Assembly (NCBI RefSeq): GCF_004335005.1
Contig: NZ_RQRT01000004.1
Span: 1-64,000, forward strand
Direction of reading: 5' to 3'
DNA: 64,000 nucleotides
From: Paracoccus nototheniae
GTDB lineage: Bacteria > Pseudomonadota > Alphaproteobacteria > Rhodobacterales > Rhodobacteraceae
This document shows positions 1-64,000 of the stretch, piece by piece (within the stretch, counting starts at the first letter, position 1; the number at the start of each line of letters is the position of its first letter). A program made the position numbers and the translations under genes. A model generated the notes under the pieces. The model searched no databases and was not told the origin of the DNA. It saw only the letters and a program-made list of their open reading frames with translations.

Positions 1-172
1 CGGATGCGGGGGGCACGGACAACGACGCCGCCGGGGGCACCGGCGGCAGGTCGGACAGATGCGGCAGATCGGCGGCCTGCCCCTTGTGCCGGGCATCCAG
101 AGGGGATGCGGTGCGGGCGATCCGGGACCACAGGTCGCGATCCTCGGGGGACAGGCCCCTCGGGCGGCGCAT
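1..172 (-). CDS. Smr-domain (MutS2 C-terminal family) protein, N-terminal part only
   Basis: Only the first ~57 codons lie in the window; the gene runs off the left edge. The start ATG (170-172) follows the Tim44-like gene stop by 3 bases, so the two are translationally close. The N-terminus contains LSPEDRDLWSRIA followed by a Pro/Ala-rich linker, which is typical of the short Smr proteins of Rhodobacteraceae. Smr domains are DNA/RNA nucleases or nucleic-acid binding modules, but the catalytic domain itself is outside the window, so the call rests on the N-terminal signature and on synteny. A GTG directly before the ATG is an alternative start. Confidence 0.6.
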   Translation of the reverse strand, partial: MRRPRGLSPEDRDLWSRIARTASPLDARHKGQAADLPHLSDLPPVPPAASLSVPPAS

Positions 173-175
173 CAC

Positions 176-832
176 TCAGCCAGTCGCGACAAGCTGCCAG
201 TTCGGATCGTCCTGACCCATGTGGCGGGCAAAGGTCCACATGTCCTTTTGCTTGCGCGAGGCCTTGGGATCGCCCTCGATGACCTTGCCGTCGGCGTCGC
301 GGGTCGCGGCGATCAGCTCGCCGACGAACCGGACCGACACCTCGGCCAGTCCGGTGGCAGGGTCGTATTCGGCCAGCGCCAGCGAGGTGTCGCGGGTGCC
401 CAGATATTGCGCCTGCACGGTCCAGCCGTTGGCGGCGCGCTGGTCGATCACCGACTGGAACGCCTCGGCGACCGGATCAGACAGAAAGGCGCGCACCTCG
501 GACAGATCGCCGCGCTCAAAGGCCATCAGGATCATCTCATAGGCCTGACGCGACCCGGACAGGAAATCGCGCAGTCCAAAGGACGGCTCGGCCTGCTTCA
601 TTGCGGCCAGCGCCGTGGCACTGGCGGATCCGGCCTCGGCATGGTCCAGAATGTCATGGTCGGGTTCGTCGGCGCTGCCCTCGATCACCTCGAAGCGGGT
701 TTCGGTCCGGGCGGGCTGGTCGACCTGCGGCGGCTCGAAGCCGTCGCGCGTTCCCAGCACATTGCGCAGCCGGAGGATCAGGAAGATCGCGATCCCGGCA
801 AGGACGATCAGCTGGAGAAGCGGGTTGGACAT
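176..832 (-). CDS. Tim44-like (TimA) inner-membrane-associated protein
   Basis: 218 aa. It begins with a single hydrophobic segment (about residues 5-22, LLQLIVLAGIAIFLILRL), then a polar linker, then a C-terminal Tim44-like/NTF2-fold domain (about residues 75-218) containing FLSGSRQAYEMILMAFERGD and a final WTFARHMGQDDPNWQLVATG. Alphaproteobacterial Tim44 homologues are membrane-tethered and have been linked to membrane protein handling. The gene is divergent from fxsA and sits upstream of the Smr gene; secB is close by, so this is a neighbourhood of envelope and export genes. The start ATG at 830-832 begins right before the membrane segment. The family call is firm, the precise role is not. 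Confidence 0.85.
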   Translation of the reverse strand: MSNPLLQLIVLAGIAIFLILRLRNVLGTRDGFEPPQVDQPARTETRFEVIEGSADEPDHDILDHAEAGSASATALAAMKQAEPSFGLRDFLSGSRQAYEMILMAFERGDLSEVRAFLSDPVAEAFQSVIDQRAANGWTVQAQYLGTRDTSLALAEYDPATGLAEVSVRFVGELIAATRDADGKVIEGDPKASRKQKDMWTFARHMGQDDPNWQLVATG

Positions 833-942
833 ACGGGCAACCTCTGGTCAAACGGGTCGTTGGTATCGGACGGTCTGTGCGTTATGTAGGGAGTGCCATG
901 GCGCAAGTCCAGTTTCCGCGCCGTGCAGGAAGGGGAATTCGC

Positions 943-1494
943 ATGCGGTTGCTTGCATTGTTTCTGGTGATCCCGGTCATCGAGATCGCCTTGTTCATTC
1001 AGGTCGGCGGCCTGATCGGCCTGTGGCCGACGCTGGCCATCGTGCTGCTGAGCGCCGTGATCGGCGTCGCGCTGATGCGCAGCCAAGGCGCGCATGCCTG
1101 GGCGGAAATCCAGCGCAGCTTCAGCGAAATGCGCGATCCCACCCGGCCTTTGGCGCATGGGGTGATGATTCTGGGCGCCGGCATGCTGTTGCTGACCCCG
1201 GGGTTTTTCACCGATGCGGTGGGCATGGCGCTGCTGATCCCCGGCATCCGCAATGCGGTAATGCGGCAGGTCGGCAAGCGCATGACCGTGACCCGTGTCG
1301 GCATAGGTGGTGCGACCATGGGCCGCGACCCGCACCGCCCGCCCTATGACGATGGCGTGATCGACGGCGACTTCGTCGTCACCGACGACGAGCCCGGTCG
1401 CACCGACCGACGCCCGCCGGTCGATCTGCCGCATGAGATCGACGACCAGACGCCGCCGCGCGCGCCGCGCGGTTCCGGCTGGACCCGGCATTGA
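943..1494 (+). CDS. fxsA: FxsA family membrane protein
   Basis: 183 aa small membrane protein. The start MRLLALFLVIPVIEIALFIQ is the classic FxsA opening, followed by two or three further hydrophobic segments up to about residue 110 (GLWPTLAIVLLSAVIGVALM; GVMILGAGMLLLTPGFFTDA) and a charged cytoplasmic tail ending in Arg/Pro-rich sequence. An AGGAAGGGG Shine-Dalgarno lies 5' of ATG 943, which decides this start over longer upstream readings. FxsA was described in E. coli as a suppressor of F-plasmid exclusion of phage T7; its normal job is unclear. Divergent from the Tim44-like gene and just upstream of secB, an arrangement common in Rhodobacteraceae. Confidence 0.93.
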   Translation: MRLLALFLVIPVIEIALFIQVGGLIGLWPTLAIVLLSAVIGVALMRSQGAHAWAEIQRSFSEMRDPTRPLAHGVMILGAGMLLLTPGFFTDAVGMALLIPGIRNAVMRQVGKRMTVTRVGIGGATMGRDPHRPPYDDGVIDGDFVVTDDEPGRTDRRPPVDLPHEIDDQTPPRAPRGSGWTRH

Positions 1495-1551
1495 GCGCGC
1501 AGGCGCGGGCTGATAGAAGGCCCGTCAAGACCGCATCGAGAAGGTAGACCC

Positions 1552-2085
1552 ATGGCCGAAGAAGACACTCCGCAGAACAACGGCGCCGCACAACCGCAGC
1601 CCAGCCCCCCCCAGCCCCGCATGCAGATTCTGGCGCAGTTCATCCGCGATCTGTCATTCGAGAACGCGGTCGCCCAGAAAGGCGCGCCGCAGGGCGAGGT
1701 TCAGCCCGAGATCACCGTGCAGGTCAGCCTGGATGCCCGCAAGCGCGGCTCGGACACGCAATACGAGGTGATCACCAAATATCGCGTCACCTCGACCAAC
1801 AAGGGCGACGGCGCGACGCTGTTTCTGGCCGAGCTGGATTACGGCGGGGTCTTTCAGATCGACGGGGTCGCGGCCGATCAGCTGCATCCCTTCCTGATGA
1901 TCGAATGCCCGCGCATGCTGTTCCCCTATGTCCGCCGGATCATTTCGGACATGACGCGCGATGGCGGTTTCCCGGCCTTCAACATGGACCCGGTCGATTT
2001 CGTGGCCCTGTATCGTCAGGAACTGGCGCGGCGCGCGCAGCAGACCGCGCAGACGCAGGTGCCTGCCGACCAGAAGCTGTCGTAA
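1552..2085 (+). CDS. secB: Protein-export chaperone SecB
   Basis: 177 aa, normal for alphaproteobacterial SecB. After a Pro/Gln-rich N-terminal leader (residues 1-22) come the conserved segments FIRDLSFENA, EITVQVSLDARK, GDGATLFLAELDYGGVF and the strongly conserved CPRMLFPYVRRIISD, then GGFPAFNMDPVDFVALY near the C-terminus. SecB is a tetrameric cytoplasmic chaperone that holds preproteins unfolded and delivers them to SecA for Sec export. The gene follows fxsA by 57 bp and is followed after 6 bp by the HD hydrolase gene, suggesting a short operon. The AGAAGG upstream of ATG 1552 serves as ribosome binding site. Confidence 0.97.
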   Translation: MAEEDTPQNNGAAQPQPSPPQPRMQILAQFIRDLSFENAVAQKGAPQGEVQPEITVQVSLDARKRGSDTQYEVITKYRVTSTNKGDGATLFLAELDYGGVFQIDGVAADQLHPFLMIECPRMLFPYVRRIISDMTRDGGFPAFNMDPVDFVALYRQELARRAQQTAQTQVPADQKLS

Positions 2086-2091
2086 GGGGCG

Positions 2092-2700
2092 ATGGCGCCC
2101 CCGCCCCGGCGCGCCTGGCAGCGGATGCTGTCAGGCCGCAGGCTGGACCTTCTGGACCCGACGCCGGTCGATATCGAGATCGGGGACATCGCCCACGGCC
2201 TGGCCTTTGTGGCGCGCTGGAACGGGCAGACGCAGGGCGACTGGCCCTATTCGGTCGCCGAACATTCGCTGCTGGTCGAACAGATCTTTGACCGGATGCA
2301 GCCCGGCGCCGATCCGCACTGGCGGCTGGCGGCGCTGCTGCATGATGCCCCCGAATATGTGATCGGGGACATGATCTCTCCGGTGAAATCGGCTTTGGGG
2401 CGGGAATATGGCGCGATGGACGAACGGCTGGCTTCGGCCATCCATCGTCGCTTCGGGCTGCCCGCGACGCTGCCCGTGCCCGTCAAGCGTCGAATCAAGG
2501 CCGCCGACCGCGTCTCGGCCAGGCTGGAGGCCGTGTCGATCGCGGGCTTTGGCGCCGCCGAGGCGCAGCGGCTGTTTCCCATCCCCGACACGCAGTTGCT
2601 GGACGGACTGGCCATCACCCTGCGGCCCCCTGCCGAAACGCGACAGGCCTTTCTGGCACGTTTTGCCGATCTGATCGTACTGATCGACGCGGCGGCATGA
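2092..2700 (+). CDS. HD-domain phosphohydrolase (YfbR-like)
   Basis: 202 aa. HD-superfamily hydrolase with the metal-binding His and His-Asp residues visible in VAEHSLLVEQ (about residue 62), ALLHDAPEYVIGD (about residue 86) and a later Asp in IKAADRVSARLEA (about residue 139). This is the pattern of the YfbR-type 5'-nucleotidase/HD group, metal-dependent enzymes acting on nucleoside monophosphates; substrate specificity cannot be read from the sequence. The ATG is 6 bp after the secB stop, so it is probably read on the secB transcript. A strong hairpin follows 37 bp after its stop. Confidence 0.85.
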   Translation: MAPPPRRAWQRMLSGRRLDLLDPTPVDIEIGDIAHGLAFVARWNGQTQGDWPYSVAEHSLLVEQIFDRMQPGADPHWRLAALLHDAPEYVIGDMISPVKSALGREYGAMDERLASAIHRRFGLPATLPVPVKRRIKAADRVSARLEAVSIAGFGAAEAQRLFPIPDTQLLDGLAITLRPPAETRQAFLARFADLIVLIDAAA

Positions 2701-2736
2701 CGGGCCGGGCCACATGACAGGCGCGGCGGCATGACA

Positions 2737-2763
2737 AAAGGGGGCCGACCGGCCCCCTTTCTT
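2737..2763. terminator. Bidirectional intrinsic terminator between the HD hydrolase and H-NS-like genes
   Basis: Near-perfect palindrome AAAAGGGGGCC-GACC-GGCCCCCTTTC in the gap between two convergent genes. The A-run on the left and T-run on the right let it act in both directions. Confidence 0.85.
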
Positions 2764-2783
2764 CAAAGCAACAGACGTGGAAT

Positions 2784-3095
2784 TCAGATCGCCAGGTCTT
2801 CCAGTTCCTTGCCCTCTTCCAGGCTTTCCACAACCCATTTGGGTTTGCGGCCGCGTCCGGTCCAGGTCATCGTCGGATCGGCGGGATTGGCGTATTTCGG
2901 CGCGACCGATCCGGTCTTCTTAGGCTTCGAGCCGGTCAGTTCGGCCAGATTGAAACCATGTTCGCGGGCGGCCTCTTCGATAGCGGTCATGGCCTCGCGG
3001 CGCTTGCGGTCCTCATAGGAATTGATCGCGCGGTCCAGACGAACCCGCAGATCGCGCATTTCCTTGAGAGACATCTTGTCGAAATCAATGCTCAT
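2784..3095 (-). CDS. H-NS family nucleoid protein, HvrA-like
   Basis: 103 aa from ATG 3095 (a GTG six bases upstream would add two residues). The N-terminal half is a charged helical oligomerisation region (SLKEMRDLRVRLDRAINSYE); the C-terminal half carries the H-NS DNA-binding loop, seen as TWTGRGRKPKWVVE (about residues 76-89). H-NS-like proteins bind AT-rich DNA and silence or modulate genes. In Rhodobacter capsulatus the related HvrA is encoded next to regA/senC and adjusts photosynthesis and nitrogen fixation genes; the same neighbourhood is seen here. Transcribed in the same direction as regA, with an AT-rich 80-bp gap between them that could hold its own promoter. Confidence 0.88.
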   Translation of the reverse strand: MSIDFDKMSLKEMRDLRVRLDRAINSYEDRKRREAMTAIEEAAREHGFNLAELTGSKPKKTGSVAPKYANPADPTMTWTGRGRKPKWVVESLEEGKELEDLAI

Positions 3096-3176
3096 GTTCA
3101 CGTTTTCTTTATATTGAGTGGTTTATCTTCCCCCTGAATATAAGCATGATTTTATTTCTTCAAGATAAGAATATGA

Positions 3177-3728
3177 TTATCTCGGCCCGCGCTTGGCAAG
3201 AATACGCTGAAGGGTCCGGCGATGCATATGCAATCGCCGCGCCGTTTCGCTGACATTGCGTTCGCATTGCTCATAAACGCGCTGGATATGTTCCCACCGC
3301 ACACGGTCCGCGGACATGGGATTTTCCGGCGGGGGCGGCAGGAATTCGCCGCTGGACAAAAGCGCGGAGGTCACGTCATTTGCATCCGCCGGCTTAGCCA
3401 GATAATCGGTGGCACCCATTTTCACGGCGGCAACCGCCGTCGCAATCGCGCCATAACCGGTCAGAACGATAATGCGGGCATCGGCGCGCTTGTCGCGCAG
3501 TGCCTCGACCACGTCCAGACCGTTGCCATCCTCCAACCGCAGATCGATGACGGCATAGGCCGGGGCGCGACGTTCGATCAGCCGCATCGCGGCGGCAACG
3601 CTCAGCGCGGTTTCGGTTTGAAAGCCGCGCTTTTCCATGGCGCGGGCCAGCCGGGTCAGGAAAATCTCGTCATCGTCGACCAGCAGCAACGAAGGGTCGG
3701 CACCGATCTGCAGGTTCATGTCATCCAT
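3177..3728 (-). CDS. regA: Redox response regulator RegA (PrrA/ActR family)
   Basis: 183 aa. Receiver domain at about residues 10-125 with the acidic pocket LLVDDDE, the phosphorylatable Asp in AVIDLRLEDGNG and the conserved Lys in YLAKPAD, then a Pro-rich hinge (LPPPPENPMSADR) and a Fis-type helix-turn-helix at the C-terminus (SETARRLHMHRRTLQRILAK). This is the highly conserved RegA/PrrA layout. ATG 3728 was chosen because it gives the usual short N-terminus before LLVDDD; longer readings add non-conserved residues. RegA, phosphorylated by RegB at low oxygen or reduced quinone pool, controls respiration, CO2 and nitrogen fixation and denitrification genes. It is downstream of senC on the same strand. 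Confidence 0.96.
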   Translation of the reverse strand: MDDMNLQIGADPSLLLVDDDEIFLTRLARAMEKRGFQTETALSVAAAMRLIERRAPAYAVIDLRLEDGNGLDVVEALRDKRADARIIVLTGYGAIATAVAAVKMGATDYLAKPADANDVTSALLSSGEFLPPPPENPMSADRVRWEHIQRVYEQCERNVSETARRLHMHRRTLQRILAKRGPR

Positions 3729-3809
3729 TTCGGGGCCCTCTGGCGCTAAAACTTTTCGTTCAGATGGGCAGTATCGCAAGGAAAATCAAACCCTGTGCGA
3801 CAAACTGCC

Positions 3810-4439
3810 TTAGGTTGCGGCGTCCATATAACAGGCGACCGTCTCGGCCATTTGTTCGGGCGGAGTATCGCGGGAAAAGAACTCGACCGTTTGTTCTCCT
3901 GGCATGACCAGATAGGTATTGGTCATGTGATCGACCAGATAATATTCCTGATCTTCCTCGTCATTCGCCTTATAGTAATTGCGCCAGCCTTTGTTGACGG
4001 CGGCGATTTCCTCGTCGCTTCCGGTCAGGCCGATCATATCGTCGGAAAACAAACTGGTATAATCAGCAAGGATCTCGGGCGTATCACGGCGGGGATCGAC
4101 GGTGACAAAGACGGTCTGCACCTCCTTGCCGCTTTCTTCCAGAAGGGTCGCGGCCTCGGCATTGCGGGCGCTGTCCAGCGGGCAGACATCGGGGCAGAAC
4201 GTATAGCCGAAATACAAAAGCGAGGGCCGGTCGAACACCTCGGCCGAGGTCACGCGCTGGCCGTCCTGCCGGGTCAGGGTGAACTCTGTCCCGAAACTGT
4301 CCATGCCCCCGGCCACGGCGCTGTTCGAACAGCCGCTTGTGTCGGTGCCGCCCTGCAGCGTCAGGAACAGCGCCCCGCCCGCCAGCACGCCGATGGCCGC
4401 CGCAGCGCCGATCAGCAGGATTTTCCGGTCCGCCGTCAT
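3810..4439 (-). CDS. senC: SenC/PrrC (Sco-type) copper chaperone for cytochrome oxidase
   Basis: 209 aa. Starts with an uncleaved signal anchor (ILLIGAAAAIGVLAGGALFL) followed by a periplasmic thioredoxin-fold SCO1/SenC domain. The copper ligands are visible: the CxxxC motif in GYTFCPDVCPLD and the distal His in YLVDHMTNTYLVMP. Sco proteins deliver copper to the CuA/CuB sites of cytochrome oxidases; in Rhodobacter, PrrC/SenC also influences RegB signalling. ATG 4439 is preceded by a strong AAGGGGG Shine-Dalgarno six bases upstream, which decides the start. Divergent from regB, upstream of regA, as in other Rhodobacteraceae. Confidence 0.95.
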   Translation of the reverse strand: MTADRKILLIGAAAAIGVLAGGALFLTLQGGTDTSGCSNSAVAGGMDSFGTEFTLTRQDGQRVTSAEVFDRPSLLYFGYTFCPDVCPLDSARNAEAATLLEESGKEVQTVFVTVDPRRDTPEILADYTSLFSDDMIGLTGSDEEIAAVNKGWRNYYKANDEEDQEYYLVDHMTNTYLVMPGEQTVEFFSRDTPPEQMAETVACYMDAAT

Positions 4440-4528
4440 GGCATCCCCCTTGGTGTCAAATGCCCGCATTGATCGCCCATCGCGGCGCGGGTATCAAGGC
4501 TGGGCAATGTCGCAGCCAAGGGCCGCCG

Positions 4529-5869
4529 ATGAACCGTCAGGATGCCGTGCCGCCTCTGCCCGACCCGATCGAGCCCTTGCTGATCGAGACCCCCAAGGCC
4601 GAACCGATCCGCATGCGGACGCTGGTGCATCTGCGCTGGTTCGCCATCGGGGGTCAGATGGCGGCGGTGCTGGTGGCATGGTCGATGGGCATCGGCTTTC
4701 CCAAGCTGCCGATCATTCTGCTGATCTCGGCCTCGATCATGATGAACCTGTGGCTGTTCCTGCGTCCGCCCAAGCGGACCTCGGCGGGGCGCGCGGTGGG
4801 GCAGCTCAGCTTTGATCTGGTGCAGATCTCGACCTTGATGGCGCTGACCGGGGGGATGGCCAATCCCTTTGCGCTGCTGGTGCTGGCGCCGGTGACCATC
4901 GCCGCCGCCTCGCTGAACGCGCGCCAGGTGCTGGCCTTGGGGCTGGCGACGGTGGCGCTGATCTCGGTCGCGGCGGTCTTTGGGGTGCCGCTGCGCGAAC
5001 CGGGCGGAGAGATCCTGCGGATGGAACCGATCCTGGCGCTTGGCCACTGGGTCGCGCTGGTGATCGGGGTGGTGTTCTTTGCGGGCTATGCGCATCGGGT
5101 GACGGCGGAACTGTCGGACACCTCGGGCGCGCTGTTCGCGACCCAGATGGCCCTGTCGCGCGAACAGCGGCTGCAGCATCTGGGCGGCGTGGTGGCGGCG
5201 GCGGCACACGAGATGGGCACGCCGCTGGCCACCATCAAGCTGATCGCCGGAGAGCTGGCGGACGAACTGAGGGACGATCCCGACCTGCATGCCGATGCCA
5301 TCGCGCTGCGCGTGGCCGCCGACCGCTGCGCCGCGATCCTGCGCAGCATGGGCCGCGCGGGCAAGGACGACCTGCACATGCACACCGCCCCCTTGCGCGC
5401 CGTGCTGGAGGATGCCGCCCAGCCCCATGCCGATCGCGGCCCGCTGGTCGAGATCCATGCCGAAGGCCCCATCATCCGCCGCGATCCCGCCATCACCCAT
5501 GCCCTGCGCAACCTGATCCAGAACGCCGTCGATTTCGCCGAAAGCCGGGTGGTGATCGAAACACAGATCACCAAGGGCGCGCTGGTCGTGACGGTGCGCG
5601 ACGACGGTCCGGGCTATCCGGTGCAGCTTCTGTCGCGGATCGGCGACCCCTATCTGACGCGGCGCGCCGAGGCGCAGCGCGGCAGCTATGAGGGGATGGG
5701 GCTGGGCCTGTTCATCGCCAAGACCCTGCTGGAACGGTCGGGCGCGCGGCTGACCTTCGCGAATGGCGGGCCGGGGGCGGTCGTCTCGGTCCGCTGGCCG
5801 CTGGAACGGATCGTGGCGCAGGGTCAGGGCCGGGCGGCGCTGGCCCATAATCCGAACTTCGAAGGCTGA
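4529..5869 (+). CDS. regB: Redox sensor histidine kinase RegB (PrrB)
   Basis: 446 aa. About six membrane helices (residues ~35-190) include the conserved quinone-site loop GGMANPFALLVLAPVTI. The H-box HEMGTPLATIKL holds the phosphorylated His (about 226). The redox-sensitive Cys of the family is present in DRCAAILRSMGRAGKDD (Cys ~267), followed by the ATPase domain with an N-box (ALRNLIQNAVDFA) and G-boxes (VRDDGPGY, GMGLGLFIAKTLLE). RegB autophosphorylates under reducing conditions and phosphorylates RegA. ATG 4529 gives an N-terminus of family length. Divergent from senC with ~90 bp between the starts, so the two operons share a regulatory region. Confidence 0.96.
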   Translation: MNRQDAVPPLPDPIEPLLIETPKAEPIRMRTLVHLRWFAIGGQMAAVLVAWSMGIGFPKLPIILLISASIMMNLWLFLRPPKRTSAGRAVGQLSFDLVQISTLMALTGGMANPFALLVLAPVTIAAASLNARQVLALGLATVALISVAAVFGVPLREPGGEILRMEPILALGHWVALVIGVVFFAGYAHRVTAELSDTSGALFATQMALSREQRLQHLGGVVAAAAHEMGTPLATIKLIAGELADELRDDPDLHADAIALRVAADRCAAILRSMGRAGKDDLHMHTAPLRAVLEDAAQPHADRGPLVEIHAEGPIIRRDPAITHALRNLIQNAVDFAESRVVIETQITKGALVVTVRDDGPGYPVQLLSRIGDPYLTRRAEAQRGSYEGMGLGLFIAKTLLERSGARLTFANGGPGAVVSVRWPLERIVAQGQGRAALAHNPNFEG

Positions 5870-5872
5870 CCG

Positions 5873-5891
5873 CCTTAACCACATCTTAAGG
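5873..5891. promoter_or_regulatory. Candidate CtrA-type site (TTAA-N7-TTAA) upstream of the PAS-protein gene
   Basis: The gap between the regB stop and the PAS-protein start contains CCTTAA-ccacatc-TTAAGG, a perfect inverted repeat that also fits the first eight bases of the CtrA consensus TTAA-N7-TTAAC. The final C is G here. Its position about 50 bp before ATG 5940 suits promoter control. CtrA occupancy is inferred only from the motif. Confidence 0.45.
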
Positions 5892-5939
5892 TTCGCCCGG
5901 CTATGGTCGCCTGCAAGATCCATGAGGGGGCGTGGCGCG

Positions 5940-7559
5940 ATGATGGTTCAGGGTGCGGGCTTGGTGGTGACGGCGGTCCTGTGCGGGACGCTGTCGGTCC
6001 TGCTGGCGGCGGCGGTCATCCGCCTTTGGGACTGGCGCCGCAGGGCGGTGACGGGCCGGATCAGGCTGGCGCCCCCGCCGCTTGAAGGGCAGGTCCAGCC
6101 GATGGTCTTTCTGTTTCAGGCCGGGCGGCTGGTCGATGCGACGCCCCCCGCGCGCGCGCTGCTGGACCGGGGCGGGCCGGCGGATGACGACTGGACCCGC
6201 CTGATGCGGTGGATCGGTCCGCGTTTTCCCGACGCACCCACGCGCCTGACCCATCTGCCCCGGCGCGGCCGGGTCGAGATTGTGGGTCAGCAGGGTCAGG
6301 GCCACGCCACGCTGCGCCTGCTGGCCGAGGAACTGGGCCACGGACTGTCGCGCCTGACCGTCACCGATCCGGGCGCGGACCATGCCGGGATCGTCGTCGA
6401 TTCGATGTCCCTGCAGGCGATGGAGGAGGAATTGCAGCTGCTTCGCGGCGCCCTGGATCAGACCCCCATGCTGGTCTGGCGGCAGGATGCCGACGACCGC
6501 GTCACCTGGGCCAACGGCGCCTATCTGCGCCATGCCGAAACGCAGGATGACGGCGCGCTTGGCTGGCCCCTGCCCCGGCTGCTGGATGTGCCGCGCCCGA
6601 TTCCGGGCACCGAACCCGCGCCACGCCGCGCCACGCTGGAGGATCGGGGGATCGTGTCGTGGTATGACTGCCACAGCCATCCGATGGGCGATCAGGTGAT
6701 GATGTTCGCCCTGCCCGCCGATGCCGCCGTGCGCGCCGAACGCAGCCTGCGCGAATTCGTCCAGACGCTGACCAAGACCTTTGCCGACCTGCCGATCGGG
6801 CTGGCGATCTTTGATCAGGGCCGCAAGCTGCAGCTGTTCAACCCGGCGCTGATCGACCTGACGCATCTGCCCACCGGCTTTCTGACCGCCCGGCCCTCGC
6901 TGATGGATTTTCTCGACCAGCTGCGCGAACAGCGGATGGTGCCGGAACCCAAGGATTACCGCAGCTGGCGCCAGCATATGACCAATCTGGAAAGTGCCGC
7001 TGCCACCGGCCACCATGCAGAGACGTGGTCCCTGCCCGGCGGCCAGACCTATCGCGTGACGGGCAGGCCGCATCCCGGTGGCGCCGTGGCTTTCCTGTTC
7101 GAGAATATCACCACCGAAATCTCGGTCACCCGCAGGTTCCGGGCCGAACTGCTGCTAAGCGCGCAGGTGCTGGACGGGCTGGACGATGCCGTGGCGGTTT
7201 TCACCGCGGCCGGTCAGATGGTGCTCAGCAATCGGGCCTATCGCAAATTGTGGGGCCCGCCGCCTGCCAGTCTGGCCGACATGATTGCCGGATGGCAGGC
7301 CGCCAGCCCGCCCCATCCGGGGCTGACCGCGCTTTGCGCGGCGCTGACCCTTGCCGACGAAGCGCCCGAAGGCGCCGCGCAGGACGGCGAGGCGATGACC
7401 GGGCTGCAGGGCCAGGATCTGAACTGGACCGTGACCGACCTGTCCGGCGGGCGGCGCATGCTGCGGTTTCACACCGCACAGGGCCATGCCCCCGTCGCGC
7501 AGGGCAGTGTGGCGCAGATGCCCGCCCCGCATTACCCCTCCAGCCGGAGCGGTGGCTGA
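5940..7559 (+). CDS. Membrane-anchored multi-PAS protein lacking a kinase domain
   Basis: 539 aa. An N-terminal membrane helix (about residues 7-29) is followed by three PAS-like stretches: about 155-260 (ALDQTPMLVWRQDADDRVTW), about 270-395 (LTKTFADLPIGLAIFDQGRK) and about 405-500 (LDGLDDAVAVFTAAGQMVLS). The spacing resembles the sensory half of DivL/PAS histidine kinases, but the protein ends without an H-box or ATPase domain. Proteins of this truncated type occur in Rhodobacteraceae annotated only as PAS-domain protein. It could act as a scaffold or modulator of another kinase; function is unknown. It follows regB by 70 bp and has its own candidate CtrA box. A GAGGGGG sequence precedes the ATG; ATG 5943 is also possible. 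Confidence 0.75.
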   Translation: MMVQGAGLVVTAVLCGTLSVLLAAAVIRLWDWRRRAVTGRIRLAPPPLEGQVQPMVFLFQAGRLVDATPPARALLDRGGPADDDWTRLMRWIGPRFPDAPTRLTHLPRRGRVEIVGQQGQGHATLRLLAEELGHGLSRLTVTDPGADHAGIVVDSMSLQAMEEELQLLRGALDQTPMLVWRQDADDRVTWANGAYLRHAETQDDGALGWPLPRLLDVPRPIPGTEPAPRRATLEDRGIVSWYDCHSHPMGDQVMMFALPADAAVRAERSLREFVQTLTKTFADLPIGLAIFDQGRKLQLFNPALIDLTHLPTGFLTARPSLMDFLDQLREQRMVPEPKDYRSWRQHMTNLESAAATGHHAETWSLPGGQTYRVTGRPHPGGAVAFLFENITTEISVTRRFRAELLLSAQVLDGLDDAVAVFTAAGQMVLSNRAYRKLWGPPPASLADMIAGWQAASPPHPGLTALCAALTLADEAPEGAAQDGEAMTGLQGQDLNWTVTDLSGGRRMLRFHTAQGHAPVAQGSVAQMPAPHYPSSRSGG

Positions 7560-7654
7560 CGCGCGCTTTTCGTCACCGCGCGCCCCGGGCAGACGCCCGG
7601 AAGCCCGGCCCTTGGCCCTTTCGTCGAATGCCGCGCCGACCGGTGAACAGAGCC

Positions 7655-10600
7655 TCAGTAATCCCGTTCGAAGAAGACCCCTATGGAACTGCCGCCTTCG
7701 TTGCCCACCGATCCCCGCGCCCGCAGCGATCGGGTGATGTCCAGGTTCAGGTTGATGCTGGTCCGCCCCCCCTCGCCCACCGACAGGTCGGTATAGACAT
7801 TCTCGGACAGATAGCGCCCGGCGCGCAGCTCGATATTGCCATCATCGTCGGTGGTCAGGTCCAGATCGTCCAGACCGGCGCTTTCACGCAGATTGCCGAT
7901 GATTCCGTCGCCCCCGCGCCCGGCCAGCACCGCGATGGCATTGGCCAGCTGCGCGGCCTGCAGCGGGCTGATGCTGTCCAGACCGCGTCCGAACAGCAGC
8001 TGGGACAGAACCTCTTCCTGCGGCAGTTCGGGCGAGGATTCGAAGGTGATGTCGGGGTCGCGGACCTCGCCGTCGATGATGATGCGGGTGGTGATGCTGT
8101 CCCGCTCGGTCTCGGCGACCAGACGGATGACAGGGATCAGGCTGCCCTGCAATTCGACCAGCCCCTCGGTCAGCACGAAGCGGTTGCCCAGCAGATCGAC
8201 CCGGCCGCGGATCAGCTGCAGATTGCCGATCGGAATGGCATTGCGGGCCGTGCCCTGAATCTGGAAGCCCCCGCCCAGTTCGGCATCGACCCCCCGCCCC
8301 CGGATGAAGACCCGGCTTGGCGCATTGATCACCAGATCAAGCGCCGGCGGACGTCCCGGCGTGGCCGGCGGACCCGACATGCCCGCATCGCGCGAGGCCT
8401 GGCTGGGATAGGGCTCCAGTCCTGCCTTGGCGCGGGTGGCGCGGACCGGCGGGCGCTGGTTGCCGACATGGCGGATATCGGGGATCGCCTGTGCGCCCCC
8501 CAGCCCGGTCGAGGGGATGCGGATCTCGGTCTCGCCCAGATCGATCTGCCCCGAGATCAGCTGCCCGCTGGCGGCAGAGCCGCTGAAGCGCACATTCCCC
8601 GTCACGCTGGTCTGATAAAGATTGGGATCGCGCAGCACCACCTCGGCCAGCACCACCGCGATATCGACGGCGCCATTGGTCAGATCGACCGGTCCGTTCA
8701 GCGTCACCCGCCCCCCCGACGAGACATTGGCGGCCCCGTCGATCTGCAGGCGTTCGCCCTGAAAGGCGGCGGTGACGTTGATCGCCTCCAGTCGCAGGCC
8801 CAGACCGGGATCGGCCAACTGGCCATCCTGCAGCCGGACCTGCCCCGACAGCGCCTGTAACGACGGGGCGCCCTGCAGCCGCAAATCGATCAGCAGCGGG
8901 CCGGAAACGCTGCGGGTGCGCAGCGTCGTATTGGCCAGCGCCGAATCGGCGCGGCCCGCAATGGCCAGATCGGTGGTCGATCCGTCCCGCGCCGCCGTCC
9001 CCGCAATGGTCAGTTCGGTGCTGCCCGGCGCAGTCGCGCGCAGATCCAGCGCGAAATTGGCACCCTGTTCGCGCACCGTCCCGGTCACCGCGACGGGCCC
9101 GGGAAATTCGGGCACGATCAGGCCCAGATCGGCAAGCCGCGCCTGCAGGTTGATGCCCGAAGCAGGCGCCCCATCCGCGCTGACCTGCAGCTGCGGGTTC
9201 GTCACCTCCAACCGCTGGACCGAAAGGCCATCGGCCCCCTGACTGGCGGCGATGTCAAAGCTGGTCTGCCCGGCCAGAACCGGATCGATGCGGGGCTGGC
9301 CGACCGACAGGCCGCTGGCCGAACCGGTCGTCTCGACCCGCCGCGTGGTGCCGTCATCTGTCAGCCGGGCCGTGGCGGTAACCGCGCCGCCGATGCCGTT
9401 GCCCAGAAAGCGCAGGTCGCTGGCGTTCAGATCCGCTGTCACATCGGTCGCGCCCACACCGACCTGTCCGGTCGCGCTGGCGCCAAGACGCGGGTTTTCG
9501 ATCTGTGCGGTGTCGATGGTAAAGATACCATCCCGTTCGGTTCCGGTCACGGCAAGCCGCGTCTCGCCGGCCAGGGCGCCATCGACCTGCGCCTGGCCAA
9601 AGGACAGATCACGCCCGGTTCCGGTCAGTTCCAGTTGGCGGACCCCCTCGGCGGCCTCGCGAAAGCTGCCATCGGCCTGCAGGCTGCCGCGCCAGCCGGG
9701 ACCGAAGGGCGCCAGCGACGCGACATCGACATCGCCGGTCAGATCGGTCACGCCCTCGCCATAGGTGCCCTGCACCGTGGCGCGCATCTGGTCATTGCTC
9801 AGCCGGCCTTCCGAAATGGTGATCACGCCGGCCTGTTCGAACGCGCGCAGGGTCAGCTGGGTGGTCCCGGTCAGGGCGCCATCTGTCGTGCCCTGCCCAA
9901 GCGACAGATCCTGACCGCTGCCGGTCACTTCGATCAGGCGGGCGCCGTTCTTTTCGCTCAGGGTGGCGCTGGCCTGAAAGCCGCCCGCCCAGTCCGCCCG
10001 GATTGATGACAGGTCGGTCACCGCAAACCGGGCCACGGCATCCAGCGCGCCCTGGGCAAAACTGCCCTCGGCCTCGGCGCTCAGCTGCGGGTTGGTCAGG
10101 GTGAAATCCTCCAGCCGGAAACCGTCGCGCGCCTGTGCGGCACTGACGGTCAGCTGGGTCTCACCCGCCAGCGCGCCGTCCAGTGCCGCGATGCCGACGC
10201 GCAGATCCTGCGCCTGACCGGTCATGGCCACCTGCCGCTGGTTCTGCGGGCCGGTCAGCCGGGCCTCGGCCTCCAGCGAGCCGCCGAAATCGGGACCGGC
10301 ATCCTCCAGCGAGGGCATCGAGATGCGCGCCTGCAGCGTGCTGGAGGCGCGGTCGATCAGGCCCTGCGCCGTCGCGGTCAGGCGGTTGGCGTTGACGCGG
10401 AAATCCTCGATCTCCAACCCCAGCTCGTCCCGGCGGGCCTGCAGAAGGATGGTCGAGGCCCCGCCCAGCAGCGGATCCAGCTGCGGCTGGTTCAGCGTGA
10501 TGTCGCGCCCCTCGACGCGGGCATCGATATCGAAGCTTTTGTTCAGAAGAACGTAATAGCCCTGAACGGTGGCATCCGCCGCCCCGGTCAGGGGCCGTCC

Positions 10601-12133
10601 GGCCAGACCCGACAAGCGCGTCAGATCGGTATAGCGCCCACCCGCATCGACGGACAGGGTGATGCCGCTGCCCAGACCCGAGACGATGAAATTGCCGTCA
10701 GCGCCGTAATCGGCCCCGCGGATCCGCAGGTTCGTGACGTCCAGCGCATTGCCGGGGGTAAAGCCAAAGCCGGTCCGCCCTTGGATCTGCGGGCCCACGG
10801 CTTCGGCCAGCGACGGGTCGTCGAAGGCCAGATCGCGGACCGCGAAATCCAGCGCGCCGATGATTTCGGACAGGGCGCCGTCCGACTGGAACACCTGCCC
10901 CCGTCCGGCCAGATCAACCTCGCCCAGGGCGACATCGCCGACGTCCAGCGCGCCGACACGGCCATCCAGCCGCCAGCCATCGCTGCGCGCGGCGTCGAAC
11001 TGAAACGACAGGCGGCCCGTTTCGACGGTCGCCTCTTCGCCCGCAAAGGGCAAGGGGACCGGCACCTGCGTGGCCCCGGCATCGCGGCCAAGCGTCACCT
11101 GCAGCTCGGCCCGCTGCGGCGCCGACTGGTCGTTCGTGGAAAACGAGCCTGCGATACGCAAAGCCTCGGTCCGGATGTCCAGACGGGGGATCTCGATCCG
11201 TCCGGTCTCGGCCCGCCAGCCCTCGGCCAGCAGCTGGGTTTCACGGCCAAAGAACGCCCGGTCCTGCGGGCGCAGCAGCGAGGCCACGTCGCCGCCCAGT
11301 TCGAACCGGAATCCGGTCCCGGCCGAGCCATCCTCGCCCGTCTGGCCATTGGCGCTGACCTGACCGGTGATGCGCGGCTGACCGTTGGTGGCCAGCCGGA
11401 TATCGGCGGCGAAATCGCGGATATTGCCCTCGCCGCTGATCTGGGCGGTGACGGCGGGGCGGTCGTACAGGTTGACCAGATTGACCAGCAGCCCGTCGGC
11501 GGCCTCGTCCAGACCCAGATTGAGGCGCAGCACCTCGGTTTCATTGCTGTAACCGGTGTCCAGCACGAACTGGCCGCGCGGGCCGTCCAGCCGGTCGATG
11601 GTCAGCTGCGCCGTCCCCTCTCCGCCTTCCAGACTGAAGCCGCCCGCGATGCGCAGCGCGGCCTCGACCCCGATCACCGGCTGGCCCAGTTCGACGCGGT
11701 CGACGCTGATCTGTTCGATGTTCAGGGAAACCGGCAGTTCCGGCAGCGCAAAGACCGGAGCCTCGGCCTGAACACCGGTATCCTCGCCCTGCGGCAGGCG
11801 GGGCAGGATGATGGTCTCGGCCGACAGTTCGGCGATCTCGACCCGGCGGCGCAGCAGGGCCGAACGGTTCCACTGGATCGCGCCGTTGCGCAGGGTCAGC
11901 CACGCGCCGTCATCATCGGAAATGCGCAGTTCGGTAAAGGTCGCGCGGGACGACAGCGCGCCTTCGAACCCTTCGATGACCACCTGACGCCCGGCCCCCG
12001 ACAGGTTGCGTTCCAGAAGGCCGGTCAGAAAGCCGCGATCATCCTCGGCCCCGGCGGCCAGTTCGGTCAGGCTTTGCGCCAGCACGGCCAGCGGGAACAG
12101 GATGGCGAACAGGGTGATCCAGAAGGTGCGCAT
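7655..12133 (-). CDS. tamB: Translocation and assembly module inner-membrane component TamB
   Basis: 1492 aa. Short N-terminal signal anchor (FWITLFAILFPLAVLAQ), a very long beta-rich periplasmic body and a conserved C-terminal DUF490/TamB domain (about residues 1100-1492, including LPQEEVLSQLLFGRG and a terminal GGSSIGVFFERDY). The middle contains about five degenerate repeats of roughly 100 residues (see findings). TamB spans the periplasm as a hydrophobic groove and works with TamA in outer membrane biogenesis; current views favour a role in phospholipid transport. The start overlaps the tamA stop (ATGA), so the two are translationally coupled. Length fits the upper range of the family. 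Confidence 0.96.
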   Translation of the reverse strand: MRTFWITLFAILFPLAVLAQSLTELAAGAEDDRGFLTGLLERNLSGAGRQVVIEGFEGALSSRATFTELRISDDDGAWLTLRNGAIQWNRSALLRRRVEIAELSAETIILPRLPQGEDTGVQAEAPVFALPELPVSLNIEQISVDRVELGQPVIGVEAALRIAGGFSLEGGEGTAQLTIDRLDGPRGQFVLDTGYSNETEVLRLNLGLDEAADGLLVNLVNLYDRPAVTAQISGEGNIRDFAADIRLATNGQPRITGQVSANGQTGEDGSAGTGFRFELGGDVASLLRPQDRAFFGRETQLLAEGWRAETGRIEIPRLDIRTEALRIAGSFSTNDQSAPQRAELQVTLGRDAGATQVPVPLPFAGEEATVETGRLSFQFDAARSDGWRLDGRVGALDVGDVALGEVDLAGRGQVFQSDGALSEIIGALDFAVRDLAFDDPSLAEAVGPQIQGRTGFGFTPGNALDVTNLRIRGADYGADGNFIVSGLGSGITLSVDAGGRYTDLTRLSGLAGRPLTGAADATVQGYYVLLNKSFDIDARVEGRDITLNQPQLDPLLGGASTILLQARRDELGLEIEDFRVNANRLTATAQGLIDRASSTLQARISMPSLEDAGPDFGGSLEAEARLTGPQNQRQVAMTGQAQDLRVGIAALDGALAGETQLTVSAAQARDGFRLEDFTLTNPQLSAEAEGSFAQGALDAVARFAVTDLSSIRADWAGGFQASATLSEKNGARLIEVTGSGQDLSLGQGTTDGALTGTTQLTLRAFEQAGVITISEGRLSNDQMRATVQGTYGEGVTDLTGDVDVASLAPFGPGWRGSLQADGSFREAAEGVRQLELTGTGRDLSFGQAQVDGALAGETRLAVTGTERDGIFTIDTAQIENPRLGASATGQVGVGATDVTADLNASDLRFLGNGIGGAVTATARLTDDGTTRRVETTGSASGLSVGQPRIDPVLAGQTSFDIAASQGADGLSVQRLEVTNPQLQVSADGAPASGINLQARLADLGLIVPEFPGPVAVTGTVREQGANFALDLRATAPGSTELTIAGTAARDGSTTDLAIAGRADSALANTTLRTRSVSGPLLIDLRLQGAPSLQALSGQVRLQDGQLADPGLGLRLEAINVTAAFQGERLQIDGAANVSSGGRVTLNGPVDLTNGAVDIAVVLAEVVLRDPNLYQTSVTGNVRFSGSAASGQLISGQIDLGETEIRIPSTGLGGAQAIPDIRHVGNQRPPVRATRAKAGLEPYPSQASRDAGMSGPPATPGRPPALDLVINAPSRVFIRGRGVDAELGGGFQIQGTARNAIPIGNLQLIRGRVDLLGNRFVLTEGLVELQGSLIPVIRLVAETERDSITTRIIIDGEVRDPDITFESSPELPQEEVLSQLLFGRGLDSISPLQAAQLANAIAVLAGRGGDGIIGNLRESAGLDDLDLTTDDDGNIELRAGRYLSENVYTDLSVGEGGRTSINLNLDITRSLRARGSVGNEGGSSIGVFFERDY

Positions 12134-14019
12134 CAGAATGCCTGCCCCAATCCAAGGTAAAGTTGCACGCCGCTGCCGGTGTCGCCGCTGACCGGCCCCG
12201 CCACGTCAAAGCGCAGCGGTCCGATGGGTGTGTCATAACGCACGCCCAGGCCCGCCCCCGTCTGATCGCCGCTTTCGCCGCCAAAGCTGCCTTCGGTCCA
12301 GACGCGCCCGTAATCGGCAAATGCCACCAGCCCGATTTTTTCGCGGACCTGCATGCGGATTTCGGCGGTGGCGCTGGCGACCGACAGACCGCCGGTCTTG
12401 ATCGGCACGCCGCCCGGCCCCGAGATTTCCTCGACCCCAAGCGATTGATAGGGATGGCCGCGCACGGTGCCGCCGCCGCCCGAAAAGAACAGATAGTTGC
12501 GCGGCGTCGTTTCGATGTCGGTTCCAAAGACCGACCCGGCTCGCGCCCGGCCCGCCAGCGTAAAGCGGTCATCCGCGCCAAACGACCGGAACGCCCGCCC
12601 CTCGCCCAGGGCACGCAGACCCGAGCTGGTGTCCTCGAACCCCGTAAAGGGGGTCACCTCGGCGGACAGATAGAAGCCCCGCTTGGCGTTGTTCTGATCC
12701 TCGCGCCGGTCCCAGATCACCTCGGCAGGCAGGGCCAGAACCTTGAAATCGGTCCGGCCATTCGCGTCGAAAACCCGGCTGTACTGGTATTCCAGCGCGA
12801 TATCGGCGGTCAGGCGGTCGCTGAAGATGTGGTTCAGACCAAAGCCAAGCGTGGCGGTGTCCTCGTCATAATCCTCTTCGCGCATCTGCTGGACCTCGGC
12901 CTCGACAAAGGCGGTGGTGTCGGCGGTGATCGTGGCGGGGCGGTCCAGACGGATGGTCAGTTCGTCATCGCGGTCGCTGGTTTCCGATCCGATATCCTTG
13001 ACGCGCCCGTCGATGCGCAGCCGCTCGCCGCCGCCCAGCAGGTTGCGGTGCATCCAATAGGCCGACAGCAGCGCCCCGTCGCTGGTCGAGATTTCGGCCC
13101 CCGCGCCGATGCGCCGGGTGGCCTGTTCGACCACGGTCAGATCGACGTCCAGCGTGTCGCCCGGTCCCAGATCGTCGGCCTCTTGCAGGGTGATGGCGGA
13201 AAAGATGCCAGTGCGGCGCAGGCGCTGGCGCACGGTTTCCAATTCGTCGGGGTCGAAACGGGTGCCCTCGGGATAGCCTGCGATCTTGCGCAGGCGGCGT
13301 TCGTTCAGGCGCTGATTGCCGCCGACCGTCATGCGGCCAAAGGTGACGGCGGGGCCGGGCGCCAGGGCGATCTGGCTGTCGACCTGCGCCGCATCGTGAT
13401 CGGCCACGATCTGCTGGTCGCCCACATCGGCCTTGGCATGGCCTGCATTGCGCCAGCCATCGACGCCCGCCAGCGCGGCGCGGCGCATCAGGCCGGTGCC
13501 GGCGATCTCTCCGCTGGCGTAATCGGTGGGGATCTCGCTGTCCGGGGCGACCGGGGCGATGGCGGCGCGGGAAAAGCGGAAGGTGCGGCCCGGTTCCACG
13601 GCCACCACGACGCGGGCGACCTGCGCCGGCGCATCCAGCGGCGCGACCCCGGCCGCCTCGATGCCGTCCAGCGTGATGCTGATCGCGGCGTCATAGAAAC
13701 CTTCGTCATAGAGCAGCCCCAAGACGCGGGCGTAATCGCCGCGTGCGGCGGCCAGAATATCCTGTCCGGTGGTCCGATCCTCGTCCAGCGCGCCGGTGAC
13801 CAGCAGGGATTGCCGGATGCGCCGGGTCAGCGCGCCATCCTCGCCCCCCTCATCGCCCGAGACCTGCACGTCCAGCGCGACCGGTCCCTCGGCCCGGCTG
13901 CCGCCGCCGAACAGGCCCGAAAAGGGCGACGAGCTTTGCGCCAGCGCCCCACCGCCCATCCAGGCCGCCCCGCCAAGGGCCGTCCCGGCCATCAGGATCG
14001 CCGTGAGATATGCCCGCAT
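12133..14019 (-). CDS. tamA: Outer membrane assembly factor TamA (Omp85 family)
   Basis: 628 aa. N-terminal signal peptide (MRAYLTAILMAGTALGGAAW), POTRA domains (about residues 40-290, with FGRMTVGGNQRLNERRLRKI), and a C-terminal 16-stranded barrel. The Omp85 signature is seen in GGGGTVRGHPYQSLG (lid-lock RG motif) and the barrel ends with the expected C-terminal Phe (LGLGQAF). TamA pairs with TamB, encoded immediately downstream with a 3-bp overlap. The 117-bp region upstream, next to the glucokinase stop, should hold the promoter of the tam operon. Confidence 0.96.
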   Translation of the reverse strand: MRAYLTAILMAGTALGGAAWMGGGALAQSSSPFSGLFGGGSRAEGPVALDVQVSGDEGGEDGALTRRIRQSLLVTGALDEDRTTGQDILAAARGDYARVLGLLYDEGFYDAAISITLDGIEAAGVAPLDAPAQVARVVVAVEPGRTFRFSRAAIAPVAPDSEIPTDYASGEIAGTGLMRRAALAGVDGWRNAGHAKADVGDQQIVADHDAAQVDSQIALAPGPAVTFGRMTVGGNQRLNERRLRKIAGYPEGTRFDPDELETVRQRLRRTGIFSAITLQEADDLGPGDTLDVDLTVVEQATRRIGAGAEISTSDGALLSAYWMHRNLLGGGERLRIDGRVKDIGSETSDRDDELTIRLDRPATITADTTAFVEAEVQQMREEDYDEDTATLGFGLNHIFSDRLTADIALEYQYSRVFDANGRTDFKVLALPAEVIWDRREDQNNAKRGFYLSAEVTPFTGFEDTSSGLRALGEGRAFRSFGADDRFTLAGRARAGSVFGTDIETTPRNYLFFSGGGGTVRGHPYQSLGVEEISGPGGVPIKTGGLSVASATAEIRMQVREKIGLVAFADYGRVWTEGSFGGESGDQTGAGLGVRYDTPIGPLRFDVAGPVSGDTGSGVQLYLGLGQAF

Positions 14020-14136
14020 CTGCCCCGCCCGTCTTTTTTTGCTTGGGGCAATAGAAACAGGAACGAACCGGTGAATCCAGTAAACTTTGGGCTTTGACCG
14101 GTATTAACGGCTAACCTTTGTCAGGCCGACACAGGG

Positions 14137-15063
14137 TCAGGACAGGGCGGCCAGACATCCCTGCAGCGCCGCCATATCGTCGCGGATCAGGAAAACCGGC
14201 GTGTTTTCCGGGATATGGCGCATATGCGCCTCGGCCAGAAAGGCCGGTTCGAACAGCCCCATCCGGTCGGCGATGCTGCGGCCCACGCTGCCCGCCAGAA
14301 ACAACCCCTCCAGCGGCATGAAGCGCAGCGCCAGCTCGCGGCACAAAAGCCCCACCAGTTCGGCAAACAGATCATAGGTCGCCACGGCCTGCGGATCGCC
14401 CGCCTCGGCGGCGCGGGCGATCTCCTCGCTGCGGATCGGATCGGTTCCGGTCAGCGCCGCATGCAGGCGCGACAGGCCCCGCCCCGCAAAGGTTTCCTCG
14501 GTCGAGAAGAAACCCTGTGCGGCGTCGCGGCCGACGCGATCCGTCAGCAGGGCCATGATATTGGCGGGCAGATGGGTGTGGCCCTCTTCGGCCTCCAGCA
14601 CTGTGATGGCGCCGCCGGGCAGCACGCGCACGGCGCAGACGTTGAAGCCGGTGCCCAGTCCCACCACCAGCGCCTGTCCGTTGCGCGACCGATCCGCGGG
14701 GGCGGCGCGCAGCGTGGTCAGCTGATCGCCGGTCAGCGCAGGCGTGGAATAGCCAAGCGCGGACAGATCGTTGATCAACCGCACCTGATCGGCATCGGTC
14801 AGCCGCGCCAGATTATCCTCGTCAAAGGACCAGTCGCGGTTGGTCAGCTGCGCACTGCCGCCGCTGACCGGCCCCGCCACGGCGATGCACATGGACGAGA
14901 TATGGGGCTGATGCTGATGCGCCATGAACTGGCGCACCACATCGTCGAAGCTGGCATAATCGTCGCCCTTGAACCGGGTGACGGTGGCCGCATCGATGGT
15001 CCCGTTGCGCGCGATCGCCAGCCGCGCATTGGTTCCGCCCACATCGCCCAGAAGCATCGCCAT
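14137..15063 (-). CDS. glk: Glucokinase
   Basis: 308 aa, the size of proteobacterial Glk. The phosphate-1 motif LLGDVGGTNARLAI opens the protein; phosphate-2 and adenosine motifs appear as LVVGLGTGFNVCAV and FLAGSVGRSIADR; the sugar-binding acidic stretch VLEAEEGHTHLP is also present. It phosphorylates cytoplasmic glucose with ATP. It is the last gene of the transporter operon (12 bp after the ATPase gene), which supports glucose as the imported sugar and matches the arrangement of the Pseudomonas gts/glk region. Confidence 0.93.
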   Translation of the reverse strand: MAMLLGDVGGTNARLAIARNGTIDAATVTRFKGDDYASFDDVVRQFMAHQHQPHISSMCIAVAGPVSGGSAQLTNRDWSFDEDNLARLTDADQVRLINDLSALGYSTPALTGDQLTTLRAAPADRSRNGQALVVGLGTGFNVCAVRVLPGGAITVLEAEEGHTHLPANIMALLTDRVGRDAAQGFFSTEETFAGRGLSRLHAALTGTDPIRSEEIARAAEAGDPQAVATYDLFAELVGLLCRELALRFMPLEGLFLAGSVGRSIADRMGLFEPAFLAEAHMRHIPENTPVFLIRDDMAALQGCLAALS

Positions 15064-15075
15064 TCGTTCACCCCG

Positions 15076-16182
15076 TCAGTTCAACCGTTCCCCGTCTGTA
15101 GGCGAGAAATACGACACTTTCGAGAGGTCGAATGCCAGAGGGAACATCTGACGGGCCTGAACCGCGCTTTCGGCGCGCAGCCGCGCGGTGACCGCCTTGC
15201 CGCCCAGATGGGTGACGGCAAAGGTGTCGGCGCCTGCCGGTTCGACGATCTCGATCATCACGTCGCCGCCCGCGCCATGGGCGGTGCCGGGCAGATGGGC
15301 GTTGCCGGTGGCCTCGTGGATATCCTCGGGGCGCACGCCCAGCACGATCTGGTCGGGCAGGTCGCGGGCCACCGGATCGGTGATGATCAGGGGCGCCGCA
15401 CCGTCGCGTTCGATCGCGATCCGGGTCTGGCCGCCTTCGGACCGGACGCGGGCCGGGATCAGGTTCATCGCCGGACTGCCCATGAAATCGGCCACGAACA
15501 TATTGGCCGGACGGTTGTAGATTTCCGCCGGGGTGCCGATCTGCTGGATCACGCCGCCCTTCATGACGACGATCTTGGTGGCCAGCGTCATCGCCTCGAT
15601 CTGGTCATGGGTGACATAGACGATGCTGGCGTTCAGATCCTGATGCAGCTTCTTGATCTCGGTCCGCATACTGACGCGCAGTTTCGCGTCGAGGTTCGAC
15701 AAGGGTTCATCGAACAGGAACAGCTTGGGGTCGCGCACGAGCGCCCGGCCCATCGCGACGCGCTGGCGCTGGCCGCCCGACAGCTGCCCCGGCTTGCGGT
15801 GCAAAAGCGGTTCGATCTGCAACTGGCGCGACACCTCGGCCAGTTTGGCAGCCTGCGTGGCCTTGTCGACGCCGCGCACCTTCATGCCGAAGGTGATGTT
15901 CTTGGCGACCGTCATGGTCGGGTACAAGGCATAGGACTGGAACACCATCGCGATGTCGCGGTCCTTGGGACTGACGCCCGTCACGTCGCGGCCCGCGATC
16001 TGGATATCGCCGCCGGTGATCGGCTCCAGCCCCGCGATGCAGTTCAGCAGCGTCGATTTTCCGCAGCCCGAGGGGCCGACCAGAACAAGGAAATCGCCCT
16101 CTTCGATGCTGATGTTGATGTCATGCAGAATATGGGTGTCGCCATAGGCTTTCTGCAGGTGGTCGATCTGAAGGATGGGCAT
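15076..16182 (-). CDS. Sugar ABC transporter ATP-binding protein (GtsD/UgpC/MalK type)
   Basis: 368 aa. Walker A GPSGCGKSTLLN (about residues 37-48), Q-loop MVFQSYALYP, ABC signature LSGGQRQRVAMGRAL, Walker B LFLFDEPLSNLD and H-loop VTHDQIEAM, followed by a C-terminal TOBE/MalK-type regulatory domain (about residues 240-368). These are the features of CUT1 carbohydrate importers. It sits between the two permease genes and glk in a tight operon (3 bp from the upstream permease). By operon context it energises uptake of glucose or a related hexose. Confidence 0.93.
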   Translation of the reverse strand: MPILQIDHLQKAYGDTHILHDINISIEEGDFLVLVGPSGCGKSTLLNCIAGLEPITGGDIQIAGRDVTGVSPKDRDIAMVFQSYALYPTMTVAKNITFGMKVRGVDKATQAAKLAEVSRQLQIEPLLHRKPGQLSGGQRQRVAMGRALVRDPKLFLFDEPLSNLDAKLRVSMRTEIKKLHQDLNASIVYVTHDQIEAMTLATKIVVMKGGVIQQIGTPAEIYNRPANMFVADFMGSPAMNLIPARVRSEGGQTRIAIERDGAAPLIITDPVARDLPDQIVLGVRPEDIHEATGNAHLPGTAHGAGGDVMIEIVEPAGADTFAVTHLGGKAVTARLRAESAVQARQMFPLAFDLSKVSYFSPTDGERLN

Positions 16183-16185
16183 GGG

Positions 16186-17040
16186 TTATCCCTTGACGCT
16201 GCCGGCGGTCAGGCCGCGGATGAAATACTTGCCGGCGACGACATAGACCAGCAGCGTGGGCAGGGCGGCGATGATCGCGGCTGCCATGTCCACGTTGTAG
16301 GCTTTGACGCCGGTGGTGGAGTTGACGATGTTGTTCAGCGCGACGGTCACGGGTTGCGACCCGGCCCCGCTGAAGCTGACCCCGAACAGGAAGTCGTTCC
16401 AGATCTGCGTGAACTGCCAGATGACCGACACGGTGATGATCGGCAGCGAGATGGGCAGGAAGATCGACCAGAAGATGCGGAAGAACCCCGCCCCGTCGAC
16501 CTTGGCCGCACGGACCAGTTCCTGCGGAATGGTGACGTAATAATTGCGGAAGAACAGCGTGGTGAATCCCAGCCCGTAAACGACATGGACGAAGATCAGC
16601 CCCGGGATGGTGCCCGCGATTCCCATCAGGCCCAGCATCTGCGCCATCGGCAGCAGCACGACCTGAAACGGGATGAAGCAGCCGAACAGGATCGCCGCGA
16701 ACAGCAGGTTCGCGCCCCGGAATTTCCATTGCGCAAAGACATAGCCGTTCAGCGCCCCGATCACGGTCGAGATCATCACGGCGGGCACCGCCATCAGGAC
16801 CGAATTCCAGAAGAACGGGCGCAGGCCTTCGCATTGCGTGCCCGCGCAGGCGGTGGACCAGGCCTCGGCCCAGGGGGCGAAGGTGATGTCGCGCGGCAGG
16901 GACAGCAGGCTGCCGGTGCGGATCTCCTCGAGGCTTTTCAGCGAGGTCGTCAACATGACGAACAGCGGCATCAGATAGAACAGGGCGAACAGGATCAGGA
17001 TCCCGTAAAGGCCCCAACGCAGCAGGGTTTTACTGGTCAC
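16186..17040 (-). CDS. Sugar ABC transporter permease (GtsC-like, CUT1)
   Basis: 284 aa with six hydrophobic helices. The EAA loop that docks on the ATPase is visible as ELVRAAKVDGAGFFRIFWSI (about residues 190-209). It begins with GTG at 17040, overlapping the upstream permease stop by 11 bp, so it is translationally coupled. It forms the inner-membrane channel together with the preceding permease. The C-terminus (AGKYFIRGLTAGSVKG) is typical of MalG-type permeases. Confidence 0.92.
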   Translation of the reverse strand: MTSKTLLRWGLYGILILFALFYLMPLFVMLTTSLKSLEEIRTGSLLSLPRDITFAPWAEAWSTACAGTQCEGLRPFFWNSVLMAVPAVMISTVIGALNGYVFAQWKFRGANLLFAAILFGCFIPFQVVLLPMAQMLGLMGIAGTIPGLIFVHVVYGLGFTTLFFRNYYVTIPQELVRAAKVDGAGFFRIFWSIFLPISLPIITVSVIWQFTQIWNDFLFGVSFSGAGSQPVTVALNNIVNSTTGVKAYNVDMAAAIIAALPTLLVYVVAGKYFIRGLTAGSVKG

Positions 17041-17902
17041 GGCGGGGCCTCAATTCACTGTAGAGATAGGGGACGACGATGGCAAAGATGACCATCATCA
17101 TGATCATGGCGCTGGACGCCGCCTGCCCCAGATCACCGCGCGAAAAGGCCATCGCATACATATAGGTTGCGGGCAGATCGGTGGCATAGCCGGGGCCGCC
17201 ACCGGTCAGCGCGATGACCAGATCAAAGGCCTTGATGGCCAGATGGGCCAGCACGATGAAGGCCGACAGAAAGATCGGCGCCATCGTCGGGATGATGATC
17301 GCGGAATAGATGCGGTGGGTGGGGATGCCGTCCACCTGTGCGGCGCGGATGATTTCGCTGTCGACCGACCGCAGACCGGCCAGAAACAGCGCCATCACGA
17401 ACCCCGAGGCTTGCCAGACGGCGGCCAGAACGACGGTATAGATCGCCATGTCCGGCTGGATCAGCCAGTCGAAGGTGAAATCCTCGAACCCCCAGCCCCG
17501 GATGGCCTGCTGGATGCCCAGACCGGGGTTCAGGATCCATTTCCACGCCGTGCCGGTCACGATCAGCGACAGGGCCATCGGATACAGATAGATGGTGCGC
17601 AGCACGCCCTCGGCCCGGATCTTCTGATCCAGAAAGATCGCCAGCATCAGCCCGATCACCATGGAAATCACGATGAACAGTCCGCCAAAGATGAACAGGT
17701 TGTTCATCGCCACATCCCAACGCGGCGCGGCGAACAGGCGGGTGTATTGCGTGACACCGTCCAGTTCATAGCGCGGCATCAGCCGCGAGCGGGTAAAGCT
17801 GATCCATGCCGTCCAGGCGATGAAGCCATAGACAAAGACCAGAATCGCCACAAAGGACGGTGCCAGGACCACCTTGGGCACATTGCGTTCAAGCCATTCC
17901 AT
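17030..17902 (-). CDS. Sugar ABC transporter permease (GtsB-like, CUT1)
   Basis: 290 aa from ATG 17902 (MEWLERNVPKVVLAPSFVAI), chosen because upstream codons would run through the terminator hairpin and code for unlikely Pro/Arg-rich sequence. Six membrane helices; the EAA loop is seen as IIRAAQVDGIPTHRIYSAII (about residues 195-214). It is separated from the binding-protein gene by a terminator-like hairpin, which would lower permease expression relative to the binding protein. First of the membrane genes of the importer. Confidence 0.91.
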   Translation of the reverse strand: MEWLERNVPKVVLAPSFVAILVFVYGFIAWTAWISFTRSRLMPRYELDGVTQYTRLFAAPRWDVAMNNLFIFGGLFIVISMVIGLMLAIFLDQKIRAEGVLRTIYLYPMALSLIVTGTAWKWILNPGLGIQQAIRGWGFEDFTFDWLIQPDMAIYTVVLAAVWQASGFVMALFLAGLRSVDSEIIRAAQVDGIPTHRIYSAIIIPTMAPIFLSAFIVLAHLAIKAFDLVIALTGGGPGYATDLPATYMYAMAFSRGDLGQAASSAMIMMMVIFAIVVPYLYSELRPRRDQ

Positions 17903-17915
17903 TTCCGGTATCCCC

Positions 17916-17950
17916 AAAGAAAAACCCCGCGCCCGGACCGGGGCGCGGGG
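17916..17950 (-). terminator. Intra-operon attenuating hairpin between binding protein and permease genes
   Basis: Read on the minus strand the sequence is CCCCGCGCCC, a six-base loop, then GGGCGCGGGG followed by TTTTTC, a perfect 10-bp stem plus T-run. It lies directly after the binding-protein stop and just before the first permease gene. Confidence 0.8.
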
Positions 17951-17966
17951 GGTGGTCAGGCCGTGA

Positions 17967-19208
17967 TCACATCGCGTTGGCGACGGCGTCCGACAGTTGC
18001 TGAACGGCGTCATCCGACGACATGTCGCTGTTGAAATGCGCGGTCACCACATCGGTGATCGCACCGGCGGGCGCGCCGCGCAGGGCCATGCCATGGGCAT
18101 AGCTGGGCAGCAGCGATCCGTCTTCGGCATCCGCCGTCATGTCGGCATTGGACTGGGTGGCGCAATCGTCGAAATCATCCAGCGCCACATCGGTGCGCGC
18201 CGGGATCGAGCCCTTGTTCAGGTTGAATGTGTGCTGGAATTCCGGCCCCATGATCAGGCTGGCCAGCAGCGCCTGCCCTTGCTGCTTGTCCTCGCCGTCC
18301 AGCTCGAAAAAGGCAAAGCTGTCGACATTGTACAGGAAGCCCTCGCCCGGGGTCGGGGCGCAGACGAAATCGACGCCCGGCACCTTGCCTGCGGCCAGAA
18401 ACTCGCCCTTGGCCCAGTCACCCATGATCTGGAAGGCGGCCTCGCCGTTCATGACCATCGCCGTGGCCAGATTCCAATCGCGACCCGAGAAGTTGTCATC
18501 GACATAGCCGCGAATGACCCGCATCTCGTCAAAGACCGACTTCATCGTGTCCGAGGTCAGCGCCTCGGGGTCCAGATCGACCAGCGACTGCTGATAGAAT
18601 TCCGGCCCGCCCAAGCCCAGCACGACGGTTTCGAAGATCGTCGCATCCTGCCAGTTCTGGCCGCCATGGGCCAAGGGCGTCACGCCCGCCGCCTGCAGCT
18701 TTTCGGCAGCGGCGTTGAATTCTTCCCAGGTGGTCGGCATGGTGATGCCGTTATCGTCCAGGATCTGCTTGTTGCCCCAGATCCAGTTGACGCGGTGCAC
18801 ATTGACGGGCGCGGCACACCACTGGCCTTCGCATTTCATATGCTCGGCGATCTGGGCGGGCAGGACGGCGTCCCAGCCATTTTCCTCGGCCACGGGGCCG
18901 ATATCGGCCAGACCGGTTTCTTCGTACCACTCCTGAATGGCGGGGCCCTTCAGCTGCACGGCGGTCGGGGCATTGCCCGACAGGACGCGGGCGCGCAGCG
19001 CGGTCATCGCGGCGTCACCGCCGCCGCCTGCCACGGGCATGTCGGTCCAGGTGCCGCCCTGGGCTGCGAACTGCTCCTGCAGCACGGCGACGGATTTCGC
19101 CTCGCCGCCCGAGGTCCACCAATGCAGGACTTCGGCGGTGGGTTCGGCCATGGCGGGCACGGCCAGCATCACGGCAGTCGAGGCTGCCAGTACGGATTTC
19201 AGGGTCAT
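17967..19208 (-). CDS. gtsA: Periplasmic glucose/sugar-binding protein (GtsA-like)
   Basis: 413 aa. Signal peptide LKSVLAASTAVMLAVPAMAE, then a family-1 solute-binding protein. The N-terminal signature EVLHWWTSGGEAKSVAVLQE, followed by PVAGGGGDAAMTALRARV and LSGNAPTAVQLKGPAIQEW, is very close to what I know of the GtsA/glucose-mannose binding proteins. ATG 19208 is preceded by GGGAGGATCC. The combination with two permeases, an ATPase, glucokinase and a divergent OmpR-type two-component system resembles the Pseudomonas gtsABCD-glk-gltR/gtrS region. Glucose as ligand is therefore likely but not proven. Confidence 0.85.
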   Translation of the reverse strand: MTLKSVLAASTAVMLAVPAMAEPTAEVLHWWTSGGEAKSVAVLQEQFAAQGGTWTDMPVAGGGGDAAMTALRARVLSGNAPTAVQLKGPAIQEWYEETGLADIGPVAEENGWDAVLPAQIAEHMKCEGQWCAAPVNVHRVNWIWGNKQILDDNGITMPTTWEEFNAAAEKLQAAGVTPLAHGGQNWQDATIFETVVLGLGGPEFYQQSLVDLDPEALTSDTMKSVFDEMRVIRGYVDDNFSGRDWNLATAMVMNGEAAFQIMGDWAKGEFLAAGKVPGVDFVCAPTPGEGFLYNVDSFAFFELDGEDKQQGQALLASLIMGPEFQHTFNLNKGSIPARTDVALDDFDDCATQSNADMTADAEDGSLLPSYAHGMALRGAPAGAITDVVTAHFNSDMSSDDAVQQLSDAVANAM

Positions 19209-19324
19209 GGATCCTCCCAGATCTTGCTTGCGCGGATGATCGCCTCCGCGTGTGGCAGGATCATGCCAAATCCCCAGCCATGTCCGCAACGCAGGACAGC
19301 CATGCAAAATGCAGATTTCGGATC

Positions 19325-19344
19325 GTTACGTTACAGTCTGTTAC
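19325..19344. promoter_or_regulatory. GTTAC direct repeats, candidate binding site for the adjacent OmpR-type regulator
   Basis: Three GTTAC pentamers at 19324-19328, 19329-19333 and 19340-19344 (approximate to one base) lie in the divergent gap between the sugar-binding protein gene and the response regulator. OmpR-family regulators commonly bind direct repeats at about 10-bp spacing. Binding is inferred only from position and repetition. Confidence 0.35.
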
Positions 19345-19390
19345 GCAAGCCCCCCGGTCCGGTGTAGAACGACCGCAAGGGAGGATCCGT

Positions 19391-19418
19391 CATGAGCCTG
19401 CACCCATGAGCCTGCACC
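19391..19418 (+). repeat. Perfect 14-bp tandem duplication at the response-regulator start
   Basis: CATGAGCCTGCACC occurs twice in a row (19391-19404 and 19405-19418). Each copy brings an ATG followed by AGC CTG CAC, so the true start is preceded by a decoy copy that is out of frame with the gene. Confidence 0.95.
19392..19409 (+). CDS. Five-codon mini-ORF (MSLHP) ahead of the response regulator
   Basis: ATG 19392 lies six bases after the strong Shine-Dalgarno AAGGGAGGA (19377-19385) and reads Met-Ser-Leu-His-Pro before TGA at 19407-19409. That TGA overlaps the regulator's own ATG at 19406 (ATGA). With this spacing ribosomes should start at the mini-ORF and reach the regulator by re-initiation. 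It arose from the 14-bp duplication. Whether it has a regulatory effect is inference. Confidence 0.55.
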   Translation: MSLHP

Positions 19419-20134
19419 GACTGCTGCTGGTCGAGGATGATGCCGACATGGCCGCGATGCTGGCCGCCTATCTGCAACGGCAGGGCTTTCACGTCGCCTG
19501 CGCCCATGACCGGGCGGGCGCGCTGGCGGCGCTGCGGGGCGGGCGTGTCGATCTGATCCTGCTGGACGTGTCCCTGGGCGATGACAACGGCGTGCAGATC
19601 TGCGCCGAGATCCGCGAGGCGCAGGACGTGCCGATCATCATGGTCAGCGCGCTGTCTGCGGATCATCAGCGCATGGCGGGATACGAGGTCGGCGCCGATG
19701 ATTACATCGCCAAGCCCTTCAACCCCGACCTGCTGCTGGCCCGCATCCGCGCGGTGCTGCGCCGGGCCGGGCGCGTGCCCAGCCTGTCGCACCGGCGTCG
19801 CGACAGCCTGCTGCGCTTTGCCGGCTGGCGCTATGACGCCCGGCGCGACGAGGTGACGGCGCCCGGCGGCTGGCAGGTCTCGCTGTCCTCGCGCGAGACG
19901 GCGTTGCTGCGGGTGTTTCTGGCCAATCCGCTGATCCCCCTGACGCGCGAGGAAATCGCCGCCGCTCTGGACGATGACGAGACTGCGGACGGGGCCGCCG
20001 ATGGCGCTGCCGGGGGCCGCGCCATCGACATGCTGGTGGGCCGCCTGCGCCACAAGACCGAGGCCGGTCTGATCCGCACCGAACGCGGCCTTGGCTATGT
20101 GCTGACGACCGAGGTCACGCGTGAGCCTCAGTGA
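19406..20134 (+). CDS. OmpR-family response regulator (GltR-like)
   Basis: 242 aa. Receiver domain (about residues 1-120) with LLLVEDDADM, phospho-acceptor Asp in LILLDVSLGDDNG, Thr/Ser switch in MVSALSA and Lys in YIAKPFNPD; then a winged-helix DNA-binding domain (about residues 135-242) with a recognition-helix region ending in RLRHKTEAGLIRTERGLGYVL. ATG 19406 is the only start giving the normal receiver N-terminus. It overlaps the kinase gene by 14 bp and is divergent from the sugar transporter operon, which it probably controls, as GltR does for glucose uptake in Pseudomonas. An Asp/Gly/Ala-rich insertion (DDDETADGAADGAAGG) sits inside the wing domain. Confidence 0.88.
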   Translation: MSLHRLLLVEDDADMAAMLAAYLQRQGFHVACAHDRAGALAALRGGRVDLILLDVSLGDDNGVQICAEIREAQDVPIIMVSALSADHQRMAGYEVGADDYIAKPFNPDLLLARIRAVLRRAGRVPSLSHRRRDSLLRFAGWRYDARRDEVTAPGGWQVSLSSRETALLRVFLANPLIPLTREEIAAALDDDETADGAADGAAGGRAIDMLVGRLRHKTEAGLIRTERGLGYVLTTEVTREPQ

Positions 20135-21545
20135 CCGGCTCAGCCTGCGGGGGCTGGCCAGCCTGTGGGTGGTGCTGGCGATGGTCGCGGGCGGCGCGGC
20201 GGTCTGGCTGTGGATGGCCAGCGACGCGGCATGGCGCGCGCATCTGGACCGCGCCTATGTGGCCGGGCTGGCGCTGGCCGACGGTCTGGACAATGGCAGC
20301 CCCCTGCCCGACGGTCTGGCGCTGATCCAGCTGGATGCGGCGCCCGGCCTGCCGCCCGGATGGCGCCAGACGGTGCTGACCCTGACCGGCGGCGGACGCC
20401 CCGATCTGGCGCGCGGCGCGCGGCTGTCGCTGCGCATCCAGTCGCCCGACATCCTGTATCCGGCCGCCGGGGTGGAGAGCTTCGGCGGCGGCAGTCAGGC
20501 GACGGGGCTGGCCTCGGTCACCCGCCTTCTGGCGCGGTTCTGCAGCGATCCGCGCCTGTTCGTACAGCAGGACAGCGGGCCGTGGATGCGCATCGACGGG
20601 GCGGCGGTCTGGGGCTGCGATGCGGCACCCCCCGACCGGCGGCTTTGGGCCGGGGCGCTGGCCCTTGGCGCGCTGGCGCTGCTGCTGGGCTGGGTGGCGG
20701 GGATTTCCGGCGCCTTTACCGATTTCGCCCGCGCGCTTGGCGATCACCGGGCGCGCAATGCCGCCCTGCCGGTGGGCGGCGTGGCCGAGCTGCGCCAGAC
20801 CGCGCAGGCCGTGAACGCCTATGTCGCGCAGGACCGCGCCGCGTTGGAAAACCGCGCGCTGGTCCTGTCGGGGGTCAGCCATGATCTGGGCACCCCCGCC
20901 ACCCGCCTGCGCCTGCGCTGCGCGATGATCGGGGATGCCGATCTGCGCGCCCGGCTGGAACGCGACATCGACCAGATGACGGTGATGATCGACGGTGTGC
21001 TGACCTATACCCGCGCCGAGATCGGGGCAGAGCCGTTCCGCGATCTGTCCCTGACCTCGCTGGCCGAGGCGGTGGTGGCCGATTATCAGGATGTCGGCCT
21101 GCCCGTGTCCCTGCGCGCAGCCGCTGCCCGGCCCACCCGTGCGGGCACGCTGTTTTCCCGACAGACCAGCCGTCCGGCGGCCCGCACAACGGCAGAGCCC
21201 CATGCAATGCTGATGCGCGGCCAGCCCACCGCCCTTCGGCGCGCGCTGTCGAACCTGATCGACAATGCCCTGAAATACGGGCGAGAAGCCGTGGTGATGT
21301 CCGATGCCGATGCGGACGAGGTCTGGATCACCGTCACCGATCGCGGATCGGTCCTGACCGGCGACGATCTGGCGCGGCTGACCGGGGCCTTTCAGCGCGG
21401 CGAGAATGCGGGTGCGGCGACCGGGGTGGGTCTGGGTCTGGCGATCGTGTCCACCATCGCCGCTCAGCACGGTGGCAGGCTGGAATTTCACCGACGCTCC
21501 GAGGGGGTCGAGGCGCGTCTGATCCTGTCGCGGCGTTGGGCCTGA
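20121..21545 (+). CDS. Sensor histidine kinase, partner of the OmpR-type regulator
   Basis: 474 aa from GTG 20121, overlapping the regulator gene. Two membrane helices (about residues 12-32 and 177-200) flank a ~145-residue periplasmic sensor domain; then a HAMP-like linker, the H-box SGVSHDLGTPATRLRLR (about residue 255), N-box ALSNLIDNALKYGRE and G-box GVGLGLAIVSTIAAQHGG. This is a classic membrane kinase of the EnvZ/GtrS type. The DHp motif carries SHDLGTP rather than the more common SHELRTP. By context it senses a sugar or sugar-acid signal and phosphorylates the upstream regulator. Confidence 0.88.
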   Translation: MSLSDRLSLRGLASLWVVLAMVAGGAAVWLWMASDAAWRAHLDRAYVAGLALADGLDNGSPLPDGLALIQLDAAPGLPPGWRQTVLTLTGGGRPDLARGARLSLRIQSPDILYPAAGVESFGGGSQATGLASVTRLLARFCSDPRLFVQQDSGPWMRIDGAAVWGCDAAPPDRRLWAGALALGALALLLGWVAGISGAFTDFARALGDHRARNAALPVGGVAELRQTAQAVNAYVAQDRAALENRALVLSGVSHDLGTPATRLRLRCAMIGDADLRARLERDIDQMTVMIDGVLTYTRAEIGAEPFRDLSLTSLAEAVVADYQDVGLPVSLRAAAARPTRAGTLFSRQTSRPAARTTAEPHAMLMRGQPTALRRALSNLIDNALKYGREAVVMSDADADEVWITVTDRGSVLTGDDLARLTGAFQRGENAGAATGVGLGLAIVSTIAAQHGGRLEFHRRSEGVEARLILSRRWA

Positions 21546-21639
21546 CGCGCCTGCCGGATCGGAGCATAGGCAGAAAAACGGAACCTTGCGGTCAAACTCT
21601 GCGTTTTCAACACATAGACGCATTAAAAGGCCTTTCATC

Positions 21640-22065
21640 ATGACCCGCACAGATCGCATCGTCCGCCTTGGCATTGCCGGCAGCGTCGCCTTGCTGAGCG
21701 CCATGCCCGCCCTTGCGGCCAGCCCCTCGGATCCGACCGTGCAGGTCTGGAGCGCGATGCGGGGCACCGAACCCGCCGCCCTGCTGGCTTCGATCGACAG
21801 CTTGCCGGTGTCGGAGCTGGCCATCGACGATCAGCCCTATTGCGCTGCCGATGGCGAAATCGCGGCGACGCTGGAACAGGATTTCAACGAACATCCCGTC
21901 GATCTGGACAATGCCAGCGGGACCGAGCTGTGGGGGTCCGATCTGATGGGCACCTGGACGCTGGTCGCCCCGCGCGAAGATGACACGAGTTGCATCATCG
22001 CCAGCGGCATCGGTTTCACGACCGACAAGACCGCCGAGGCTTTCTACACCATCGCCGGTCTGTAA
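21640..22065 (+). CDS. Small exported protein of unknown function
   Basis: 141 aa. A clear signal peptide (IVRLGIAGSVALLSAMPALAA) is followed by a ~110-residue periplasmic domain with two cysteines (in QPYCAADGE and DTSCIIASG) that could form a disulfide, and the block LWGSDLMGTWTLVAPREDD. ATG 21640 has AAAAGG upstream; a longer reading adds non-signal sequence. The pattern faintly resembles short Rhodobacteraceae exported proteins, some annotated (doubtfully) as S-adenosyl-L-homocysteine hydrolase, but I do not recognise a family with certainty. It follows the kinase gene by 94 bp on the same strand and is convergent with an amino-acid transporter. Confidence 0.7.
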   Translation: MTRTDRIVRLGIAGSVALLSAMPALAASPSDPTVQVWSAMRGTEPAALLASIDSLPVSELAIDDQPYCAADGEIAATLEQDFNEHPVDLDNASGTELWGSDLMGTWTLVAPREDDTSCIIASGIGFTTDKTAEAFYTIAGL

Positions 22066-22074
22066 GTCAGGCGC

Positions 22075-22815
22075 CTAGCCGACCCGGCGCAGAAATGCGC
22101 GGGTCCGGTCGTCCTGAGCGTTTCCGAACATTTGTTCCGGTGGCCCCTGTTCGACGATCCTTCCGCCTTCCATGAACACGATCCGGTCCGCGATCTCGCG
22201 GGCGAACTGCATTTCATGGGTGACGATCAGCATTGTCTGGCGACCATCGGCGATGCGGCGGATCAGGTCCAGAACCTCGCCCACCCATTCGGGGTCCAGC
22301 GCGCTGGTCGGTTCGTCAAACAGCATCAGATCCGCATCCAGCGCCATGGCCCGCCCGATTCCGACGCGCTGTTGCTGACCGCCCGACATGGCGGCGGGAT
22401 AGCTGTCGCCCCGGTCGGCCAGCCCGATCTGGGCCAGAATATCGCTGGCCCGCGCATCGGCCTTGGCCTTGGACCAGCCGCGCACGGTCGTCAGCCCCTC
22501 GGTGATATTGGCCCGCGCGGTCTTGTTGGCAAACAGCGCATAGTTCTGAAACACGAACCCCGTCCGCCGCCGCAGGGCCAAGATATCCGACGCCTTGGCA
22601 CGCGCGGCGTCCACGCTGACGTCGCCCATACGGATGATCCCTTCCTCGGGTCGATCCAGATAGTTCAGGCAGCGCAGCAGGGTCGATTTGCCGGTGCCCG
22701 AGGGGCCGATGATCGCCACCCGCTCTCCGGGTTCAAGACACAGGTCGATGCCGTTCAGCACGGTGTTGGTGCCGAACCGCTTGACCAACCCGGTGATCTC
22801 GATCTGACAGCTCAT
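22075..22815 (-). CDS. Polar amino acid ABC transporter ATP-binding protein
   Basis: 246 aa. Walker A GPSGTGKSTLLR, Q-loop FVFQNYALF, signature MSGGQQQRVGIGRAM, Walker B LMLFDEPTSALD and H-loop IVTHEMQFARE are those of the GlnQ/HisP/TcyN group. Overlaps the permease gene by 4 bp (ATGA). Energises import of a polar amino acid, possibly cystine, judging from the permease and binding protein; substrate cannot be fixed from sequence. Confidence 0.92.
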   Translation of the reverse strand: MSCQIEITGLVKRFGTNTVLNGIDLCLEPGERVAIIGPSGTGKSTLLRCLNYLDRPEEGIIRMGDVSVDAARAKASDILALRRRTGFVFQNYALFANKTARANITEGLTTVRGWSKAKADARASDILAQIGLADRGDSYPAAMSGGQQQRVGIGRAMALDADLMLFDEPTSALDPEWVGEVLDLIRRIADGRQTMLIVTHEMQFAREIADRIVFMEGGRIVEQGPPEQMFGNAQDDRTRAFLRRVG

Positions 22816-23486
22816 CGTGCCACCGCCTTTCCAAGGCTCAGTTCAAGCCGCCTTTGGCCCACCGACAACGTCTCGACGATGACCCAGTAAGACAGCGCGA
22901 CGACCAGAAACGCCTCCAGATACAGGAAACTGCCGGCGGCTTCCTTTTGCGCGGCGCCCATCATCTCGGTCACGCCAAGGGTAAAGGCCAGCGAGGTGCT
23001 TTTGATCATGTCGATGAAATAATTCATCAGCGTCGGCGCCGCCGTGCGCGCGGCTTGCGGCAGGATGATCCGGCGCAGCAGCTGGCCCCGCGTCATGCCA
23101 ACCGATTGGGCGGCCTCCCACTGGCTGCGATCGACGCCCAGAATGGCGCCCCGGATGCTTTCCGCCATATAGGCCGAGAAATGCAGCGTCAGACCGATGA
23201 TCGCCGCCGTCACGCCGTCAATCCCGGTCATCGCGGGAAAGACCTGCGGCAGGCCGAAATAGAACAGGAACAGCTGCACCAGCAGCGGCGTGCCGCGAAA
23301 AAAGCTGATGAACACCGCCACCACGCGATCCAGCACCGGCACGCGCAGCACCCGCACGATGGCCAGCGCCGACCCAAGGGTCAGCGCCGCGACCATCGCG
23401 ACCACCGCCATGAACAGCGTCAGGGGCACATATCCCGCGATGACCGGGACCAGATCCCACATATAGGCGGTGTCCAGCGGGCGCAT
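22812..23486 (-). CDS. Polar amino acid ABC transporter permease
   Basis: 224 aa, HisM/GlnP-type. About five membrane helices, with the HEQRA-type signature region SIRGAILGVDRSQWEAAQSV and an EAA-like loop LLRRIILPQAARTAAPTLMN that docks on the ATPase. Only one permease gene is present, so it probably forms a homodimer. It is immediately adjacent to the binding-protein stop, and its own stop overlaps the ATPase start. Confidence 0.92.
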   Translation of the reverse strand: MRPLDTAYMWDLVPVIAGYVPLTLFMAVVAMVAALTLGSALAIVRVLRVPVLDRVVAVFISFFRGTPLLVQLFLFYFGLPQVFPAMTGIDGVTAAIIGLTLHFSAYMAESIRGAILGVDRSQWEAAQSVGMTRGQLLRRIILPQAARTAAPTLMNYFIDMIKSTSLAFTLGVTEMMGAAQKEAAGSFLYLEAFLVVALSYWVIVETLSVGQRRLELSLGKAVAR

Positions 23487-24242
23487 CTATTCGGTCGCAG
23501 GCGCGGTCACGTCCGCATCAAGCCATTTTTCCGAAATCCCGGTCAGGGTGCCATCCTCTTTCAGCGTGGTGATCGCGGCATCCACGCGGTCGCGCAGGGC
23601 CTGACCTTCGGCATCGTTGCGAAATGGCAGGGCGTTGCGGATTTCCGAGAAGGGCTCCCCCGCCAATGCCAGGGGCAGCGGGCTTTGCGCGATGACCTGA
23701 GCGGACGACACGCGGTCCATCACAAAGGCATCGACCCGGCCAAGGGCGGTGTCCTGTTCGATATTGCTTTCATAGGTGCGGATGTCGATCTGATCCGCGT
23801 TCGGCAGTTCCCGCAGCAACTGTTCAAAATTCGACCCCAGATTGACCGCGACGGTCTTGCCCGACAGGCTGTCGGGACCGGTCACCTCGGCCTCGTTGCC
23901 GGCGCGGGTCACGACCTGCGCGCCGTCAAAGACATAGGGCTGGGTAAAGGCGAAGGCCGCCTCGCGTTCCGGGGTGATGGTGATCTGGTTGGCGATCGTG
24001 TCGATGCGGCCCGATTCCAACGCGCCGATCAGGCCGGAAAAGGACATGGTCACGAATTCGACCTCGTCCCCGGTCTCTGCGGCCACGGCGTTGAGGAAAT
24101 CGACCTCGAACCCCTGCAGCTGGTCGGCACGGGTGAATGTAAAGGGGAAATAGCCCCCCGACATGCCGACGCGGATCGTGTCGGCTGCGGCGGGCAGGGC
24201 AGTGGTCAGGGCCAGAACGGCGGCGACGGCAAGTTTGCGCAT
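23487..24242 (-). CDS. Polar amino acid ABC transporter substrate-binding protein
   Basis: 251 aa from ATG 24242, preceded by AAAGGAGATTTCC. Signal peptide KLAVAAVLALTTALPAAADT, then a family-3 binding protein: TIRVGMSGGYFPFTF, LQGFEVDFLNAVAAETG, and IDTIANQITITPEREAAFAF. The ITITPER block and the overall pattern resemble cystine/FliY-TcyK-like proteins, but ligand assignment is tentative. It heads a three-gene operon (binding protein, permease, ATPase) on the minus strand. Confidence 0.9.
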   Translation of the reverse strand: MRKLAVAAVLALTTALPAAADTIRVGMSGGYFPFTFTRADQLQGFEVDFLNAVAAETGDEVEFVTMSFSGLIGALESGRIDTIANQITITPEREAAFAFTQPYVFDGAQVVTRAGNEAEVTGPDSLSGKTVAVNLGSNFEQLLRELPNADQIDIRTYESNIEQDTALGRVDAFVMDRVSSAQVIAQSPLPLALAGEPFSEIRNALPFRNDAEGQALRDRVDAAITTLKEDGTLTGISEKWLDADVTAPATE

Positions 24243-24637
24243 CGGAAATCTCCTTTGGGTCTTGGCCCTTACCTGCGATCTGACGCATCGGTTCACAAGG
24301 CTGTGGCGATCAGAAAAGAACGAACATCCCGGCCCGGCGCCGCTTGGCACACCGGCCTTGCGGGCGAAACGACGGGCCGCGAACATCGTTCCGCGCCGGG
24401 CACCGGGTTCTGCGATGCGACCAGCCCGGCCGGGTCATGCCCCGACTTGGCCCGACATGCCGCGCGATGCCGCGCGGGGGGGGCAGACCGCACGACGACG
24501 GCTCCGTCGGGGCGGCCGATCGTCAGCAGGGACAGGCCCGCCCGATGCCGGCTGCGGATCACGACTTGTTCCCTTTCCCTTTCGGCGGCACTGTGTCAGG
24601 AATGCCACGCCACTTGGAATTGCGAAAGGTTTTCATC
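24243..24637. other. 395-bp divergent intergenic region with a 10-bp tandem repeat
   Basis: No convincing gene. It separates the amino-acid binding-protein operon (minus) from the DUF2125-like gene (plus), so both promoters should be here. It is GC-rich and contains an exact tandem repeat ATGCCGCGCG x2 at 24457-24476 followed by a G-run at 24475-24482. A minus-strand open frame of 89 codons (24293-24562) has no start context or recognisable product. A small RNA or a decayed gene is possible but not supported. Confidence 0.4.
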
Positions 24638-26272
24638 ATGCACCGTCCCCTTGCAACCTCGGCCATCGCGCTGATTCTGGCTGCAGGCCCCGTGTTCGCG
24701 GATGTGACGCCGAACGAGGTCTGGCAAAGCCTGCAGGACAGCTATGAGGACATGGGCTATCAGGTCGATGTCGGAACCGAGGAAGGGTCCGGCGACACGC
24801 TGACGCTGACCGATGTGACCCTGACCGCCGCCGAAGACGACAGCACCGACATGACGCTGATCATGCCGCGGATCGAATTCACCGCGACCGGTGATGGCGG
24901 CGTGCGGTCGGTGATCGACGGGCAGATGACGCTGGAAATGCGCGACACCGGCCCCGAGGGCGAGGAAATCGGCTTTGCCATGACCATGGACGCGCCGGGG
25001 AACGAGACGATCTCGACCGGCACGCTGGAGGCGATGCAGCACGATTTCACCATGCCGACGCTGATGATCGAAGGCCGCGCGCTGGATGATGTGAACACTG
25101 TCCCGGTGACCGCGACCCTGACCAATGTCACCGGCACCCAGACCGTCACCACCGCCACGGACGGCAGCGCGACCCAGACCGGTCAGGGCCGGGCAGAGGC
25201 GGTCGAGATGCAGATCACCGCGACCGGCCCCTCGCCGACGCTGGAAGACCCGACACTTGAAGACCCGGCGCTGGAAGACGACATGACGAATGGCGCGGGC
25301 GATGATGCGGCGACGGAGGGCACGGCCACCGCCGAACCCGCACCGGACGCCACCGACAGCTTTGGCGCGACCCTGCGCATCGCCGATCTGACCTTCGAGG
25401 GCGAAGGCACCACCCCGGCAGGCGAGGTCAGCTTTGGCAGCCAGCCCTCCGAGGCGCTGAAGGCCGGATTTTCCGGTCGGGGCAGCTTTGCCACGGGCGA
25501 AATGACCGGCCAGTTCACCTCGGACGTGGCGGCGCTGGAGGGCGGGTCCAGCCAGTCCAGCGGCGATTTCAGCGCCGCCAGCGGCACGCTGGCCGTGTCG
25601 ATGAGCGAGGAGGGCCTGACCTATGAGGGCTCGACCACCGACATGCAGACCAGCCTGACCTCGACCGATATGCCCTTCCCGATCTCTTATGTGGCGGCGC
25701 TGAACAGCTTCCGGCTGGCGATGCCGGTCGTCGCATCCGAGGCGGAGCAGCCGTTTTCACTGCGCTATGTGCTGGAAGGTCTGACGCTGGACGACGCGAT
25801 CTGGCAGGCGATGGACCCCGAAAGCACGCTGCCCCGCGATCCGGCCAGCCTGTCCATAGATCTCGAGGGGCAGACGGTTCTGACCCAGGATTTCATGGAC
25901 CCCGACTACATGGAAGGCACCGCGACCGGACCTGACGGCGAACCGCAGATGCCGTTCCTGCCGCGCAGCCTGTCGATCAAGGACATCTCGCTGGATGCCG
26001 TCGGCGCCAGCATGCAGATGGCGGGCGATCTGACCTTTGGCGACGATCCCAGCCAGCCGGTCGGCACGGTCGAGGGCACGTTCTCGGGCATCAACACGCT
26101 GCTGGATCGTCTGGTGCAGATGGGCGTCGTCCCGCAAGAGCAACTGATGGGTCCGCGCATGATGCTGGCGATGTTCGCCCGCCCGGTCGAGGGCAACCCC
26201 GACCAGCTGCAGACCGAGCTGGAGTTCCGCGAGGGCGGATCGATCTTCGCCAATGGCCAGCAGATCCAGTAA
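24638..26272 (+). CDS. DUF2125-like exported protein
   Basis: 544 aa. Signal peptide RPLATSAIALILAAGPVFAD, then a long beta-rich periplasmic domain with repeated statements of the type LTLTDVTL, MPRIEFTATGDGG, and LRIADLTFEGEG that fit the DUF2125 family of alphaproteobacteria. Residues about 195-245 form an acidic low-complexity linker containing three LED(P/D) repeats and GAGDDAATEGTATAEPAPDA. The C-terminal part (TFSGINTLLDRLVQMGVVP) is the usual family end. ATG 24638 follows GAAAGG and opens directly on the signal peptide. Function is unknown; the layout resembles AsmA/TamB-like envelope proteins only in being secreted and beta-rich. Confidence 0.72.
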   Translation: MHRPLATSAIALILAAGPVFADVTPNEVWQSLQDSYEDMGYQVDVGTEEGSGDTLTLTDVTLTAAEDDSTDMTLIMPRIEFTATGDGGVRSVIDGQMTLEMRDTGPEGEEIGFAMTMDAPGNETISTGTLEAMQHDFTMPTLMIEGRALDDVNTVPVTATLTNVTGTQTVTTATDGSATQTGQGRAEAVEMQITATGPSPTLEDPTLEDPALEDDMTNGAGDDAATEGTATAEPAPDATDSFGATLRIADLTFEGEGTTPAGEVSFGSQPSEALKAGFSGRGSFATGEMTGQFTSDVAALEGGSSQSSGDFSAASGTLAVSMSEEGLTYEGSTTDMQTSLTSTDMPFPISYVAALNSFRLAMPVVASEAEQPFSLRYVLEGLTLDDAIWQAMDPESTLPRDPASLSIDLEGQTVLTQDFMDPDYMEGTATGPDGEPQMPFLPRSLSIKDISLDAVGASMQMAGDLTFGDDPSQPVGTVEGTFSGINTLLDRLVQMGVVPQEQLMGPRMMLAMFARPVEGNPDQLQTELEFREGGSIFANGQQIQ

Positions 26273-26287
26273 TCTGCGCGCTTGGGG

Positions 26288-26313
26288 CCGGGGCGTCATG
26301 CGCCCCGGTCTTT
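26288..26313 (+). terminator. Intrinsic terminator after the DUF2125-like gene
   Basis: CCGGGGCG-TCATG-CGCCCCGG followed by TCTTTAT, 15 bp after the stop codon. Confidence 0.8.
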
Positions 26314-26349
26314 ATCATCTGCAAACCTTTTTCCGGTAAGAACCCCCTC

Positions 26350-27714
26350 ATGACCAGCGATCCCGCAGATCCCTTTCGCCTGAAGCGTCTGGCCGAGGCG
26401 CTGATCGATGCCGCCCGCAAGGCCGGGGCCGATCAGGCCGACGCGCTGGCCGTCGATGGCCGCGCGATCGGCATCGACGTGCGCGCGGGCGGGCTGGAAC
26501 AGGCCGAACGGTCCGAAGGGATCGAGATCGGGCTGCGCGTTCTGACCGGCGGACGGCAGGCGGCAGTGTCGTCATCGGATCACGGGGACGCGGCCATCGC
26601 CCAGATGGCCGCCCGCGCCGTCGCCATGGCGCGCGAGGCGCCGGTGGACGATCATCTGGGGCTGGCCGATCCATCACAACTGGCCACGCGCCGCGATGCC
26701 GCTTATCTGGACATCGCCGAGGATGCGCCGGAACCCGACCCCGCCCATCTGCAGGACATGGCCTTGCGCGCCGAGGCTGCCGCCCTGTCCGTGCGTGGCA
26801 TTGCCCAGGTCGAGGCCGCCAATGCCAGCTACAGCCACCGCCGCATGTGGCTGGCGGCGTCGAACGGGTTTTCGGGCGGCTATGCGCGGACAGGGCATGC
26901 CCTGTCGGTCGTCGCCATCACCGGCGAAGGACTGGGGATGGAGCGTGACTACGCGGGCGAATCCCGCGTCTATGCCGCCGATCTGCCCAGCCCGGAAGAA
27001 ATCGGCGCCTTGGCCGCCGAACGCACGCTGGCCCGCGCCGGGGCTCGAAAGCCGCCGACCGGCGCGTTTCCGATCCTGTATGACCGCCGCGTTTCGGCCT
27101 CGCTGATCGGGCATCTGCTGTCGGCGGTGAATGGCAGCGCCATCGCGCGCGGGGCCAGCTGGCTGCGCCGCGATCTGGGCGAGGGCGTGCTGCCCCCCGG
27201 CATGGATCTGACAGAAGACCCGCTGCGCCCGCGCTATCCCTCGTCCCGGCCCTTCGATGCCGAGGGGCTGGCGACGCGGTCGCGGCTGATCGTCGCCAAT
27301 GGCGTTCTGCAGGGATGGACGCTGGATCTGGCCACCGGGCGCAAGCTGGGGATGGACAGCACCGCATCCGCCGCGCGGGGGCTGGCCTCGGCCCCGCAGC
27401 CCAGCCACAGCAATGTCGTGCTGACGTCGGGCCGGTTCAGCCAGCCCGATCTGATCGCCCAGATGGGGCGCGGGCTGGTCGTGACCTCGATGCTGGGGGC
27501 CTCGGTCAATGGCACGACGGGGGATTATTCGCGGGGCGCTGCCGGGTTCTGGGTCGAAAACGGCCAGATCGCCTATCCGGTCAACGAATGCACCATCGCG
27601 GGCAATCTGCGCGAGATGCTGATGACCCTGATCGCCGCCGACGATGCCCTGCCCTGGCGCGGGACCGAGGTGCCCAGCCTGCTGGTCGAGGGCATGACCG
27701 TTGCCGGTGCCTGA
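26350..27714 (+). CDS. pmbA: TldD/PmbA family metalloprotease subunit PmbA (TldE)
   Basis: 454 aa, normal length. Conserved blocks include SEGIEIGLRVLTGGRQAAVS, the glycine-rich SSSDHGDAAIAQMAARAV, and the C-terminal GRGLVVTSMLGASVNGTTGD followed by SRGAAGFWVENGQI. PmbA pairs with TldD to form a heterodimeric peptidase that processes small peptides (microcin B17, CcdA); PmbA itself lacks the HExxxH zinc site carried by TldD, and none is visible here. No tldD lies in the window. It overlaps the downstream phosphatase gene by 14 bp. Confidence 0.94.
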   Translation: MTSDPADPFRLKRLAEALIDAARKAGADQADALAVDGRAIGIDVRAGGLEQAERSEGIEIGLRVLTGGRQAAVSSSDHGDAAIAQMAARAVAMAREAPVDDHLGLADPSQLATRRDAAYLDIAEDAPEPDPAHLQDMALRAEAAALSVRGIAQVEAANASYSHRRMWLAASNGFSGGYARTGHALSVVAITGEGLGMERDYAGESRVYAADLPSPEEIGALAAERTLARAGARKPPTGAFPILYDRRVSASLIGHLLSAVNGSAIARGASWLRRDLGEGVLPPGMDLTEDPLRPRYPSSRPFDAEGLATRSRLIVANGVLQGWTLDLATGRKLGMDSTASAARGLASAPQPSHSNVVLTSGRFSQPDLIAQMGRGLVVTSMLGASVNGTTGDYSRGAAGFWVENGQIAYPVNECTIAGNLREMLMTLIAADDALPWRGTEVPSLLVEGMTVAGA

Positions 27715-28477
27715 GGCCGATCTGGCCCTGCTGACCGAAGCGGCCCGTGATGCGGGCCGGATCGCCCTGCGATACTGGCGCCGCGATCCGCAGGCCTGGG
27801 ACAAGGGCGGCGATGCAGGCCCGGTGACCGAGGCCGATCTGGCCGTCAACGACGCGCTGGAGGCCCGGCTGATGGCCGCGCGGCCCGATTACGGCTGGCT
27901 GTCCGAGGAAAGCGAGGCCGATCCGGCACGGCTGGATGCGCGGCGCTGTTTCATCATCGACCCGATCGACGGCACCCGCGCCTTTATCGACGGGCAGGAC
28001 GGGTTTTCCCATTCGCTGGCGATTGCCCAGGGCGATGACATCATCGCCGCCGTCGTGCATCTGCCGGTACTGGATCTGACCTATACCGCCTTTGCCGGGG
28101 GACCGGCACTGCTGAACGGCGCGCCCATCGCGCCCACCGATGCCGATATCGACGGCGCGCGGGTGCTGACCTATCGCGCGGTGACCGAGGATGCGAACTG
28201 GCGCGGCGCCCTGCCGCCCTTTCGGCGGGAATTCCGATCCTCGCTGGCATGGCGGCTGTGTCTGGCGGCCGAGGGGCGGTTCGACGCGGCCCTGTCGCTG
28301 CGGGCCGCGTGGGAATGGGACATCGCGGCGGGCAGCCTGATCGCCGAACGCGCGGGCGCAACGGTCAGCGACCGGCGCGGCCAGCCGATGCGGTTCAACA
28401 GCCCCCGCGCGCAGGTCGACGGGCTGGTCGTCGCGGGCGCGCGGCTGCATGGGCAATTGCTGGCAGAACTGGCCTGA
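27701..28477 (+). CDS. Inositol monophosphatase family protein (CysQ/SuhB-like)
   Basis: 258 aa. Metal-binding motifs of the family are intact: GWLSEESE (Glu of the first motif), IIDPIDGTRAFIDG (DPIDGT) and WEWDIAAGSLIAERAGATVS (distal Asp). Members hydrolyse inositol phosphates, 3'-phosphoadenosine phosphates (CysQ) or act with ribosomes (SuhB); the exact substrate is undecided. It starts at TTG 27701 or GTG 27707 inside the end of pmbA, so translation is coupled. The pmbA-phosphatase pairing is frequent in alphaproteobacteria. It ends 26 bp from the convergent pqiC gene with no clear terminator. Confidence 0.88.
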   Translation: MPVPEADLALLTEAARDAGRIALRYWRRDPQAWDKGGDAGPVTEADLAVNDALEARLMAARPDYGWLSEESEADPARLDARRCFIIDPIDGTRAFIDGQDGFSHSLAIAQGDDIIAAVVHLPVLDLTYTAFAGGPALLNGAPIAPTDADIDGARVLTYRAVTEDANWRGALPPFRREFRSSLAWRLCLAAEGRFDAALSLRAAWEWDIAAGSLIAERAGATVSDRRGQPMRFNSPRAQVDGLVVAGARLHGQLLAELA

Positions 28478-28503
28478 CAGGCCGTCTCAGACCCCAACCC
28501 TGA

Positions 28504-29145
28504 TCAGAACAGCGGCGGCAGCTCGAATTCATTCCCGGCGGGCACGGTGGTGGCGATCGTGGCGCCCGGCCCCGACAGCTGCGCGATCTGCTGCGCCAGC
28601 AGAGAGATCGCCTGACTGGCCGCAGCCGCCGTGGCCGCAGGCCCCTGGGCGGTCATCGGCACGCGGATATCGAAGCTGCGCGCATGATTGGTCCCGCCGC
28701 CGGACAGACCGTCATCGGACACGAAATACCGTCCCGACAGGCGATAGCTGTTATCGGCCCCGGCCAGCGCGCGTTCGACCCGCACCTCCAGCCGCCGGGC
28801 CGGGGGCTGGGCCAGCGGCCAGGGTTCGCCGATGACAGTCGCGCCGGACACTTCGCCGATGGCGCGGGCCAGCGTGGTGGTGAAGGCGCGCGACGGGCTG
28901 TCGGCCCACAGATCGTCGGGGTTCGAGCGCACGGCGCCGTCGGGGGTCTGGTACGCGACCTCCTGATCGCCTGCATATTCGGGCAGGGACACGTCCTTCA
29001 GCTCGGCCGTGCCAAGGCGGTTCGGCACCTGCACCCCGGCGGTGGGCGGGTCGATCAGATAACGGCCCGTATCCTCGGGGTTGGAACAGGCGGCCAGAAG
29101 GCTGGTGCCAAGCAGGGCCAGAAGGGGCAGGGCGGAATGCATCAT
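28504..29145 (-). CDS. pqiC: PqiC-type ABC transport auxiliary lipoprotein
   Basis: 213 aa. Lipoprotein signal peptide with lipobox LLAAC (Cys about residue 19), then an ABC_trans_aux (DUF330) domain: GRYLIDPPTAGVQVPNRLGT, QTPDGAVRSNPDDLWADSPS and LEVRVERALAGADNSYRLSG. In E. coli PqiC forms an octameric ring on the inner leaflet of the outer membrane that receives the PqiB needle. Last gene of the pqi operon, two bases after the pqiB stop, which fits such a partnership. Confidence 0.88.
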   Translation of the reverse strand: MMHSALPLLALLGTSLLAACSNPEDTGRYLIDPPTAGVQVPNRLGTAELKDVSLPEYAGDQEVAYQTPDGAVRSNPDDLWADSPSRAFTTTLARAIGEVSGATVIGEPWPLAQPPARRLEVRVERALAGADNSYRLSGRYFVSDDGLSGGGTNHARSFDIRVPMTAQGPAATAAAASQAISLLAQQIAQLSGPGATIATTVPAGNEFELPPLF

Positions 29146-29147
29146 GT

Positions 29148-31223
29148 CTATCGTCCCAGGATGAAGGCGCGGGGATTGCGTTCGATCAGCCGGGCGACCG
29201 AGCCGATGGATTGGGTGGCACGACGCAGCTCGCGGAGCGCGCCGATCAGTTCACTGTTAAAGGCCGAACGGTCGCCATAGCTGGCAAACAGCGTATCGGC
29301 GCGCACGGCAGTCTGTTGCAGCCGCGCGATCAGGTCGGGCAGCTGCTGGACGGACGCGGCGATCTGATCCGCCGCCGTGCTGGCCGAATCCAGCGCATTG
29401 TTCAGGCTGCCGACCGCCCCGCCATCGCGCAGATCGTTCAGCAGACCGGTCGCGGCCTCCAGTGTGCTGGACAGGTTGCGGGGCAGCTGTTCGGCATCTT
29501 CGCTGCCCAGCATGGCGCGCAGATCGGCCAGGATGCCCTCGGCCTGCAGGCTGATCTCGGCAAAACCGAATTCCTCGACCGAGGCGGCGGCGATCTCGAT
29601 CTGTTCGACCATTTCGGGGACGCCGACCGTCGCCTCGCTGACGGCGGTAAAGGCGGCAGAGGCCTCGTCCAGCATCCGGGCCAGCGTCTGGCCGCTGTCG
29701 GCCTCGCGCAGATCGGTGGTGATCGCGCTGATATCGGCCAAAGCCAGACTGCCGCCCTCGATCGCCTCGCGCAACGCGGCGGGGATGGCGCGGGTGTCCT
29801 GGGACGTGGCCAGCGCGGTCACGCTGTCCATCATGTCGCGGGCCGAAGTCAGAACCTCTTCGATGGGCAGATTGCCAAGGCGGTTGACCAGACCCTGCGC
29901 GCTGGCGGTGAAATCGTCCAGATCCCCCTCGACCGAGGGGATCAGCGGGTTCGGTTCGGCCGTGGTATCGATGCTGGCGGCTTCCGCGCCGGGGATCTGA
30001 ACCAGTTCGACCATCAGGGTGGTGCCAAGGAATCCGGCGCTGGCGACGCGCCCGCGCAAGCCATCCCGGACCTCTTCGGTCAAAAGCGCCAGCGCATCGG
30101 CGGCGGTCGAGCCGTCCGGCAGGCCCAAGCGGCGCGGCGAGATCATCATCGTCACCAGCTGGCGGGGCTGCACGTTTCCGTCGCCTTCATCGGTCAGGCT
30201 GACCGCCAGATCGATGACCCGCCCGACCCTCAGGCCCTGATATTGCACATCGGCGCCCTGCTCCAACCCTTCCAGACTGTCGTCGATCAGCATGCCAACC
30301 CGCAGCAGCGACGTGTCGTCATCGTCAAAGCGAGAGGCCCGCGCCGTGCCCTCGTCGGGCTGAACGGTGAATTCCTGACCGGGCTGGATTGGCGCACCGC
30401 CGCTGACGAAAGTCTCGAACGCGATGCCGCCCTGCAGCAGCGAGGACAGCGAATTGACATTCAGCGCCACGCCCTGCGCACCAAGCGACACCGAAAAGCC
30501 CGACGTGTCCCAGAAGACGCTGGCGCTGGTCAGCCGTTCGTTATGCGGCGCGTTCACGAAGGCATCGGCCAGTACGCGGTCGCTGCCGTCATCAAGCCGG
30601 ATGTTTTCCATGCGACCGACCTCGACCCCGCGAAACAGGATCGGGGCGCCTTCGGACAACCCGTCGGCAGTGTCCATCGCCAGCGTGACCCAGCTGCCGG
30701 GCTGATCCTCTCGGACCAGGGGCGCACGTTCCAGTCCGACGAAGCGTTCCGCCGGGGCCGATACCTGGGAATCCCAGTAACCCTCGATAAAGGCACCGCT
30801 GAGCACCGTGTCCAGACGGGTCACCCCTTGGGCGCTGACCTGCGGGCGCACGATCCAGAAGGCGGCCTGATCGTCGATATATTGCGCGACATCGGTATCG
30901 ACGCGGACAGAGACGACGACGCGGGACAGATCCTCGGTAAAGCGCACGCCTTCGACCCGGCCCACGGTGATCTCGCGAAAGCGCAGGGTGGTGTCGCCGG
31001 GGGTGATGCCGGTGGCGTCGGCAAATTCGATCTCGACGACGCTGCCGCGATCGCGAAACGCGTTCCATGCGATGCCAAGCGTCACGATCAGCGCCACGAT
31101 CGGCACGATCCAGACGACGTTGATCCCGGCCTGCGCCGCGCGGTTGGCCGTCTTGCGCACCGGGCTGGCAGGTTGCAGGGGCGGGGGGGCATCACTCATC
31201 GGGTCGCTGTCCTTGGCCGTCAT
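29148..31223 (-). CDS. pqiB: MCE-domain intermembrane transport protein PqiB
   Basis: 691 aa. One membrane helix (about residues 33-52, INVVWIVPIVALIVTLGIAW), then three MCE domains (about 55-130, 170-245 and 300-385; e.g. GSVVEIEFADATGITPGDTT and RGVEVGRMENIRLDD) and an unusually long C-terminal helical region (about 430-691) rich in coiled-coil heptads. E. coli PqiB is ~546 aa; the extra length here lengthens the helical needle. PqiB forms a hexameric tunnel across the periplasm for lipid traffic. Start is GTG/ATG ambiguous: ATG 31223 is used, but ATG 31199 has the better Shine-Dalgarno (AAGGA). Confidence 0.92.
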   Translation of the reverse strand: MTAKDSDPMSDAPPPLQPASPVRKTANRAAQAGINVVWIVPIVALIVTLGIAWNAFRDRGSVVEIEFADATGITPGDTTLRFREITVGRVEGVRFTEDLSRVVVSVRVDTDVAQYIDDQAAFWIVRPQVSAQGVTRLDTVLSGAFIEGYWDSQVSAPAERFVGLERAPLVREDQPGSWVTLAMDTADGLSEGAPILFRGVEVGRMENIRLDDGSDRVLADAFVNAPHNERLTSASVFWDTSGFSVSLGAQGVALNVNSLSSLLQGGIAFETFVSGGAPIQPGQEFTVQPDEGTARASRFDDDDTSLLRVGMLIDDSLEGLEQGADVQYQGLRVGRVIDLAVSLTDEGDGNVQPRQLVTMMISPRRLGLPDGSTAADALALLTEEVRDGLRGRVASAGFLGTTLMVELVQIPGAEAASIDTTAEPNPLIPSVEGDLDDFTASAQGLVNRLGNLPIEEVLTSARDMMDSVTALATSQDTRAIPAALREAIEGGSLALADISAITTDLREADSGQTLARMLDEASAAFTAVSEATVGVPEMVEQIEIAAASVEEFGFAEISLQAEGILADLRAMLGSEDAEQLPRNLSSTLEAATGLLNDLRDGGAVGSLNNALDSASTAADQIAASVQQLPDLIARLQQTAVRADTLFASYGDRSAFNSELIGALRELRRATQSIGSVARLIERNPRAFILGR

Positions 31224-31236
31224 TGTCGGGATTCAT

Positions 31237-31896
31237 TCAGTCGGTCTTGCTGCGCAAGGGCAGGCCGCGCCAGATCAGCCGGGCGTCGAAACTTTGCGCG
31301 GAAAGCATGGTGAAGGCAACCGACAGGGCAAAGGACGCCGCCGCCGGACCGGGATGGATCGAAGCCACAAAGCCCAGCTGCACCAGCGCCGACAGGATCG
31401 CCACGACGAACACGTCGATCATCGACCAGCGCCCGATGAATTCCACGACCTCATAGATCTTCAGCCGCGTATGCGCCTGATCGACCGAGGCCGGGCGCCC
31501 GGCAACCCGGGCCAGCCAGGCGATGGCGATGAACTTGCCCACCGGCACGATGACCGAGGCGACAAAGACGATGATCGCGATGTCATAGCTGCCGTGGTGC
31601 CACAGCTCGACCACGCCGGCCAGGATCGTCGCCTCGGAATTGCCGGCAAGGCCCGCGAAGGTCTGCGTGCTCATCATCGGAAAGACGTTGGCGGGGATAT
31701 AGGCGATCAGCCCGGCCAGCCACCATGCCCAGACCGATTGCAGGCTGCGCCGGTCAGGTGGCACCATATGTGCGCCGCAGCGCTGGCATTTGACCTGATC
31801 GGATGGCCAGACCCGCCCGCAACGCGCGCAACCCGCCAGACCGGCGCGATGCGCGGTCAGGATCGGGGCGGCAGGCTGTTCGGACGGCGCGCTCAT
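31237..31896 (-). CDS. PqiA-type membrane protein, second half-protein
   Basis: 219 aa. N-terminal zinc-ribbon pair CARCGRVW and CQRCGAHM (about residues 22-44), then four membrane helices of the paraquat-inducible protein A domain (SVWAWWLAGLIAYIPANVFP; ATILAGVVELWHHGSYDIAI; VIVPVGKFIAIAWLARV). It corresponds to one of the two PqiA domains that are fused in E. coli PqiA (~417 aa). Overlaps the preceding pqiA-type gene by 4 bp (ATGA) and precedes pqiB by 13 bp. Probable inner-membrane lipid-feeding partner of PqiB. Confidence 0.9.
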   Translation of the reverse strand: MSAPSEQPAAPILTAHRAGLAGCARCGRVWPSDQVKCQRCGAHMVPPDRRSLQSVWAWWLAGLIAYIPANVFPMMSTQTFAGLAGNSEATILAGVVELWHHGSYDIAIIVFVASVIVPVGKFIAIAWLARVAGRPASVDQAHTRLKIYEVVEFIGRWSMIDVFVVAILSALVQLGFVASIHPGPAAASFALSVAFTMLSAQSFDARLIWRGLPLRSKTD

Positions 31897-32597
31897 GCGT
31901 CCTCGGGACGGGGCAGGGTTTGCGGGGCCGGGGTGACGGGCGGGCCGAATTCGGTTTCCAGCCCGGCATCCTCGATCGCGTCCCAGATCGAGGTCTGGCA
32001 CATGAAGGCGCGACTGGCCAGATTGACGAAGATCAGCGCGCAGAAGGCCCAGAAGGCCGGGCCCAGATGCACCGTCGCAAGGCCCGCGACCTTGACCAGC
32101 GCGACCGCCGTGCCGATCACGAAGATCTCGGCCATGGACCACGGGCGCAGGATTTCCGACCAGCGATAGGCGCGGGCGGCATGGCGATGCGGCGGGCGCC
32201 CCTGCGCCAGCGGCACCAGCGTGTAAAGCAGCAGGAAGGACCGCAGGATCGGCAGGCCGATGATCATCGCCAGCACCGCCAGCACCAGAGGCAGCAGCAC
32301 CCCTTCGGCAAAGGCCAGCGCGACGTCGAACAGGGAACTGGCATTGCCGAACCCCATGGTCGAGACTTCCAGAAAGGGAAAGAACACCGCGCCCACCAGC
32401 AGCACGACCGACGTGAAGGCCAGCGCGATCAGCTGCGCGAAAGCCCCGTCGCGCGGCTTGGCCAGAACCGTGCCGCAGCGGATGCACCGCGCGGTTTCGC
32501 CCAGATCAAGCTCTTCCTCGACATGCAGGGCGTCGCAGCGGGGGCAGGCCATCAGTCCCCGGCCGGTCGACAGATCGAAGCTGTGTTCATGTTCCAT
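31893..32597 (-). CDS. PqiA-type membrane protein, first half-protein
   Basis: 234 aa. ATG 32597 was chosen over an upstream reading because MEHEHSFDLS leads straight into the zinc ribbon CPRCDALH...CIRCGTVL (about residues 18-42). Four membrane helices follow (LIALAFTSVVLLVGAVFFPF; GVLLPLVLAVLAMIIGLPIL; EIFVIGTAVALVKVAGLATV; FWAFCALIFVNLASRAF). First gene of the four-gene pqi operon (pqiA-like, pqiA-like, pqiB, pqiC). The C-terminus has a Pro-rich tail that is not conserved. Confidence 0.9.
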   Translation of the reverse strand: MEHEHSFDLSTGRGLMACPRCDALHVEEELDLGETARCIRCGTVLAKPRDGAFAQLIALAFTSVVLLVGAVFFPFLEVSTMGFGNASSLFDVALAFAEGVLLPLVLAVLAMIIGLPILRSFLLLYTLVPLAQGRPPHRHAARAYRWSEILRPWSMAEIFVIGTAVALVKVAGLATVHLGPAFWAFCALIFVNLASRAFMCQTSIWDAIEDAGLETEFGPPVTPAPQTLPRPEDA

Positions 32598-32675
32598 GGT
32601 GCAAAGATAAACCAGCACAACCGCAGCGCAAGCGCGCCGCGCGCGCACCACGAGAATTTGCACATCTGCGCGGCT

Positions 32676-34466
32676 TCAATGTCGAGATCCGGCCCTTGCG
32701 GCCGAGGTCAGGACCACCTGACGGGGGCTGCCCGCCGGGCCGGCATGACCCTGCGCCAGCCGGAAGGCCAGCGTCAGGGAATAGGCGCCGTCTTCCTCGG
32801 TGGTGTCGATATCGCCTTCCAGCTGCATCGCAAAGGCCTCGATCAGCTGGCTGCCAAGGCCCGTCCCCCCGGCAGCGCCGCCCGGACCAGTGGAATTCAC
32901 CACGCTGAGCAGGCCCTTGCCCGGCTCCGGCGTGGTCAGCGAGACGCGGACCCAGGGGCGGCCCCCGCCACGGGTCATGCCCGCATATTTCACGGCATTC
33001 GTAAAGGCTTCGGTCGCAAGCAGGGTCAGCGGCACGGCCTGATCGGGCAGCATGGTCAGCGGTTGGATATCGACATCGACCTGCAGATCCCGCCCGGCCC
33101 CCTGCGTGGCCCCGGTCAGCTGCGCGATGATATCCATGATCAGCCGGTCGGCATGGACCGCATCCAGCTGTTCGGCCTGATAGAGGTTGCGATAGATCGT
33201 CGCCAGCGCCGCGACCCGGTCCTGAACCGACCGCAGCACCCGCTTGGCGTCGGGATCGTCGATCAGCCGGCTTTGCATGTTGATGATCGAGGCGATCAAC
33301 TGCAGGTTGTTCTTGACCCGGTGATGGACCTCTTTCAGCAGGACCGTCTTTTCGGCAACGGCCTGTTCCATCGCCTCTTCGTCACGGATCAGGATGCGGG
33401 CCATGTTGTGGAATGTCTGGCTGACATCGGCGATCTCGGTCGGGGCATCTTCCAGCACCGGGGGGGCAGTGTCGCGGTTGCCGATGGCAAAGCGGCGCAT
33501 CTGGCCGCGCAGCACGGTGATATGGCGCAGAACAAGCCGGAAGACCGCGAAATAGGCCACCGCCAGCGACACGACCCACAGCGCGGCGGGCAGCAGCACG
33601 GCTCCAAAGCGCGACAGCTGGAACAGCCCGACCCCCGCGATGCTGGGGCTCCAGCTGCCCAAGGCATAGACCAGCCCCGGAACGACGGGGACGACCGTAA
33701 AGACCCGGAATTCGCCATTGTTGGCGGTGGCGCGGAAGGTCACCTCTTCATCGCCGGCCAGACTGGCCAGCGTCACGTCGCGCGGCAGCAGATCGACCGG
33801 ATCGCCGCCAGGCGCATCATCGGCGATCAGCACCCGACCGGCATGGTTGAAGGTCAGGATGCGCGCGCCTTCGGTCCCCAGATCCAGCGCATGGGTGGAT
33901 CGCAGCAGTTCCTGCGTCAGCGACAGGGTGGTCAGACCCAGAAGTTCCCGGTCGCGGTACAAAGGCTGCAGCACGACGATCACCGGCTGGCCGCTGACCG
34001 GACCCCGCGCCAGCGAAGTGACGGTGGTCTTGGGCGTCGCCATCAGATCGGAAATCAGGGTGCTTTCGGTCAGATCCAGCGTCGGGGCATCCGCATCGGC
34101 GGACTGGCATTGCACCCGGCCATCGACCGGGATGAAGATCGCATGACGATAGGTGCCGCTGCGCTGCACGAAATTGCGCAACAGATCCGAACAGGCCTCG
34201 GGGCGGTCCAGACTGTCCAGAATGGCGGGCCCCAAGGCATCCGCCGACCCAAGCGCGCTTTGCAACAGCGCCCGTTCACCCGCCGCAGCCGAGGCCGTGC
34301 GGCCCAGCAGCGCGATTTCGGCGCTGCGTTCCGCCTCTCGTGACAGATGCAGGTTCTGAACCAGCGAGATCAATCCGATGGGCAGGATTGCGACCGACAA
34401 CAGCATCCCGAGGCGGAATCCGAGACGGCGGGTAAATTCCATCCGTTCGGTGATCCGCCTCAGCAC
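32676..34466 (-). CDS. HWE/HisKA_2 sensor histidine kinase (PhyK-like)
   Basis: 596 aa from GTG 34466 (ATG 34442 is the alternative). Two membrane helices (about residues 20-40 and 285-310) flank a ~240-residue periplasmic sensor, then a HAMP-like linker, and the HisKA_2 H-box LLKEVHHRVKNNLQLIASII (His about 408) that marks the HWE/HK-family; ATPase motifs LATEAFTNAVKYAG and GTGLGSQLIEAFA. Such kinases phosphorylate PhyR in the general stress response. It starts 9 bp after the ecfG stop, so it is in the nepR-ecfG operon, matching the known PhyR-NepR-EcfG-kinase arrangement. Stimulus is unknown. Confidence 0.88.
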   Translation of the reverse strand: MLRRITERMEFTRRLGFRLGMLLSVAILPIGLISLVQNLHLSREAERSAEIALLGRTASAAAGERALLQSALGSADALGPAILDSLDRPEACSDLLRNFVQRSGTYRHAIFIPVDGRVQCQSADADAPTLDLTESTLISDLMATPKTTVTSLARGPVSGQPVIVVLQPLYRDRELLGLTTLSLTQELLRSTHALDLGTEGARILTFNHAGRVLIADDAPGGDPVDLLPRDVTLASLAGDEEVTFRATANNGEFRVFTVVPVVPGLVYALGSWSPSIAGVGLFQLSRFGAVLLPAALWVVSLAVAYFAVFRLVLRHITVLRGQMRRFAIGNRDTAPPVLEDAPTEIADVSQTFHNMARILIRDEEAMEQAVAEKTVLLKEVHHRVKNNLQLIASIINMQSRLIDDPDAKRVLRSVQDRVAALATIYRNLYQAEQLDAVHADRLIMDIIAQLTGATQGAGRDLQVDVDIQPLTMLPDQAVPLTLLATEAFTNAVKYAGMTRGGGRPWVRVSLTTPEPGKGLLSVVNSTGPGGAAGGTGLGSQLIEAFAMQLEGDIDTTEEDGAYSLTLAFRLAQGHAGPAGSPRQVVLTSAARAGSRH

Positions 34467-34475
34467 CGGCCAGCC

Positions 34476-35042
34476 TCAGCGCGAGCTGTAGTTGTTCTGG
34501 GCCATCACGGCGAGGGTCGCCTGATCGGTCATGTTCAGTTCCTCGCCCTGTTCCAGATGCAACAGTTCGGCCAGCTTGCGTCTGCCCCGGTTGGCCCGCG
34601 ACTTGACGGTTCCGACGGCCACGCCGGTCATCTCTGCAGCCTCTTCGTAGGAAAAACCCGAGGCGCCCACAAGGATCAGCGCCTCTCGCTGTTCGTCGGG
34701 CAGCTTCTGGAAAGCGGTCCGGAAGTCGCGCAGCGCCAGGCGTCCGTCATGATCGGGACGGGTCGCCTGCCTAGCCGCGTGGATGCCGTCGCTGTCGCTG
34801 ACCTCGCGTTTGGTCTTGCGGCGCGAGGAATAGAACGTGTTGCGCAAAATCGTGAACAGCCAGGCCCGCAGGTTCGTGCCCGCCTGAAACTTGTCCATGT
34901 TCGTCCATGCCTTGACGATGGTGTCCTGCACCAGATCGTCGGCTGCCGCGCCTTCGCGGGTCAGCGACAGGGCAAAGGCCCGCAATGCCGGCAGATGATC
35001 GACCAGCTGATCGCGGGGATGGACCGTGGGGGATTGGGTCAT
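34476..35042 (-). CDS. ecfG: General stress response ECF sigma factor EcfG
   Basis: 188 aa. Sigma region 2 (about residues 20-85) with DDLVQDTIVKAWTNMDKFQ and LRAWLFTILRNTFYSSRRK, sigma region 4 (about 120-175) with LPDEQREALILVGASGFSYE and TVKSRANRGRRKLAELL. Charged REVSDSDG linker. This is the EcfG (ECF15) pattern that is held inactive by NepR and released by phosphorylated PhyR. nepR lies 56 bp upstream and phyR is divergent, as expected. No stop-overlap, but close spacing with the kinase gene. Confidence 0.94.
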   Translation of the reverse strand: MTQSPTVHPRDQLVDHLPALRAFALSLTREGAAADDLVQDTIVKAWTNMDKFQAGTNLRAWLFTILRNTFYSSRRKTKREVSDSDGIHAARQATRPDHDGRLALRDFRTAFQKLPDEQREALILVGASGFSYEEAAEMTGVAVGTVKSRANRGRRKLAELLHLEQGEELNMTDQATLAVMAQNNYSSR

Positions 35043-35098
35043 GGGACTGTTTTACCGGATTGCAGGCGCAAAAAGAAGGGTGCTGACCGGAAGGCGGA

Positions 35099-35245
35099 TC
35101 ATTCCTGATCCTTCAACTTCTTCAGCAGATCAAGGAACCTGTCCGGAATCTGATCCGTCGCGTCCTGTTCGTAAACCCGCTTGAGGTTCTCATCGATCTG
35201 TTTTTCCACTGCCGCTCTCCGGCGATCATCTCGCTTAGGTGTCAT
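35099..35245 (-). CDS. nepR: Anti-sigma factor NepR
   Basis: 48 aa, very short but typical of NepR. It has the conserved core KQIDENLKRVYEQDATDQIP (about residues 16-35) then DRFLDLLKKLKDQE. NepR binds EcfG in unstressed cells; PhyR~P competes by its sigma-like domain. ATG 35245 was chosen because upstream residues of the longer reading are not NepR-like. First gene of the operon, divergent from phyR, with a candidate EcfG-type promoter just upstream. Confidence 0.92.
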   Translation of the reverse strand: MTPKRDDRRRAAVEKQIDENLKRVYEQDATDQIPDRFLDLLKKLKDQE

Positions 35246-35284
35246 ATTCGTGTTAGTCCCGACAAACTTGTGCGCACAGCATGC

Positions 35285-35310
35285 AACCGATTGGCGGTTC
35301 CGTTGGTTCC
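35285..35310 (-). promoter_or_regulatory. Candidate EcfG-dependent promoter of nepR-ecfG
   Basis: On the minus strand GGAAC (35306-35310) is followed after 16 bases by CGGTT (35285-35289), close to the EcfG consensus GGAAC-N16-17-CGTT. A second GGAAC lies nine bases downstream. It sits 40 bases before the nepR ATG. The -10 has one extra G, so the match is imperfect. Confidence 0.5.
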
Positions 35311-35339
35311 TTGCAATATGCGAATAATGAGGATGTGTG

Positions 35340-36143
35340 ATGACTGTTGCCGATCTGGCCCAATCCATCGGGCGTGAGCTTCCGTTCCTGCGCCGCTACG
35401 CGCGCGCCCTGACCGGCAGCCAGCGTGCCGGGGACAACTATGCGGCCGCCACGCTGGAGGCGATTCTGACCGACCGCAGCGTGCTGGACGGCGAGGATGA
35501 TCTGCGCATCGCGCTGTTCAAGACCTTCCACGCGATCTGGCAAAGTTCCGGCCAGCCGGTCGAAGAGGCCGACATGACCGCCCGCGAACGCCGCGCGCAG
35601 GATCATCTGCGCGGCCTGACCCCCAATTCGCGCGAGGCCTTGCTGCTGCGCACCATCGAGGAGCTGCGCAGCGACCAGATCGCCCGCGTCATGCAGATCG
35701 ACGTGGCCGAAGCGGACGAACTGGTCCAAATCGCGCTGAGCGAGATGGGCAATTCGCTGCGGGGCAAGGTCATGGTGATCGAGGATGAGATGATCATCGC
35801 GATGGACCTCAAGGGCATCGTGCAGGCCATGGGCCATGACGTGACCGGCGTCGCGCGCACCCATACAGCCGCGATCGAGCTGGCGGGCAAGCAGCGCCCC
35901 GACCTGATCCTGGCCGATATCCAGCTGGCCGACGGATCGTCGGGCGTGGATGCCGTCAACGAGCTGCTGGGCAGCATGGGCGACATCCCGGTCATCTTCA
36001 TCACCGCCTTCCCCGAACGGCTGCTGACGGGCGACCGTCCGGAACCGGCCTTCCTGATCTCCAAGCCGTATAGCGAGGAACAGGTGCGTTCGGCGGTCAG
36101 TCAGGCGATGTTCTTTGCCTCGACCGAGGGGCTGGAGGGCTGA
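35340..36143 (+). CDS. phyR: Anti-anti-sigma response regulator PhyR
   Basis: 267 aa. The N-terminal half is a sigma-like domain (about residues 1-130, with LPFLRRYARALTGSQRAGDN and LRGLTPNSREALLLRTIEEL) and the C-terminal half a receiver (about 140-260) with VMVIEDEMIIAMDLK, phospho-Asp in LILADIQLADGSSG, and LISKPYSEEQ. That inverted order defines PhyR. On phosphorylation it sequesters NepR and frees EcfG. ATG 35340 was preferred to GTG 35337. Divergent from nepR; together with the HWE kinase gene the complete module is present. Confidence 0.95.
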   Translation: MTVADLAQSIGRELPFLRRYARALTGSQRAGDNYAAATLEAILTDRSVLDGEDDLRIALFKTFHAIWQSSGQPVEEADMTARERRAQDHLRGLTPNSREALLLRTIEELRSDQIARVMQIDVAEADELVQIALSEMGNSLRGKVMVIEDEMIIAMDLKGIVQAMGHDVTGVARTHTAAIELAGKQRPDLILADIQLADGSSGVDAVNELLGSMGDIPVIFITAFPERLLTGDRPEPAFLISKPYSEEQVRSAVSQAMFFASTEGLEG

Positions 36144-36166
36144 GCCCATCCCGACCCGTTGATCCG

Positions 36167-36192
36167 AAAGGCGCCCTGCGGGGCGCCTTTTT
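36167..36192. terminator. Bidirectional terminator between phyR and the BrkB-type gene
   Basis: AAAGGCGCCC-TGCG-GGGCGCCTTT followed by TT on the plus strand and by AAAGG complement on the minus strand; a perfect 10-bp stem between convergent genes. Confidence 0.88.
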
Positions 36193-37085
36193 CATTTGGC
36201 CTTGCCCGATGCCAGTTCGGTAAAGCCGCGCCGCGCCTCGCGTGCGGCCCTCAGGCGGCGGCGGCGCGCCAGTTCGACGTTGATCAAGGCCCCCAGCAGG
36301 ACCGAGAACCCCGCCAGATAGAACCACATCAGCAGCGCCACGACCGTCCCGATCGAGCCATAGATCCGGTTATAGCTGTTGAAGCTGCCCAGATAGGCCG
36401 AGAAGGCGATGGATCCCGCCGACCACAGGACGGCGGCGAACAGCGCGCCCCAGGTGAAGATCGGCGTCCGGGGCGTCTTGACGTTGGGGCCATAGCGATA
36501 CAGCACCCCGATGGTCAGGATGACCAGCAGGAACATCCCCGCCCAAGGCAGCACCGTCAGCAAGGATGACCGGAAGGGTGCAAAGACCATGAAATTCAGC
36601 ACCACCGGCACCACAACGATGGTCGCCAGCCCGGCCAGCGAGATCCCCACGATCACCAGCGTCAGCAGATAGGCCAGCAGAAAGCCGAAGATCGTGGAAT
36701 GCGCCCGCACCCCATAGGCCGCGTTCAGGCCCCGGATCAGCGCGTCGACCCCGGCCCGCGCCGCGATCGTCGCGATCAGGAAGGACACGAAGGATGTCCA
36801 GCCGACCGAGGTCTGGCCGTTATCGGTCAGGTTCGTGACCTGATCATCGACGATATCGGACGCCCCTGCGGGCAGGAATTCATGCGCCACATCCAGATAA
36901 GTCAGCACGACAAGGGGATCGAACCACAGGCTCCACAATGCGATGATGGCGGCAAGGCCGGGAAAGACCGCGAACATCGCATAAAAGGCAACCCCTGCGG
37001 CAATCAGGGTCATATGGGTCTTGTCCATCCGTTCGAAGATGGCGCCCCAGAACGATCCGAATTCGCGCAACCAGTCCAGCATCAT
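36192..37085 (-). CDS. YihY/BrkB family membrane protein
   Basis: 297 aa from ATG 37085 (a GTG at 37094 would add three residues). Six hydrophobic helices, with the family motifs GVAFYAMFAVFPGLAAIIAL, AYGVRAHSTIFGF and the final NRIYGSIGTVVALLMWFYLA. The family was once called ribonuclease BN in error and then virulence factor BrkB; its members are membrane proteins of unknown, possibly efflux-related, role. Charged tail (ARRRRLRAAREARRGF). Transcribed convergently with phyR, and upstream of it lies dnaQ on the same strand. Confidence 0.9.
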   Translation of the reverse strand: MMLDWLREFGSFWGAIFERMDKTHMTLIAAGVAFYAMFAVFPGLAAIIALWSLWFDPLVVLTYLDVAHEFLPAGASDIVDDQVTNLTDNGQTSVGWTSFVSFLIATIAARAGVDALIRGLNAAYGVRAHSTIFGFLLAYLLTLVIVGISLAGLATIVVVPVVLNFMVFAPFRSSLLTVLPWAGMFLLVILTIGVLYRYGPNVKTPRTPIFTWGALFAAVLWSAGSIAFSAYLGSFNSYNRIYGSIGTVVALLMWFYLAGFSVLLGALINVELARRRRLRAAREARRGFTELASGKAK

Positions 37086-37142
37086 GCCCCACACCGCTTT
37101 GATCCAGCATGAGGCGCGACCGCCCGTCGCGCAAGGCCGCCG

Positions 37143-37850
37143 TCAGGGTGCGACAAATCGCGTCCAGACGGCCTGTTCGCCAAGACCCGCCACGAATTCG
37201 GCATGCGCCTGTGCCTCGGCCCCGGTCAGGCGGGGCGGCAGGGGGCGCGGACGGGCCGCGCGAGGCTGGATCTGGCCGTCCGCGCCACGGGTTTCACTGT
37301 CCGCCGATGCGGGTCGGTCCAGCACCAGATCGGGCTGGCGGCCGCCGATCAGCTCCAGATACACCTCGGCCAGCAATTCGCTGTCCAGCAGGGCACCGTG
37401 CAGATCCCGACCGCCATTGTCCACGCCGAAGCGGCGGCAGAGCGCATCCAGCGATGCCGGAGAGCCGGGGAATTTCTCTCGCGCCAGCATCAGCGTATCC
37501 AGCGCCCGTGACCAGGGCAGGACCGGATGACCTGCGCGTTTCAGTTCGGCATTCAGGAATTTCATGTCGAAGCTGGCATTATGGATGACCAGTTTCGCAT
37601 CCGGCCCGATGAAATCGATGAAATCGCGGGCGATAGCCGCGAATTTCGGCTTGCCGCGCAGGAAATCGTCACCCAGCCCGTGAACGTCGAACGCTTCTTT
37701 CGGCATCGGGCGTTCGGGGTCGATATAGACGTGAAAGGTTTGCCCGGTGGGCAGGTGGTTGAACAGCTCCAGCGCGCCGATCTCGACGATGCGGTCGGCG
37801 CCTTCGGCGTCGAAGCCGGTGGTTTCGGTGTCCAGAACGATCTCACGCAT
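37143..37850 (-). CDS. dnaQ: DNA polymerase III epsilon subunit (proofreading 3'-5' exonuclease)
   Basis: 235 aa. DEDDh exonuclease motifs: Exo I LDTETTGFD, Exo II VIHNASFDMKFLN and Exo III LHGALLDSELLAEVYLEL (His and Asp). The C-terminal ~50 residues after the exonuclease would contact the alpha subunit. It removes mismatched bases during replication. Overlaps coaE by 8 bp; dnaQ-coaE-aroE is a conserved alphaproteobacterial operon that often lies next to the origin, as here. Confidence 0.95.
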   Translation of the reverse strand: MREIVLDTETTGFDAEGADRIVEIGALELFNHLPTGQTFHVYIDPERPMPKEAFDVHGLGDDFLRGKPKFAAIARDFIDFIGPDAKLVIHNASFDMKFLNAELKRAGHPVLPWSRALDTLMLAREKFPGSPASLDALCRRFGVDNGGRDLHGALLDSELLAEVYLELIGGRQPDLVLDRPASADSETRGADGQIQPRAARPRPLPPRLTGAEAQAHAEFVAGLGEQAVWTRFVAP

Positions 37851-38430
37851 GGGGCAGAACCTCTTTCACGATGCGGGCGACGGCGGCGCGGGCGCTGTCC
37901 GGGCTGTCGGTCGGAATGATCCAGTCGGCACGGGCGCGCTTTTCCACATCCGGCATCTGCCGCGCAAGGATCATCTGCAGCATGGCAGGCGTCATGCCGG
38001 GTCGGGCCAGCACCCGCGCCGCCTGCGTGGCGGCATCGGTGGAGACGACCGCGACCCCGTCCAGATCCGGCGCGCTGGCGCTTTCGAACAGCAGCGGGAT
38101 GTCCAGAACGACCAGAGGCCGGTCGGCATGGCGGATCAGAAAGTCCTGACGGTCCTGCGCCACCAGCGGATGGACCAGCGCCTCCAGCCGGGCGAGGGCG
38201 CCGGGATCGGCGGCCAGCGCGGCTTTCAGCCCCGCGCGGTCGATGCCGCCATCCTTCAGCGCGGTCGGAAAGGCCTGTGCCACGGGTGCCACGGCGCCGC
38301 CGCCGGGGGCATAAAGACGATGCACCGCCTGATCGGCATCCCAGACCGGATGGCCCAGATCGCGGAACATCTGCGCGGTCGTGGATTTGCCCATGCCGAT
38401 GCTGCCCGTCAGGCCAAGCCGAAAGCTCAT
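37843..38430 (-). CDS. coaE: Dephospho-CoA kinase
   Basis: 195 aa. P-loop GLTGSIGMGKSTTAQMF at the N-terminus, conserved WDADQAVHRLY (CoA-binding) and LVHPLVAQDRQDF, and lid residue region VLDIPLLFESA. Catalyses the final phosphorylation in CoA biosynthesis. Overlaps aroE (4 bp) upstream and dnaQ downstream, so it is transcribed with both. Confidence 0.95.
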   Translation of the reverse strand: MSFRLGLTGSIGMGKSTTAQMFRDLGHPVWDADQAVHRLYAPGGGAVAPVAQAFPTALKDGGIDRAGLKAALAADPGALARLEALVHPLVAQDRQDFLIRHADRPLVVLDIPLLFESASAPDLDGVAVVSTDAATQAARVLARPGMTPAMLQMILARQMPDVEKRARADWIIPTDSPDSARAAVARIVKEVLPHA

Positions 38431-39293
38431 CCCAGGGCGACCCTGCGGGCTTCGTCGTCAATCTCGGGGCGCTGGCCAAACCAGCGTTCAAAGCCGGGCG
38501 CCGCCTGATGCAGCAACATGCCCAGACCATCGACGATCCGGCAGCCGCGCGCCTGCGCCTCGGCCAGAAAAGGGGTCATCAGGGGCGTATAGACCAGATC
38601 GGTGACCAGAGCATTGGGCGACAGCGCATCCATGGGCACGCGCAGGGGCTGTTTCCCCTGCATCCCAAGCGAGGTGGCGTTGACGACCGTGGTCGCGCCT
38701 TCCAGCATGTTGCCGACCTGCGCCCAGTCATAGACGACCAGCCGCGCGCCGAATTCCGCCCTGATCTGTTCAGCCCGCAGACGGGTGCGGTTGGTTATGC
38801 GCAATTCCTTGACGCCGCTGTCCAAAAGCGAGGCGACCACGGCCCGCGCCGCCCCGCCTGCCCCGATCAGCGCCGCCGGGCCCAGATCGGGCTGCCAGTC
38901 GGGCGCATATTGCCGCAGATTGGCGATGAACCCATAGCCGTCGGTATTGTCGGCATGGATCTTGCCGTCCGGACGAAAGATCAGCGTGTTCGCCGCCCCG
39001 ATCAGCGCGGCGCGATCGGTGACGGTATCGGCCAGCGTCAGCACGGCCTCTTTATGCGGGATGGTGACATTGGCGCCGACGAAACCCGCGCGCGGCAGGA
39101 TGCGCAGCACCTCGGCCAGATGTTCGGGCATGACCGGCAGCGGGACGTAATGGCCTGGCAGGCCATAACGCGCCAGCCAATGAGCGTGCAGACGGGGTGA
39201 ACGGGAATGCGCGATGGGCATGCCGATCACCCCGGCAAGCGGCGCGTGGATTATCTGGCTGGCTGGCAGGTCGTCTGGCATGGGCATGTTCAT
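38427..39293 (-). CDS. aroE: Shikimate dehydrogenase
   Basis: 288 aa. Substrate-binding domain with GMPIAHSRSPRLHAHWLARY and the catalytic Lys in NVTIPHKEAV; Asp partner in NTDGYGF; NADP-binding domain with ALIGAGGAARAVVASLLDSG and NRTRLRAEQ. Reduces 3-dehydroshikimate to shikimate in aromatic amino acid synthesis. ATG 39293 gives the normal start; ATG 39287 is possible. Its upstream region is the putative replication origin, so its promoter lies within the DnaA-box cluster. Confidence 0.95.
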   Translation of the reverse strand: MNMPMPDDLPASQIIHAPLAGVIGMPIAHSRSPRLHAHWLARYGLPGHYVPLPVMPEHLAEVLRILPRAGFVGANVTIPHKEAVLTLADTVTDRAALIGAANTLIFRPDGKIHADNTDGYGFIANLRQYAPDWQPDLGPAALIGAGGAARAVVASLLDSGVKELRITNRTRLRAEQIRAEFGARLVVYDWAQVGNMLEGATTVVNATSLGMQGKQPLRVPMDALSPNALVTDLVYTPLMTPFLAEAQARGCRIVDGLGMLLHQAAPGFERWFGQRPEIDDEARRVALG

Positions 39294-39397
39294 CGCTGAC
39301 CGTTTCAGATCACAGAGTAAGGGCAGGCCGCGCGGGGCGAAAGCCCTGACCGGCCACATGCAGCATTTGCTGTGGCTGGGACGGCGCAGGTGCGGCC

Positions 39398-39760
39398 TGT
39401 GGACAAAAGCCGGGGGAATCGGGGCGGGGCCTGAAGACAACCCGCGTCAAGCCCTGACAGCCGCAAACTTTGCCCTGGAACGGAGCCGGAACGAGGATGG
39501 GTTGCGCACAGGTGGACAACCGGGCGCGGCACGGCGGGCCTTCTGTGGGCAAGTTTGGCACGGGACTCTTATCCGCAAACTTATCCACATTTCACCGCTT
39601 TGTTTACAAACATTTTTCAGGCTCTGTCATGGGTTCCGCACATCCTTGTCCACAGTGGGCGATTCTGAGGAAATCCCGGTGGGTAGAGTCCACATCCTTG
39701 TGTCCACAGGCCCTACTACAACAACATTCCTTTCTCTCTTCTTTCTATTTAAGTGGGGAA
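39398..39760. other. Probable chromosomal replication origin (oriC) with DnaA boxes
   Basis: The ~480-bp gap between aroE and hemJ has no credible gene but holds a cluster of DnaA-box-like nonamers: a perfect TTATCCACA at 39581-39589, TTATCCGCA at 39569-39577, TTGTCCACA at 39646-39654, its reverse complement at 39398-39406, and weaker copies near 39512, 39544 and 39697. An AT-rich stretch (39715-39750, TACAACAACATTCC then a CT-run) at the right end could be the unwinding element. A TTTACAAACATTTTTC stretch follows the perfect box. The flanks (aroE-coaE-dnaQ on one side, hemJ-rho-mnmE-mnmG-rsmG-parAB on the other) are the usual origin neighbours. Confidence 0.78.
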
Positions 39761-39777
39761 GACGGAAAGGAACCGCG

Positions 39778-40224
39778 ATGTTCGACGGATTGGCGCTGAT
39801 CTATCCCTATGTGAAGGCATTCCATGTGATGGCGGTCATCTCGTGGATGGCGGGCCTGTTCTATCTGCCCAGATTGTTCGTCTATCACGCCGAACGCGGG
39901 GCCAGCGGGTCCGAACCGGTCAGCAGCTTCGTGATCATGGAAGACAAGCTGCTGCGCGTGATCATGCGCCCGGCGATGATCGCGACCTGGATCAGCGGGC
40001 TGTCGCTGGTGCTGACGCCGGGGATCGTCAGCTGGTCGATGACCTGGCCTTGGGTCAAGGCCGTCTGCGTGATCGCGATGACCGTGTTTCACATGTGGTG
40101 CGCGGCCGAACGGCGGCGTCTGGCGGCCGGATCGGCGCAGACCGGGCGGCGATATCGCATGATGAACGAGGTTCCGACCCTGCTGATGGTGGGGATTGTC
40201 ACCTCGGTGATCGTCAAGTTCTGA
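39778..40224 (+). CDS. hemJ: Protoporphyrinogen IX oxidase HemJ
   Basis: 148 aa with four membrane helices. Conserved N-terminal YPYVKAFHVMAVISWMAGLF with the heme-ligand His, then LPRLFVYHAERG; later WVKAVCVIAMTVFHMW and MNEVPTLLMVGIV. HemJ oxidises protoporphyrinogen IX to protoporphyrin IX in heme synthesis in many alphaproteobacteria. AGGAACCGCG precedes ATG 39778, which decides the start; the frame is open further upstream through the origin region by chance. Downstream is rho. Confidence 0.94.
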   Translation: MFDGLALIYPYVKAFHVMAVISWMAGLFYLPRLFVYHAERGASGSEPVSSFVIMEDKLLRVIMRPAMIATWISGLSLVLTPGIVSWSMTWPWVKAVCVIAMTVFHMWCAAERRRLAAGSAQTGRRYRMMNEVPTLLMVGIVTSVIVKF

Positions 40225-40291
40225 TCGAAAAGATTGACTCGAGGGGGCGGGCGGCTTATTTGCGCCCCAACCCCGGCCGTCCGGTACGGGA

Positions 40292-40300
40292 TTTTCCACA
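40292..40300 (+). promoter_or_regulatory. Additional DnaA-box-like site between hemJ and rho
   Basis: TTTTCCACA matches the relaxed E. coli DnaA consensus TTWTNCACA. It lies 500 bp outside the main cluster, within the rho leader. Confidence 0.4.
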
Positions 40301-40351
40301 CACAACGTCTTGTCCGCCCGATCTGTCGCGCGGCCGAAAGTATTTGCCAAG

Positions 40352-41623
40352 ATGACCGAAGAACGCCTGAATCTGATCGACCTGAAAGCCAAAAGCCCCG
40401 CCGACCTGCTGTCGATGGCCGAGGAATGGGATGTCGAGAACGCCTCGACCATGCGCAAGGGCGAGATGATGTTCTCGATCCTCAAGGAGCATGCCGAAGA
40501 GGGCTGGGAGATCGGCGGCGAAGGCGTTCTGGAGGTCGTGCAGGACGGTTTCGGCTTTCTGCGGTCGACCGAGGCGAACTATCTGCCCGGACCGGACGAT
40601 ATTTACGTCAGCCCCGACATGATCCGGCAGCATTCGCTGCGCACCGGCGATTCGGTCGAGGGCGTCATCCGCGCACCCGGCGAGAATGAGCGGTATTTCG
40701 CGCTGACCAAGGCCGAAAAGATCAATTTCGAGGATCCCGAAAAGGCCCGCCACAAGGTCGCCTTTGACAACCTGACCCCGCTTTATCCCGATGAGCGGCT
40801 GAACATGGAAATCGAGGATCCGACCCTGAAGGATCGCAGCGCGCGGATCATCGATCTGGTCGCACCGATCGGCAAGGGCCAGCGGTCGCTGATCGTGGCC
40901 CCGCCGCGGACCGGCAAGACGGTGCTGCTGCAGAACATCGCGCATTCCATCGAACGCAATCACCCCGAATGCTATCTGATCGTGCTGCTGATCGACGAGC
41001 GGCCCGAGGAAGTGACCGACATGCAGCGCAGCGTGCGCGGCGAGGTCGTGTCATCGACCTTTGACGAACCGGCCAGCCGCCACGTCGCGGTGTCCGAGAT
41101 GGTCATTGAAAAGGCCAAGCGTCTGGTCGAGCATAAACGAGATGTTGTGATCCTTTTGGATTCGATCACAAGACTTGGGCGCGCCTTCAACACTGTTGTG
41201 CCCAGCTCGGGCAAGGTGTTGACCGGTGGTGTCGATGCGAATGCGTTGCAGCGCCCCAAGCGGTTCTTCGGTGCCGCGCGGAATATCGAAGAGGGCGGCA
41301 GCCTGACCATCATCGCCACCGCGCTGATCGATACCGGATCGCGTATGGACGAGGTGATCTTTGAAGAATTCAAGGGCACCGGCAACAGCGAGATCGTTCT
41401 GGATCGCAAGGTCGCCGACAAGCGCGTCTTCCCGGCCATGGACATCCTGAAATCCGGCACCCGGAAAGAAGAGCTGCTGGTCGATGCCAAGGATCTGCAA
41501 AAAACCTATCTGCTGCGTCGGATCCTGAACCCGATGGGGACGACCGATGCGGTCGAATTCCTGATCTCGAAGCTGAAACAGACCAAGAGCAATGCCGAGT
41601 TCTTCGACTCGATGAACGCCTGA
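40352..41623 (+). CDS. rho: Transcription termination factor Rho
   Basis: 423 aa. N-terminal OB-fold RNA-binding region (about 50-120, with [20 protein letters not shown] and [20 protein letters not shown]) and RecA-like ATPase core with P-loop [12 protein letters not shown], Walker B region [19 protein letters not shown] and the RNA loop [17 protein letters not shown]. Hexameric helicase that ends transcripts. ATG 40352 gives the conserved [14 protein letters not shown] start; the longer open frame upstream is not conserved. The ~130-bp leader could carry autoregulatory Rho-utilisation signals. Confidence 0.97.
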
Positions 41624-41633
41624 CGGGGCAGCG

Positions 41634-42899
41634 ATGGACCTGATCTTTGCAGAAGCCACCCCGCCCGGGCGGGGGGGCGTTTCGATCATTCGCCTCAGCG
41701 GGTCGGGTGCAAGATCGGCTGCCGAGCGTCTGGTCGGTCCCATGCCTTCGCCAAGGGTCGCATATTTCCGCGATCTTGCGGATGCGGATGACCTGATCGA
41801 TCAGGTTCTGGCGATGTGGTTCGCAGACGGGTCCAGCTTTACCGGTGAGGAAGTCGCCGAGTTGCACCTGCATGGCGCCCCCGTCATTGCGCGTCGGGTG
41901 GGGCGTGCCTTGGTGGATCTTGGGGCGCGTCCGGCAGAGGCCGGTGAATTCACGCGGCGTGCTTTCCTGAACGGGCGCATGGATCTTGCCTCGATCGAGG
42001 GGCTGGGGGATCTGCTGGCAGCCGAGACGGAAGAGCAACGCAAGCTTGCGCTTCGGACAGCGTCGGGTGAGTTGGGGCGCAAAGCCGAGGATTGGCGCAG
42101 GTTGCTGGTCGAGGCCGGAGCGCTTGTCGAGGTCAGCGTCGATTTCGCGGATGAGGATGTGCCGGATGACGTCCCGCAGCGGGTCTTCGAGGCGATCGAG
42201 GAACTGCAGATTGCACTGCGTCGGGAATTGGACGGTTTCGGTGCGGCCGAACGCTTACGCGCAGGGTTCGAGATTGCGATCGTTGGGCCTCCGAACGCTG
42301 GAAAATCAAGCCTTTTAAACCGTTTGGCAAAACGGGAGATGGCGATTGTTTCCGAAACAGCCGGAACGACTCGTGATGTGATCGAACTGCGATATGACCT
42401 TCACGGGCTTGCTGTCACCTTTCTGGACACGGCGGGACTGCGGGATGCCGAGAACGCGATTGAGGCCGTAGGCATTGAACGCGCAAGGCAGCGAGCAGCG
42501 TTGGCCGACCTTCGGATCCATTTGTCCGTTGACGGAACACCAGTTCGGGATCTGTGGTTTGAAGGTGATCTTGCTGTGCAAGGGCACGCGGACAAGCTGG
42601 CGCATGTCTCTGGTCTGGCCGTGTCACCGATAACAGGTCAAGGTGTTGAGGCTTTGCTCAGTACGCTTCATGCCCGGTTGCAACAGCGTGTCGCGCATGC
42701 AGGTGTTATCAGCCATGACAGGCAACGCGCAGAATTGGCAACGGCCCTGTCCGCGCTTGAGAATATTGGCGATTTTCCCGCCGAATTGATTGCCGAATCG
42801 CTGAGGATCGCGGCATCCTCATTAGACCGGCTTGTGGGACGGATTGGGGCCGAGGACTATCTGGACCTGATCTTTTTGTCTTTCTGCATCGGTAAGTAG
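41634..42899 (+). CDS. mnmE: tRNA-5-carboxymethylaminomethyl-2-thiouridine GTPase MnmE (TrmE)
   Basis: 421 aa, slightly shorter than E. coli (454). N-terminal tetrahydrofolate-binding domain (IFAEATPPGRGGVSIIRLSG), helical domain, inserted G domain with G1 GPPNAGKSSLLNRL, G2 TAGTTRD and G3 DTAGL, and the C-terminal CIGK. The G4 region, normally NKxD, reads VQGHADKLAH (about residues 315-324), so the guanine-specificity motif is degenerate. Works with MnmG to modify U34 of tRNAs. From about here codon use becomes AT-richer than in rho. It is followed directly by mnmG. Confidence 0.93.
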   Translation: MDLIFAEATPPGRGGVSIIRLSGSGARSAAERLVGPMPSPRVAYFRDLADADDLIDQVLAMWFADGSSFTGEEVAELHLHGAPVIARRVGRALVDLGARPAEAGEFTRRAFLNGRMDLASIEGLGDLLAAETEEQRKLALRTASGELGRKAEDWRRLLVEAGALVEVSVDFADEDVPDDVPQRVFEAIEELQIALRRELDGFGAAERLRAGFEIAIVGPPNAGKSSLLNRLAKREMAIVSETAGTTRDVIELRYDLHGLAVTFLDTAGLRDAENAIEAVGIERARQRAALADLRIHLSVDGTPVRDLWFEGDLAVQGHADKLAHVSGLAVSPITGQGVEALLSTLHARLQQRVAHAGVISHDRQRAELATALSALENIGDFPAELIAESLRIAASSLDRLVGRIGAEDYLDLIFLSFCIGK

Positions 42900-42902
42900 G
42901 AG

Positions 42903-44771
42903 TTGTTCCACGTGAAACATTACCATGTCGCCGTGATCGGTGCCGGCCACGCCGGTCTTGAGGCCGCGACGACTGCTGCCCGGATGGGCGTGTCGGTTTT
43001 GCTGATTACGATGCAACAATCCGATATTGGGGCTTTGTCTTGCAACCCGGCCATTGGTGGCTTGGGAAAGGGGCACCTTGTTCGCGAAATAGACGCCCTT
43101 GATGGAGTCATGGGCCGCCTTGCAGACCGGGCTGGCATTCAGTTTCGCCTTTTGAACCGCAGAAAAGGACCGGCAGTCCGAGGCCCCCGGGCGCAGATGG
43201 ACAGGTCCTTGTATCGGGATGCCGCTTGGACGCTGATCAGCACTTACCCTGGCGTCGATCTGAAATTCGCCGAGGTTACGGAGCTTCTGGGAAGCGAACG
43301 AAGTGTAACCGGCCTTCGCTTGTCAAATGGGGAGGAAATCGTCTGCTCGACCGTCATTCTGACCACCGGCACGTTCCTGAACGGGCTTATTCATATCGGT
43401 GATGTGACGCGTGCGTCTGGCCGGTGGGGTGATGCGTCCGCAAACGGCCTTGCAGAGTCGCTGAAGAAGTTCGGATTGCCTTTAGGGCGCCTGAAGACCG
43501 GGACGCCACCGCGCCTTGATGGCCGGACCATCAACTGGCCGGTTCTTGAGCAGCAACTTGGCGATGAAGAGCCCGCCACCTTTTCCTACATGGACGCCGG
43601 ACCTTTGTCCGAGCAGATTTCTTGCGGAATTACTCATACGAATGAGACCACGCACAGGATCATTCGCGACAATCTTCATCGCTCTGCCATGTATGGCGGC
43701 CATATTTCTGGTCGCGGTCCCCGCTATTGTCCCTCGATCGAGGATAAGGTCGTTCGCTTTGCGGATAAATCATCCCATCAAATATTCCTGGAACCGGAAG
43801 GCTTGGACAGCCATTCCGTCTATCCGAACGGGATCTCGACGTCATTGCCGGTCGAAGTTCAGCGGGCCTACGTTCGATCCATCCAAGGGTTGGAGAATGT
43901 CGATATTCTGCAGCCCGGCTATGCGGTCGAATATGATTACATCGATCCCCGCAGCCTTGATGCATCGCTGGCCGTAAGGACCGTCGATGGACTTTACCTT
44001 GCTGGCCAGATCAACGGGACGACCGGGTATGAAGAGGCGGCGGCCCAGGGGCTTGTGGCGGGCCTGAACGCGGCCTTGGCAGCGACCGGACGTGATCCTG
44101 CGATTTTCAGCCGCGCGGAAAGCTACATCGGGGTGATGATTGACGATTTGACCAATTTTGGGGTGACTGAACCTTACCGCATGTTCACGTCGAGAGCAGA
44201 GTTCCGACTGACGCTGCGGGCTGATAATGCGGACCAGCGCCTGACGCCCTTCGGCATCCAATTTGGATGCGTCGGTGTAGAGCGTCAGGTCATGTTCAAT
44301 GCACGGCAAGACCGTTACACCAAGGCTCGGGCTTTGGCGGAAGCGACCAGCCTGACCCCAACCGAGCTTGCGCGGTGCGGCGTCAATGTGCGCCAAGATG
44401 GGCGCGCAAGGTCGGTGTTCGATTTGCTTGCAGTTGTCGAAATTGAAGATTCCACTATTCGCCAGATCGCACCTTGCTTGGGTCAGGTCTCTTCAGTGAC
44501 GCTGAATCAGCTTCGGAATGACGCCATTTATGCCCAATATGTTAAGCGGCAAGAAAAAGATGTCGATGATTTGAAGCAAAGCGAGGGGTTGGTTCTGCAT
44601 GTGGATATGGACTACCAGTCCCTCGGTGGCCTATCCAATGAGATCTCCCGCAAGCTGGCGGACATCAAGCCCCGCAATCTGGCTGAGGCGGCGAGGATCG
44701 AGGGCATGACGCCAGCGGCGCTGACTCTTCTGATTGCAGCCACCAAGCTAAAGATGCGCCATTCAGCATGA
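42903..44771 (+). CDS. mnmG: tRNA uridine-5-carboxymethylaminomethyl modification enzyme MnmG (GidA)
   Basis: 622 aa. FAD-binding Rossmann motif [59 protein letters not shown] and [17 protein letters not shown], all MnmG signatures. The start region reads MFHVKH from TTG 42903, because a parS copy is embedded in it; a GTG at 42912 has the better Shine-Dalgarno spacing and is the alternative. Partner of MnmE, encoded just upstream. Overlaps rsmG by 4 bp. Visibly AT-richer than the window average: 44521-44580 has 23 G+C of 60. Confidence 0.95.
42904..42919. promoter_or_regulatory. parS site 1 (one mismatch), inside the mnmG start
   Basis: TGTTCCACGTGAAACA differs from the consensus parS TGTTTCACGTGAAACA at one base. 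ParB binds parS and nucleates the segregation complex; parA and parB lie 2.5 kb downstream. The site overlaps the first codons of mnmG. Confidence 0.88.
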
Positions 44772-45361
44772 CCAATGTTTCACGTGAAACAGAAAACTTG
44801 CTGCTGGCATATCAGTCTCTGGTCGCCAAATGGAATCCAAAAATCAATCTGGTCGCCGCATCGACCATTCCGGACTTTCGCTTTCGCCATATCCAAGACT
44901 CGCTGCAGCTTGTTGCGCTTGCTGATCCTTCAGGTGGGCATTGGGTCGACCTGGGGTCTGGCGGCGGTCTGCCCGGCATCGTTATCGGGATCATGACCGC
45001 TGGTTCGGCCCTAACGGTTCATTTGGTTGAAAGTGATCAACGCAAGGCGGCGTTTCTTCGGACTGTTGTGCGCGAACTTGAACTGCACCAAGTGACTGTC
45101 CTGTCTGAACGGATCGAGTCCACCGAACCGTCCCGCGCGGATCACCTCTCGGCACGCGCTTTGGCGCCGTTGCCCAAACTTCTTGAAATGGCAGAAAGAC
45201 ATTTGAAGCCGGGGGGAACCGCATGGTTGATGAAGGGTCGGACATGGAAGGCCGAGTGCGAACAAGCCTCTGTCGATTGGCGATTTGATTTCGCCGCATA
45301 CCCGAGTAGAACGGATCCAGAAGCCGCAATCCTGAAAGTGACCGGAGTGTCTCATGCCTGA
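44768..45361 (+). CDS. rsmG: 16S rRNA (guanine527-N7)-methyltransferase RsmG (GidB)
   Basis: 197 aa. Class I methyltransferase with the SAM motif [18 protein letters not shown], preceded by [20 protein letters not shown], and later [20 protein letters not shown] and WLMKGRT. Methylates G527 of 16S rRNA. The ATG overlaps the mnmG stop; codons 3-8 (NVSRET) are written by the embedded parS. Overlaps parA by 8 bp. Confidence 0.95.
44776..44791. promoter_or_regulatory. parS site 2 (perfect), inside the rsmG start
   Basis: TGTTTCACGTGAAACA, a perfect 16-bp palindromic parS, lies 1.87 kb from parS site 1 and 0.58 kb upstream of parA. It forms codons 3-8 of rsmG. Confidence 0.97.
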
Positions 45362-46139
45362 GCAGCATATCGTGGCCATCGCCAATCAAAAGGGCGGCGT
45401 TGGAAAGACGACGACCGCTGTAAACCTTGGGACAGCGCTGGCGCAGGCGGGCCATTCGACGATATTGGTTGATCTTGACCCTCAGGGCAACGCATCGACC
45501 GGCCTTGGCATCAGTGGCGATCAACGCGATTACACGATCTATGATCTCCTGACCGGAGAGGTCGACCTTCAGACCGCCGCCTTGGAAACGGACATCAGGA
45601 ACCTCCGTGTCGTCCCGTCCACGTCCGATCTTGCATCGGCAGATGTTCAACTGTCTCAGGCACTTGATCGGACCAGATTGCTGGAACGGCAGCTTTCCTC
45701 GGCACCTGCGGGAACGATCATTCTGATCGATTGTCCACCTGCGCTTGGTTTGTTGACGGTCAATGCGATGGTTGCGGCCACCAGCGTGCTGGTTCCACTG
45801 CAGGCCGAGTTCTATGCGCTCGAGGGTCTTTCCCAGCTTCTTGCGACCGTCAAGCAGGTCCGGCAGGGTGCAAATCCCCGTTTGCGCATCAATGGCATCC
45901 TGCTGACCATGTCGGATTACCGCAACAACCTCTCCCAACAGGTGGAGGCGGATGCCAGGGAAACCTTGGGCGATCTTGTCTATCCGACCGTCATTCCCCG
46001 GAATGTGCGCGTGTCAGAGGCGCCGTCGCACGCACAGCCGGTTTTGATCTATGACCCCTCGTCCAAGGGCAGCGTCGCGTATCGTCAGTTCGCGGCCGAA
46101 TTTACGGCGCGCCTGAACCTTCAGCCGGAGAATGCCTGA
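45354..46139 (+). CDS. parA: Chromosome partitioning ATPase ParA
   Basis: 261 aa. Deviant Walker A KGGVGKTTTAVNLGTALAQ with the signature Lys, switch I/II region VLVDLDPQGNASTGLGI-type sequence and IILIDCPPALGLLTVNAMVA. Membrane of the ParA/Soj group; ATP-bound dimers pattern on the nucleoid and pull ParB-parS complexes apart. Start overlaps rsmG; stop overlaps parB by 1 base, so all are coupled. Confidence 0.96.
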   Translation: MPEQHIVAIANQKGGVGKTTTAVNLGTALAQAGHSTILVDLDPQGNASTGLGISGDQRDYTIYDLLTGEVDLQTAALETDIRNLRVVPSTSDLASADVQLSQALDRTRLLERQLSSAPAGTIILIDCPPALGLLTVNAMVAATSVLVPLQAEFYALEGLSQLLATVKQVRQGANPRLRINGILLTMSDYRNNLSQQVEADARETLGDLVYPTVIPRNVRVSEAPSHAQPVLIYDPSSKGSVAYRQFAAEFTARLNLQPENA

Positions 46140-47032
46140 TGTCGGATAACAAACTTGCAAAGCGCGGTCTGGGGCGTGGCCTGTCCGCCTTGATGGCCGA
46201 TATGGATCTTGACGGCAGCCCGGCAGCCGCACCCGTCCGCGACCGGACGTTGGTGCCGATCGAACAGATCACCGCCAACCCCGACCAGCCACGGCGCAGC
46301 TTCGATCCCGAGGCGCTGGAAGAGCTGGCGGCATCGCTGAAGCAACGAGGCATCCTGCAGCCTTTGATCGTGCGGCCGCACCCCGACGACAAGGCGCTGT
46401 TCCAGATCGTCGCCGGGGAACGTCGCTGGCGCGCCGCACAGATGGCGCAACTGCATGAAATTCCGGTCATTATCCGTGAGATGACCGATACCGAGGTGCT
46501 TGAAGTTGCGATTATCGAAAACATTCAGCGCGCGGATCTGAATGCCATCGAAGAGGCCGCATCCTTCCGCCAGCTCATGGACCGCTTTGGCCACACTCAG
46601 GAACGCCTGGCCGAGGCGTTGAACAAAAGCCGCAGTCACATCGCCAACCTGCTGAGGCTTCTGACTTTGCCTGAACAGGTTCAGGACATGGTCAAGTCCG
46701 GCAAGCTCAGCGCGGGCCATGCCCGTGCGCTGATCACGGCGCCCAACGCGCCGCAACTGGCCATGAAGATTGCCGAAAAGGGCCTCTCGGTCCGCGAGAC
46801 AGAGGAAATGGTCCGCAATCAGGCGCAACCGTCCGATGCCAAGGCCCGGAAGGCGTCGCGGCACACGGAGAAAGATGCGGACACGCGGGCGCTCGAGGCT
46901 GATCTTTCTGCGCATCTCAAGATGAGGGTCGACATCTCGCATGTCGGGACCGAGGGCGGCCATATCACGATCACCTATCGCGAACTCGACCAGCTCGACC
47001 AACTCTGCCAGCTTTTGGGTGGTCAAGGCTAA
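46139..47032 (+). CDS. parB: Chromosome partitioning protein ParB
   Basis: 297 aa. N-terminal GLGRGLSALMADM, the CTP-binding/ParB box QITANPDQPRRSFDPEALEE and GERRWRAAQMAQLHEIPVII, a helix-turn-helix (FGHTQERLAEALNKSRSHIA) and a C-terminal dimerisation domain. ParB is a CTPase clamp loading at parS and sliding on DNA, providing the centromere of the origin region. The two parS copies lie upstream in the same operon. Confidence 0.96.
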   Translation: MSDNKLAKRGLGRGLSALMADMDLDGSPAAAPVRDRTLVPIEQITANPDQPRRSFDPEALEELAASLKQRGILQPLIVRPHPDDKALFQIVAGERRWRAAQMAQLHEIPVIIREMTDTEVLEVAIIENIQRADLNAIEEAASFRQLMDRFGHTQERLAEALNKSRSHIANLLRLLTLPEQVQDMVKSGKLSAGHARALITAPNAPQLAMKIAEKGLSVRETEEMVRNQAQPSDAKARKASRHTEKDADTRALEADLSAHLKMRVDISHVGTEGGHITITYRELDQLDQLCQLLGGQG

Positions 47033-47036
47033 CCAG

Positions 47037-47068
47037 ATATAGACCGGATTTCGAATTTTTATCTATAT
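47037..47068. terminator. Weak AT-rich hairpin after parB
   Basis: ATATAGA (47037-47043) and TCTATAT (47062-47068) form a 7-bp stem around an AT-rich loop containing TTTTTAT, in the short gap between convergent parB and DUF454 genes. It may end parAB transcripts. Confidence 0.4.
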
Positions 47069-47072
47069 GCAG

Positions 47073-47429
47073 TCATGCTTCAGGCCGGGTGATCAAGAAC
47101 GCCGCAACGCTCGCGCAGATCCCGGCCTGCGTGGCAACGACCCATCCGGGCATGCCCGCATACCATGACAGCCCGACCCCGGCGCTCATCGCGGTGATCG
47201 CCCAGATCTTCGCCAGCCTGCTCACCGCTCCGCGTTCCTGCCACGCCCTGACCGAGGGGCCATAGGTCGGATGATCCAGAATGCGGCGATGCAGCACGGG
47301 GGATGACCGCGCAAAGGCCCAGGCCGCAACCAGCAGAAACGGAACGGTCGGCATGACGGGCAGGGCCACACCGATGATGCCCATGCCCAGAAACAGCCAT
47401 CCGACGATCAGCCACAGCTGCTGACGCAT
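47073..47429 (-). CDS. DUF454 (YbaN) family membrane protein
   Basis: 118 aa with three membrane helices. Family blocks: GWLFLGMGIIGVALPVMPTV, PFLLVAAWAFARSSPVLHRR and DHPTYGPSVRAWQERGAVS. YbaN-type proteins are small inner-membrane proteins with no assigned reaction. It follows hemW by 3 bp on the same strand, so the two are co-transcribed. Confidence 0.88.
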   Translation of the reverse strand: MRQQLWLIVGWLFLGMGIIGVALPVMPTVPFLLVAAWAFARSSPVLHRRILDHPTYGPSVRAWQERGAVSRLAKIWAITAMSAGVGLSWYAGMPGWVVATQAGICASVAAFLITRPEA

Positions 47430-47432
47430 CGC

Positions 47433-48599
47433 TCAGACCGCCAGATCGCGCAGGATGGCGTTCAGGACGGGACGCCCCTGTCGGGTGGCCATCAAACGGC
47501 CATCCTGACGGCGGATCATGCCCATTTCCGACAGCGAGGCGACCACATCGTCGTCAAATCCGCGGCCCGCCAGTGCGGCATGCCGTGCTTCGTCTAATCC
47601 TTCGCCAAGGCGCAGGGCCATCAGCAGATACTCCGTCGCCTGTTCGTCACGGGGGATGAACTCGCGCAGGCTCTCGCCCGTTCCGCCTGTCTCGACGGCA
47701 GCCAGCCACGCGCCGGGCATCCTGTGTGCTTCAGTCGCCACGCGGCCCGATGCAAGCGTCAGGCGGCCATGCGCACCGGGCCCGACCGCAGCCCAATCCC
47801 CCTGCCGCCAATAGACCAGATTGTGCCGGCTTTCCGACCCCGCCCGCGCATGGTTCGAGATTTCATAGCAGCCCATCCCGGCGGCCTCGCAAATCTCCTG
47901 CGTGTCGAAATACAGATCCGCGGACAGGTCGTCATCGGGCAGATCGCGCAGCTTTCCGGCCGCCGCGCGGGCGCCAAAGACGGTGCCCGGCTCGATGGTC
48001 AGCTGGTACAGCGACAGGTGATCGACGGCCATATCCAGCGCCTCGCGCAGCTCGGACCGCCATGCGGCGCGATCCTGACCCTGACGCGCATAGATCAGAT
48101 CGAAACTGACCCGTCCAAAGACCTCGCGGGCCACGTCAAAGGCGGCGCGGGCCTCGGCCACCGAATGCATGCGCCCAAGGCGCCGCAGATCGGCATCGTT
48201 CAGGGCCTGCACGCCCATGGACAGGCGATTGACCCCCGCATCGGCAAAGCCGCGAAAGCGGCCCTTTTCGACGCTGGTCGGATTGGCCTCCAGCGAGATT
48301 TCGATGTCATTAGTAAACCCCCACCCGGCCTGCGCCGCGCGGATCACCGCATCCACCGTCTCGGGCAGCATCAGCGAGGACGTGCCGCCGCCAAAGAAGA
48401 TGCTGCCCAGATGCCGGTCCGGCGTCTCTGCCGCGACCCGCGCGATTTCGGCGCACAGCGCCGCGGCCCACCTTTGTTGATCGACATGGGCGGTGACATG
48501 GCTGTTGAAATCGCAATAGGGGCATTTGGCCGCACAAAAGGGCCAATGGACATACAGACCAAAGCCGCCCGCGCGCCAGTCCTGAGACAGGTCGGTCAT
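47433..48599 (-). CDS. hemW: Radical SAM heme chaperone HemW
   Basis: 388 aa. Radical SAM cluster motif CAAKCPYC in GLYVHWPFCAAKCPYCDF, GGGTSSL, and the HemW-specific HNLVYWRQGDW. HemW was long mislabelled as oxygen-independent coproporphyrinogen oxidase; it binds heme and is thought to deliver it. The absence of the HemN-specific features agrees with HemW. Overlaps the RidA-family gene by 4 bp (ATGA). Confidence 0.92.
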   Translation of the reverse strand: MTDLSQDWRAGGFGLYVHWPFCAAKCPYCDFNSHVTAHVDQQRWAAALCAEIARVAAETPDRHLGSIFFGGGTSSLMLPETVDAVIRAAQAGWGFTNDIEISLEANPTSVEKGRFRGFADAGVNRLSMGVQALNDADLRRLGRMHSVAEARAAFDVAREVFGRVSFDLIYARQGQDRAAWRSELREALDMAVDHLSLYQLTIEPGTVFGARAAAGKLRDLPDDDLSADLYFDTQEICEAAGMGCYEISNHARAGSESRHNLVYWRQGDWAAVGPGAHGRLTLASGRVATEAHRMPGAWLAAVETGGTGESLREFIPRDEQATEYLLMALRLGEGLDEARHAALAGRGFDDDVVASLSEMGMIRRQDGRLMATRQGRPVLNAILRDLAV

Positions 48600-48970
48600 C
48601 CCCGGAACGCCGTCGCTTCGATCTCGATCTTCATTTCCGGGCGGATCAGACCGGCCACGATCATCGTCGCAGCGGGCCGGATGGCGTCCAGCGCTTCGGA
48701 CAGGGCCGGGGCCAGCGCCTCGATCAGACCGGCATCCGTGATAGTGTATTGCACGCGCATGATGTCGTCGGGGGCGAACCCGGCCTCGGCCAGAACGGAA
48801 AAGATCGTTCGGAAACAGTTTCTAGCCTGCTGGGCAATATCCTCGGGCATGGTCATGGCGGCATAGTCATACCCCGTCACGCCCGAGACAAAGCTCCAGT
48901 CGCCGCGCACCACGGCGCGGCTATAGGCCAGCTTTGCCTCGAAGGGCGATCCGTTGGTCAGCTTACGCAA
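48596..48970 (-). CDS. RidA family protein
   Basis: 124 aa from TTG 48970, chosen because it gives the usual short RidA start ([20 protein letters not shown]). Core motifs FVSGVTGYDY, ARNCFRTIFSVLAEAGF, and MIVAGLIRPEMKIEIEATAF (Arg and Glu of the deaminase site). RidA members hydrolyse reactive enamines/imines; this subgroup is uncharacterised. Overlaps rdgB by 8 bp and hemW by 4 bp. Confidence 0.85.
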   Translation of the reverse strand: MRKLTNGSPFEAKLAYSRAVVRGDWSFVSGVTGYDYAAMTMPEDIAQQARNCFRTIFSVLAEAGFAPDDIMRVQYTITDAGLIEALAPALSEALDAIRPAATMIVAGLIRPEMKIEIEATAFRG

Positions 48971-49571
48971 AGGCGGCCTCGATCATCTGCTCCACGGCGC
49001 GGGCGCGATGGCTGAGGCTGTTTTTCAGCGCGGCAGGCATCTGGCCCAGGGTGATGTCATGGCCGTCGGGCTGAAACACCGGATCATAGCCATGCCCCTC
49101 GGCGCCGCGCGGGGGCCAGACGACCTGACCGGGCAGCACACCCTCGAACACCTCGTCATGCCCATCGGGCCACATCAGGACAAGCGTGCAACGGAACTGC
49201 GCATGGCGCGGGGCAGGGGCGTCGATGGCCTCCAGCTCGCGCCATGTGCGGGCCATGGCCATCGGGAAATCGCGGCCCGACCCGGTTTCGGCCCAATCGG
49301 CGGTATAGACGCCCGGCGCGCCGCCAAGCGCATCGACACTGATGCCGCTGTCATCGGCCAGCGCGGGCAGGCCCGTCGCGGCCACGGCGGCGCTGGCCTT
49401 GATGCGGGCATTGCCGACAAAGCTGTCTTCGGTCTCGGCAGGCTCGGCCAGGCCCATTTCGGCGGCGCCGACGACCTCGACGCCGTAGGGGGCCAGCAGG
49501 GCGCGCATCTCGGCCAGCTTGCCCGCGTTATGCGTCGCGACCAGCAGACGCTTTTCGGCGAATGTCCTCAT
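48963..49571 (-). CDS. rdgB: Non-canonical purine NTP pyrophosphatase (RdgB/HAM1)
   Basis: 202 aa. Ham1 motifs [39 protein letters not shown] and [10 protein letters not shown], with the SHRARA near the C-terminus. Removes dITP/XTP from the nucleotide pool. ATG 49571 overlaps the rph stop (ATGA); rph-rdgB is a common pair. Confidence 0.95.
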
Positions 49572-50281
49572 CCGATGGCGGCCTTTTGGGCGGCGACCAG
49601 ATCGGCCATGCCCGCCTCGGCCAGATCCAGCAGCTGCCCCATCTCGCCGCGCGAGAATGTCGCGCCCTCGGCGGACATCTGCACCTCGATCAGGCGACCG
49701 CCGCCGGTCAGGACGAAATTCCCGTCGGTCCCGGCCTCGCTGTCCTCGGCATAATCCAGATCCAGCAACGGCTGGCCCGCATAGATGCCGCAGCTGACGG
49801 CGGCCACATGATCCAGAATCGGGTCGCTGGTGATCGCGCGGCCGGCCAGCAGCTTGTTCACGGCCAGACGCAGCGCGACCCAGCCTCCGGTGATCGACGC
49901 GCAGCGCGTGCCGCCATCGGCCTGAATGACATCGCAATCGATGCTGATCTGGCGTTCGCCAAGCGCGCTGCGGTCGATGCCGGCGCGCAGGCTGCGCCCA
50001 ATCAGGCGCTGGATTTCCTGCGTGCGGCCCGATTGCTTGCCCTGCGCCGCCTCGCGGCGGTTGCGCGTGTTCGTCGCGCGTGGCAGCATTCCGTATTCGG
50101 CGGTGACCCAGCCAAGCCCGGTGCCCTTCAGAAAGCGGGGCGGGTTGTCCTCGATCGTGGCGGTGCACAAGACATGCGTATCGCCGCATTTGATCAGGCA
50201 CGAGCCTTCGGCGTGCCGCATCACCCCGGTTTCAATTGAAATCGGACGCATTTGGGCTAGATTCCGGCCTGACGGGCGCAT
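49568..50281 (-). CDS. rph: Ribonuclease PH
   Basis: 237 aa. [40 protein letters not shown], and [18 protein letters not shown] are classic RNase PH segments, followed by [18 protein letters not shown]. Phosphorolytic 3'-5' exonuclease trimming tRNA ends. Divergent from hrcA with 87 bp between starts; leads the rph-rdgB-RidA-hemW-DUF454 operon. Confidence 0.96.
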
Positions 50282-50289
50282 GACTTTTC

Positions 50290-50315
50290 CTTTTCGTGAA
50301 GATACGTTGCCCCAT
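50290..50315 (+). promoter_or_regulatory. Weak candidate heat-shock (RpoH-type) promoter before hrcA
   Basis: CTTTTC (50290-50295), 14 bases, then CCCCAT (50310-50315). The -10 fits the sigma-32 element CCCCAT, the -35 only in CTT. It lies ~50 bp before the hrcA ATG. No CIRCE palindrome is visible. Confidence 0.3.
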
Positions 50316-50368
50316 ACCGCCCGGGGGCACCATCACGCAACCCCACGAGGGGTCACAAGACGAGGGCC

Positions 50369-51424
50369 ATGGGTCAGGAAACGCTGCTGAACGAGCTGAA
50401 CGACCGGTCCCGCGAAGTGTTTCGCCGGGTCGTCGAATCCTATCTGGACACCGGAGAGCCGGTGGGATCGCGCACCCTGACGCGGGCGCTGTCGGAAAAG
50501 GTCAGCGCCGCCACGATCCGCAACGTCATGCAGGATCTGGAACTGATGGGTCTTCTGGACAGCCCCCATGCCTCGGCCGGGCGGCTGCCTTCGCAGATGG
50601 GGCTGCGCCTCTTCGTCGATGGCATGATGGAGATCGACGCCGTCGCCCCCACCGACCGCGCCGCGATCGACCAGACGCTTGGCAATGACGATCCCGAAAC
50701 CGGCGTGCTGCTGGACCGGGTCAGCACGGCCCTATCGTCGATCACGCGGGGCGCGTCCCTGGTGCTGATGCCCAAGCACGAGGCACCGATCCGGCATATC
50801 GAGTTCGTCAGTCTGGGCATCGACCGGGCGCTGGTGGTTTTGGTCTTTGCCGACGGGCATGTCGAAAACCGTATCTTTACCCCGCCGCCGGGCCAGACGC
50901 CCTCCTCCATGCGCGAGGCCGGGAATTTCCTCAACGCCATGGCCGAGGGCAAGACGCTGGCCGAACTGCGCGGCGGGCTGGCCCATCAGATCAGCACGCG
51001 GCGGCGCGAACTGGACGTTCTGGCCGCCGAGCTGGTCGAATCGGGCATCGCGCTGTGGGGGGCCGAGGCGGCCGATCCGCGCCTGATCGTGCGGGGCCGG
51101 GCGAACCTGCTGGACAGCGAGGCCGCCGATCTGAACCGCATCCGCATCCTGTTCGACGATCTGGAACGCAAGCGTGACATCGTGGAATTTCTGGAACTGA
51201 CCGAACGGGGCGAGGGGGTGCGCATTTTCATCGGGTCCGAGAACAAGCTTTTTTCACTTTCGGGTTCCGCTCTGGTGGTTTCACCCTATATGAATGCCGA
51301 CCGGAAAATTGTCGGCGCGGTGGGTGTCATCGGGCCGACCCGGCTGAATTACGGTCGGATCGTGCCGATTGTCGATTATACCGCGCAGCTGGTCGGGCGG
51401 GTGCTGTCTGGCCGGAAAGGATGA
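50369..51424 (+). CDS. hrcA: Heat-inducible transcription repressor HrcA
   Basis: 351 aa. N-terminal winged helix with YLDTGEPVGSRTLTRALSEK and VSAATIRNVMQDLELMGLLD, then a GAF-like domain with HIEFVSLGIDRALVVLVFAD and the C-terminal block VVSPYMNADRKIVGAVGVIG, ending with NYGRIVPIVDYTAQLVGRVL. HrcA represses chaperonin genes through CIRCE and depends on GroEL. grpE follows 6 bp downstream; no CIRCE is seen in this window. Confidence 0.95.
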   Translation: MGQETLLNELNDRSREVFRRVVESYLDTGEPVGSRTLTRALSEKVSAATIRNVMQDLELMGLLDSPHASAGRLPSQMGLRLFVDGMMEIDAVAPTDRAAIDQTLGNDDPETGVLLDRVSTALSSITRGASLVLMPKHEAPIRHIEFVSLGIDRALVVLVFADGHVENRIFTPPPGQTPSSMREAGNFLNAMAEGKTLAELRGGLAHQISTRRRELDVLAAELVESGIALWGAEAADPRLIVRGRANLLDSEAADLNRIRILFDDLERKRDIVEFLELTERGEGVRIFIGSENKLFSLSGSALVVSPYMNADRKIVGAVGVIGPTRLNYGRIVPIVDYTAQLVGRVLSGRKG

Positions 51425-51430
51425 AGTGAA

Positions 51431-51961
51431 ATGAGCGAGCAGAACGAACAGCCGATGGACGAATTCCTGGACGACCCCCTGGCCGATCCCGATGACGAGG
51501 TGACGCGCCTGATCGCCGAGCGGGACGAGATGCGCGACAAATGGATGCGGGCGCTGGCCGATGCGGAAAACTCGCGCAAGCGGGCCGACAAGGACCGCCG
51601 CGACGCCGAACAATATGGCGGCTCGCGTCTGGCCCGCGACCTGCTGCCGGTCCATGACGCGCTGACCCGTGCGCTGGATGCGGCGGGCGAGGAACAGCGC
51701 GCCAGTGCCGCCGCCCTGATCGAAGGGGTGGAACTGACCCTGCGGGAACTGTCGCATGTGTTCACCAAACACGGCATCACCATCATCCGCCCCGAGGCGG
51801 GCGACCGCTTCGACCCCGCGATCCACGAGGCGATGTTCGAGGCTCCGGTCCCCGGCACCGTCAAGGGGCACATCATTCAGGTGATGGATAACGGCTTTCA
51901 CCTGCATGACCGGCTGCTGCGCCCGGCCAAGGTGGGCGTGTCTTCGATGCCTGCCAGCTGA
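51431..51961 (+). CDS. grpE: Nucleotide exchange factor GrpE
   Basis: 176 aa. Acidic N-terminus, long coiled coil with LIAERDEMRDKWMRALADAE and NSRKRADKDRRDAEQY, then the beta domain with DRFDPAIHEAMFEAPVPGTV and HIIQVMDNGFHLHDRLLRPA. Releases ADP from DnaK. Directly follows hrcA; dnaK is not in the window. Confidence 0.96.
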   Translation: MSEQNEQPMDEFLDDPLADPDDEVTRLIAERDEMRDKWMRALADAENSRKRADKDRRDAEQYGGSRLARDLLPVHDALTRALDAAGEEQRASAAALIEGVELTLRELSHVFTKHGITIIRPEAGDRFDPAIHEAMFEAPVPGTVKGHIIQVMDNGFHLHDRLLRPAKVGVSSMPAS

Positions 51962-51977
51962 TACGCCTGATGCTGAT

Positions 51978-52003
51978 GCAGCCCGGCCCTGGTGCCGGGC
52001 TGC
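51978..52003 (+). terminator. Hairpin after grpE
   Basis: GCAGCCCGGC-CCTGGT-GCCGGGCTGC, a perfect 10-bp stem 17 bp past the grpE stop. No T-run follows, so termination may need help. Confidence 0.6.
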
Positions 52004-52100
52004 TGCCACCTTCCGCTGACTTGCCGATTGTTCCCAATGGCGCGACCTTTGGTCACGTCCGGCCCGCCCAAGGCCCGCCGGTCAGTCAGAGGAGGGGATG

Positions 52101-52685
52101 ATGACGAATTCCGATGGGGTGCATATCCACCCGGCTGTCGACCATGGCATCAAGCAGGGCAGTCCGGGCTTTTCCGGCGGCGTGCTGACCTGTCATTGCG
52201 CCTCGAACCCGGTCAAGGTCCGGGTCAGCGCGCAGACGGCGCATAACCATGTCTGCGGCTGCACCAAATGTTGGAAGCCCGATGACGCGGTGTTCAGCCA
52301 GGTTGCCGTCGTATCGCGCGATGCGGTCGAGGTGCTGGAAAACGGCGACAAGCTGCAGGTCGTCAATGCCGACGCCCCGATCCAGCGCCATCGCTGCCGC
52401 GATTGTGGCGTCCACATGTACGGCCGGATCGAGAACAAGGACCACCCGTTCTATGGGCTGGATTTCATCCATACCGAACTGTCGCCCGAAGGCGGTTGGT
52501 CGGCACCGGAATTTGCCGCCTTTGTCAGCTCGGTGATCGAATCCGGGGTCGAGCCGTCGCAGATGGACGGCATCCGGTCGCGCCTGCGCGAGCTGGGGCT
52601 GGAACCCTATGATGCTTTGTCCCCACCGCTGATGGACGCGATCGCGACCCACGTGGCCAAGCGGTCCGGCGCGCTGCCCGCTTGA
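52101..52685 (+). CDS. gfa: Glutathione-dependent formaldehyde-activating enzyme Gfa
   Basis: 194 aa. Zinc-site cysteines are in [18 protein letters not shown] and [12 protein letters not shown], the Gfa/CENP-V pattern, and the sequence follows the P. denitrificans protein closely as I know it ([20 protein letters not shown] near the end). Gfa speeds formation of S-hydroxymethylglutathione, the substrate of the next gene. ATG 52101 is preferred to 52098 because AGGAGG (52090-52095) is then at proper distance. A hairpin separates it from flhA. Confidence 0.94.
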
Positions 52686-52734
52686 CGCCATGCCTGCCCG
52701 AACCGACAACGGACGGGACCGCAAGACCTGACAA

Positions 52735-52758
52735 AAGGGGCCGCTTCGTCGGCCCCTT
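52735..52758 (+). terminator. Hairpin between gfa and the formaldehyde dehydrogenase gene
   Basis: AAGGGGCCG-CTTCGT-CGGCCCCTT, a 9-bp stem with a short T end, about 50 bp after gfa. It may partly separate gfa from flhA transcription. Confidence 0.65.
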
Positions 52759-52798
52759 CGCCCTGACAAGCCCCTAAGGGAGCGAGAGGAGAAGACCG

Positions 52799-53929
<1,131 letters not shown>

Positions 53930-53955
53930 TCCTTCATCGCTGCTTAGGTAAAAGA

Positions 53956-53979
53956 ACGGCGGGGCCCCGGTCCCGCCGT
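53956..53979 (+). terminator. Hairpin between flhA and the ClpP-like gene
   Basis: ACGGCGGG-gccccggt-CCCGCCGT, an 8-bp stem with no T-run, in the 79-bp gap. Confidence 0.5.
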
Positions 53980-54008
53980 CGCCATAAGAGAGAACAAGGA
54001 GCAGGCCG

Positions 54009-54650
54009 ATGCGTCACCAGTGGTTGAACGATGACGACGACGACGAACCGGAAGAGGGCGACCGCCGCCACCAGAGCGACAAGGACGGCGGACTGGGCCT
54101 TCCCGAAGGCGACAAGATCGGCAAGCTGTATTTCAAATCGCGCACGGTGATCGTGGCGGGCGCCATCAACGACAAGCTGGCGCAGCGCACCGTGGCGCAT
54201 CTGCTGGCCCTGGCCGAGGATGGCGACGGGCCGATCAACATGCTGATTTCCTCGCCCGGCGGGCATGTGGAATCGGGCGACATGATCCATGACGTGATCA
54301 AGTTCATCCGACCCACGGTCCGCACAATCGGCTCGGGCTGGGTGGCCAGTGCGGGCGCGCTGATCTTTGTGGCGGCGAAAAAGGAAAACCGGTTTTGTCT
54401 GCCCAATACGCGGTTCCTGATCCATCAGCCCTCGGGCGGGATCGGCGGCACCTCGTCGGACATGATGATTCAGGCTGAACAGGTGCGCCTGATGCGCGAC
54501 CGTCTGAACCAGGTCTTTGCCGAGGCGACCGGCCAGAGCGTCGAGCGGATCGAAAAGGACACGCAGCGCGATTTCTGGCTGAACACGCAAGAGGCGCTGG
54601 ATTACGGCCTGCTGGGCCGGGTGATCCGCACCGTGGACGACCTGAAATGA
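54009..54650 (+). CDS. ClpP-family serine peptidase paralogue with acidic N-terminus
   Basis: 213 aa. The ClpP fold core is clear: LISSPGGHVESGDMIHDVIK, GSGWVASAGALIF, RFLIHQPSGGIGGTSSD and KDTQRDFWLNTQEALDYGLL. The catalytic triad is intact: Ser ~114, His ~139, Asp ~188. Unlike canonical ClpP, the N-terminus is an acidic, hydrophilic extension (DDDDDEPEEGDRR) where the axial loops for ClpX/ClpA contact would be, so it may not work with the usual unfoldase. It could be a housekeeping-independent peptidase. It sits between the formaldehyde dehydrogenase and hydrolase genes; a clpX/clpA partner is not in the window. Confidence 0.85.
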   Translation: MRHQWLNDDDDDEPEEGDRRHQSDKDGGLGLPEGDKIGKLYFKSRTVIVAGAINDKLAQRTVAHLLALAEDGDGPINMLISSPGGHVESGDMIHDVIKFIRPTVRTIGSGWVASAGALIFVAAKKENRFCLPNTRFLIHQPSGGIGGTSSDMMIQAEQVRLMRDRLNQVFAEATGQSVERIEKDTQRDFWLNTQEALDYGLLGRVIRTVDDLK

Positions 54651-55168
54651 CCGGGTCTGGCGGGGTGGTCATCCGCCCCGCCACCCCCGACGATCACGAC
54701 GCCATCTGGGATATCCTGCGCCCCGTCTATCGCGCGGGAGAAACTTATTGCATCCCCCGCGACATCACCCGGGACGAGGCGCTGGCCGACTGGTTCGCCG
54801 CACCCTTCACGGCGTTCGTGGCGCTGGCCGGGGGCCGCGTTCTGGGCACCAGCCATGTGGGCCGCAACCGTGCGGGGGGCGGCGCCCATGTTGCCAACGC
54901 CTCGTTCGCCACCCATCCGGCGGGCCGGGGCAAGGGCATCGCCCGCGCCCTGGCCGGTCATGCGAAATCCTGGGCGCAGGCGCAGGGTTTTCGTGCCATG
55001 CAGTTCAATTTCGTCGTCTCAACCAACAGCGATGCCGTCCATTTGTGGCAGACGGTCGGGTTTGAGGTTGTGGGCCGCCTGCCAGAGGCGTTTCTTCACC
55101 CACAGCTGGGACCGGTCGATGCGCTGGTCATGTTCCACATCCTGAAGGGAGAGACGAATGAGCTTTGA
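54647..55168 (+). CDS. GNAT family N-acetyltransferase
   Basis: 173 aa. IRPATPDDHDAIWDILRPVY at the N-terminus and the acetyl-CoA motif region FATHPAGRGKGIARALAGHA (R/Q-x-x-G-x-G/A). Substrate unknown. It overlaps the ClpP-like gene by 4 bp and the hydrolase gene by 11 bp, so all three are translationally linked in the flhA region. Confidence 0.85.
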   Translation: MTGSGGVVIRPATPDDHDAIWDILRPVYRAGETYCIPRDITRDEALADWFAAPFTAFVALAGGRVLGTSHVGRNRAGGGAHVANASFATHPAGRGKGIARALAGHAKSWAQAQGFRAMQFNFVVSTNSDAVHLWQTVGFEVVGRLPEAFLHPQLGPVDALVMFHILKGETNEL

Positions 55169-55991
55169 GACCCTATCCGAGACCCGCAGCTTTGGCGGCA
55201 CGCAGGGCGTCTATCGCCACAAGTCGCAGGCCACCGGCACCGACATGACCTTTGCCGTCTACCTGCCCGAGATGGCGCAGCACGGGCGTGTGCCGGTCCT
55301 GTGGTATCTGTCCGGTCTGACCTGCACCCATGACAATGCGATGACCAAGGCCGCCGCCCAGCAATGGTGCGACGAGGCTGGCATCGCCATCATCTTTCCC
55401 GACACCTCGCCGCGCGGCGAGGGGGTGGCCAATGACGAGGCTTACGATCTGGGGCAGGGCGCGGGCTTTTACGTCAACGCCACGCAGGATCCGTGGAAAC
55501 CGCATTTCCAGATGTGGCATTACATCGTGCATGAACTGCCGGAACTGATCAGCGACAATTTTGCCATCGACCGCGATGCCATGGGCATCACCGGCCATTC
55601 GATGGGCGGGCATGGCGCGCTGACCATCGCGATGACCCATCCCGACCGCTATAAATCCGTCTCGGCGTTTTCGCCCATCGCGAATCCGACGGAATCGGAC
55701 TGGGGCCGCAAACAGTTCACCGCCTATCTGGGCGAAGATCGCGACGCGTGGCGCGCCCATGATGCGACGATCCTGATGACCGAGAAGGGCTATCCCGGCG
55801 AGGTGTTGATCGATCAGGGCGCGAACGACCAGTTTCTGGACCTGCTGCGCCCGGAATCACTGGCCCATGCGATGATGGCGCGGCGCCAGCCGGGTCAGTT
55901 CCGGATGCATCCGGGCTATGATCACAGCTATTTCTTTGTGCAAAGTTTCATGGCCGACCACGTCTTCTGGCACGCTGAACGGCTGGTCTGA
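55158..55991 (+). CDS. fghA: S-formylglutathione hydrolase
   Basis: 277 aa. Esterase D type alpha/beta hydrolase with the nucleophile elbow GITGHSMGGHGALTI, upstream WYLSGLTCTHDNAM and the Asp/His of the triad in EVLIDQGANDQFLD and HPGYDHSYFF. Hydrolyses S-formylglutathione to formate and glutathione, completing the path started by Gfa and FlhA. Start ATG 55158 within the end of the GNAT gene. Confidence 0.95.
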   Translation: MSFETLSETRSFGGTQGVYRHKSQATGTDMTFAVYLPEMAQHGRVPVLWYLSGLTCTHDNAMTKAAAQQWCDEAGIAIIFPDTSPRGEGVANDEAYDLGQGAGFYVNATQDPWKPHFQMWHYIVHELPELISDNFAIDRDAMGITGHSMGGHGALTIAMTHPDRYKSVSAFSPIANPTESDWGRKQFTAYLGEDRDAWRAHDATILMTEKGYPGEVLIDQGANDQFLDLLRPESLAHAMMARRQPGQFRMHPGYDHSYFFVQSFMADHVFWHAERLV

Positions 55992-56065
55992 CGCGATTGC
56001 CGAAAATTCCCGGGCTCTCTGCCGTTTTCCCATAAGACTTTAGGGGCAAATGGCAGGGGCTTCGA

Positions 56066-56094
56066 TTGACGCCAAGGGGTGCGCGACCAACACT
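56066..56094 (+). promoter_or_regulatory. Weak candidate promoter of xoxF
   Basis: TTGACG (56066-56071), 17 bases, then AACACT (56089-56094). The -35 fits five of six, the -10 only three of six. It lies in the 171-bp gap before xoxF. Confidence 0.25.
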
Positions 56095-56162
56095 CGGTCA
56101 ATGGACAAGCTGCGGGGGGAGGAAATCCGCGGCACTGCATCCAGCGAGCGGAGGAGCACTTG

Positions 56163-57965
56163 ATGAAACATCTCTTGAACAGCGCGGCTGTCGCCTTGCT
56201 TTTGACGGGTGGTTCGGCATACGCAAACGAAAGCGTGTTGGCCGAGACCGCCAAGCCAGAACAATGGGCGATCCAGACCGGCAACTATGCCAACCAGCGC
56301 TATTCCGAACTGGATCAGATCACCCGGGAAAACGTCGGCGACCTGCGCGTCGCCTGGAGCTTCTCGACCGGCGTTCTGCGCGGGCACGAGGGTGGGCCAT
56401 TGGTCGTGGGCGACATGATGTATGTCCACACGCCCTTCCCCAACAACATCTTCGCGCTGAATCTGGCTGACAACGGCAAGATCGCCTGGCGCCACACCCC
56501 CCAGCAGGATCCCGAAGTCATCGCGGTCATGTGCTGCGACACCGTTTATCGCGGCGTCGCCTATGCCGACGGGCTGATCCTGTCGCATCAGGCCGACACC
56601 ACGCTGGTCGCGCTGGATGCGCTGACCGGTGAGGTCAAATGGTCGGTCAAGACCGGCGATCCGGCCATTGGCGAGACGAACACCGCGACCGTGATGCCGG
56701 TGGGCGACAAGGTTCTGGTCGGCGTCTCGGGCGGCGAATACGGCGTGCGTGGCCGGATCACCGCCTATAACCTGTCCGACGGCACCGAGGCGTGGAAAGC
56801 CTATTCCACCGGCCCGGACGAGGAAATGCTGGTCGATCCCGAAACCACCACCCATCTGGGCGAGCCGATCGGCGCCGACAGTTCGCTGAACAGCTGGGAA
56901 GGCGATCAGTGGAAGATCGGCGGCGGTTCGACCTGGGGCTGGTTCAGCTATGACCCGGATCTGAATCTGGTCTATTACGGCACCGGCAACCCCTCGACCT
57001 GGAACCCCAGCCAGCGGCCCGGCGACAACAAATGGTCGATGACGATCATGGCGCGCGATGCCGATACCGGCATGGCCAAATGGTTCTATCAGAAGACCCC
57101 TCATGACGAGTGGGACTATGATGGCGTCAACGAGAACATCCTTGTCGACAAGGAAATCGACGGGGTCGAGCGCAAGCTGCTGGTGAACTTTGACCGGAAC
57201 GGGTTCGGCTATACGCTGGACCGCGAGACGGGCGAGCTGCTGGTCGCCGAAAAGTTCGATCCGGCGGTGAACTGGGCCACCAATATCGACATGGACAAGG
57301 AATCGGAAACCTACGGCCGTCCCATGGTCGTGGCCGAATATTCCACCGCGCAAAACGGCGAAGACACCAACACCACCGGCGTCTGCCCGGCGGCACTGGG
57401 GTCCAAGGACCAGCAGCCGGCGTCCTATTCGCCGAAAACCGGTCTGTTCTATGTGCCGACCAACCACGTCTGCATGGATTACGAACCCTTCCGCGTCGCC
57501 TATACGGCGGGCCAGCCCTATGTGGGCGCGACCCTGTCGATGTATCCCGCACCTGACAGCCATGGCGGCATGGGCAACTTCATTGCCTGGGACGCCGTGG
57601 CCGGCGAGATCAAATGGTCGCTGCCGGAACAGTTCTCGGTCTGGTCGGGCGCCCTGGCGACCGCTGGCGATGTCGTCTTCTATGGCACGCTGGAAGGCTA
57701 TCTGAAGGCGGTCGATGCCGAAACGGGCGAGGAACTCTACAGCTTCCGCACCCCCTCGGGCATCATCGGCAACGTCATGACCTATGAGCGTGACGACAAG
57801 CAGTACATTGCGGTGCTGTCGGGTGTCGGCGGTTGGGCCGGGATCGGCCTGGCAGCCGGTCTGACCAACCCCAATGACGGTCTGGGTGCCGTGGGCGGCT
57901 ATGCCGCGCTCAGCGACTATACCGAACTGGGCGGCCAGCTGACCGTGTTCGAACTGCCGGGCTAA
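56163..57965 (+). CDS. xoxF: Lanthanide-type PQQ methanol dehydrogenase XoxF
   Basis: 600 aa. Signal peptide [20 protein letters not shown], then an eight-bladed propeller quinoprotein. The vicinal disulfide pair is in VMCCDTV (Cys ~124/125). The catalytic motif is DEWDYDG: Asp ~318 is the catalytic base and Asp ~320 is the extra lanthanide ligand that is Ala in calcium-dependent MxaF. PQQ/Trp-docking repeats such as [16 protein letters not shown] and [14 protein letters not shown] are present. Periplasmic oxidation of methanol with electrons to the cytochrome encoded next. ATG 56163 is preceded by GGAGGAG. Belongs to the XoxF5-like group by overall pattern. Confidence 0.97.
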
Positions 57966-57976
57966 GACCGTCCGGG

Positions 57977-58057
57977 CGAAACGTCTCATACTTTCGTTTC
58001 GCAAACGTAAGCTTGATCTGTGAAGGGACCGCCCCGGCATTAGACTGGGGCGGTTCC
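57977..58057. other. xoxF-xoxG intergenic region with a dyad and a hairpin
   Basis: CGAAACG (57977-57983) and CGTTTCG (57995-58001) form an inverted repeat; further down GGACCGCCCC and GGGGCGGTTCC (58026-58057) form a hairpin with an 11-base loop and no T-run. They lie between xoxF and its cytochrome gene, where expression of the two could be uncoupled or an RNA end stabilised. Confidence 0.5.
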
Positions 58058-58095
58058 GTCTGAGGAGAGCAGACGATAATGAGAGGAATTCCGAC

Positions 58096-58758
58096 ATGAA
58101 AGCGATCACCAGCCTGACGGCGCTGGTTCTTGGCGCATCCCTTGCGGGGATGGCCATGGCCCAGACCGCACCTGGCACCGATGCCCCCCCGGCTCAGGCC
58201 GGGGCCGGTGCCGCTGCGGCCACGTCCGGGGCCAGCGACGCCGCCGCCGCCCCCGAGGCGCCTGCCGAAGACGCCCCTGCGGCAGAGGAGACCGCAGACG
58301 CCGCCGCAGGCGACACGATCCTGCCCAACGGTCAAGACACCACCCCGGTCGAGGAAGTGGACGGCCGCTGGCGCAATGATGAGGATATCCCGACCTTCAA
58401 GGTCGAGGATGGCGTGGTCGATTTCGCGACCTTCAACGGCTTTCGCCGCTATCACGCGGAATGCCATGTCTGCCACGGTCCCGATGGCGAAGGCTCGACT
58501 TATGCGCCGGCGCTGAAGAATTCGGTGCTGCGGATGGATTACTACGACTTCATGGAGGTCGTCGCATCCGGCAAGCAGGGGTCGAATTCGGTCATGCCCG
58601 CCTTTGGCACGAACAAGAACGTCTGGTGCTATATCGACGACATCTATGTCTATCTGCTGGCGCATGGGACCGACACGATCGGTCGGGGACGTCCCGCAGA
58701 ACGGGCCGATAAATCGGACGATTATACCGCGCAGGAAGATTCCTGCATGTCCAGCTGA
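58096..58758 (+). CDS. xoxG: c-type cytochrome of the XoxF system (c553i/XoxG-like)
   Basis: 220 aa. Signal peptide LTALVLGASLAGMAMAQ, then an Ala/Pro/Glu-rich linker of about 60 residues, then one cytochrome c domain with heme motif CHVCHG (Cys ~123/126, His ~127) and axial Met in SVMPAFG (~167). Electron acceptor of the methanol dehydrogenase; in P. denitrificans the equivalent is cytochrome c553i (cycB). Located after xoxF, overlapping xoxJ by 1 base (TGATG). Confidence 0.92.
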   Translation: MKAITSLTALVLGASLAGMAMAQTAPGTDAPPAQAGAGAAAATSGASDAAAAPEAPAEDAPAAEETADAAAGDTILPNGQDTTPVEEVDGRWRNDEDIPTFKVEDGVVDFATFNGFRRYHAECHVCHGPDGEGSTYAPALKNSVLRMDYYDFMEVVASGKQGSNSVMPAFGTNKNVWCYIDDIYVYLLAHGTDTIGRGRPAERADKSDDYTAQEDSCMSS

Positions 58759-59591
58759 TGGGGCGCCCATCGACGGGACGACGGGGCGCGCTGCTGGCCC
58801 TTGCCATGGCGGGGTCGCTGGCGTCGCCCGCCATGGCGCAGGTCGCCGATCTGCGATCCACCACCCAGTTCCGGGTCTGCGCCGATCCGGCCAATTCGCC
58901 CATGTCGTCGCGGGACGGCACGGGGTTCGAAAACAAGCTGGCCGATCTGTTCGGCCAGCAGTTGGGCCTGCCGGTCACCTATAGCTGGTTCCCGTCGGGG
59001 ATGGGGTTTATCCAGCGCACGCTGCGCATGGGCACCTGCGATGTGGTGATCGGTTTTGCCCAAGGCGATGAATTGGTTCAGAACACCAACCATTACTATA
59101 CCTCGGTCTATGGCATCGTGACCCGCAAGGACGGCCCGCTGGCGCAGGTGGACCGGCTGACCGATCCAGCGCTGAAGGATCAGGATATCGGCGTGGTCGC
59201 GGGCACGCCGCCCGCAACGCATCTGGCCCGCGCCGGGCTGGCGCCCAACATGCGCGGCGCCGATCTGTTCGTCGACCGCCGGGTCGAGGATCCGATGGGC
59301 GATATGCTGGAGGGCGTGCGCAACGGCGATCTGGGGGCTGCCGTGCTGTGGGGGCCCTTGGCCGGGCCGCAGGTCAAGGACGATCCCGACCTGCAATTCG
59401 TGCCGCTTTTGCACGAGGAAACCGCGCCGCGTCTGTTCTTCCGCATCACCATGGGCGTGCGGATGGAGGAACAGGAATGGAAACGGGAACTGAACAGCCT
59501 GATCCGCCGCAATCAGGATGCCATCAACCAGATCCTGCTGGATGCTGGCGTGCCGCTTGTCGATGATTACGGCAAGGAGCTGATCCTGTGA
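58758..59591 (+). CDS. xoxJ: Periplasmic XoxJ/MxaJ-like binding protein
   Basis: 277 aa. Signal peptide GALLALAMAGSLASPAMAQ, then a family-3 solute-binding fold: FRVCADPANSPMSSRDGTGF and DVVIGFAQGDELVQNTNHYY are the MxaJ/XoxJ hallmarks. XoxJ is thought to help mature or stabilise the quinoprotein, not to import solutes. ATG 58758 is coupled to xoxG; the stop overlaps the next gene. Confidence 0.93.
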   Translation: MGRPSTGRRGALLALAMAGSLASPAMAQVADLRSTTQFRVCADPANSPMSSRDGTGFENKLADLFGQQLGLPVTYSWFPSGMGFIQRTLRMGTCDVVIGFAQGDELVQNTNHYYTSVYGIVTRKDGPLAQVDRLTDPALKDQDIGVVAGTPPATHLARAGLAPNMRGADLFVDRRVEDPMGDMLEGVRNGDLGAAVLWGPLAGPQVKDDPDLQFVPLLHEETAPRLFFRITMGVRMEEQEWKRELNSLIRRNQDAINQILLDAGVPLVDDYGKELIL

Positions 59592-60121
59592 TCCGCGCGC
59601 TGGCATTCGCTTTGATGCTGGCACAGGCGGCGGGGGCCGAGACGGTCCCCGAGCCGTCGGATTACCACGGCGAGCCCTATCGATCCGCGGTTCCGGCCAC
59701 GCTGGCCGGGGCCGAGGTGATCGACACCGATCAGGCCATTGCGCTGCAGGGGCAGGGCCGCGCGGCGTTTTTCGACGTGCTGCCCCGCAAGGCCCGGCCC
59801 GAAGGCCTGCCCGAGGGCACGATCTGGAACGCCCCCGTGCACGAGACGATTCCCGGCGCGCTGTGGCTGTGGGATACCGGCTATCAGGCGCTGGCCCCGG
59901 CGGAACAGGCCCGCCTGCGGGATGCAATGACCCAGGCTCAGGCCGACCACCCGGACCGGCTGCTGGTCTTTTTCTGCCGCACCGATTGCTGGATGAGCTG
60001 GAATGCCGCGCGCCGCGCCATCGAATGGGGGTTCGATCCGGTGATCTGGTATCCCGGCGGCACCGATGCCTGGGTCGCTGCGGGTCAGCCGCTGGTCACC
60101 GCCGAACCTGTCGCCCCGTGA
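59588..60121 (+). CDS. PQQ-catabolism-associated CxxxCW motif rhodanese-like protein
   Basis: 177 aa from GTG 59588. Signal peptide IRALAFALMLAQAAGA, then a rhodanese-like domain with FFCRTDCWMSWNAARRAIEW, the CxxxCW motif of the exported family that accompanies PQQ alcohol dehydrogenases. Function unproven. It overlaps xoxJ by 4 bp and its 3' end overlaps the convergent beta-propeller gene by 26 bp. Confidence 0.88.
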   Translation: MIRALAFALMLAQAAGAETVPEPSDYHGEPYRSAVPATLAGAEVIDTDQAIALQGQGRAAFFDVLPRKARPEGLPEGTIWNAPVHETIPGALWLWDTGYQALAPAEQARLRDAMTQAQADHPDRLLVFFCRTDCWMSWNAARRAIEWGFDPVIWYPGGTDAWVAAGQPLVTAEPVAP

Positions 60122-61028
60122 AACCGCCAAAGGCGCGGGGGCCTGACGGCATCGCGATATCATGGGTGATCTGCAGGCTGGTCGCATCCAGCACGATCAG
60201 GCTGTCGGAATCCCAGTTGGCCACCGCCACCGCCTGTCCATCCGGCAAGGTCGCGATTCCCTCGGGGTAGTCGCCGACCGTGACGGTTTCCAGAACGGCC
60301 AGCGTGGTGGTGTCGAAAACGGTGACGGTGCCGTCATACTGGTCGGTCACAAAGCCCCGCCCGGCGGCAAAGGCCAGCGCATAGGGGTGGCTGCCGGTCG
60401 GCACCTGCCCGATCAGCGTCCCGGCACCGGGGTCGATGACCGACACCCGGTCGCCCTGCACATCGGCGGTGAACAGGCGGCCATCGTGAAAGGTGATGCC
60501 AAAGGGATGCGCCCCCGCCGTGGCCACGCGGTGGCGCAAATCCCCGGTCTCGGCGTCAAAGATGCTGACCGCATCGGCATCGCGATCCGCCGTGGCGACC
60601 AGCGTCCCGTCTGCGCTGACCGCGACCCCCGCAGGGGCCGCCCCCGTCGTGGCGGACCAAAGCGGGCGCAGATCGCCGTCCAGCCGCGTCAGGGTCGCGC
60701 CGTACCAGTCGGTTACGACCACGCCGTCACCCAGCACCGCCAGCCCGAATGCTCCGGCGCCCAGATCGGCGCTGGACAGGGGCAGGGCACCCTCGTCCAG
60801 CACATGCAGGCGACCGGTATCGGCGGCGATCACATAGACGCGCCCCTGCGCCGGATCATAGGCGACCGGGGCGGGCGCGCCGGGAATATCGGCATGGGCC
60901 ACGATCTGCCCAAGGCCAAGGTCCACGACCGACAGGGCATTGCCGTTCTGCGAGGTCACAAAGGCAAGATCCCCGGCCATGACCGGGGATCCGCACAGAA
61001 CCGCAAGGGCGATCAGCCAGCCGCGCAC
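60096..61028 (-). CDS. Exported YVTN-type beta-propeller protein
   Basis: 310 aa from GTG 61028, four bases after the upstream stop. Signal peptide WLIALAVLCGSPVMAG, then seven-bladed YVTN repeats such as FVTSQNGNALSVVDLGLGQI and VSADGTLVATADRDADAVSI. A second propeller is encoded at the right edge of the window. Related periplasmic propellers occur in PQQ/lanthanide clusters, including LutD-type proteins. Third gene of a minus-strand operon with an SRPBCC and a DUF3280-like gene. Confidence 0.85.
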   Translation of the reverse strand: MRGWLIALAVLCGSPVMAGDLAFVTSQNGNALSVVDLGLGQIVAHADIPGAPAPVAYDPAQGRVYVIAADTGRLHVLDEGALPLSSADLGAGAFGLAVLGDGVVVTDWYGATLTRLDGDLRPLWSATTGAAPAGVAVSADGTLVATADRDADAVSIFDAETGDLRHRVATAGAHPFGITFHDGRLFTADVQGDRVSVIDPGAGTLIGQVPTGSHPYALAFAAGRGFVTDQYDGTVTVFDTTTLAVLETVTVGDYPEGIATLPDGQAVAVANWDSDSLIVLDATSLQITHDIAMPSGPRAFGGFTGRQVRR

Positions 61029-61032
61029 GGGT

Positions 61033-61590
61033 CTATTCGACCGTGCCGAACCGCTCGGCCAAAGCGTCCAGCCCGGCCTGATAGATGCCGTTGACGCCTG
61101 CGATGGCCGCATCGTCGTTCAGCTCTGCCGGGGGTTCGTTGTTCGGGAATCCGCGATAGAAACCGCCCTTCCACAGCACCTCGGCCTTGCCGTCCGCATC
61201 GGTCACCTGCAGGGTCGAGGAATAGTTGGTCACCGGAAGAACGGCTGTGTCCACCTCGGTGATCATGTACTTGTAGCTCATCTTGTCATTGTCGATGGCC
61301 ATCAGCTGTTCGGTAATCGTGGGCGCGCCATCGGCGGCCAGAGTCAGCTGCCGGGTCGATTCATCGGGCAGATCGGCGGGCGCGCCTTCGGGGATCATCG
61401 CGGTGGCGGCGACGGCGGGATGCCAGCTCATGTCATCGAAACGGCCGATCACCTCCCACACCTCGCCGGGGGTGGCGTCCAGCACCACCGACTGTTCGGT
61501 TTTCAGGCGCGAGGGGCCATGCGCCCCCGCCATCCCGGTCATGGCGATCACCGCGCCAAGGGCGCCTGCCAGAATCGTCGTCGTCCTCAT
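61033..61590 (-). CDS. Exported SRPBCC (MxaD-like) protein
   Basis: 185 aa. Signal peptide TTILAGALGAVIAMTGMAGA, then an SRPBCC fold with VVLDATPGEVWEVIGRFDDM and SWHPAVAATAM. MxaD-type proteins are periplasmic and help interaction between methanol dehydrogenase and its cytochrome. Overlaps the upstream DUF3280-like gene by 4 bp; precedes the propeller gene. Confidence 0.82.
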   Translation of the reverse strand: MRTTTILAGALGAVIAMTGMAGAHGPSRLKTEQSVVLDATPGEVWEVIGRFDDMSWHPAVAATAMIPEGAPADLPDESTRQLTLAADGAPTITEQLMAIDNDKMSYKYMITEVDTAVLPVTNYSSTLQVTDADGKAEVLWKGGFYRGFPNNEPPAELNDDAAIAGVNGIYQAGLDALAERFGTVE

Positions 61591-62117
61591 TTTTTCCGTT
61601 CCTCCCGAAAGATCACGTTTCTTAAAAGATAGCTGTAGCCGCGTCGGAACGCGTCGTCGGTATTGCCGCGGATCTCGACCGATCCCGCCCGCAGGGTCTG
61701 GCCCGTTTCGGCATCGCGCAGATGCAGGTTGATCGACTGGATCAGGTTCGACACCTTCTGAACCTCGCCCGCGATGACGTAATCGGACCCCATCTCGCGT
61801 GCGATGCGGGCATCAGCGCCGTTCGAATGGACCGGGTTCAGGATCGCCGCCACCGCTTCGGGCGGGGGGGCGGTTAGGGTATATCCGCGCGCGGTCAGAT
61901 CTTCGGCGATGTAAGCCTCGGTCATTTCGATGCGGGCGGTCTGGTCGTCGCGGATGCCATTGATCGCGCCCTCGGTCGAGGTGTCGATGAAATGCAGGCC
62001 GAACCATGTCGCGGTTCCCGGCGCGGGCAATCCCTGCGCGGGCAGCCCTTGGGCAAGGGCCGCGATCGGTGCCAGCAGGGCCAGCACAAAGGTCGGTATC
62101 GATGCGATGCGGATCAT
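61587..62117 (-). CDS. Exported DUF3280/DUF2380-like protein
   Basis: 176 aa. Signal peptide IASIPTFVLALLAPIAALAQ, then TWFGLHFIDTSTEGAINGIR, EMTEAYIAEDLTARGYTLTA and SDYVIAGEVQKVSNLIQSIN, as in exported proteins of unknown role that occur with PQQ-dependent alcohol dehydrogenase genes. First gene of the minus-strand operon, divergent from the LutA-like gene across a 161-bp gap. Confidence 0.75.
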   Translation of the reverse strand: MIRIASIPTFVLALLAPIAALAQGLPAQGLPAPGTATWFGLHFIDTSTEGAINGIRDDQTARIEMTEAYIAEDLTARGYTLTAPPPEAVAAILNPVHSNGADARIAREMGSDYVIAGEVQKVSNLIQSINLHLRDAETGQTLRAGSVEIRGNTDDAFRRGYSYLLRNVIFREERKK

Positions 62118-62192
62118 CCCCTGACCATGCGCCGCACCCCCTGCGGGCGTCCACTAAGACAAAGGGCGCAGGCGCATCAGACCTAGGGTTGA

Positions 62193-62219
62193 GGGAAAAC
62201 TTCCCATTTCGAACGGGAA
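62193..62219. promoter_or_regulatory. GGGAA/TTCCC palindrome array in the divergent gap
   Basis: GGGAA (62193-62197), TTCCC (62201-62205) and GGGAA (62215-62219) form two overlapping inverted repeats, GGGAA-N3-TTCCC and TTCCC-N9-GGGAA, between two divergent operons. GGGAAAAC also occurs on the minus strand upstream of xoxF (56024-56031). A shared regulator site is inferred. Confidence 0.4.
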
Positions 62220-62278
62220 CATTAACCGGCTTGCCGCAGGGCCGATCCCTGCCCACCATGACACTAGGGAGAGAGAAA

Positions 62279-63466
62279 ATGTTCAAGGGAATCATAGGAC
62301 TTTTGGCGGGTGCTGCGGCACTGGCCCAACCCGCCTTGGCCCAAAGCCCCGATCCGGTGGTGATCCGGGCGGCGGTGCTGCGCGTGGACGATCCCGGCCT
62401 GCCACCGATCTCGCGGCTGGATCTGCCGCCCGAGGATCTGGGCTTTGCCGGGGCCCGTCTGGCGATCGAGGATAATGACACGACCGGCCAGTTCATGGGT
62501 CAGGATTTCGAGGCCGTCGAGGTGACCGCCAGCCCCGACACCGCCGAGGCCGAGATGGCCACGCTGCTGGACGAGGGTTTCGAATTCATCGTCATCATGG
62601 CCGATGATGCCACCACACTGGCGCTGGCCGATCAGGTCGGCGATCAGGCGATGGTCTTCAACGCGATGGCGCGGGGTGACAATCTGCGCGGCGCCGATTG
62701 CCGCTTCAACACGATCCATGTGGCGCCAAGCCGCGCGATGCTGGCCGATTCCCTGGCGCAGTTCCTGATGTGGAAGAACTGGCCGCGCTGGTTCCTGATC
62801 CATGGCAGCCACCCCGAGGATCAGGCCATGGCCGAGGCCTATCGGACCTCGGCCGCCAAATTCGGCGCCCGGATCGTCGAGGAACGCCTGTACGAGGATA
62901 CCGGCGGCGCCCGCCGCACCGATAGCGGCCATGTGCAGGTGCAGGCGCAGATTCCGGTCTTTACCCAACGCGCCGAGGATCATGACATCGTCATCACCGC
63001 CGACGAGGCGGATGTCTTTGCCGCCTATCTGCCTTATCTGACATGGGATCCGCGCCCGGTCGCGGGATCGGCCGGGCTGGTCCCGCGCAGCTGGCACCCG
63101 GCGATGGAGGCCTGGGGAGGCACGCAGTTCCAGTCGCGTTTCGAACGTCTGGCCGAACGCCCCGTGCGCGAAGAGGATTATCAGGCCTGGCTGTCCCTGC
63201 GCATTCTGGGCGAGGCCGCTACCCGGGCCCAATCGGGCGATCCCGCGATGCTGAAAGAGTTCATTCTGGGCGATGATTTCGACGTGGCGGGGTTCAAGGG
63301 GCAGGCCCTGACCGTGCGGGACTGGGACCATCAGGTCCGCCAGCCGATCCTGTTGACGACCGGCGTTCTGACCACCTCGGTCAGTCCGCAGGAACAATAC
63401 CTGCACCAGACCAGCCAGCTGGACACTCTGGGCATCGACCGACCCGAAACCCAATGCCAATTCTGA
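62279..63466 (+). CDS. PQQ/lanthanide-associated ABC substrate-binding protein (LutA-like)
   Basis: 395 aa. Signal peptide GIIGLLAGAAALAQPALAQ, then a branched-chain-amino-acid-type periplasmic binding fold: LGFAGARLAIEDNDTTGQFM, RWFLIHGSHPEDQAMAEAYR and VPRSWHPAMEAWGGTQFQSR. It matches the binding protein of the ABC system found with PQQ alcohol dehydrogenases; in Methylobacterium extorquens the LutA protein of the lanthanide uptake locus is of this kind. Ligand here is not shown. AGGGAGAGAG precedes ATG 62279; the next gene follows after 8 bp. Confidence 0.85.
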   Translation: MFKGIIGLLAGAAALAQPALAQSPDPVVIRAAVLRVDDPGLPPISRLDLPPEDLGFAGARLAIEDNDTTGQFMGQDFEAVEVTASPDTAEAEMATLLDEGFEFIVIMADDATTLALADQVGDQAMVFNAMARGDNLRGADCRFNTIHVAPSRAMLADSLAQFLMWKNWPRWFLIHGSHPEDQAMAEAYRTSAAKFGARIVEERLYEDTGGARRTDSGHVQVQAQIPVFTQRAEDHDIVITADEADVFAAYLPYLTWDPRPVAGSAGLVPRSWHPAMEAWGGTQFQSRFERLAERPVREEDYQAWLSLRILGEAATRAQSGDPAMLKEFILGDDFDVAGFKGQALTVRDWDHQVRQPILLTTGVLTTSVSPQEQYLHQTSQLDTLGIDRPETQCQF

Positions 63467-63474
63467 GAGGCGAC

Positions 63475-64000
63475 ATGAAACATCTGCTTTCTGCCACCAC
63501 CGGACTTGCCCTGTTGCTGGCCTCTGGTCCCGCGATGGCCAACCGCGTCTTCATCAGCAATGAACGCAGCAATGACGTCACCGTTCTGGACGGCGAGACG
63601 ATGGAGGTGATCGGCACCTATCCCGTCGGCAACCGCCCCCGGGGCATCACCATCAGCCCCGACGGGACGGAACTGTATGTCTGCGCGTCCGACGACAATC
63701 TGGTGCGCGTCTTCAACCCCGAAACGATGGAGGAAATGCACACGCTGCCCTCGGGGCCTGATCCCGAACTGTTCGTGCTGCATCCCTCCGGCAACCCTTT
63801 GTTCATCGCCAACGAAGACGACAACATCGTCACCGTGGTCGATGTGAAAACCCGCGAGGTTCTGGCCGAGGTGCCCGTGGGGGTCGAACCCGAAGGCATG
63901 GGCGTCAGCCCCGATGGCAAGGTCGTCATCAACACCTCGGAAACGACGAACATGGCGCATTTCATCGATACCGAAACGTTCGAGATTACCGCCAATGTGC
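63475..64000 (+). CDS. Exported PQQ-associated YVTN beta-propeller protein (partial)
   Basis: First 175 residues only; runs off the right edge. Signal peptide LLSATTGLALLLASGPAMAN, then VFISNERSNDVTVLDGETME, VGNRPRGITISPDGTELYVC and further YVTN-type blades. Matches the PQQ-catabolism-associated propeller that usually precedes the ABC ATPase and permease genes of the LutA-like system. Paralogue of the minus-strand propeller at 60-61 kb. Confidence 0.88.
   Translation, partial: MKHLLSATTGLALLLASGPAMANRVFISNERSNDVTVLDGETMEVIGTYPVGNRPRGITISPDGTELYVCASDDNLVRVFNPETMEEMHTLPSGPDPELFVLHPSGNPLFIANEDDNIVTVVDVKTREVLAEVPVGVEPEGMGVSPDGKVVINTSETTNMAHFIDTETFEITANV

Follow-up and report, generated by a model that had tools for sequence, protein, structure and literature searches.

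The gap between aroE and hemJ (39291–39777) is, judging from its sequence and from that of its relatives, very probably the chromosomal origin of replication (oriC) of this Paracoccus genome, and within it lies a 66-bp element in which a tandem pair of DnaA boxes, a short GC-rich spacer, a period-3 repeat, and a pyrimidine tract follow one another. The origin is an ordinary kind of thing in its expected place, and the location of Rhodobacteraceae origins near parAB was already known; what is new here is the conserved box-spacer-repeat-tract element. What stands above the ordinary is this conserved variant unwinding element together with a tyrosine in alphaproteobacterial DnaA.

The window, that is, the whole stretch of DNA analyzed (64,000 nucleotides), comprises bases 1 to 64000 of contig C180 (177,063 bp), which belongs to a 4.6-Mb draft assembly of 235 contigs. 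Its features relevant to the origin are the following (sequence model R1 is described below).

38427–39290, minus strand: aroE, left neighbor (Pfam match)
39291–39777, no strand: predicted oriC region, gap between aroE (minus) and hemJ (plus)
39398–39406, minus strand: DnaA box TTGTCCACA, one mismatch (sequence match)
39511–39519, minus strand: weak DnaA box, two mismatches (sequence match)
39544–39552, minus strand: weak DnaA box, two mismatches (sequence match)
39569–39577, plus strand: DnaA box TTATCCGCA, one mismatch (sequence match)
39581–39589, plus strand: perfect DnaA box TTATCCACA (sequence match)
39646–39654, plus strand: DnaA box TTGTCCACA, one mismatch (sequence match)
39416, 39564, 39661, and 39686 (within 39416–39690), no strand: four GANTC sites, probable CcrM methylation sites
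39691–39756, plus strand: predicted conserved unwinding element like the basal unwinding system (BUS) (model R1 match, 55.9 bits)
39692–39700, plus strand: upstream box of the tandem pair, decayed in the window as in most Paracoccus sites
39700–39708, plus strand: downstream box of the tandem pair, GTGTCCACA, two mismatches, 4 bp before CTA
39709–39712, plus strand: 4-bp GC-rich spacer GGCC
39713–39727, minus strand: period-3 array, 3'-GAT GAT GTT GTT GTA-5', two canonical DnaA-trios and then variants
39728–39753, plus strand: pyrimidine tract with TTTAAG at its end, probable DNA unwinding element (39713–39753 least stable)
39778–40224, plus strand: hemJ, right neighbor (Pfam match)
42904–42919, plus strand: perfect parS TGTTCCACGTGAAACA, first codons of mnmG
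44776–44791, plus strand: perfect parS TGTTTCACGTGAAACA, first codons of rsmG
45354–46136, plus strand: parA (Pfam match)
46139–47029, plus strand: parB (Pfam match)

A cluster of DnaA boxes between aroE and hemJ

The gap is bounded by the starts of aroE (39290) and hemJ (39778), and we saw no further gene within it, though the hemJ frame stays open upstream; an earlier note on this DNA had described the stretch as gene free. To the left lie dnaQ-coaE-aroE and to the right hemJ-rho-mnmE-mnmG-rsmG-parA-parB. Pfam matches agree with these names (dnaQ as an RNase_T exonuclease, coaE, aroE, hemJ as UPF0093, rho, mnmE, mnmG, rsmG, parA, and parB) and bear out the two flanking groups, dnaQ-coaE-aroE and rho-mnmE-mnmG-rsmG-parAB, that the note had named. 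The UPF0093 gene is the one we take to be hemJ.

One perfect box (39581) and three one-mismatch boxes (39398, 39569, and 39646), all claimed earlier, were found at those positions, and the "several weaker" boxes of the same claim correspond to three two-mismatch boxes at 39511 (minus), 39544 (minus), and 39700 (plus). The 363 bp from 39398 to 39760 hold 4 of the 12 boxes with at most one mismatch on C180, versus 0.02 expected at contig density, and the aroE-hemJ gap is the densest DnaA-box cluster of this 177-kb contig. Simulated gaps of 484 bp with the gap's own first-order Markov composition held a mean of 0.05 boxes, and 0 of 2,000 held four or more. A lone perfect box was rejected as evidence for an origin: such a box is not special, because the genome has 12 of them, compared with 19 for the reversed control. 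By nearest-neighbor energy, 39713–39753 is the third least stable 40-bp place in the 64-kb window, and 0.016% of the C180 windows are less stable.

Some other features of the region deserve mention. A TTTGTTTACAAA stretch at 39600–39640, flanked by the central boxes and the box at 39646 and recognized by eye, is common to some close relatives; it is possible that it serves as a binding site for another origin protein. GANTC is strongly avoided in the window (71 sites versus about 300 expected), and 10 of its 11 GACTC/GAGTC sites fall within the low-GC origin-rho-rsmG block at 39.5–45.2 kb (39564–45116). Four Paracoccus relatives likewise have more GACTC/GAGTC sites downstream of hemJ (4 to 8) than upstream (0 to 2).

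A 66-bp element of boxes, spacer, repeat, and tract

The AT-rich CT tract reported in the earlier note at 39715–39750 is real and falls in the unstable spot described above, but it is the right half of a larger element at 39691–39756, and the main feature, a conserved succession of boxes, spacer, repeat, and tract, had been missed. We first noticed this block as conserved in the hemJ-upstream DNA of relatives. In the window it reads CACATCCTT-GTGTCCACA-GGCC-CTACTACAACAACAT-TCCTTTCTCTCTTCTTTCTATTTAAG, which corresponds to a box pair, the spacer GGCC, a CTAC-NN-CAWCAWCAT repeat, and the pyrimidine tract.

The tandem boxes are co-oriented and lie 0 or −1 bp apart. Of the two, the downstream box is the stronger, meaning closer to consensus, in 57 of 66 Paracoccus sites, whereas 15 of 24 sites from elsewhere in the family have their stronger box upstream; this swap between Paracoccus and the rest of the family provides a natural experiment on which box matters. 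Across the array, the top strand has C at 39713, 39716, 39719, 39722, and 39725 in 59, 53, 63, 66, and 65 of the 66 genus sites, respectively; the trio strand therefore keeps a 3'-G at each first position. One extra base occurs in the array of 13 of the 66 sites. The central A of the trio strand is far more variable, being present in 57, 26, 10, 1, and 10 of the 66 sites for trios one to five, while in a register shifted one base later the second half is richer in central A (45/66 at 39724 and 57/66 at 39727).

Conservation of the element in the genus and the family

The 66 Paracoccus loci consist of the window's own locus, 29 taken by rank, one further genome (G020), and 35 chosen for having no match to a 25-letter pattern at hemJ; the remaining 34 of the 100 genus genomes with hemJ lie outside this set. 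A position-weight search placed the element in all 66 loci, with a lowest score of 29.1 against −7.2 for the best shuffle (10 shuffles per locus). Because the matrix was trained on the sites that it scores, the held-out count given below (64 of 88) is the fair one. The 25-letter pattern itself, allowing up to three mismatches, gave 102 matches in 70 of 101 genus genomes, versus 27 for its reversed control; at zero or one mismatch it gave 39 matches, one each in 39 of the 101 genomes, and all 39 lie 34–64 nt upstream of hemJ.

We aligned 90 sites (alignment A1), namely, the 66 genus sites and 24 of 34 other family loci read, and built sequence model R1 from them. R1 has one match at an E value of ≤0.001 in its own genome, at 39691–39756 (E = 1e-14). 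It matched 178 of 296 family genomes; the other 118 gave none, which speaks against the reading, although the strict search filters lose weak matches. Among the matches listed, 98 were compared with the hemJ table: hemJ was found for 88, in all of which the element lies 9–61 bp upstream on the same strand, and for the other 10 it was absent from the listed hemJ matches, some of these genomes having a weak hemJ match or none. Sixty-four of the 88 are outside A1 and were thus held out from R1. The predicted element is fixed at one place, upstream of hemJ, in the genus and the family.

A look-alike of the element's middle at 56423–56452 (13 bits) was rejected as a second element; it is in frame within a gene and for that reason probably coding. 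The gene presumably encodes a PQQ-dependent alcohol dehydrogenase, as which it reads. A similar match also lies about 16–17 kb from the element in five of the relatives.

The openly available literature consulted on bacterial oriC, DnaA-trios, and alphaproteobacterial origins yielded no description of the element, and a prior sighting is possible.

A predicted variant of the basal unwinding system

As laid out in the available text of two studies (PMC6669920, PMC8287927), the Bacillus BUS consists of tandem boxes, a GC-rich spacer, and a period-3 array. The predicted unwinding module of the window is a variant of this plan in which the first trios are canonical (3'-GAT-5') and the rest read 3'-GT(A/T)-5'. 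A box with at most two mismatches 0–16 bp before the trios is present, in the form of GTGTCCACA at 39700–39708, 4 bp before CTA; where the published rule calls for at least three consecutive 3'-NAN-5' trios, the window has two (CTA CTA).

It is doubtful that the module is instead a canonical BUS identical in plan to that of Bacillus subtilis, with central-adenine trios throughout. The box pair, the 4-bp GC-rich spacer, and a first trio 3'-GAT-5' whose A is kept in 57 of 66 genus sites are all what such a system would have, and 29 of the 66 sites pass the published trio rule, compared with 4 of 66 when shuffled once each (one strand orientation was tested). However, the rule fails in the window itself and in 37 of the 66 genus sites, the fourth trio in the first register shows an A on the trio strand in 1 of 66 sites, and the genome's own DnaA has Tyr at the position of Bacillus Asn187, the adenine-contacting residue.

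According to the available text of PMC10721633, the central adenine is the base that Bacillus Asn187 contacts, and its replacement by T or G weakens the origin more strongly than replacement by C. In an alignment to 8btg, the B. subtilis pocket residues N187, I190, I193, R202, and E228 correspond to Y, V, L, K, and E in the genome's own DnaA; hence, four residues of the nucleobase pocket are conserved or similar and the adenine-contacting one is changed. We surveyed 57 DnaA loci, including the own dnaA, of which 2 were unreadable; the sample was partly chosen for R1 matches, included the best 30 loci from one set of 60 genomes, and excluded four loci with weak or partial matches before the count. 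The equivalent of residue 187 is Tyr in 26 of 29 alphaproteobacteria (F, N, and V in the others) and in none of the 26 other Pseudomonadota (T in 7, N in 8, Q in 4, and A in 7).

These observations suggest a tentative reading, which we regard as possible rather than probable: Alphaproteobacteria may have an unwinding code of their own, with a tandem box pair and a CAW/CAT repeat (trio strand 3'-GTW-5') read by a Tyr-187 DnaA, initiator and origin having changed together. Under such a code, DnaA would either read G plus a pyrimidine in each trio or engage the other, adenine-bearing strand. The link between the variant element and the DnaA tyrosine is a hypothesis. The sole alphaproteobacterium with Asn (G498) has CTACTACTT, which amounts to three canonical trios, a hint of linked change from a single case. 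Against a strict link, the 29 genus sites passing the NAN rule coexist with Tyr in all four own-genus DnaAs examined (the own included), and the residue is variable outside the class as well, being neither Asn nor Gln in 14 of the 26 other Pseudomonadota. Whatever the code, the natural variant, together with the DnaA change, offers material on which the Bacillus-derived trio rule can be tested.

The element beyond the family

A search of 289 genomes from the class gave R1 matches in 24, namely, the own genome, 3 further members of the family, and 20 from other families. By motif reading, ten of these 20 have a hemE start downstream and another 4 have ppsR or maf on the upstream side (two of the placements were checked by reading frames); the other 6 have none of hemE, ppsR, or maf nearby and were counted as misses. 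The 14 of 20 therefore lie at the place of the Caulobacter origin, which was located by experiment between hemE and the DUF299 gene (PMC1914354, in its available text). One family member, G086, retains hemE between the element and hemJ, an order of genes that is probably the older one, and there a block TAATCCCCA ... TTCTACAACAACC ... CTTAAG, seen by eye and unscored by R1, precedes hemE. The own hemE lies elsewhere in the genome, on contig C182, at a locus that contains neither a box with at most one mismatch nor an R1 match. Because G086 and the other families have the block before hemE and the own hemE locus is without it, the block appears to follow the origin and not the gene. The likeliest reading of the Paracoccus arrangement is an ancestral origin whose flanks have lost ppsR, maf, and hemE.

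The same comparison bears on whether the 66-bp element might be a promoter or leader of hemJ and not an unwinding element, which we consider very unlikely. Its position 9–61 bp upstream of hemJ in all 88 listed family genomes compared is what a leader would show, and a heme gene is also downstream in ten class-level matches. Yet in G086 the same kind of sequence (again by eye) stands upstream of hemE and not of hemJ, in other families the element precedes hemE, the hemE locus of the own genome has neither a box with at most one mismatch nor an R1 match, and the element begins with tandem DnaA boxes. The unwinding element that we favor may nonetheless share its sequence with a hemJ leader or promoter.

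parS sites, GC skew, and the origin call

The region downstream of the gap contains two perfect parS sites, at distances of 3.1 and 5.0 kb. Three parS matches occur at up to three mismatches, a number reached by 0 of 100 shuffles. parS was present with similar spacing in 6 of 7 relatives scanned, the seventh locus extending 2.6 kb 3' of hemJ, too short to show it.

With the own assembly in 235 contigs, whole-genome GC skew is not readable from it. We sampled two single-contig Paracoccus genomes, G244 and G205, with 20 stretches of 20 kb per genome arranged around hemJ (one G205 stretch, which reads all N, was dropped). Mean skew in the sampled stretches was +0.009 to the right of hemJ and −0.018 to the left in G244, and +0.023 and −0.013, respectively, in G205; in both, the right/left contrast was largest with hemJ taken as the origin. 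The resolution of this sampling is about 160 kb, because one step to the left in G205 gave a nearly equal contrast (0.0357 versus 0.0362). Finer sampling of G205 put the cumulative skew minimum at 756 kb within 658–902 kb, with the origin locus at 780 kb and dnaA at 1114 kb, which argues against dnaA as the origin. The fine skew of G244 is irregular, with a minimum at about 14 kb within the sampled 0–155 kb (dnaA at 0.5 kb and oriC at 72.7 kb), and the hemJ locus and dnaA, 72 kb apart, are therefore not separable there.

On C180 itself the best local skew break among positions 36–141 kb is at 39 kb, but skew is strongly negative beyond about 97 kb, and its cumulative curve bottoms out at 173 kb, not at the gap. 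Own-contig skew was rejected as proof of the origin; it is useful only locally, since its direction is wrong beyond about 97 kb. Outside the window, GACTC/GAGTC sites return in the part of C180 from about 90,000 to 177,063 that contains this negative stretch, and a 6-kb piece taken at 124 kb is unmatched in G203 and G271, with just 499 bp of it matching G244; this part of the contig has the look of an island or of a rearranged arm. As for the GC-skew inversion that the earlier note had offered as a check, the hemJ locus agrees with it at about 160-kb resolution in both relatives and at fine scale in G205, but not at fine scale in G244 or on the own contig beyond 97 kb. That note's central claim, that the gap is the origin, is supported by the box cluster, the parS sites beside parAB, the skew in two relatives, and the element, which is positionally fixed in the genus and family and in other alphaproteobacterial families mostly adjoins hemE, ppsR, or maf.

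An origin at dnaA, the arrangement of many bacteria, with the gap serving as a mere DnaA-binding regulatory or titration site, is extremely unlikely: dnaA does occupy the first 1000 bases of contig C1 in five relatives (probably a numbering convention), and the G244 fine skew is compatible with such an origin, but the 3.5-kb locus of the own dnaA (contig C133) is devoid of boxes with at most one mismatch and of R1 matches, even at E values up to 10, dnaA of G205 lies 334 kb from a hemJ locus that has the local skew minimum near it, and parS and parAB adjoin hemJ.

Proposed course of initiation

Taking as observed the sequence parts, their conservation and place, the parS sites, and the skew in relatives, we infer a course of DnaA loading, tract melting, and helicase loading from likeness to the Bacillus BUS. 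DnaA would bind the cluster at 39398–39654, anchored by the perfect box at 39581, and would be loaded from the tandem pair (39692–39708) across GGCC onto the bottom strand of the array at 39713–39727. The array and the pyrimidine tract (to 39753) would then melt, helicases would be loaded at the melted tract, and two forks would depart. ParB acting on the two parS sites 3–5 kb downstream would segregate the new origins.

Comparison with known origins

The gene order around the Caulobacter crescentus origin, Cori, is presumably maf, aroE, coaE, and dnaQ on one side and hemE, hemJ, and rho on the other; as read from related families, Cori and the window share this ancestral neighborhood. Cori, in the hemE-COG1806/DUF299 gap, resembles the window in combining DnaA boxes with a roughly 40-bp AT-rich region, as described in the available text of PMC1914354. 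The origin of the window differs in having no adjoining hemE and no ppsR or maf between aroE and the gap, Cori being compared here by description. Cori has five CtrA sites, whereas the gap 39291–39777 has no TTAA-N7-TTAA with at most one mismatch, and a Caulobacter-type, CtrA-controlled origin was rejected on this count.

The B. subtilis oriC BUS, as far as it is set out in the available text of PMC6669920, PMC10721633, and PMC8287927, has in common with the window tandem co-oriented boxes, a short GC-rich spacer, a period-3 array starting with 3'-GAT-5', and an unstable tract behind it. The window differs in being without three NAN trios, in an array that becomes CAWCAWCAT, and in a DnaA whose residue 187 is Tyr and not Asn.

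Closest in subject is a study that located 101 Rhodobacteraceae oriC by Ori-Finder, GC disparity, and parAB and left eight strains unresolved (PMC6699656, available text). It covers the same family with the same criteria as were used here and likewise places the origin near parAB. Its available text relies on boxes, skew, and parAB and names no conserved unwinding element, and "hemJ" is absent from the main text. The 66-bp signature needs nothing but sequence to place the origin, including in drafts without usable skew, and is relevant to the eight strains that the available text of that study (PMC6699656) lists as unresolved.
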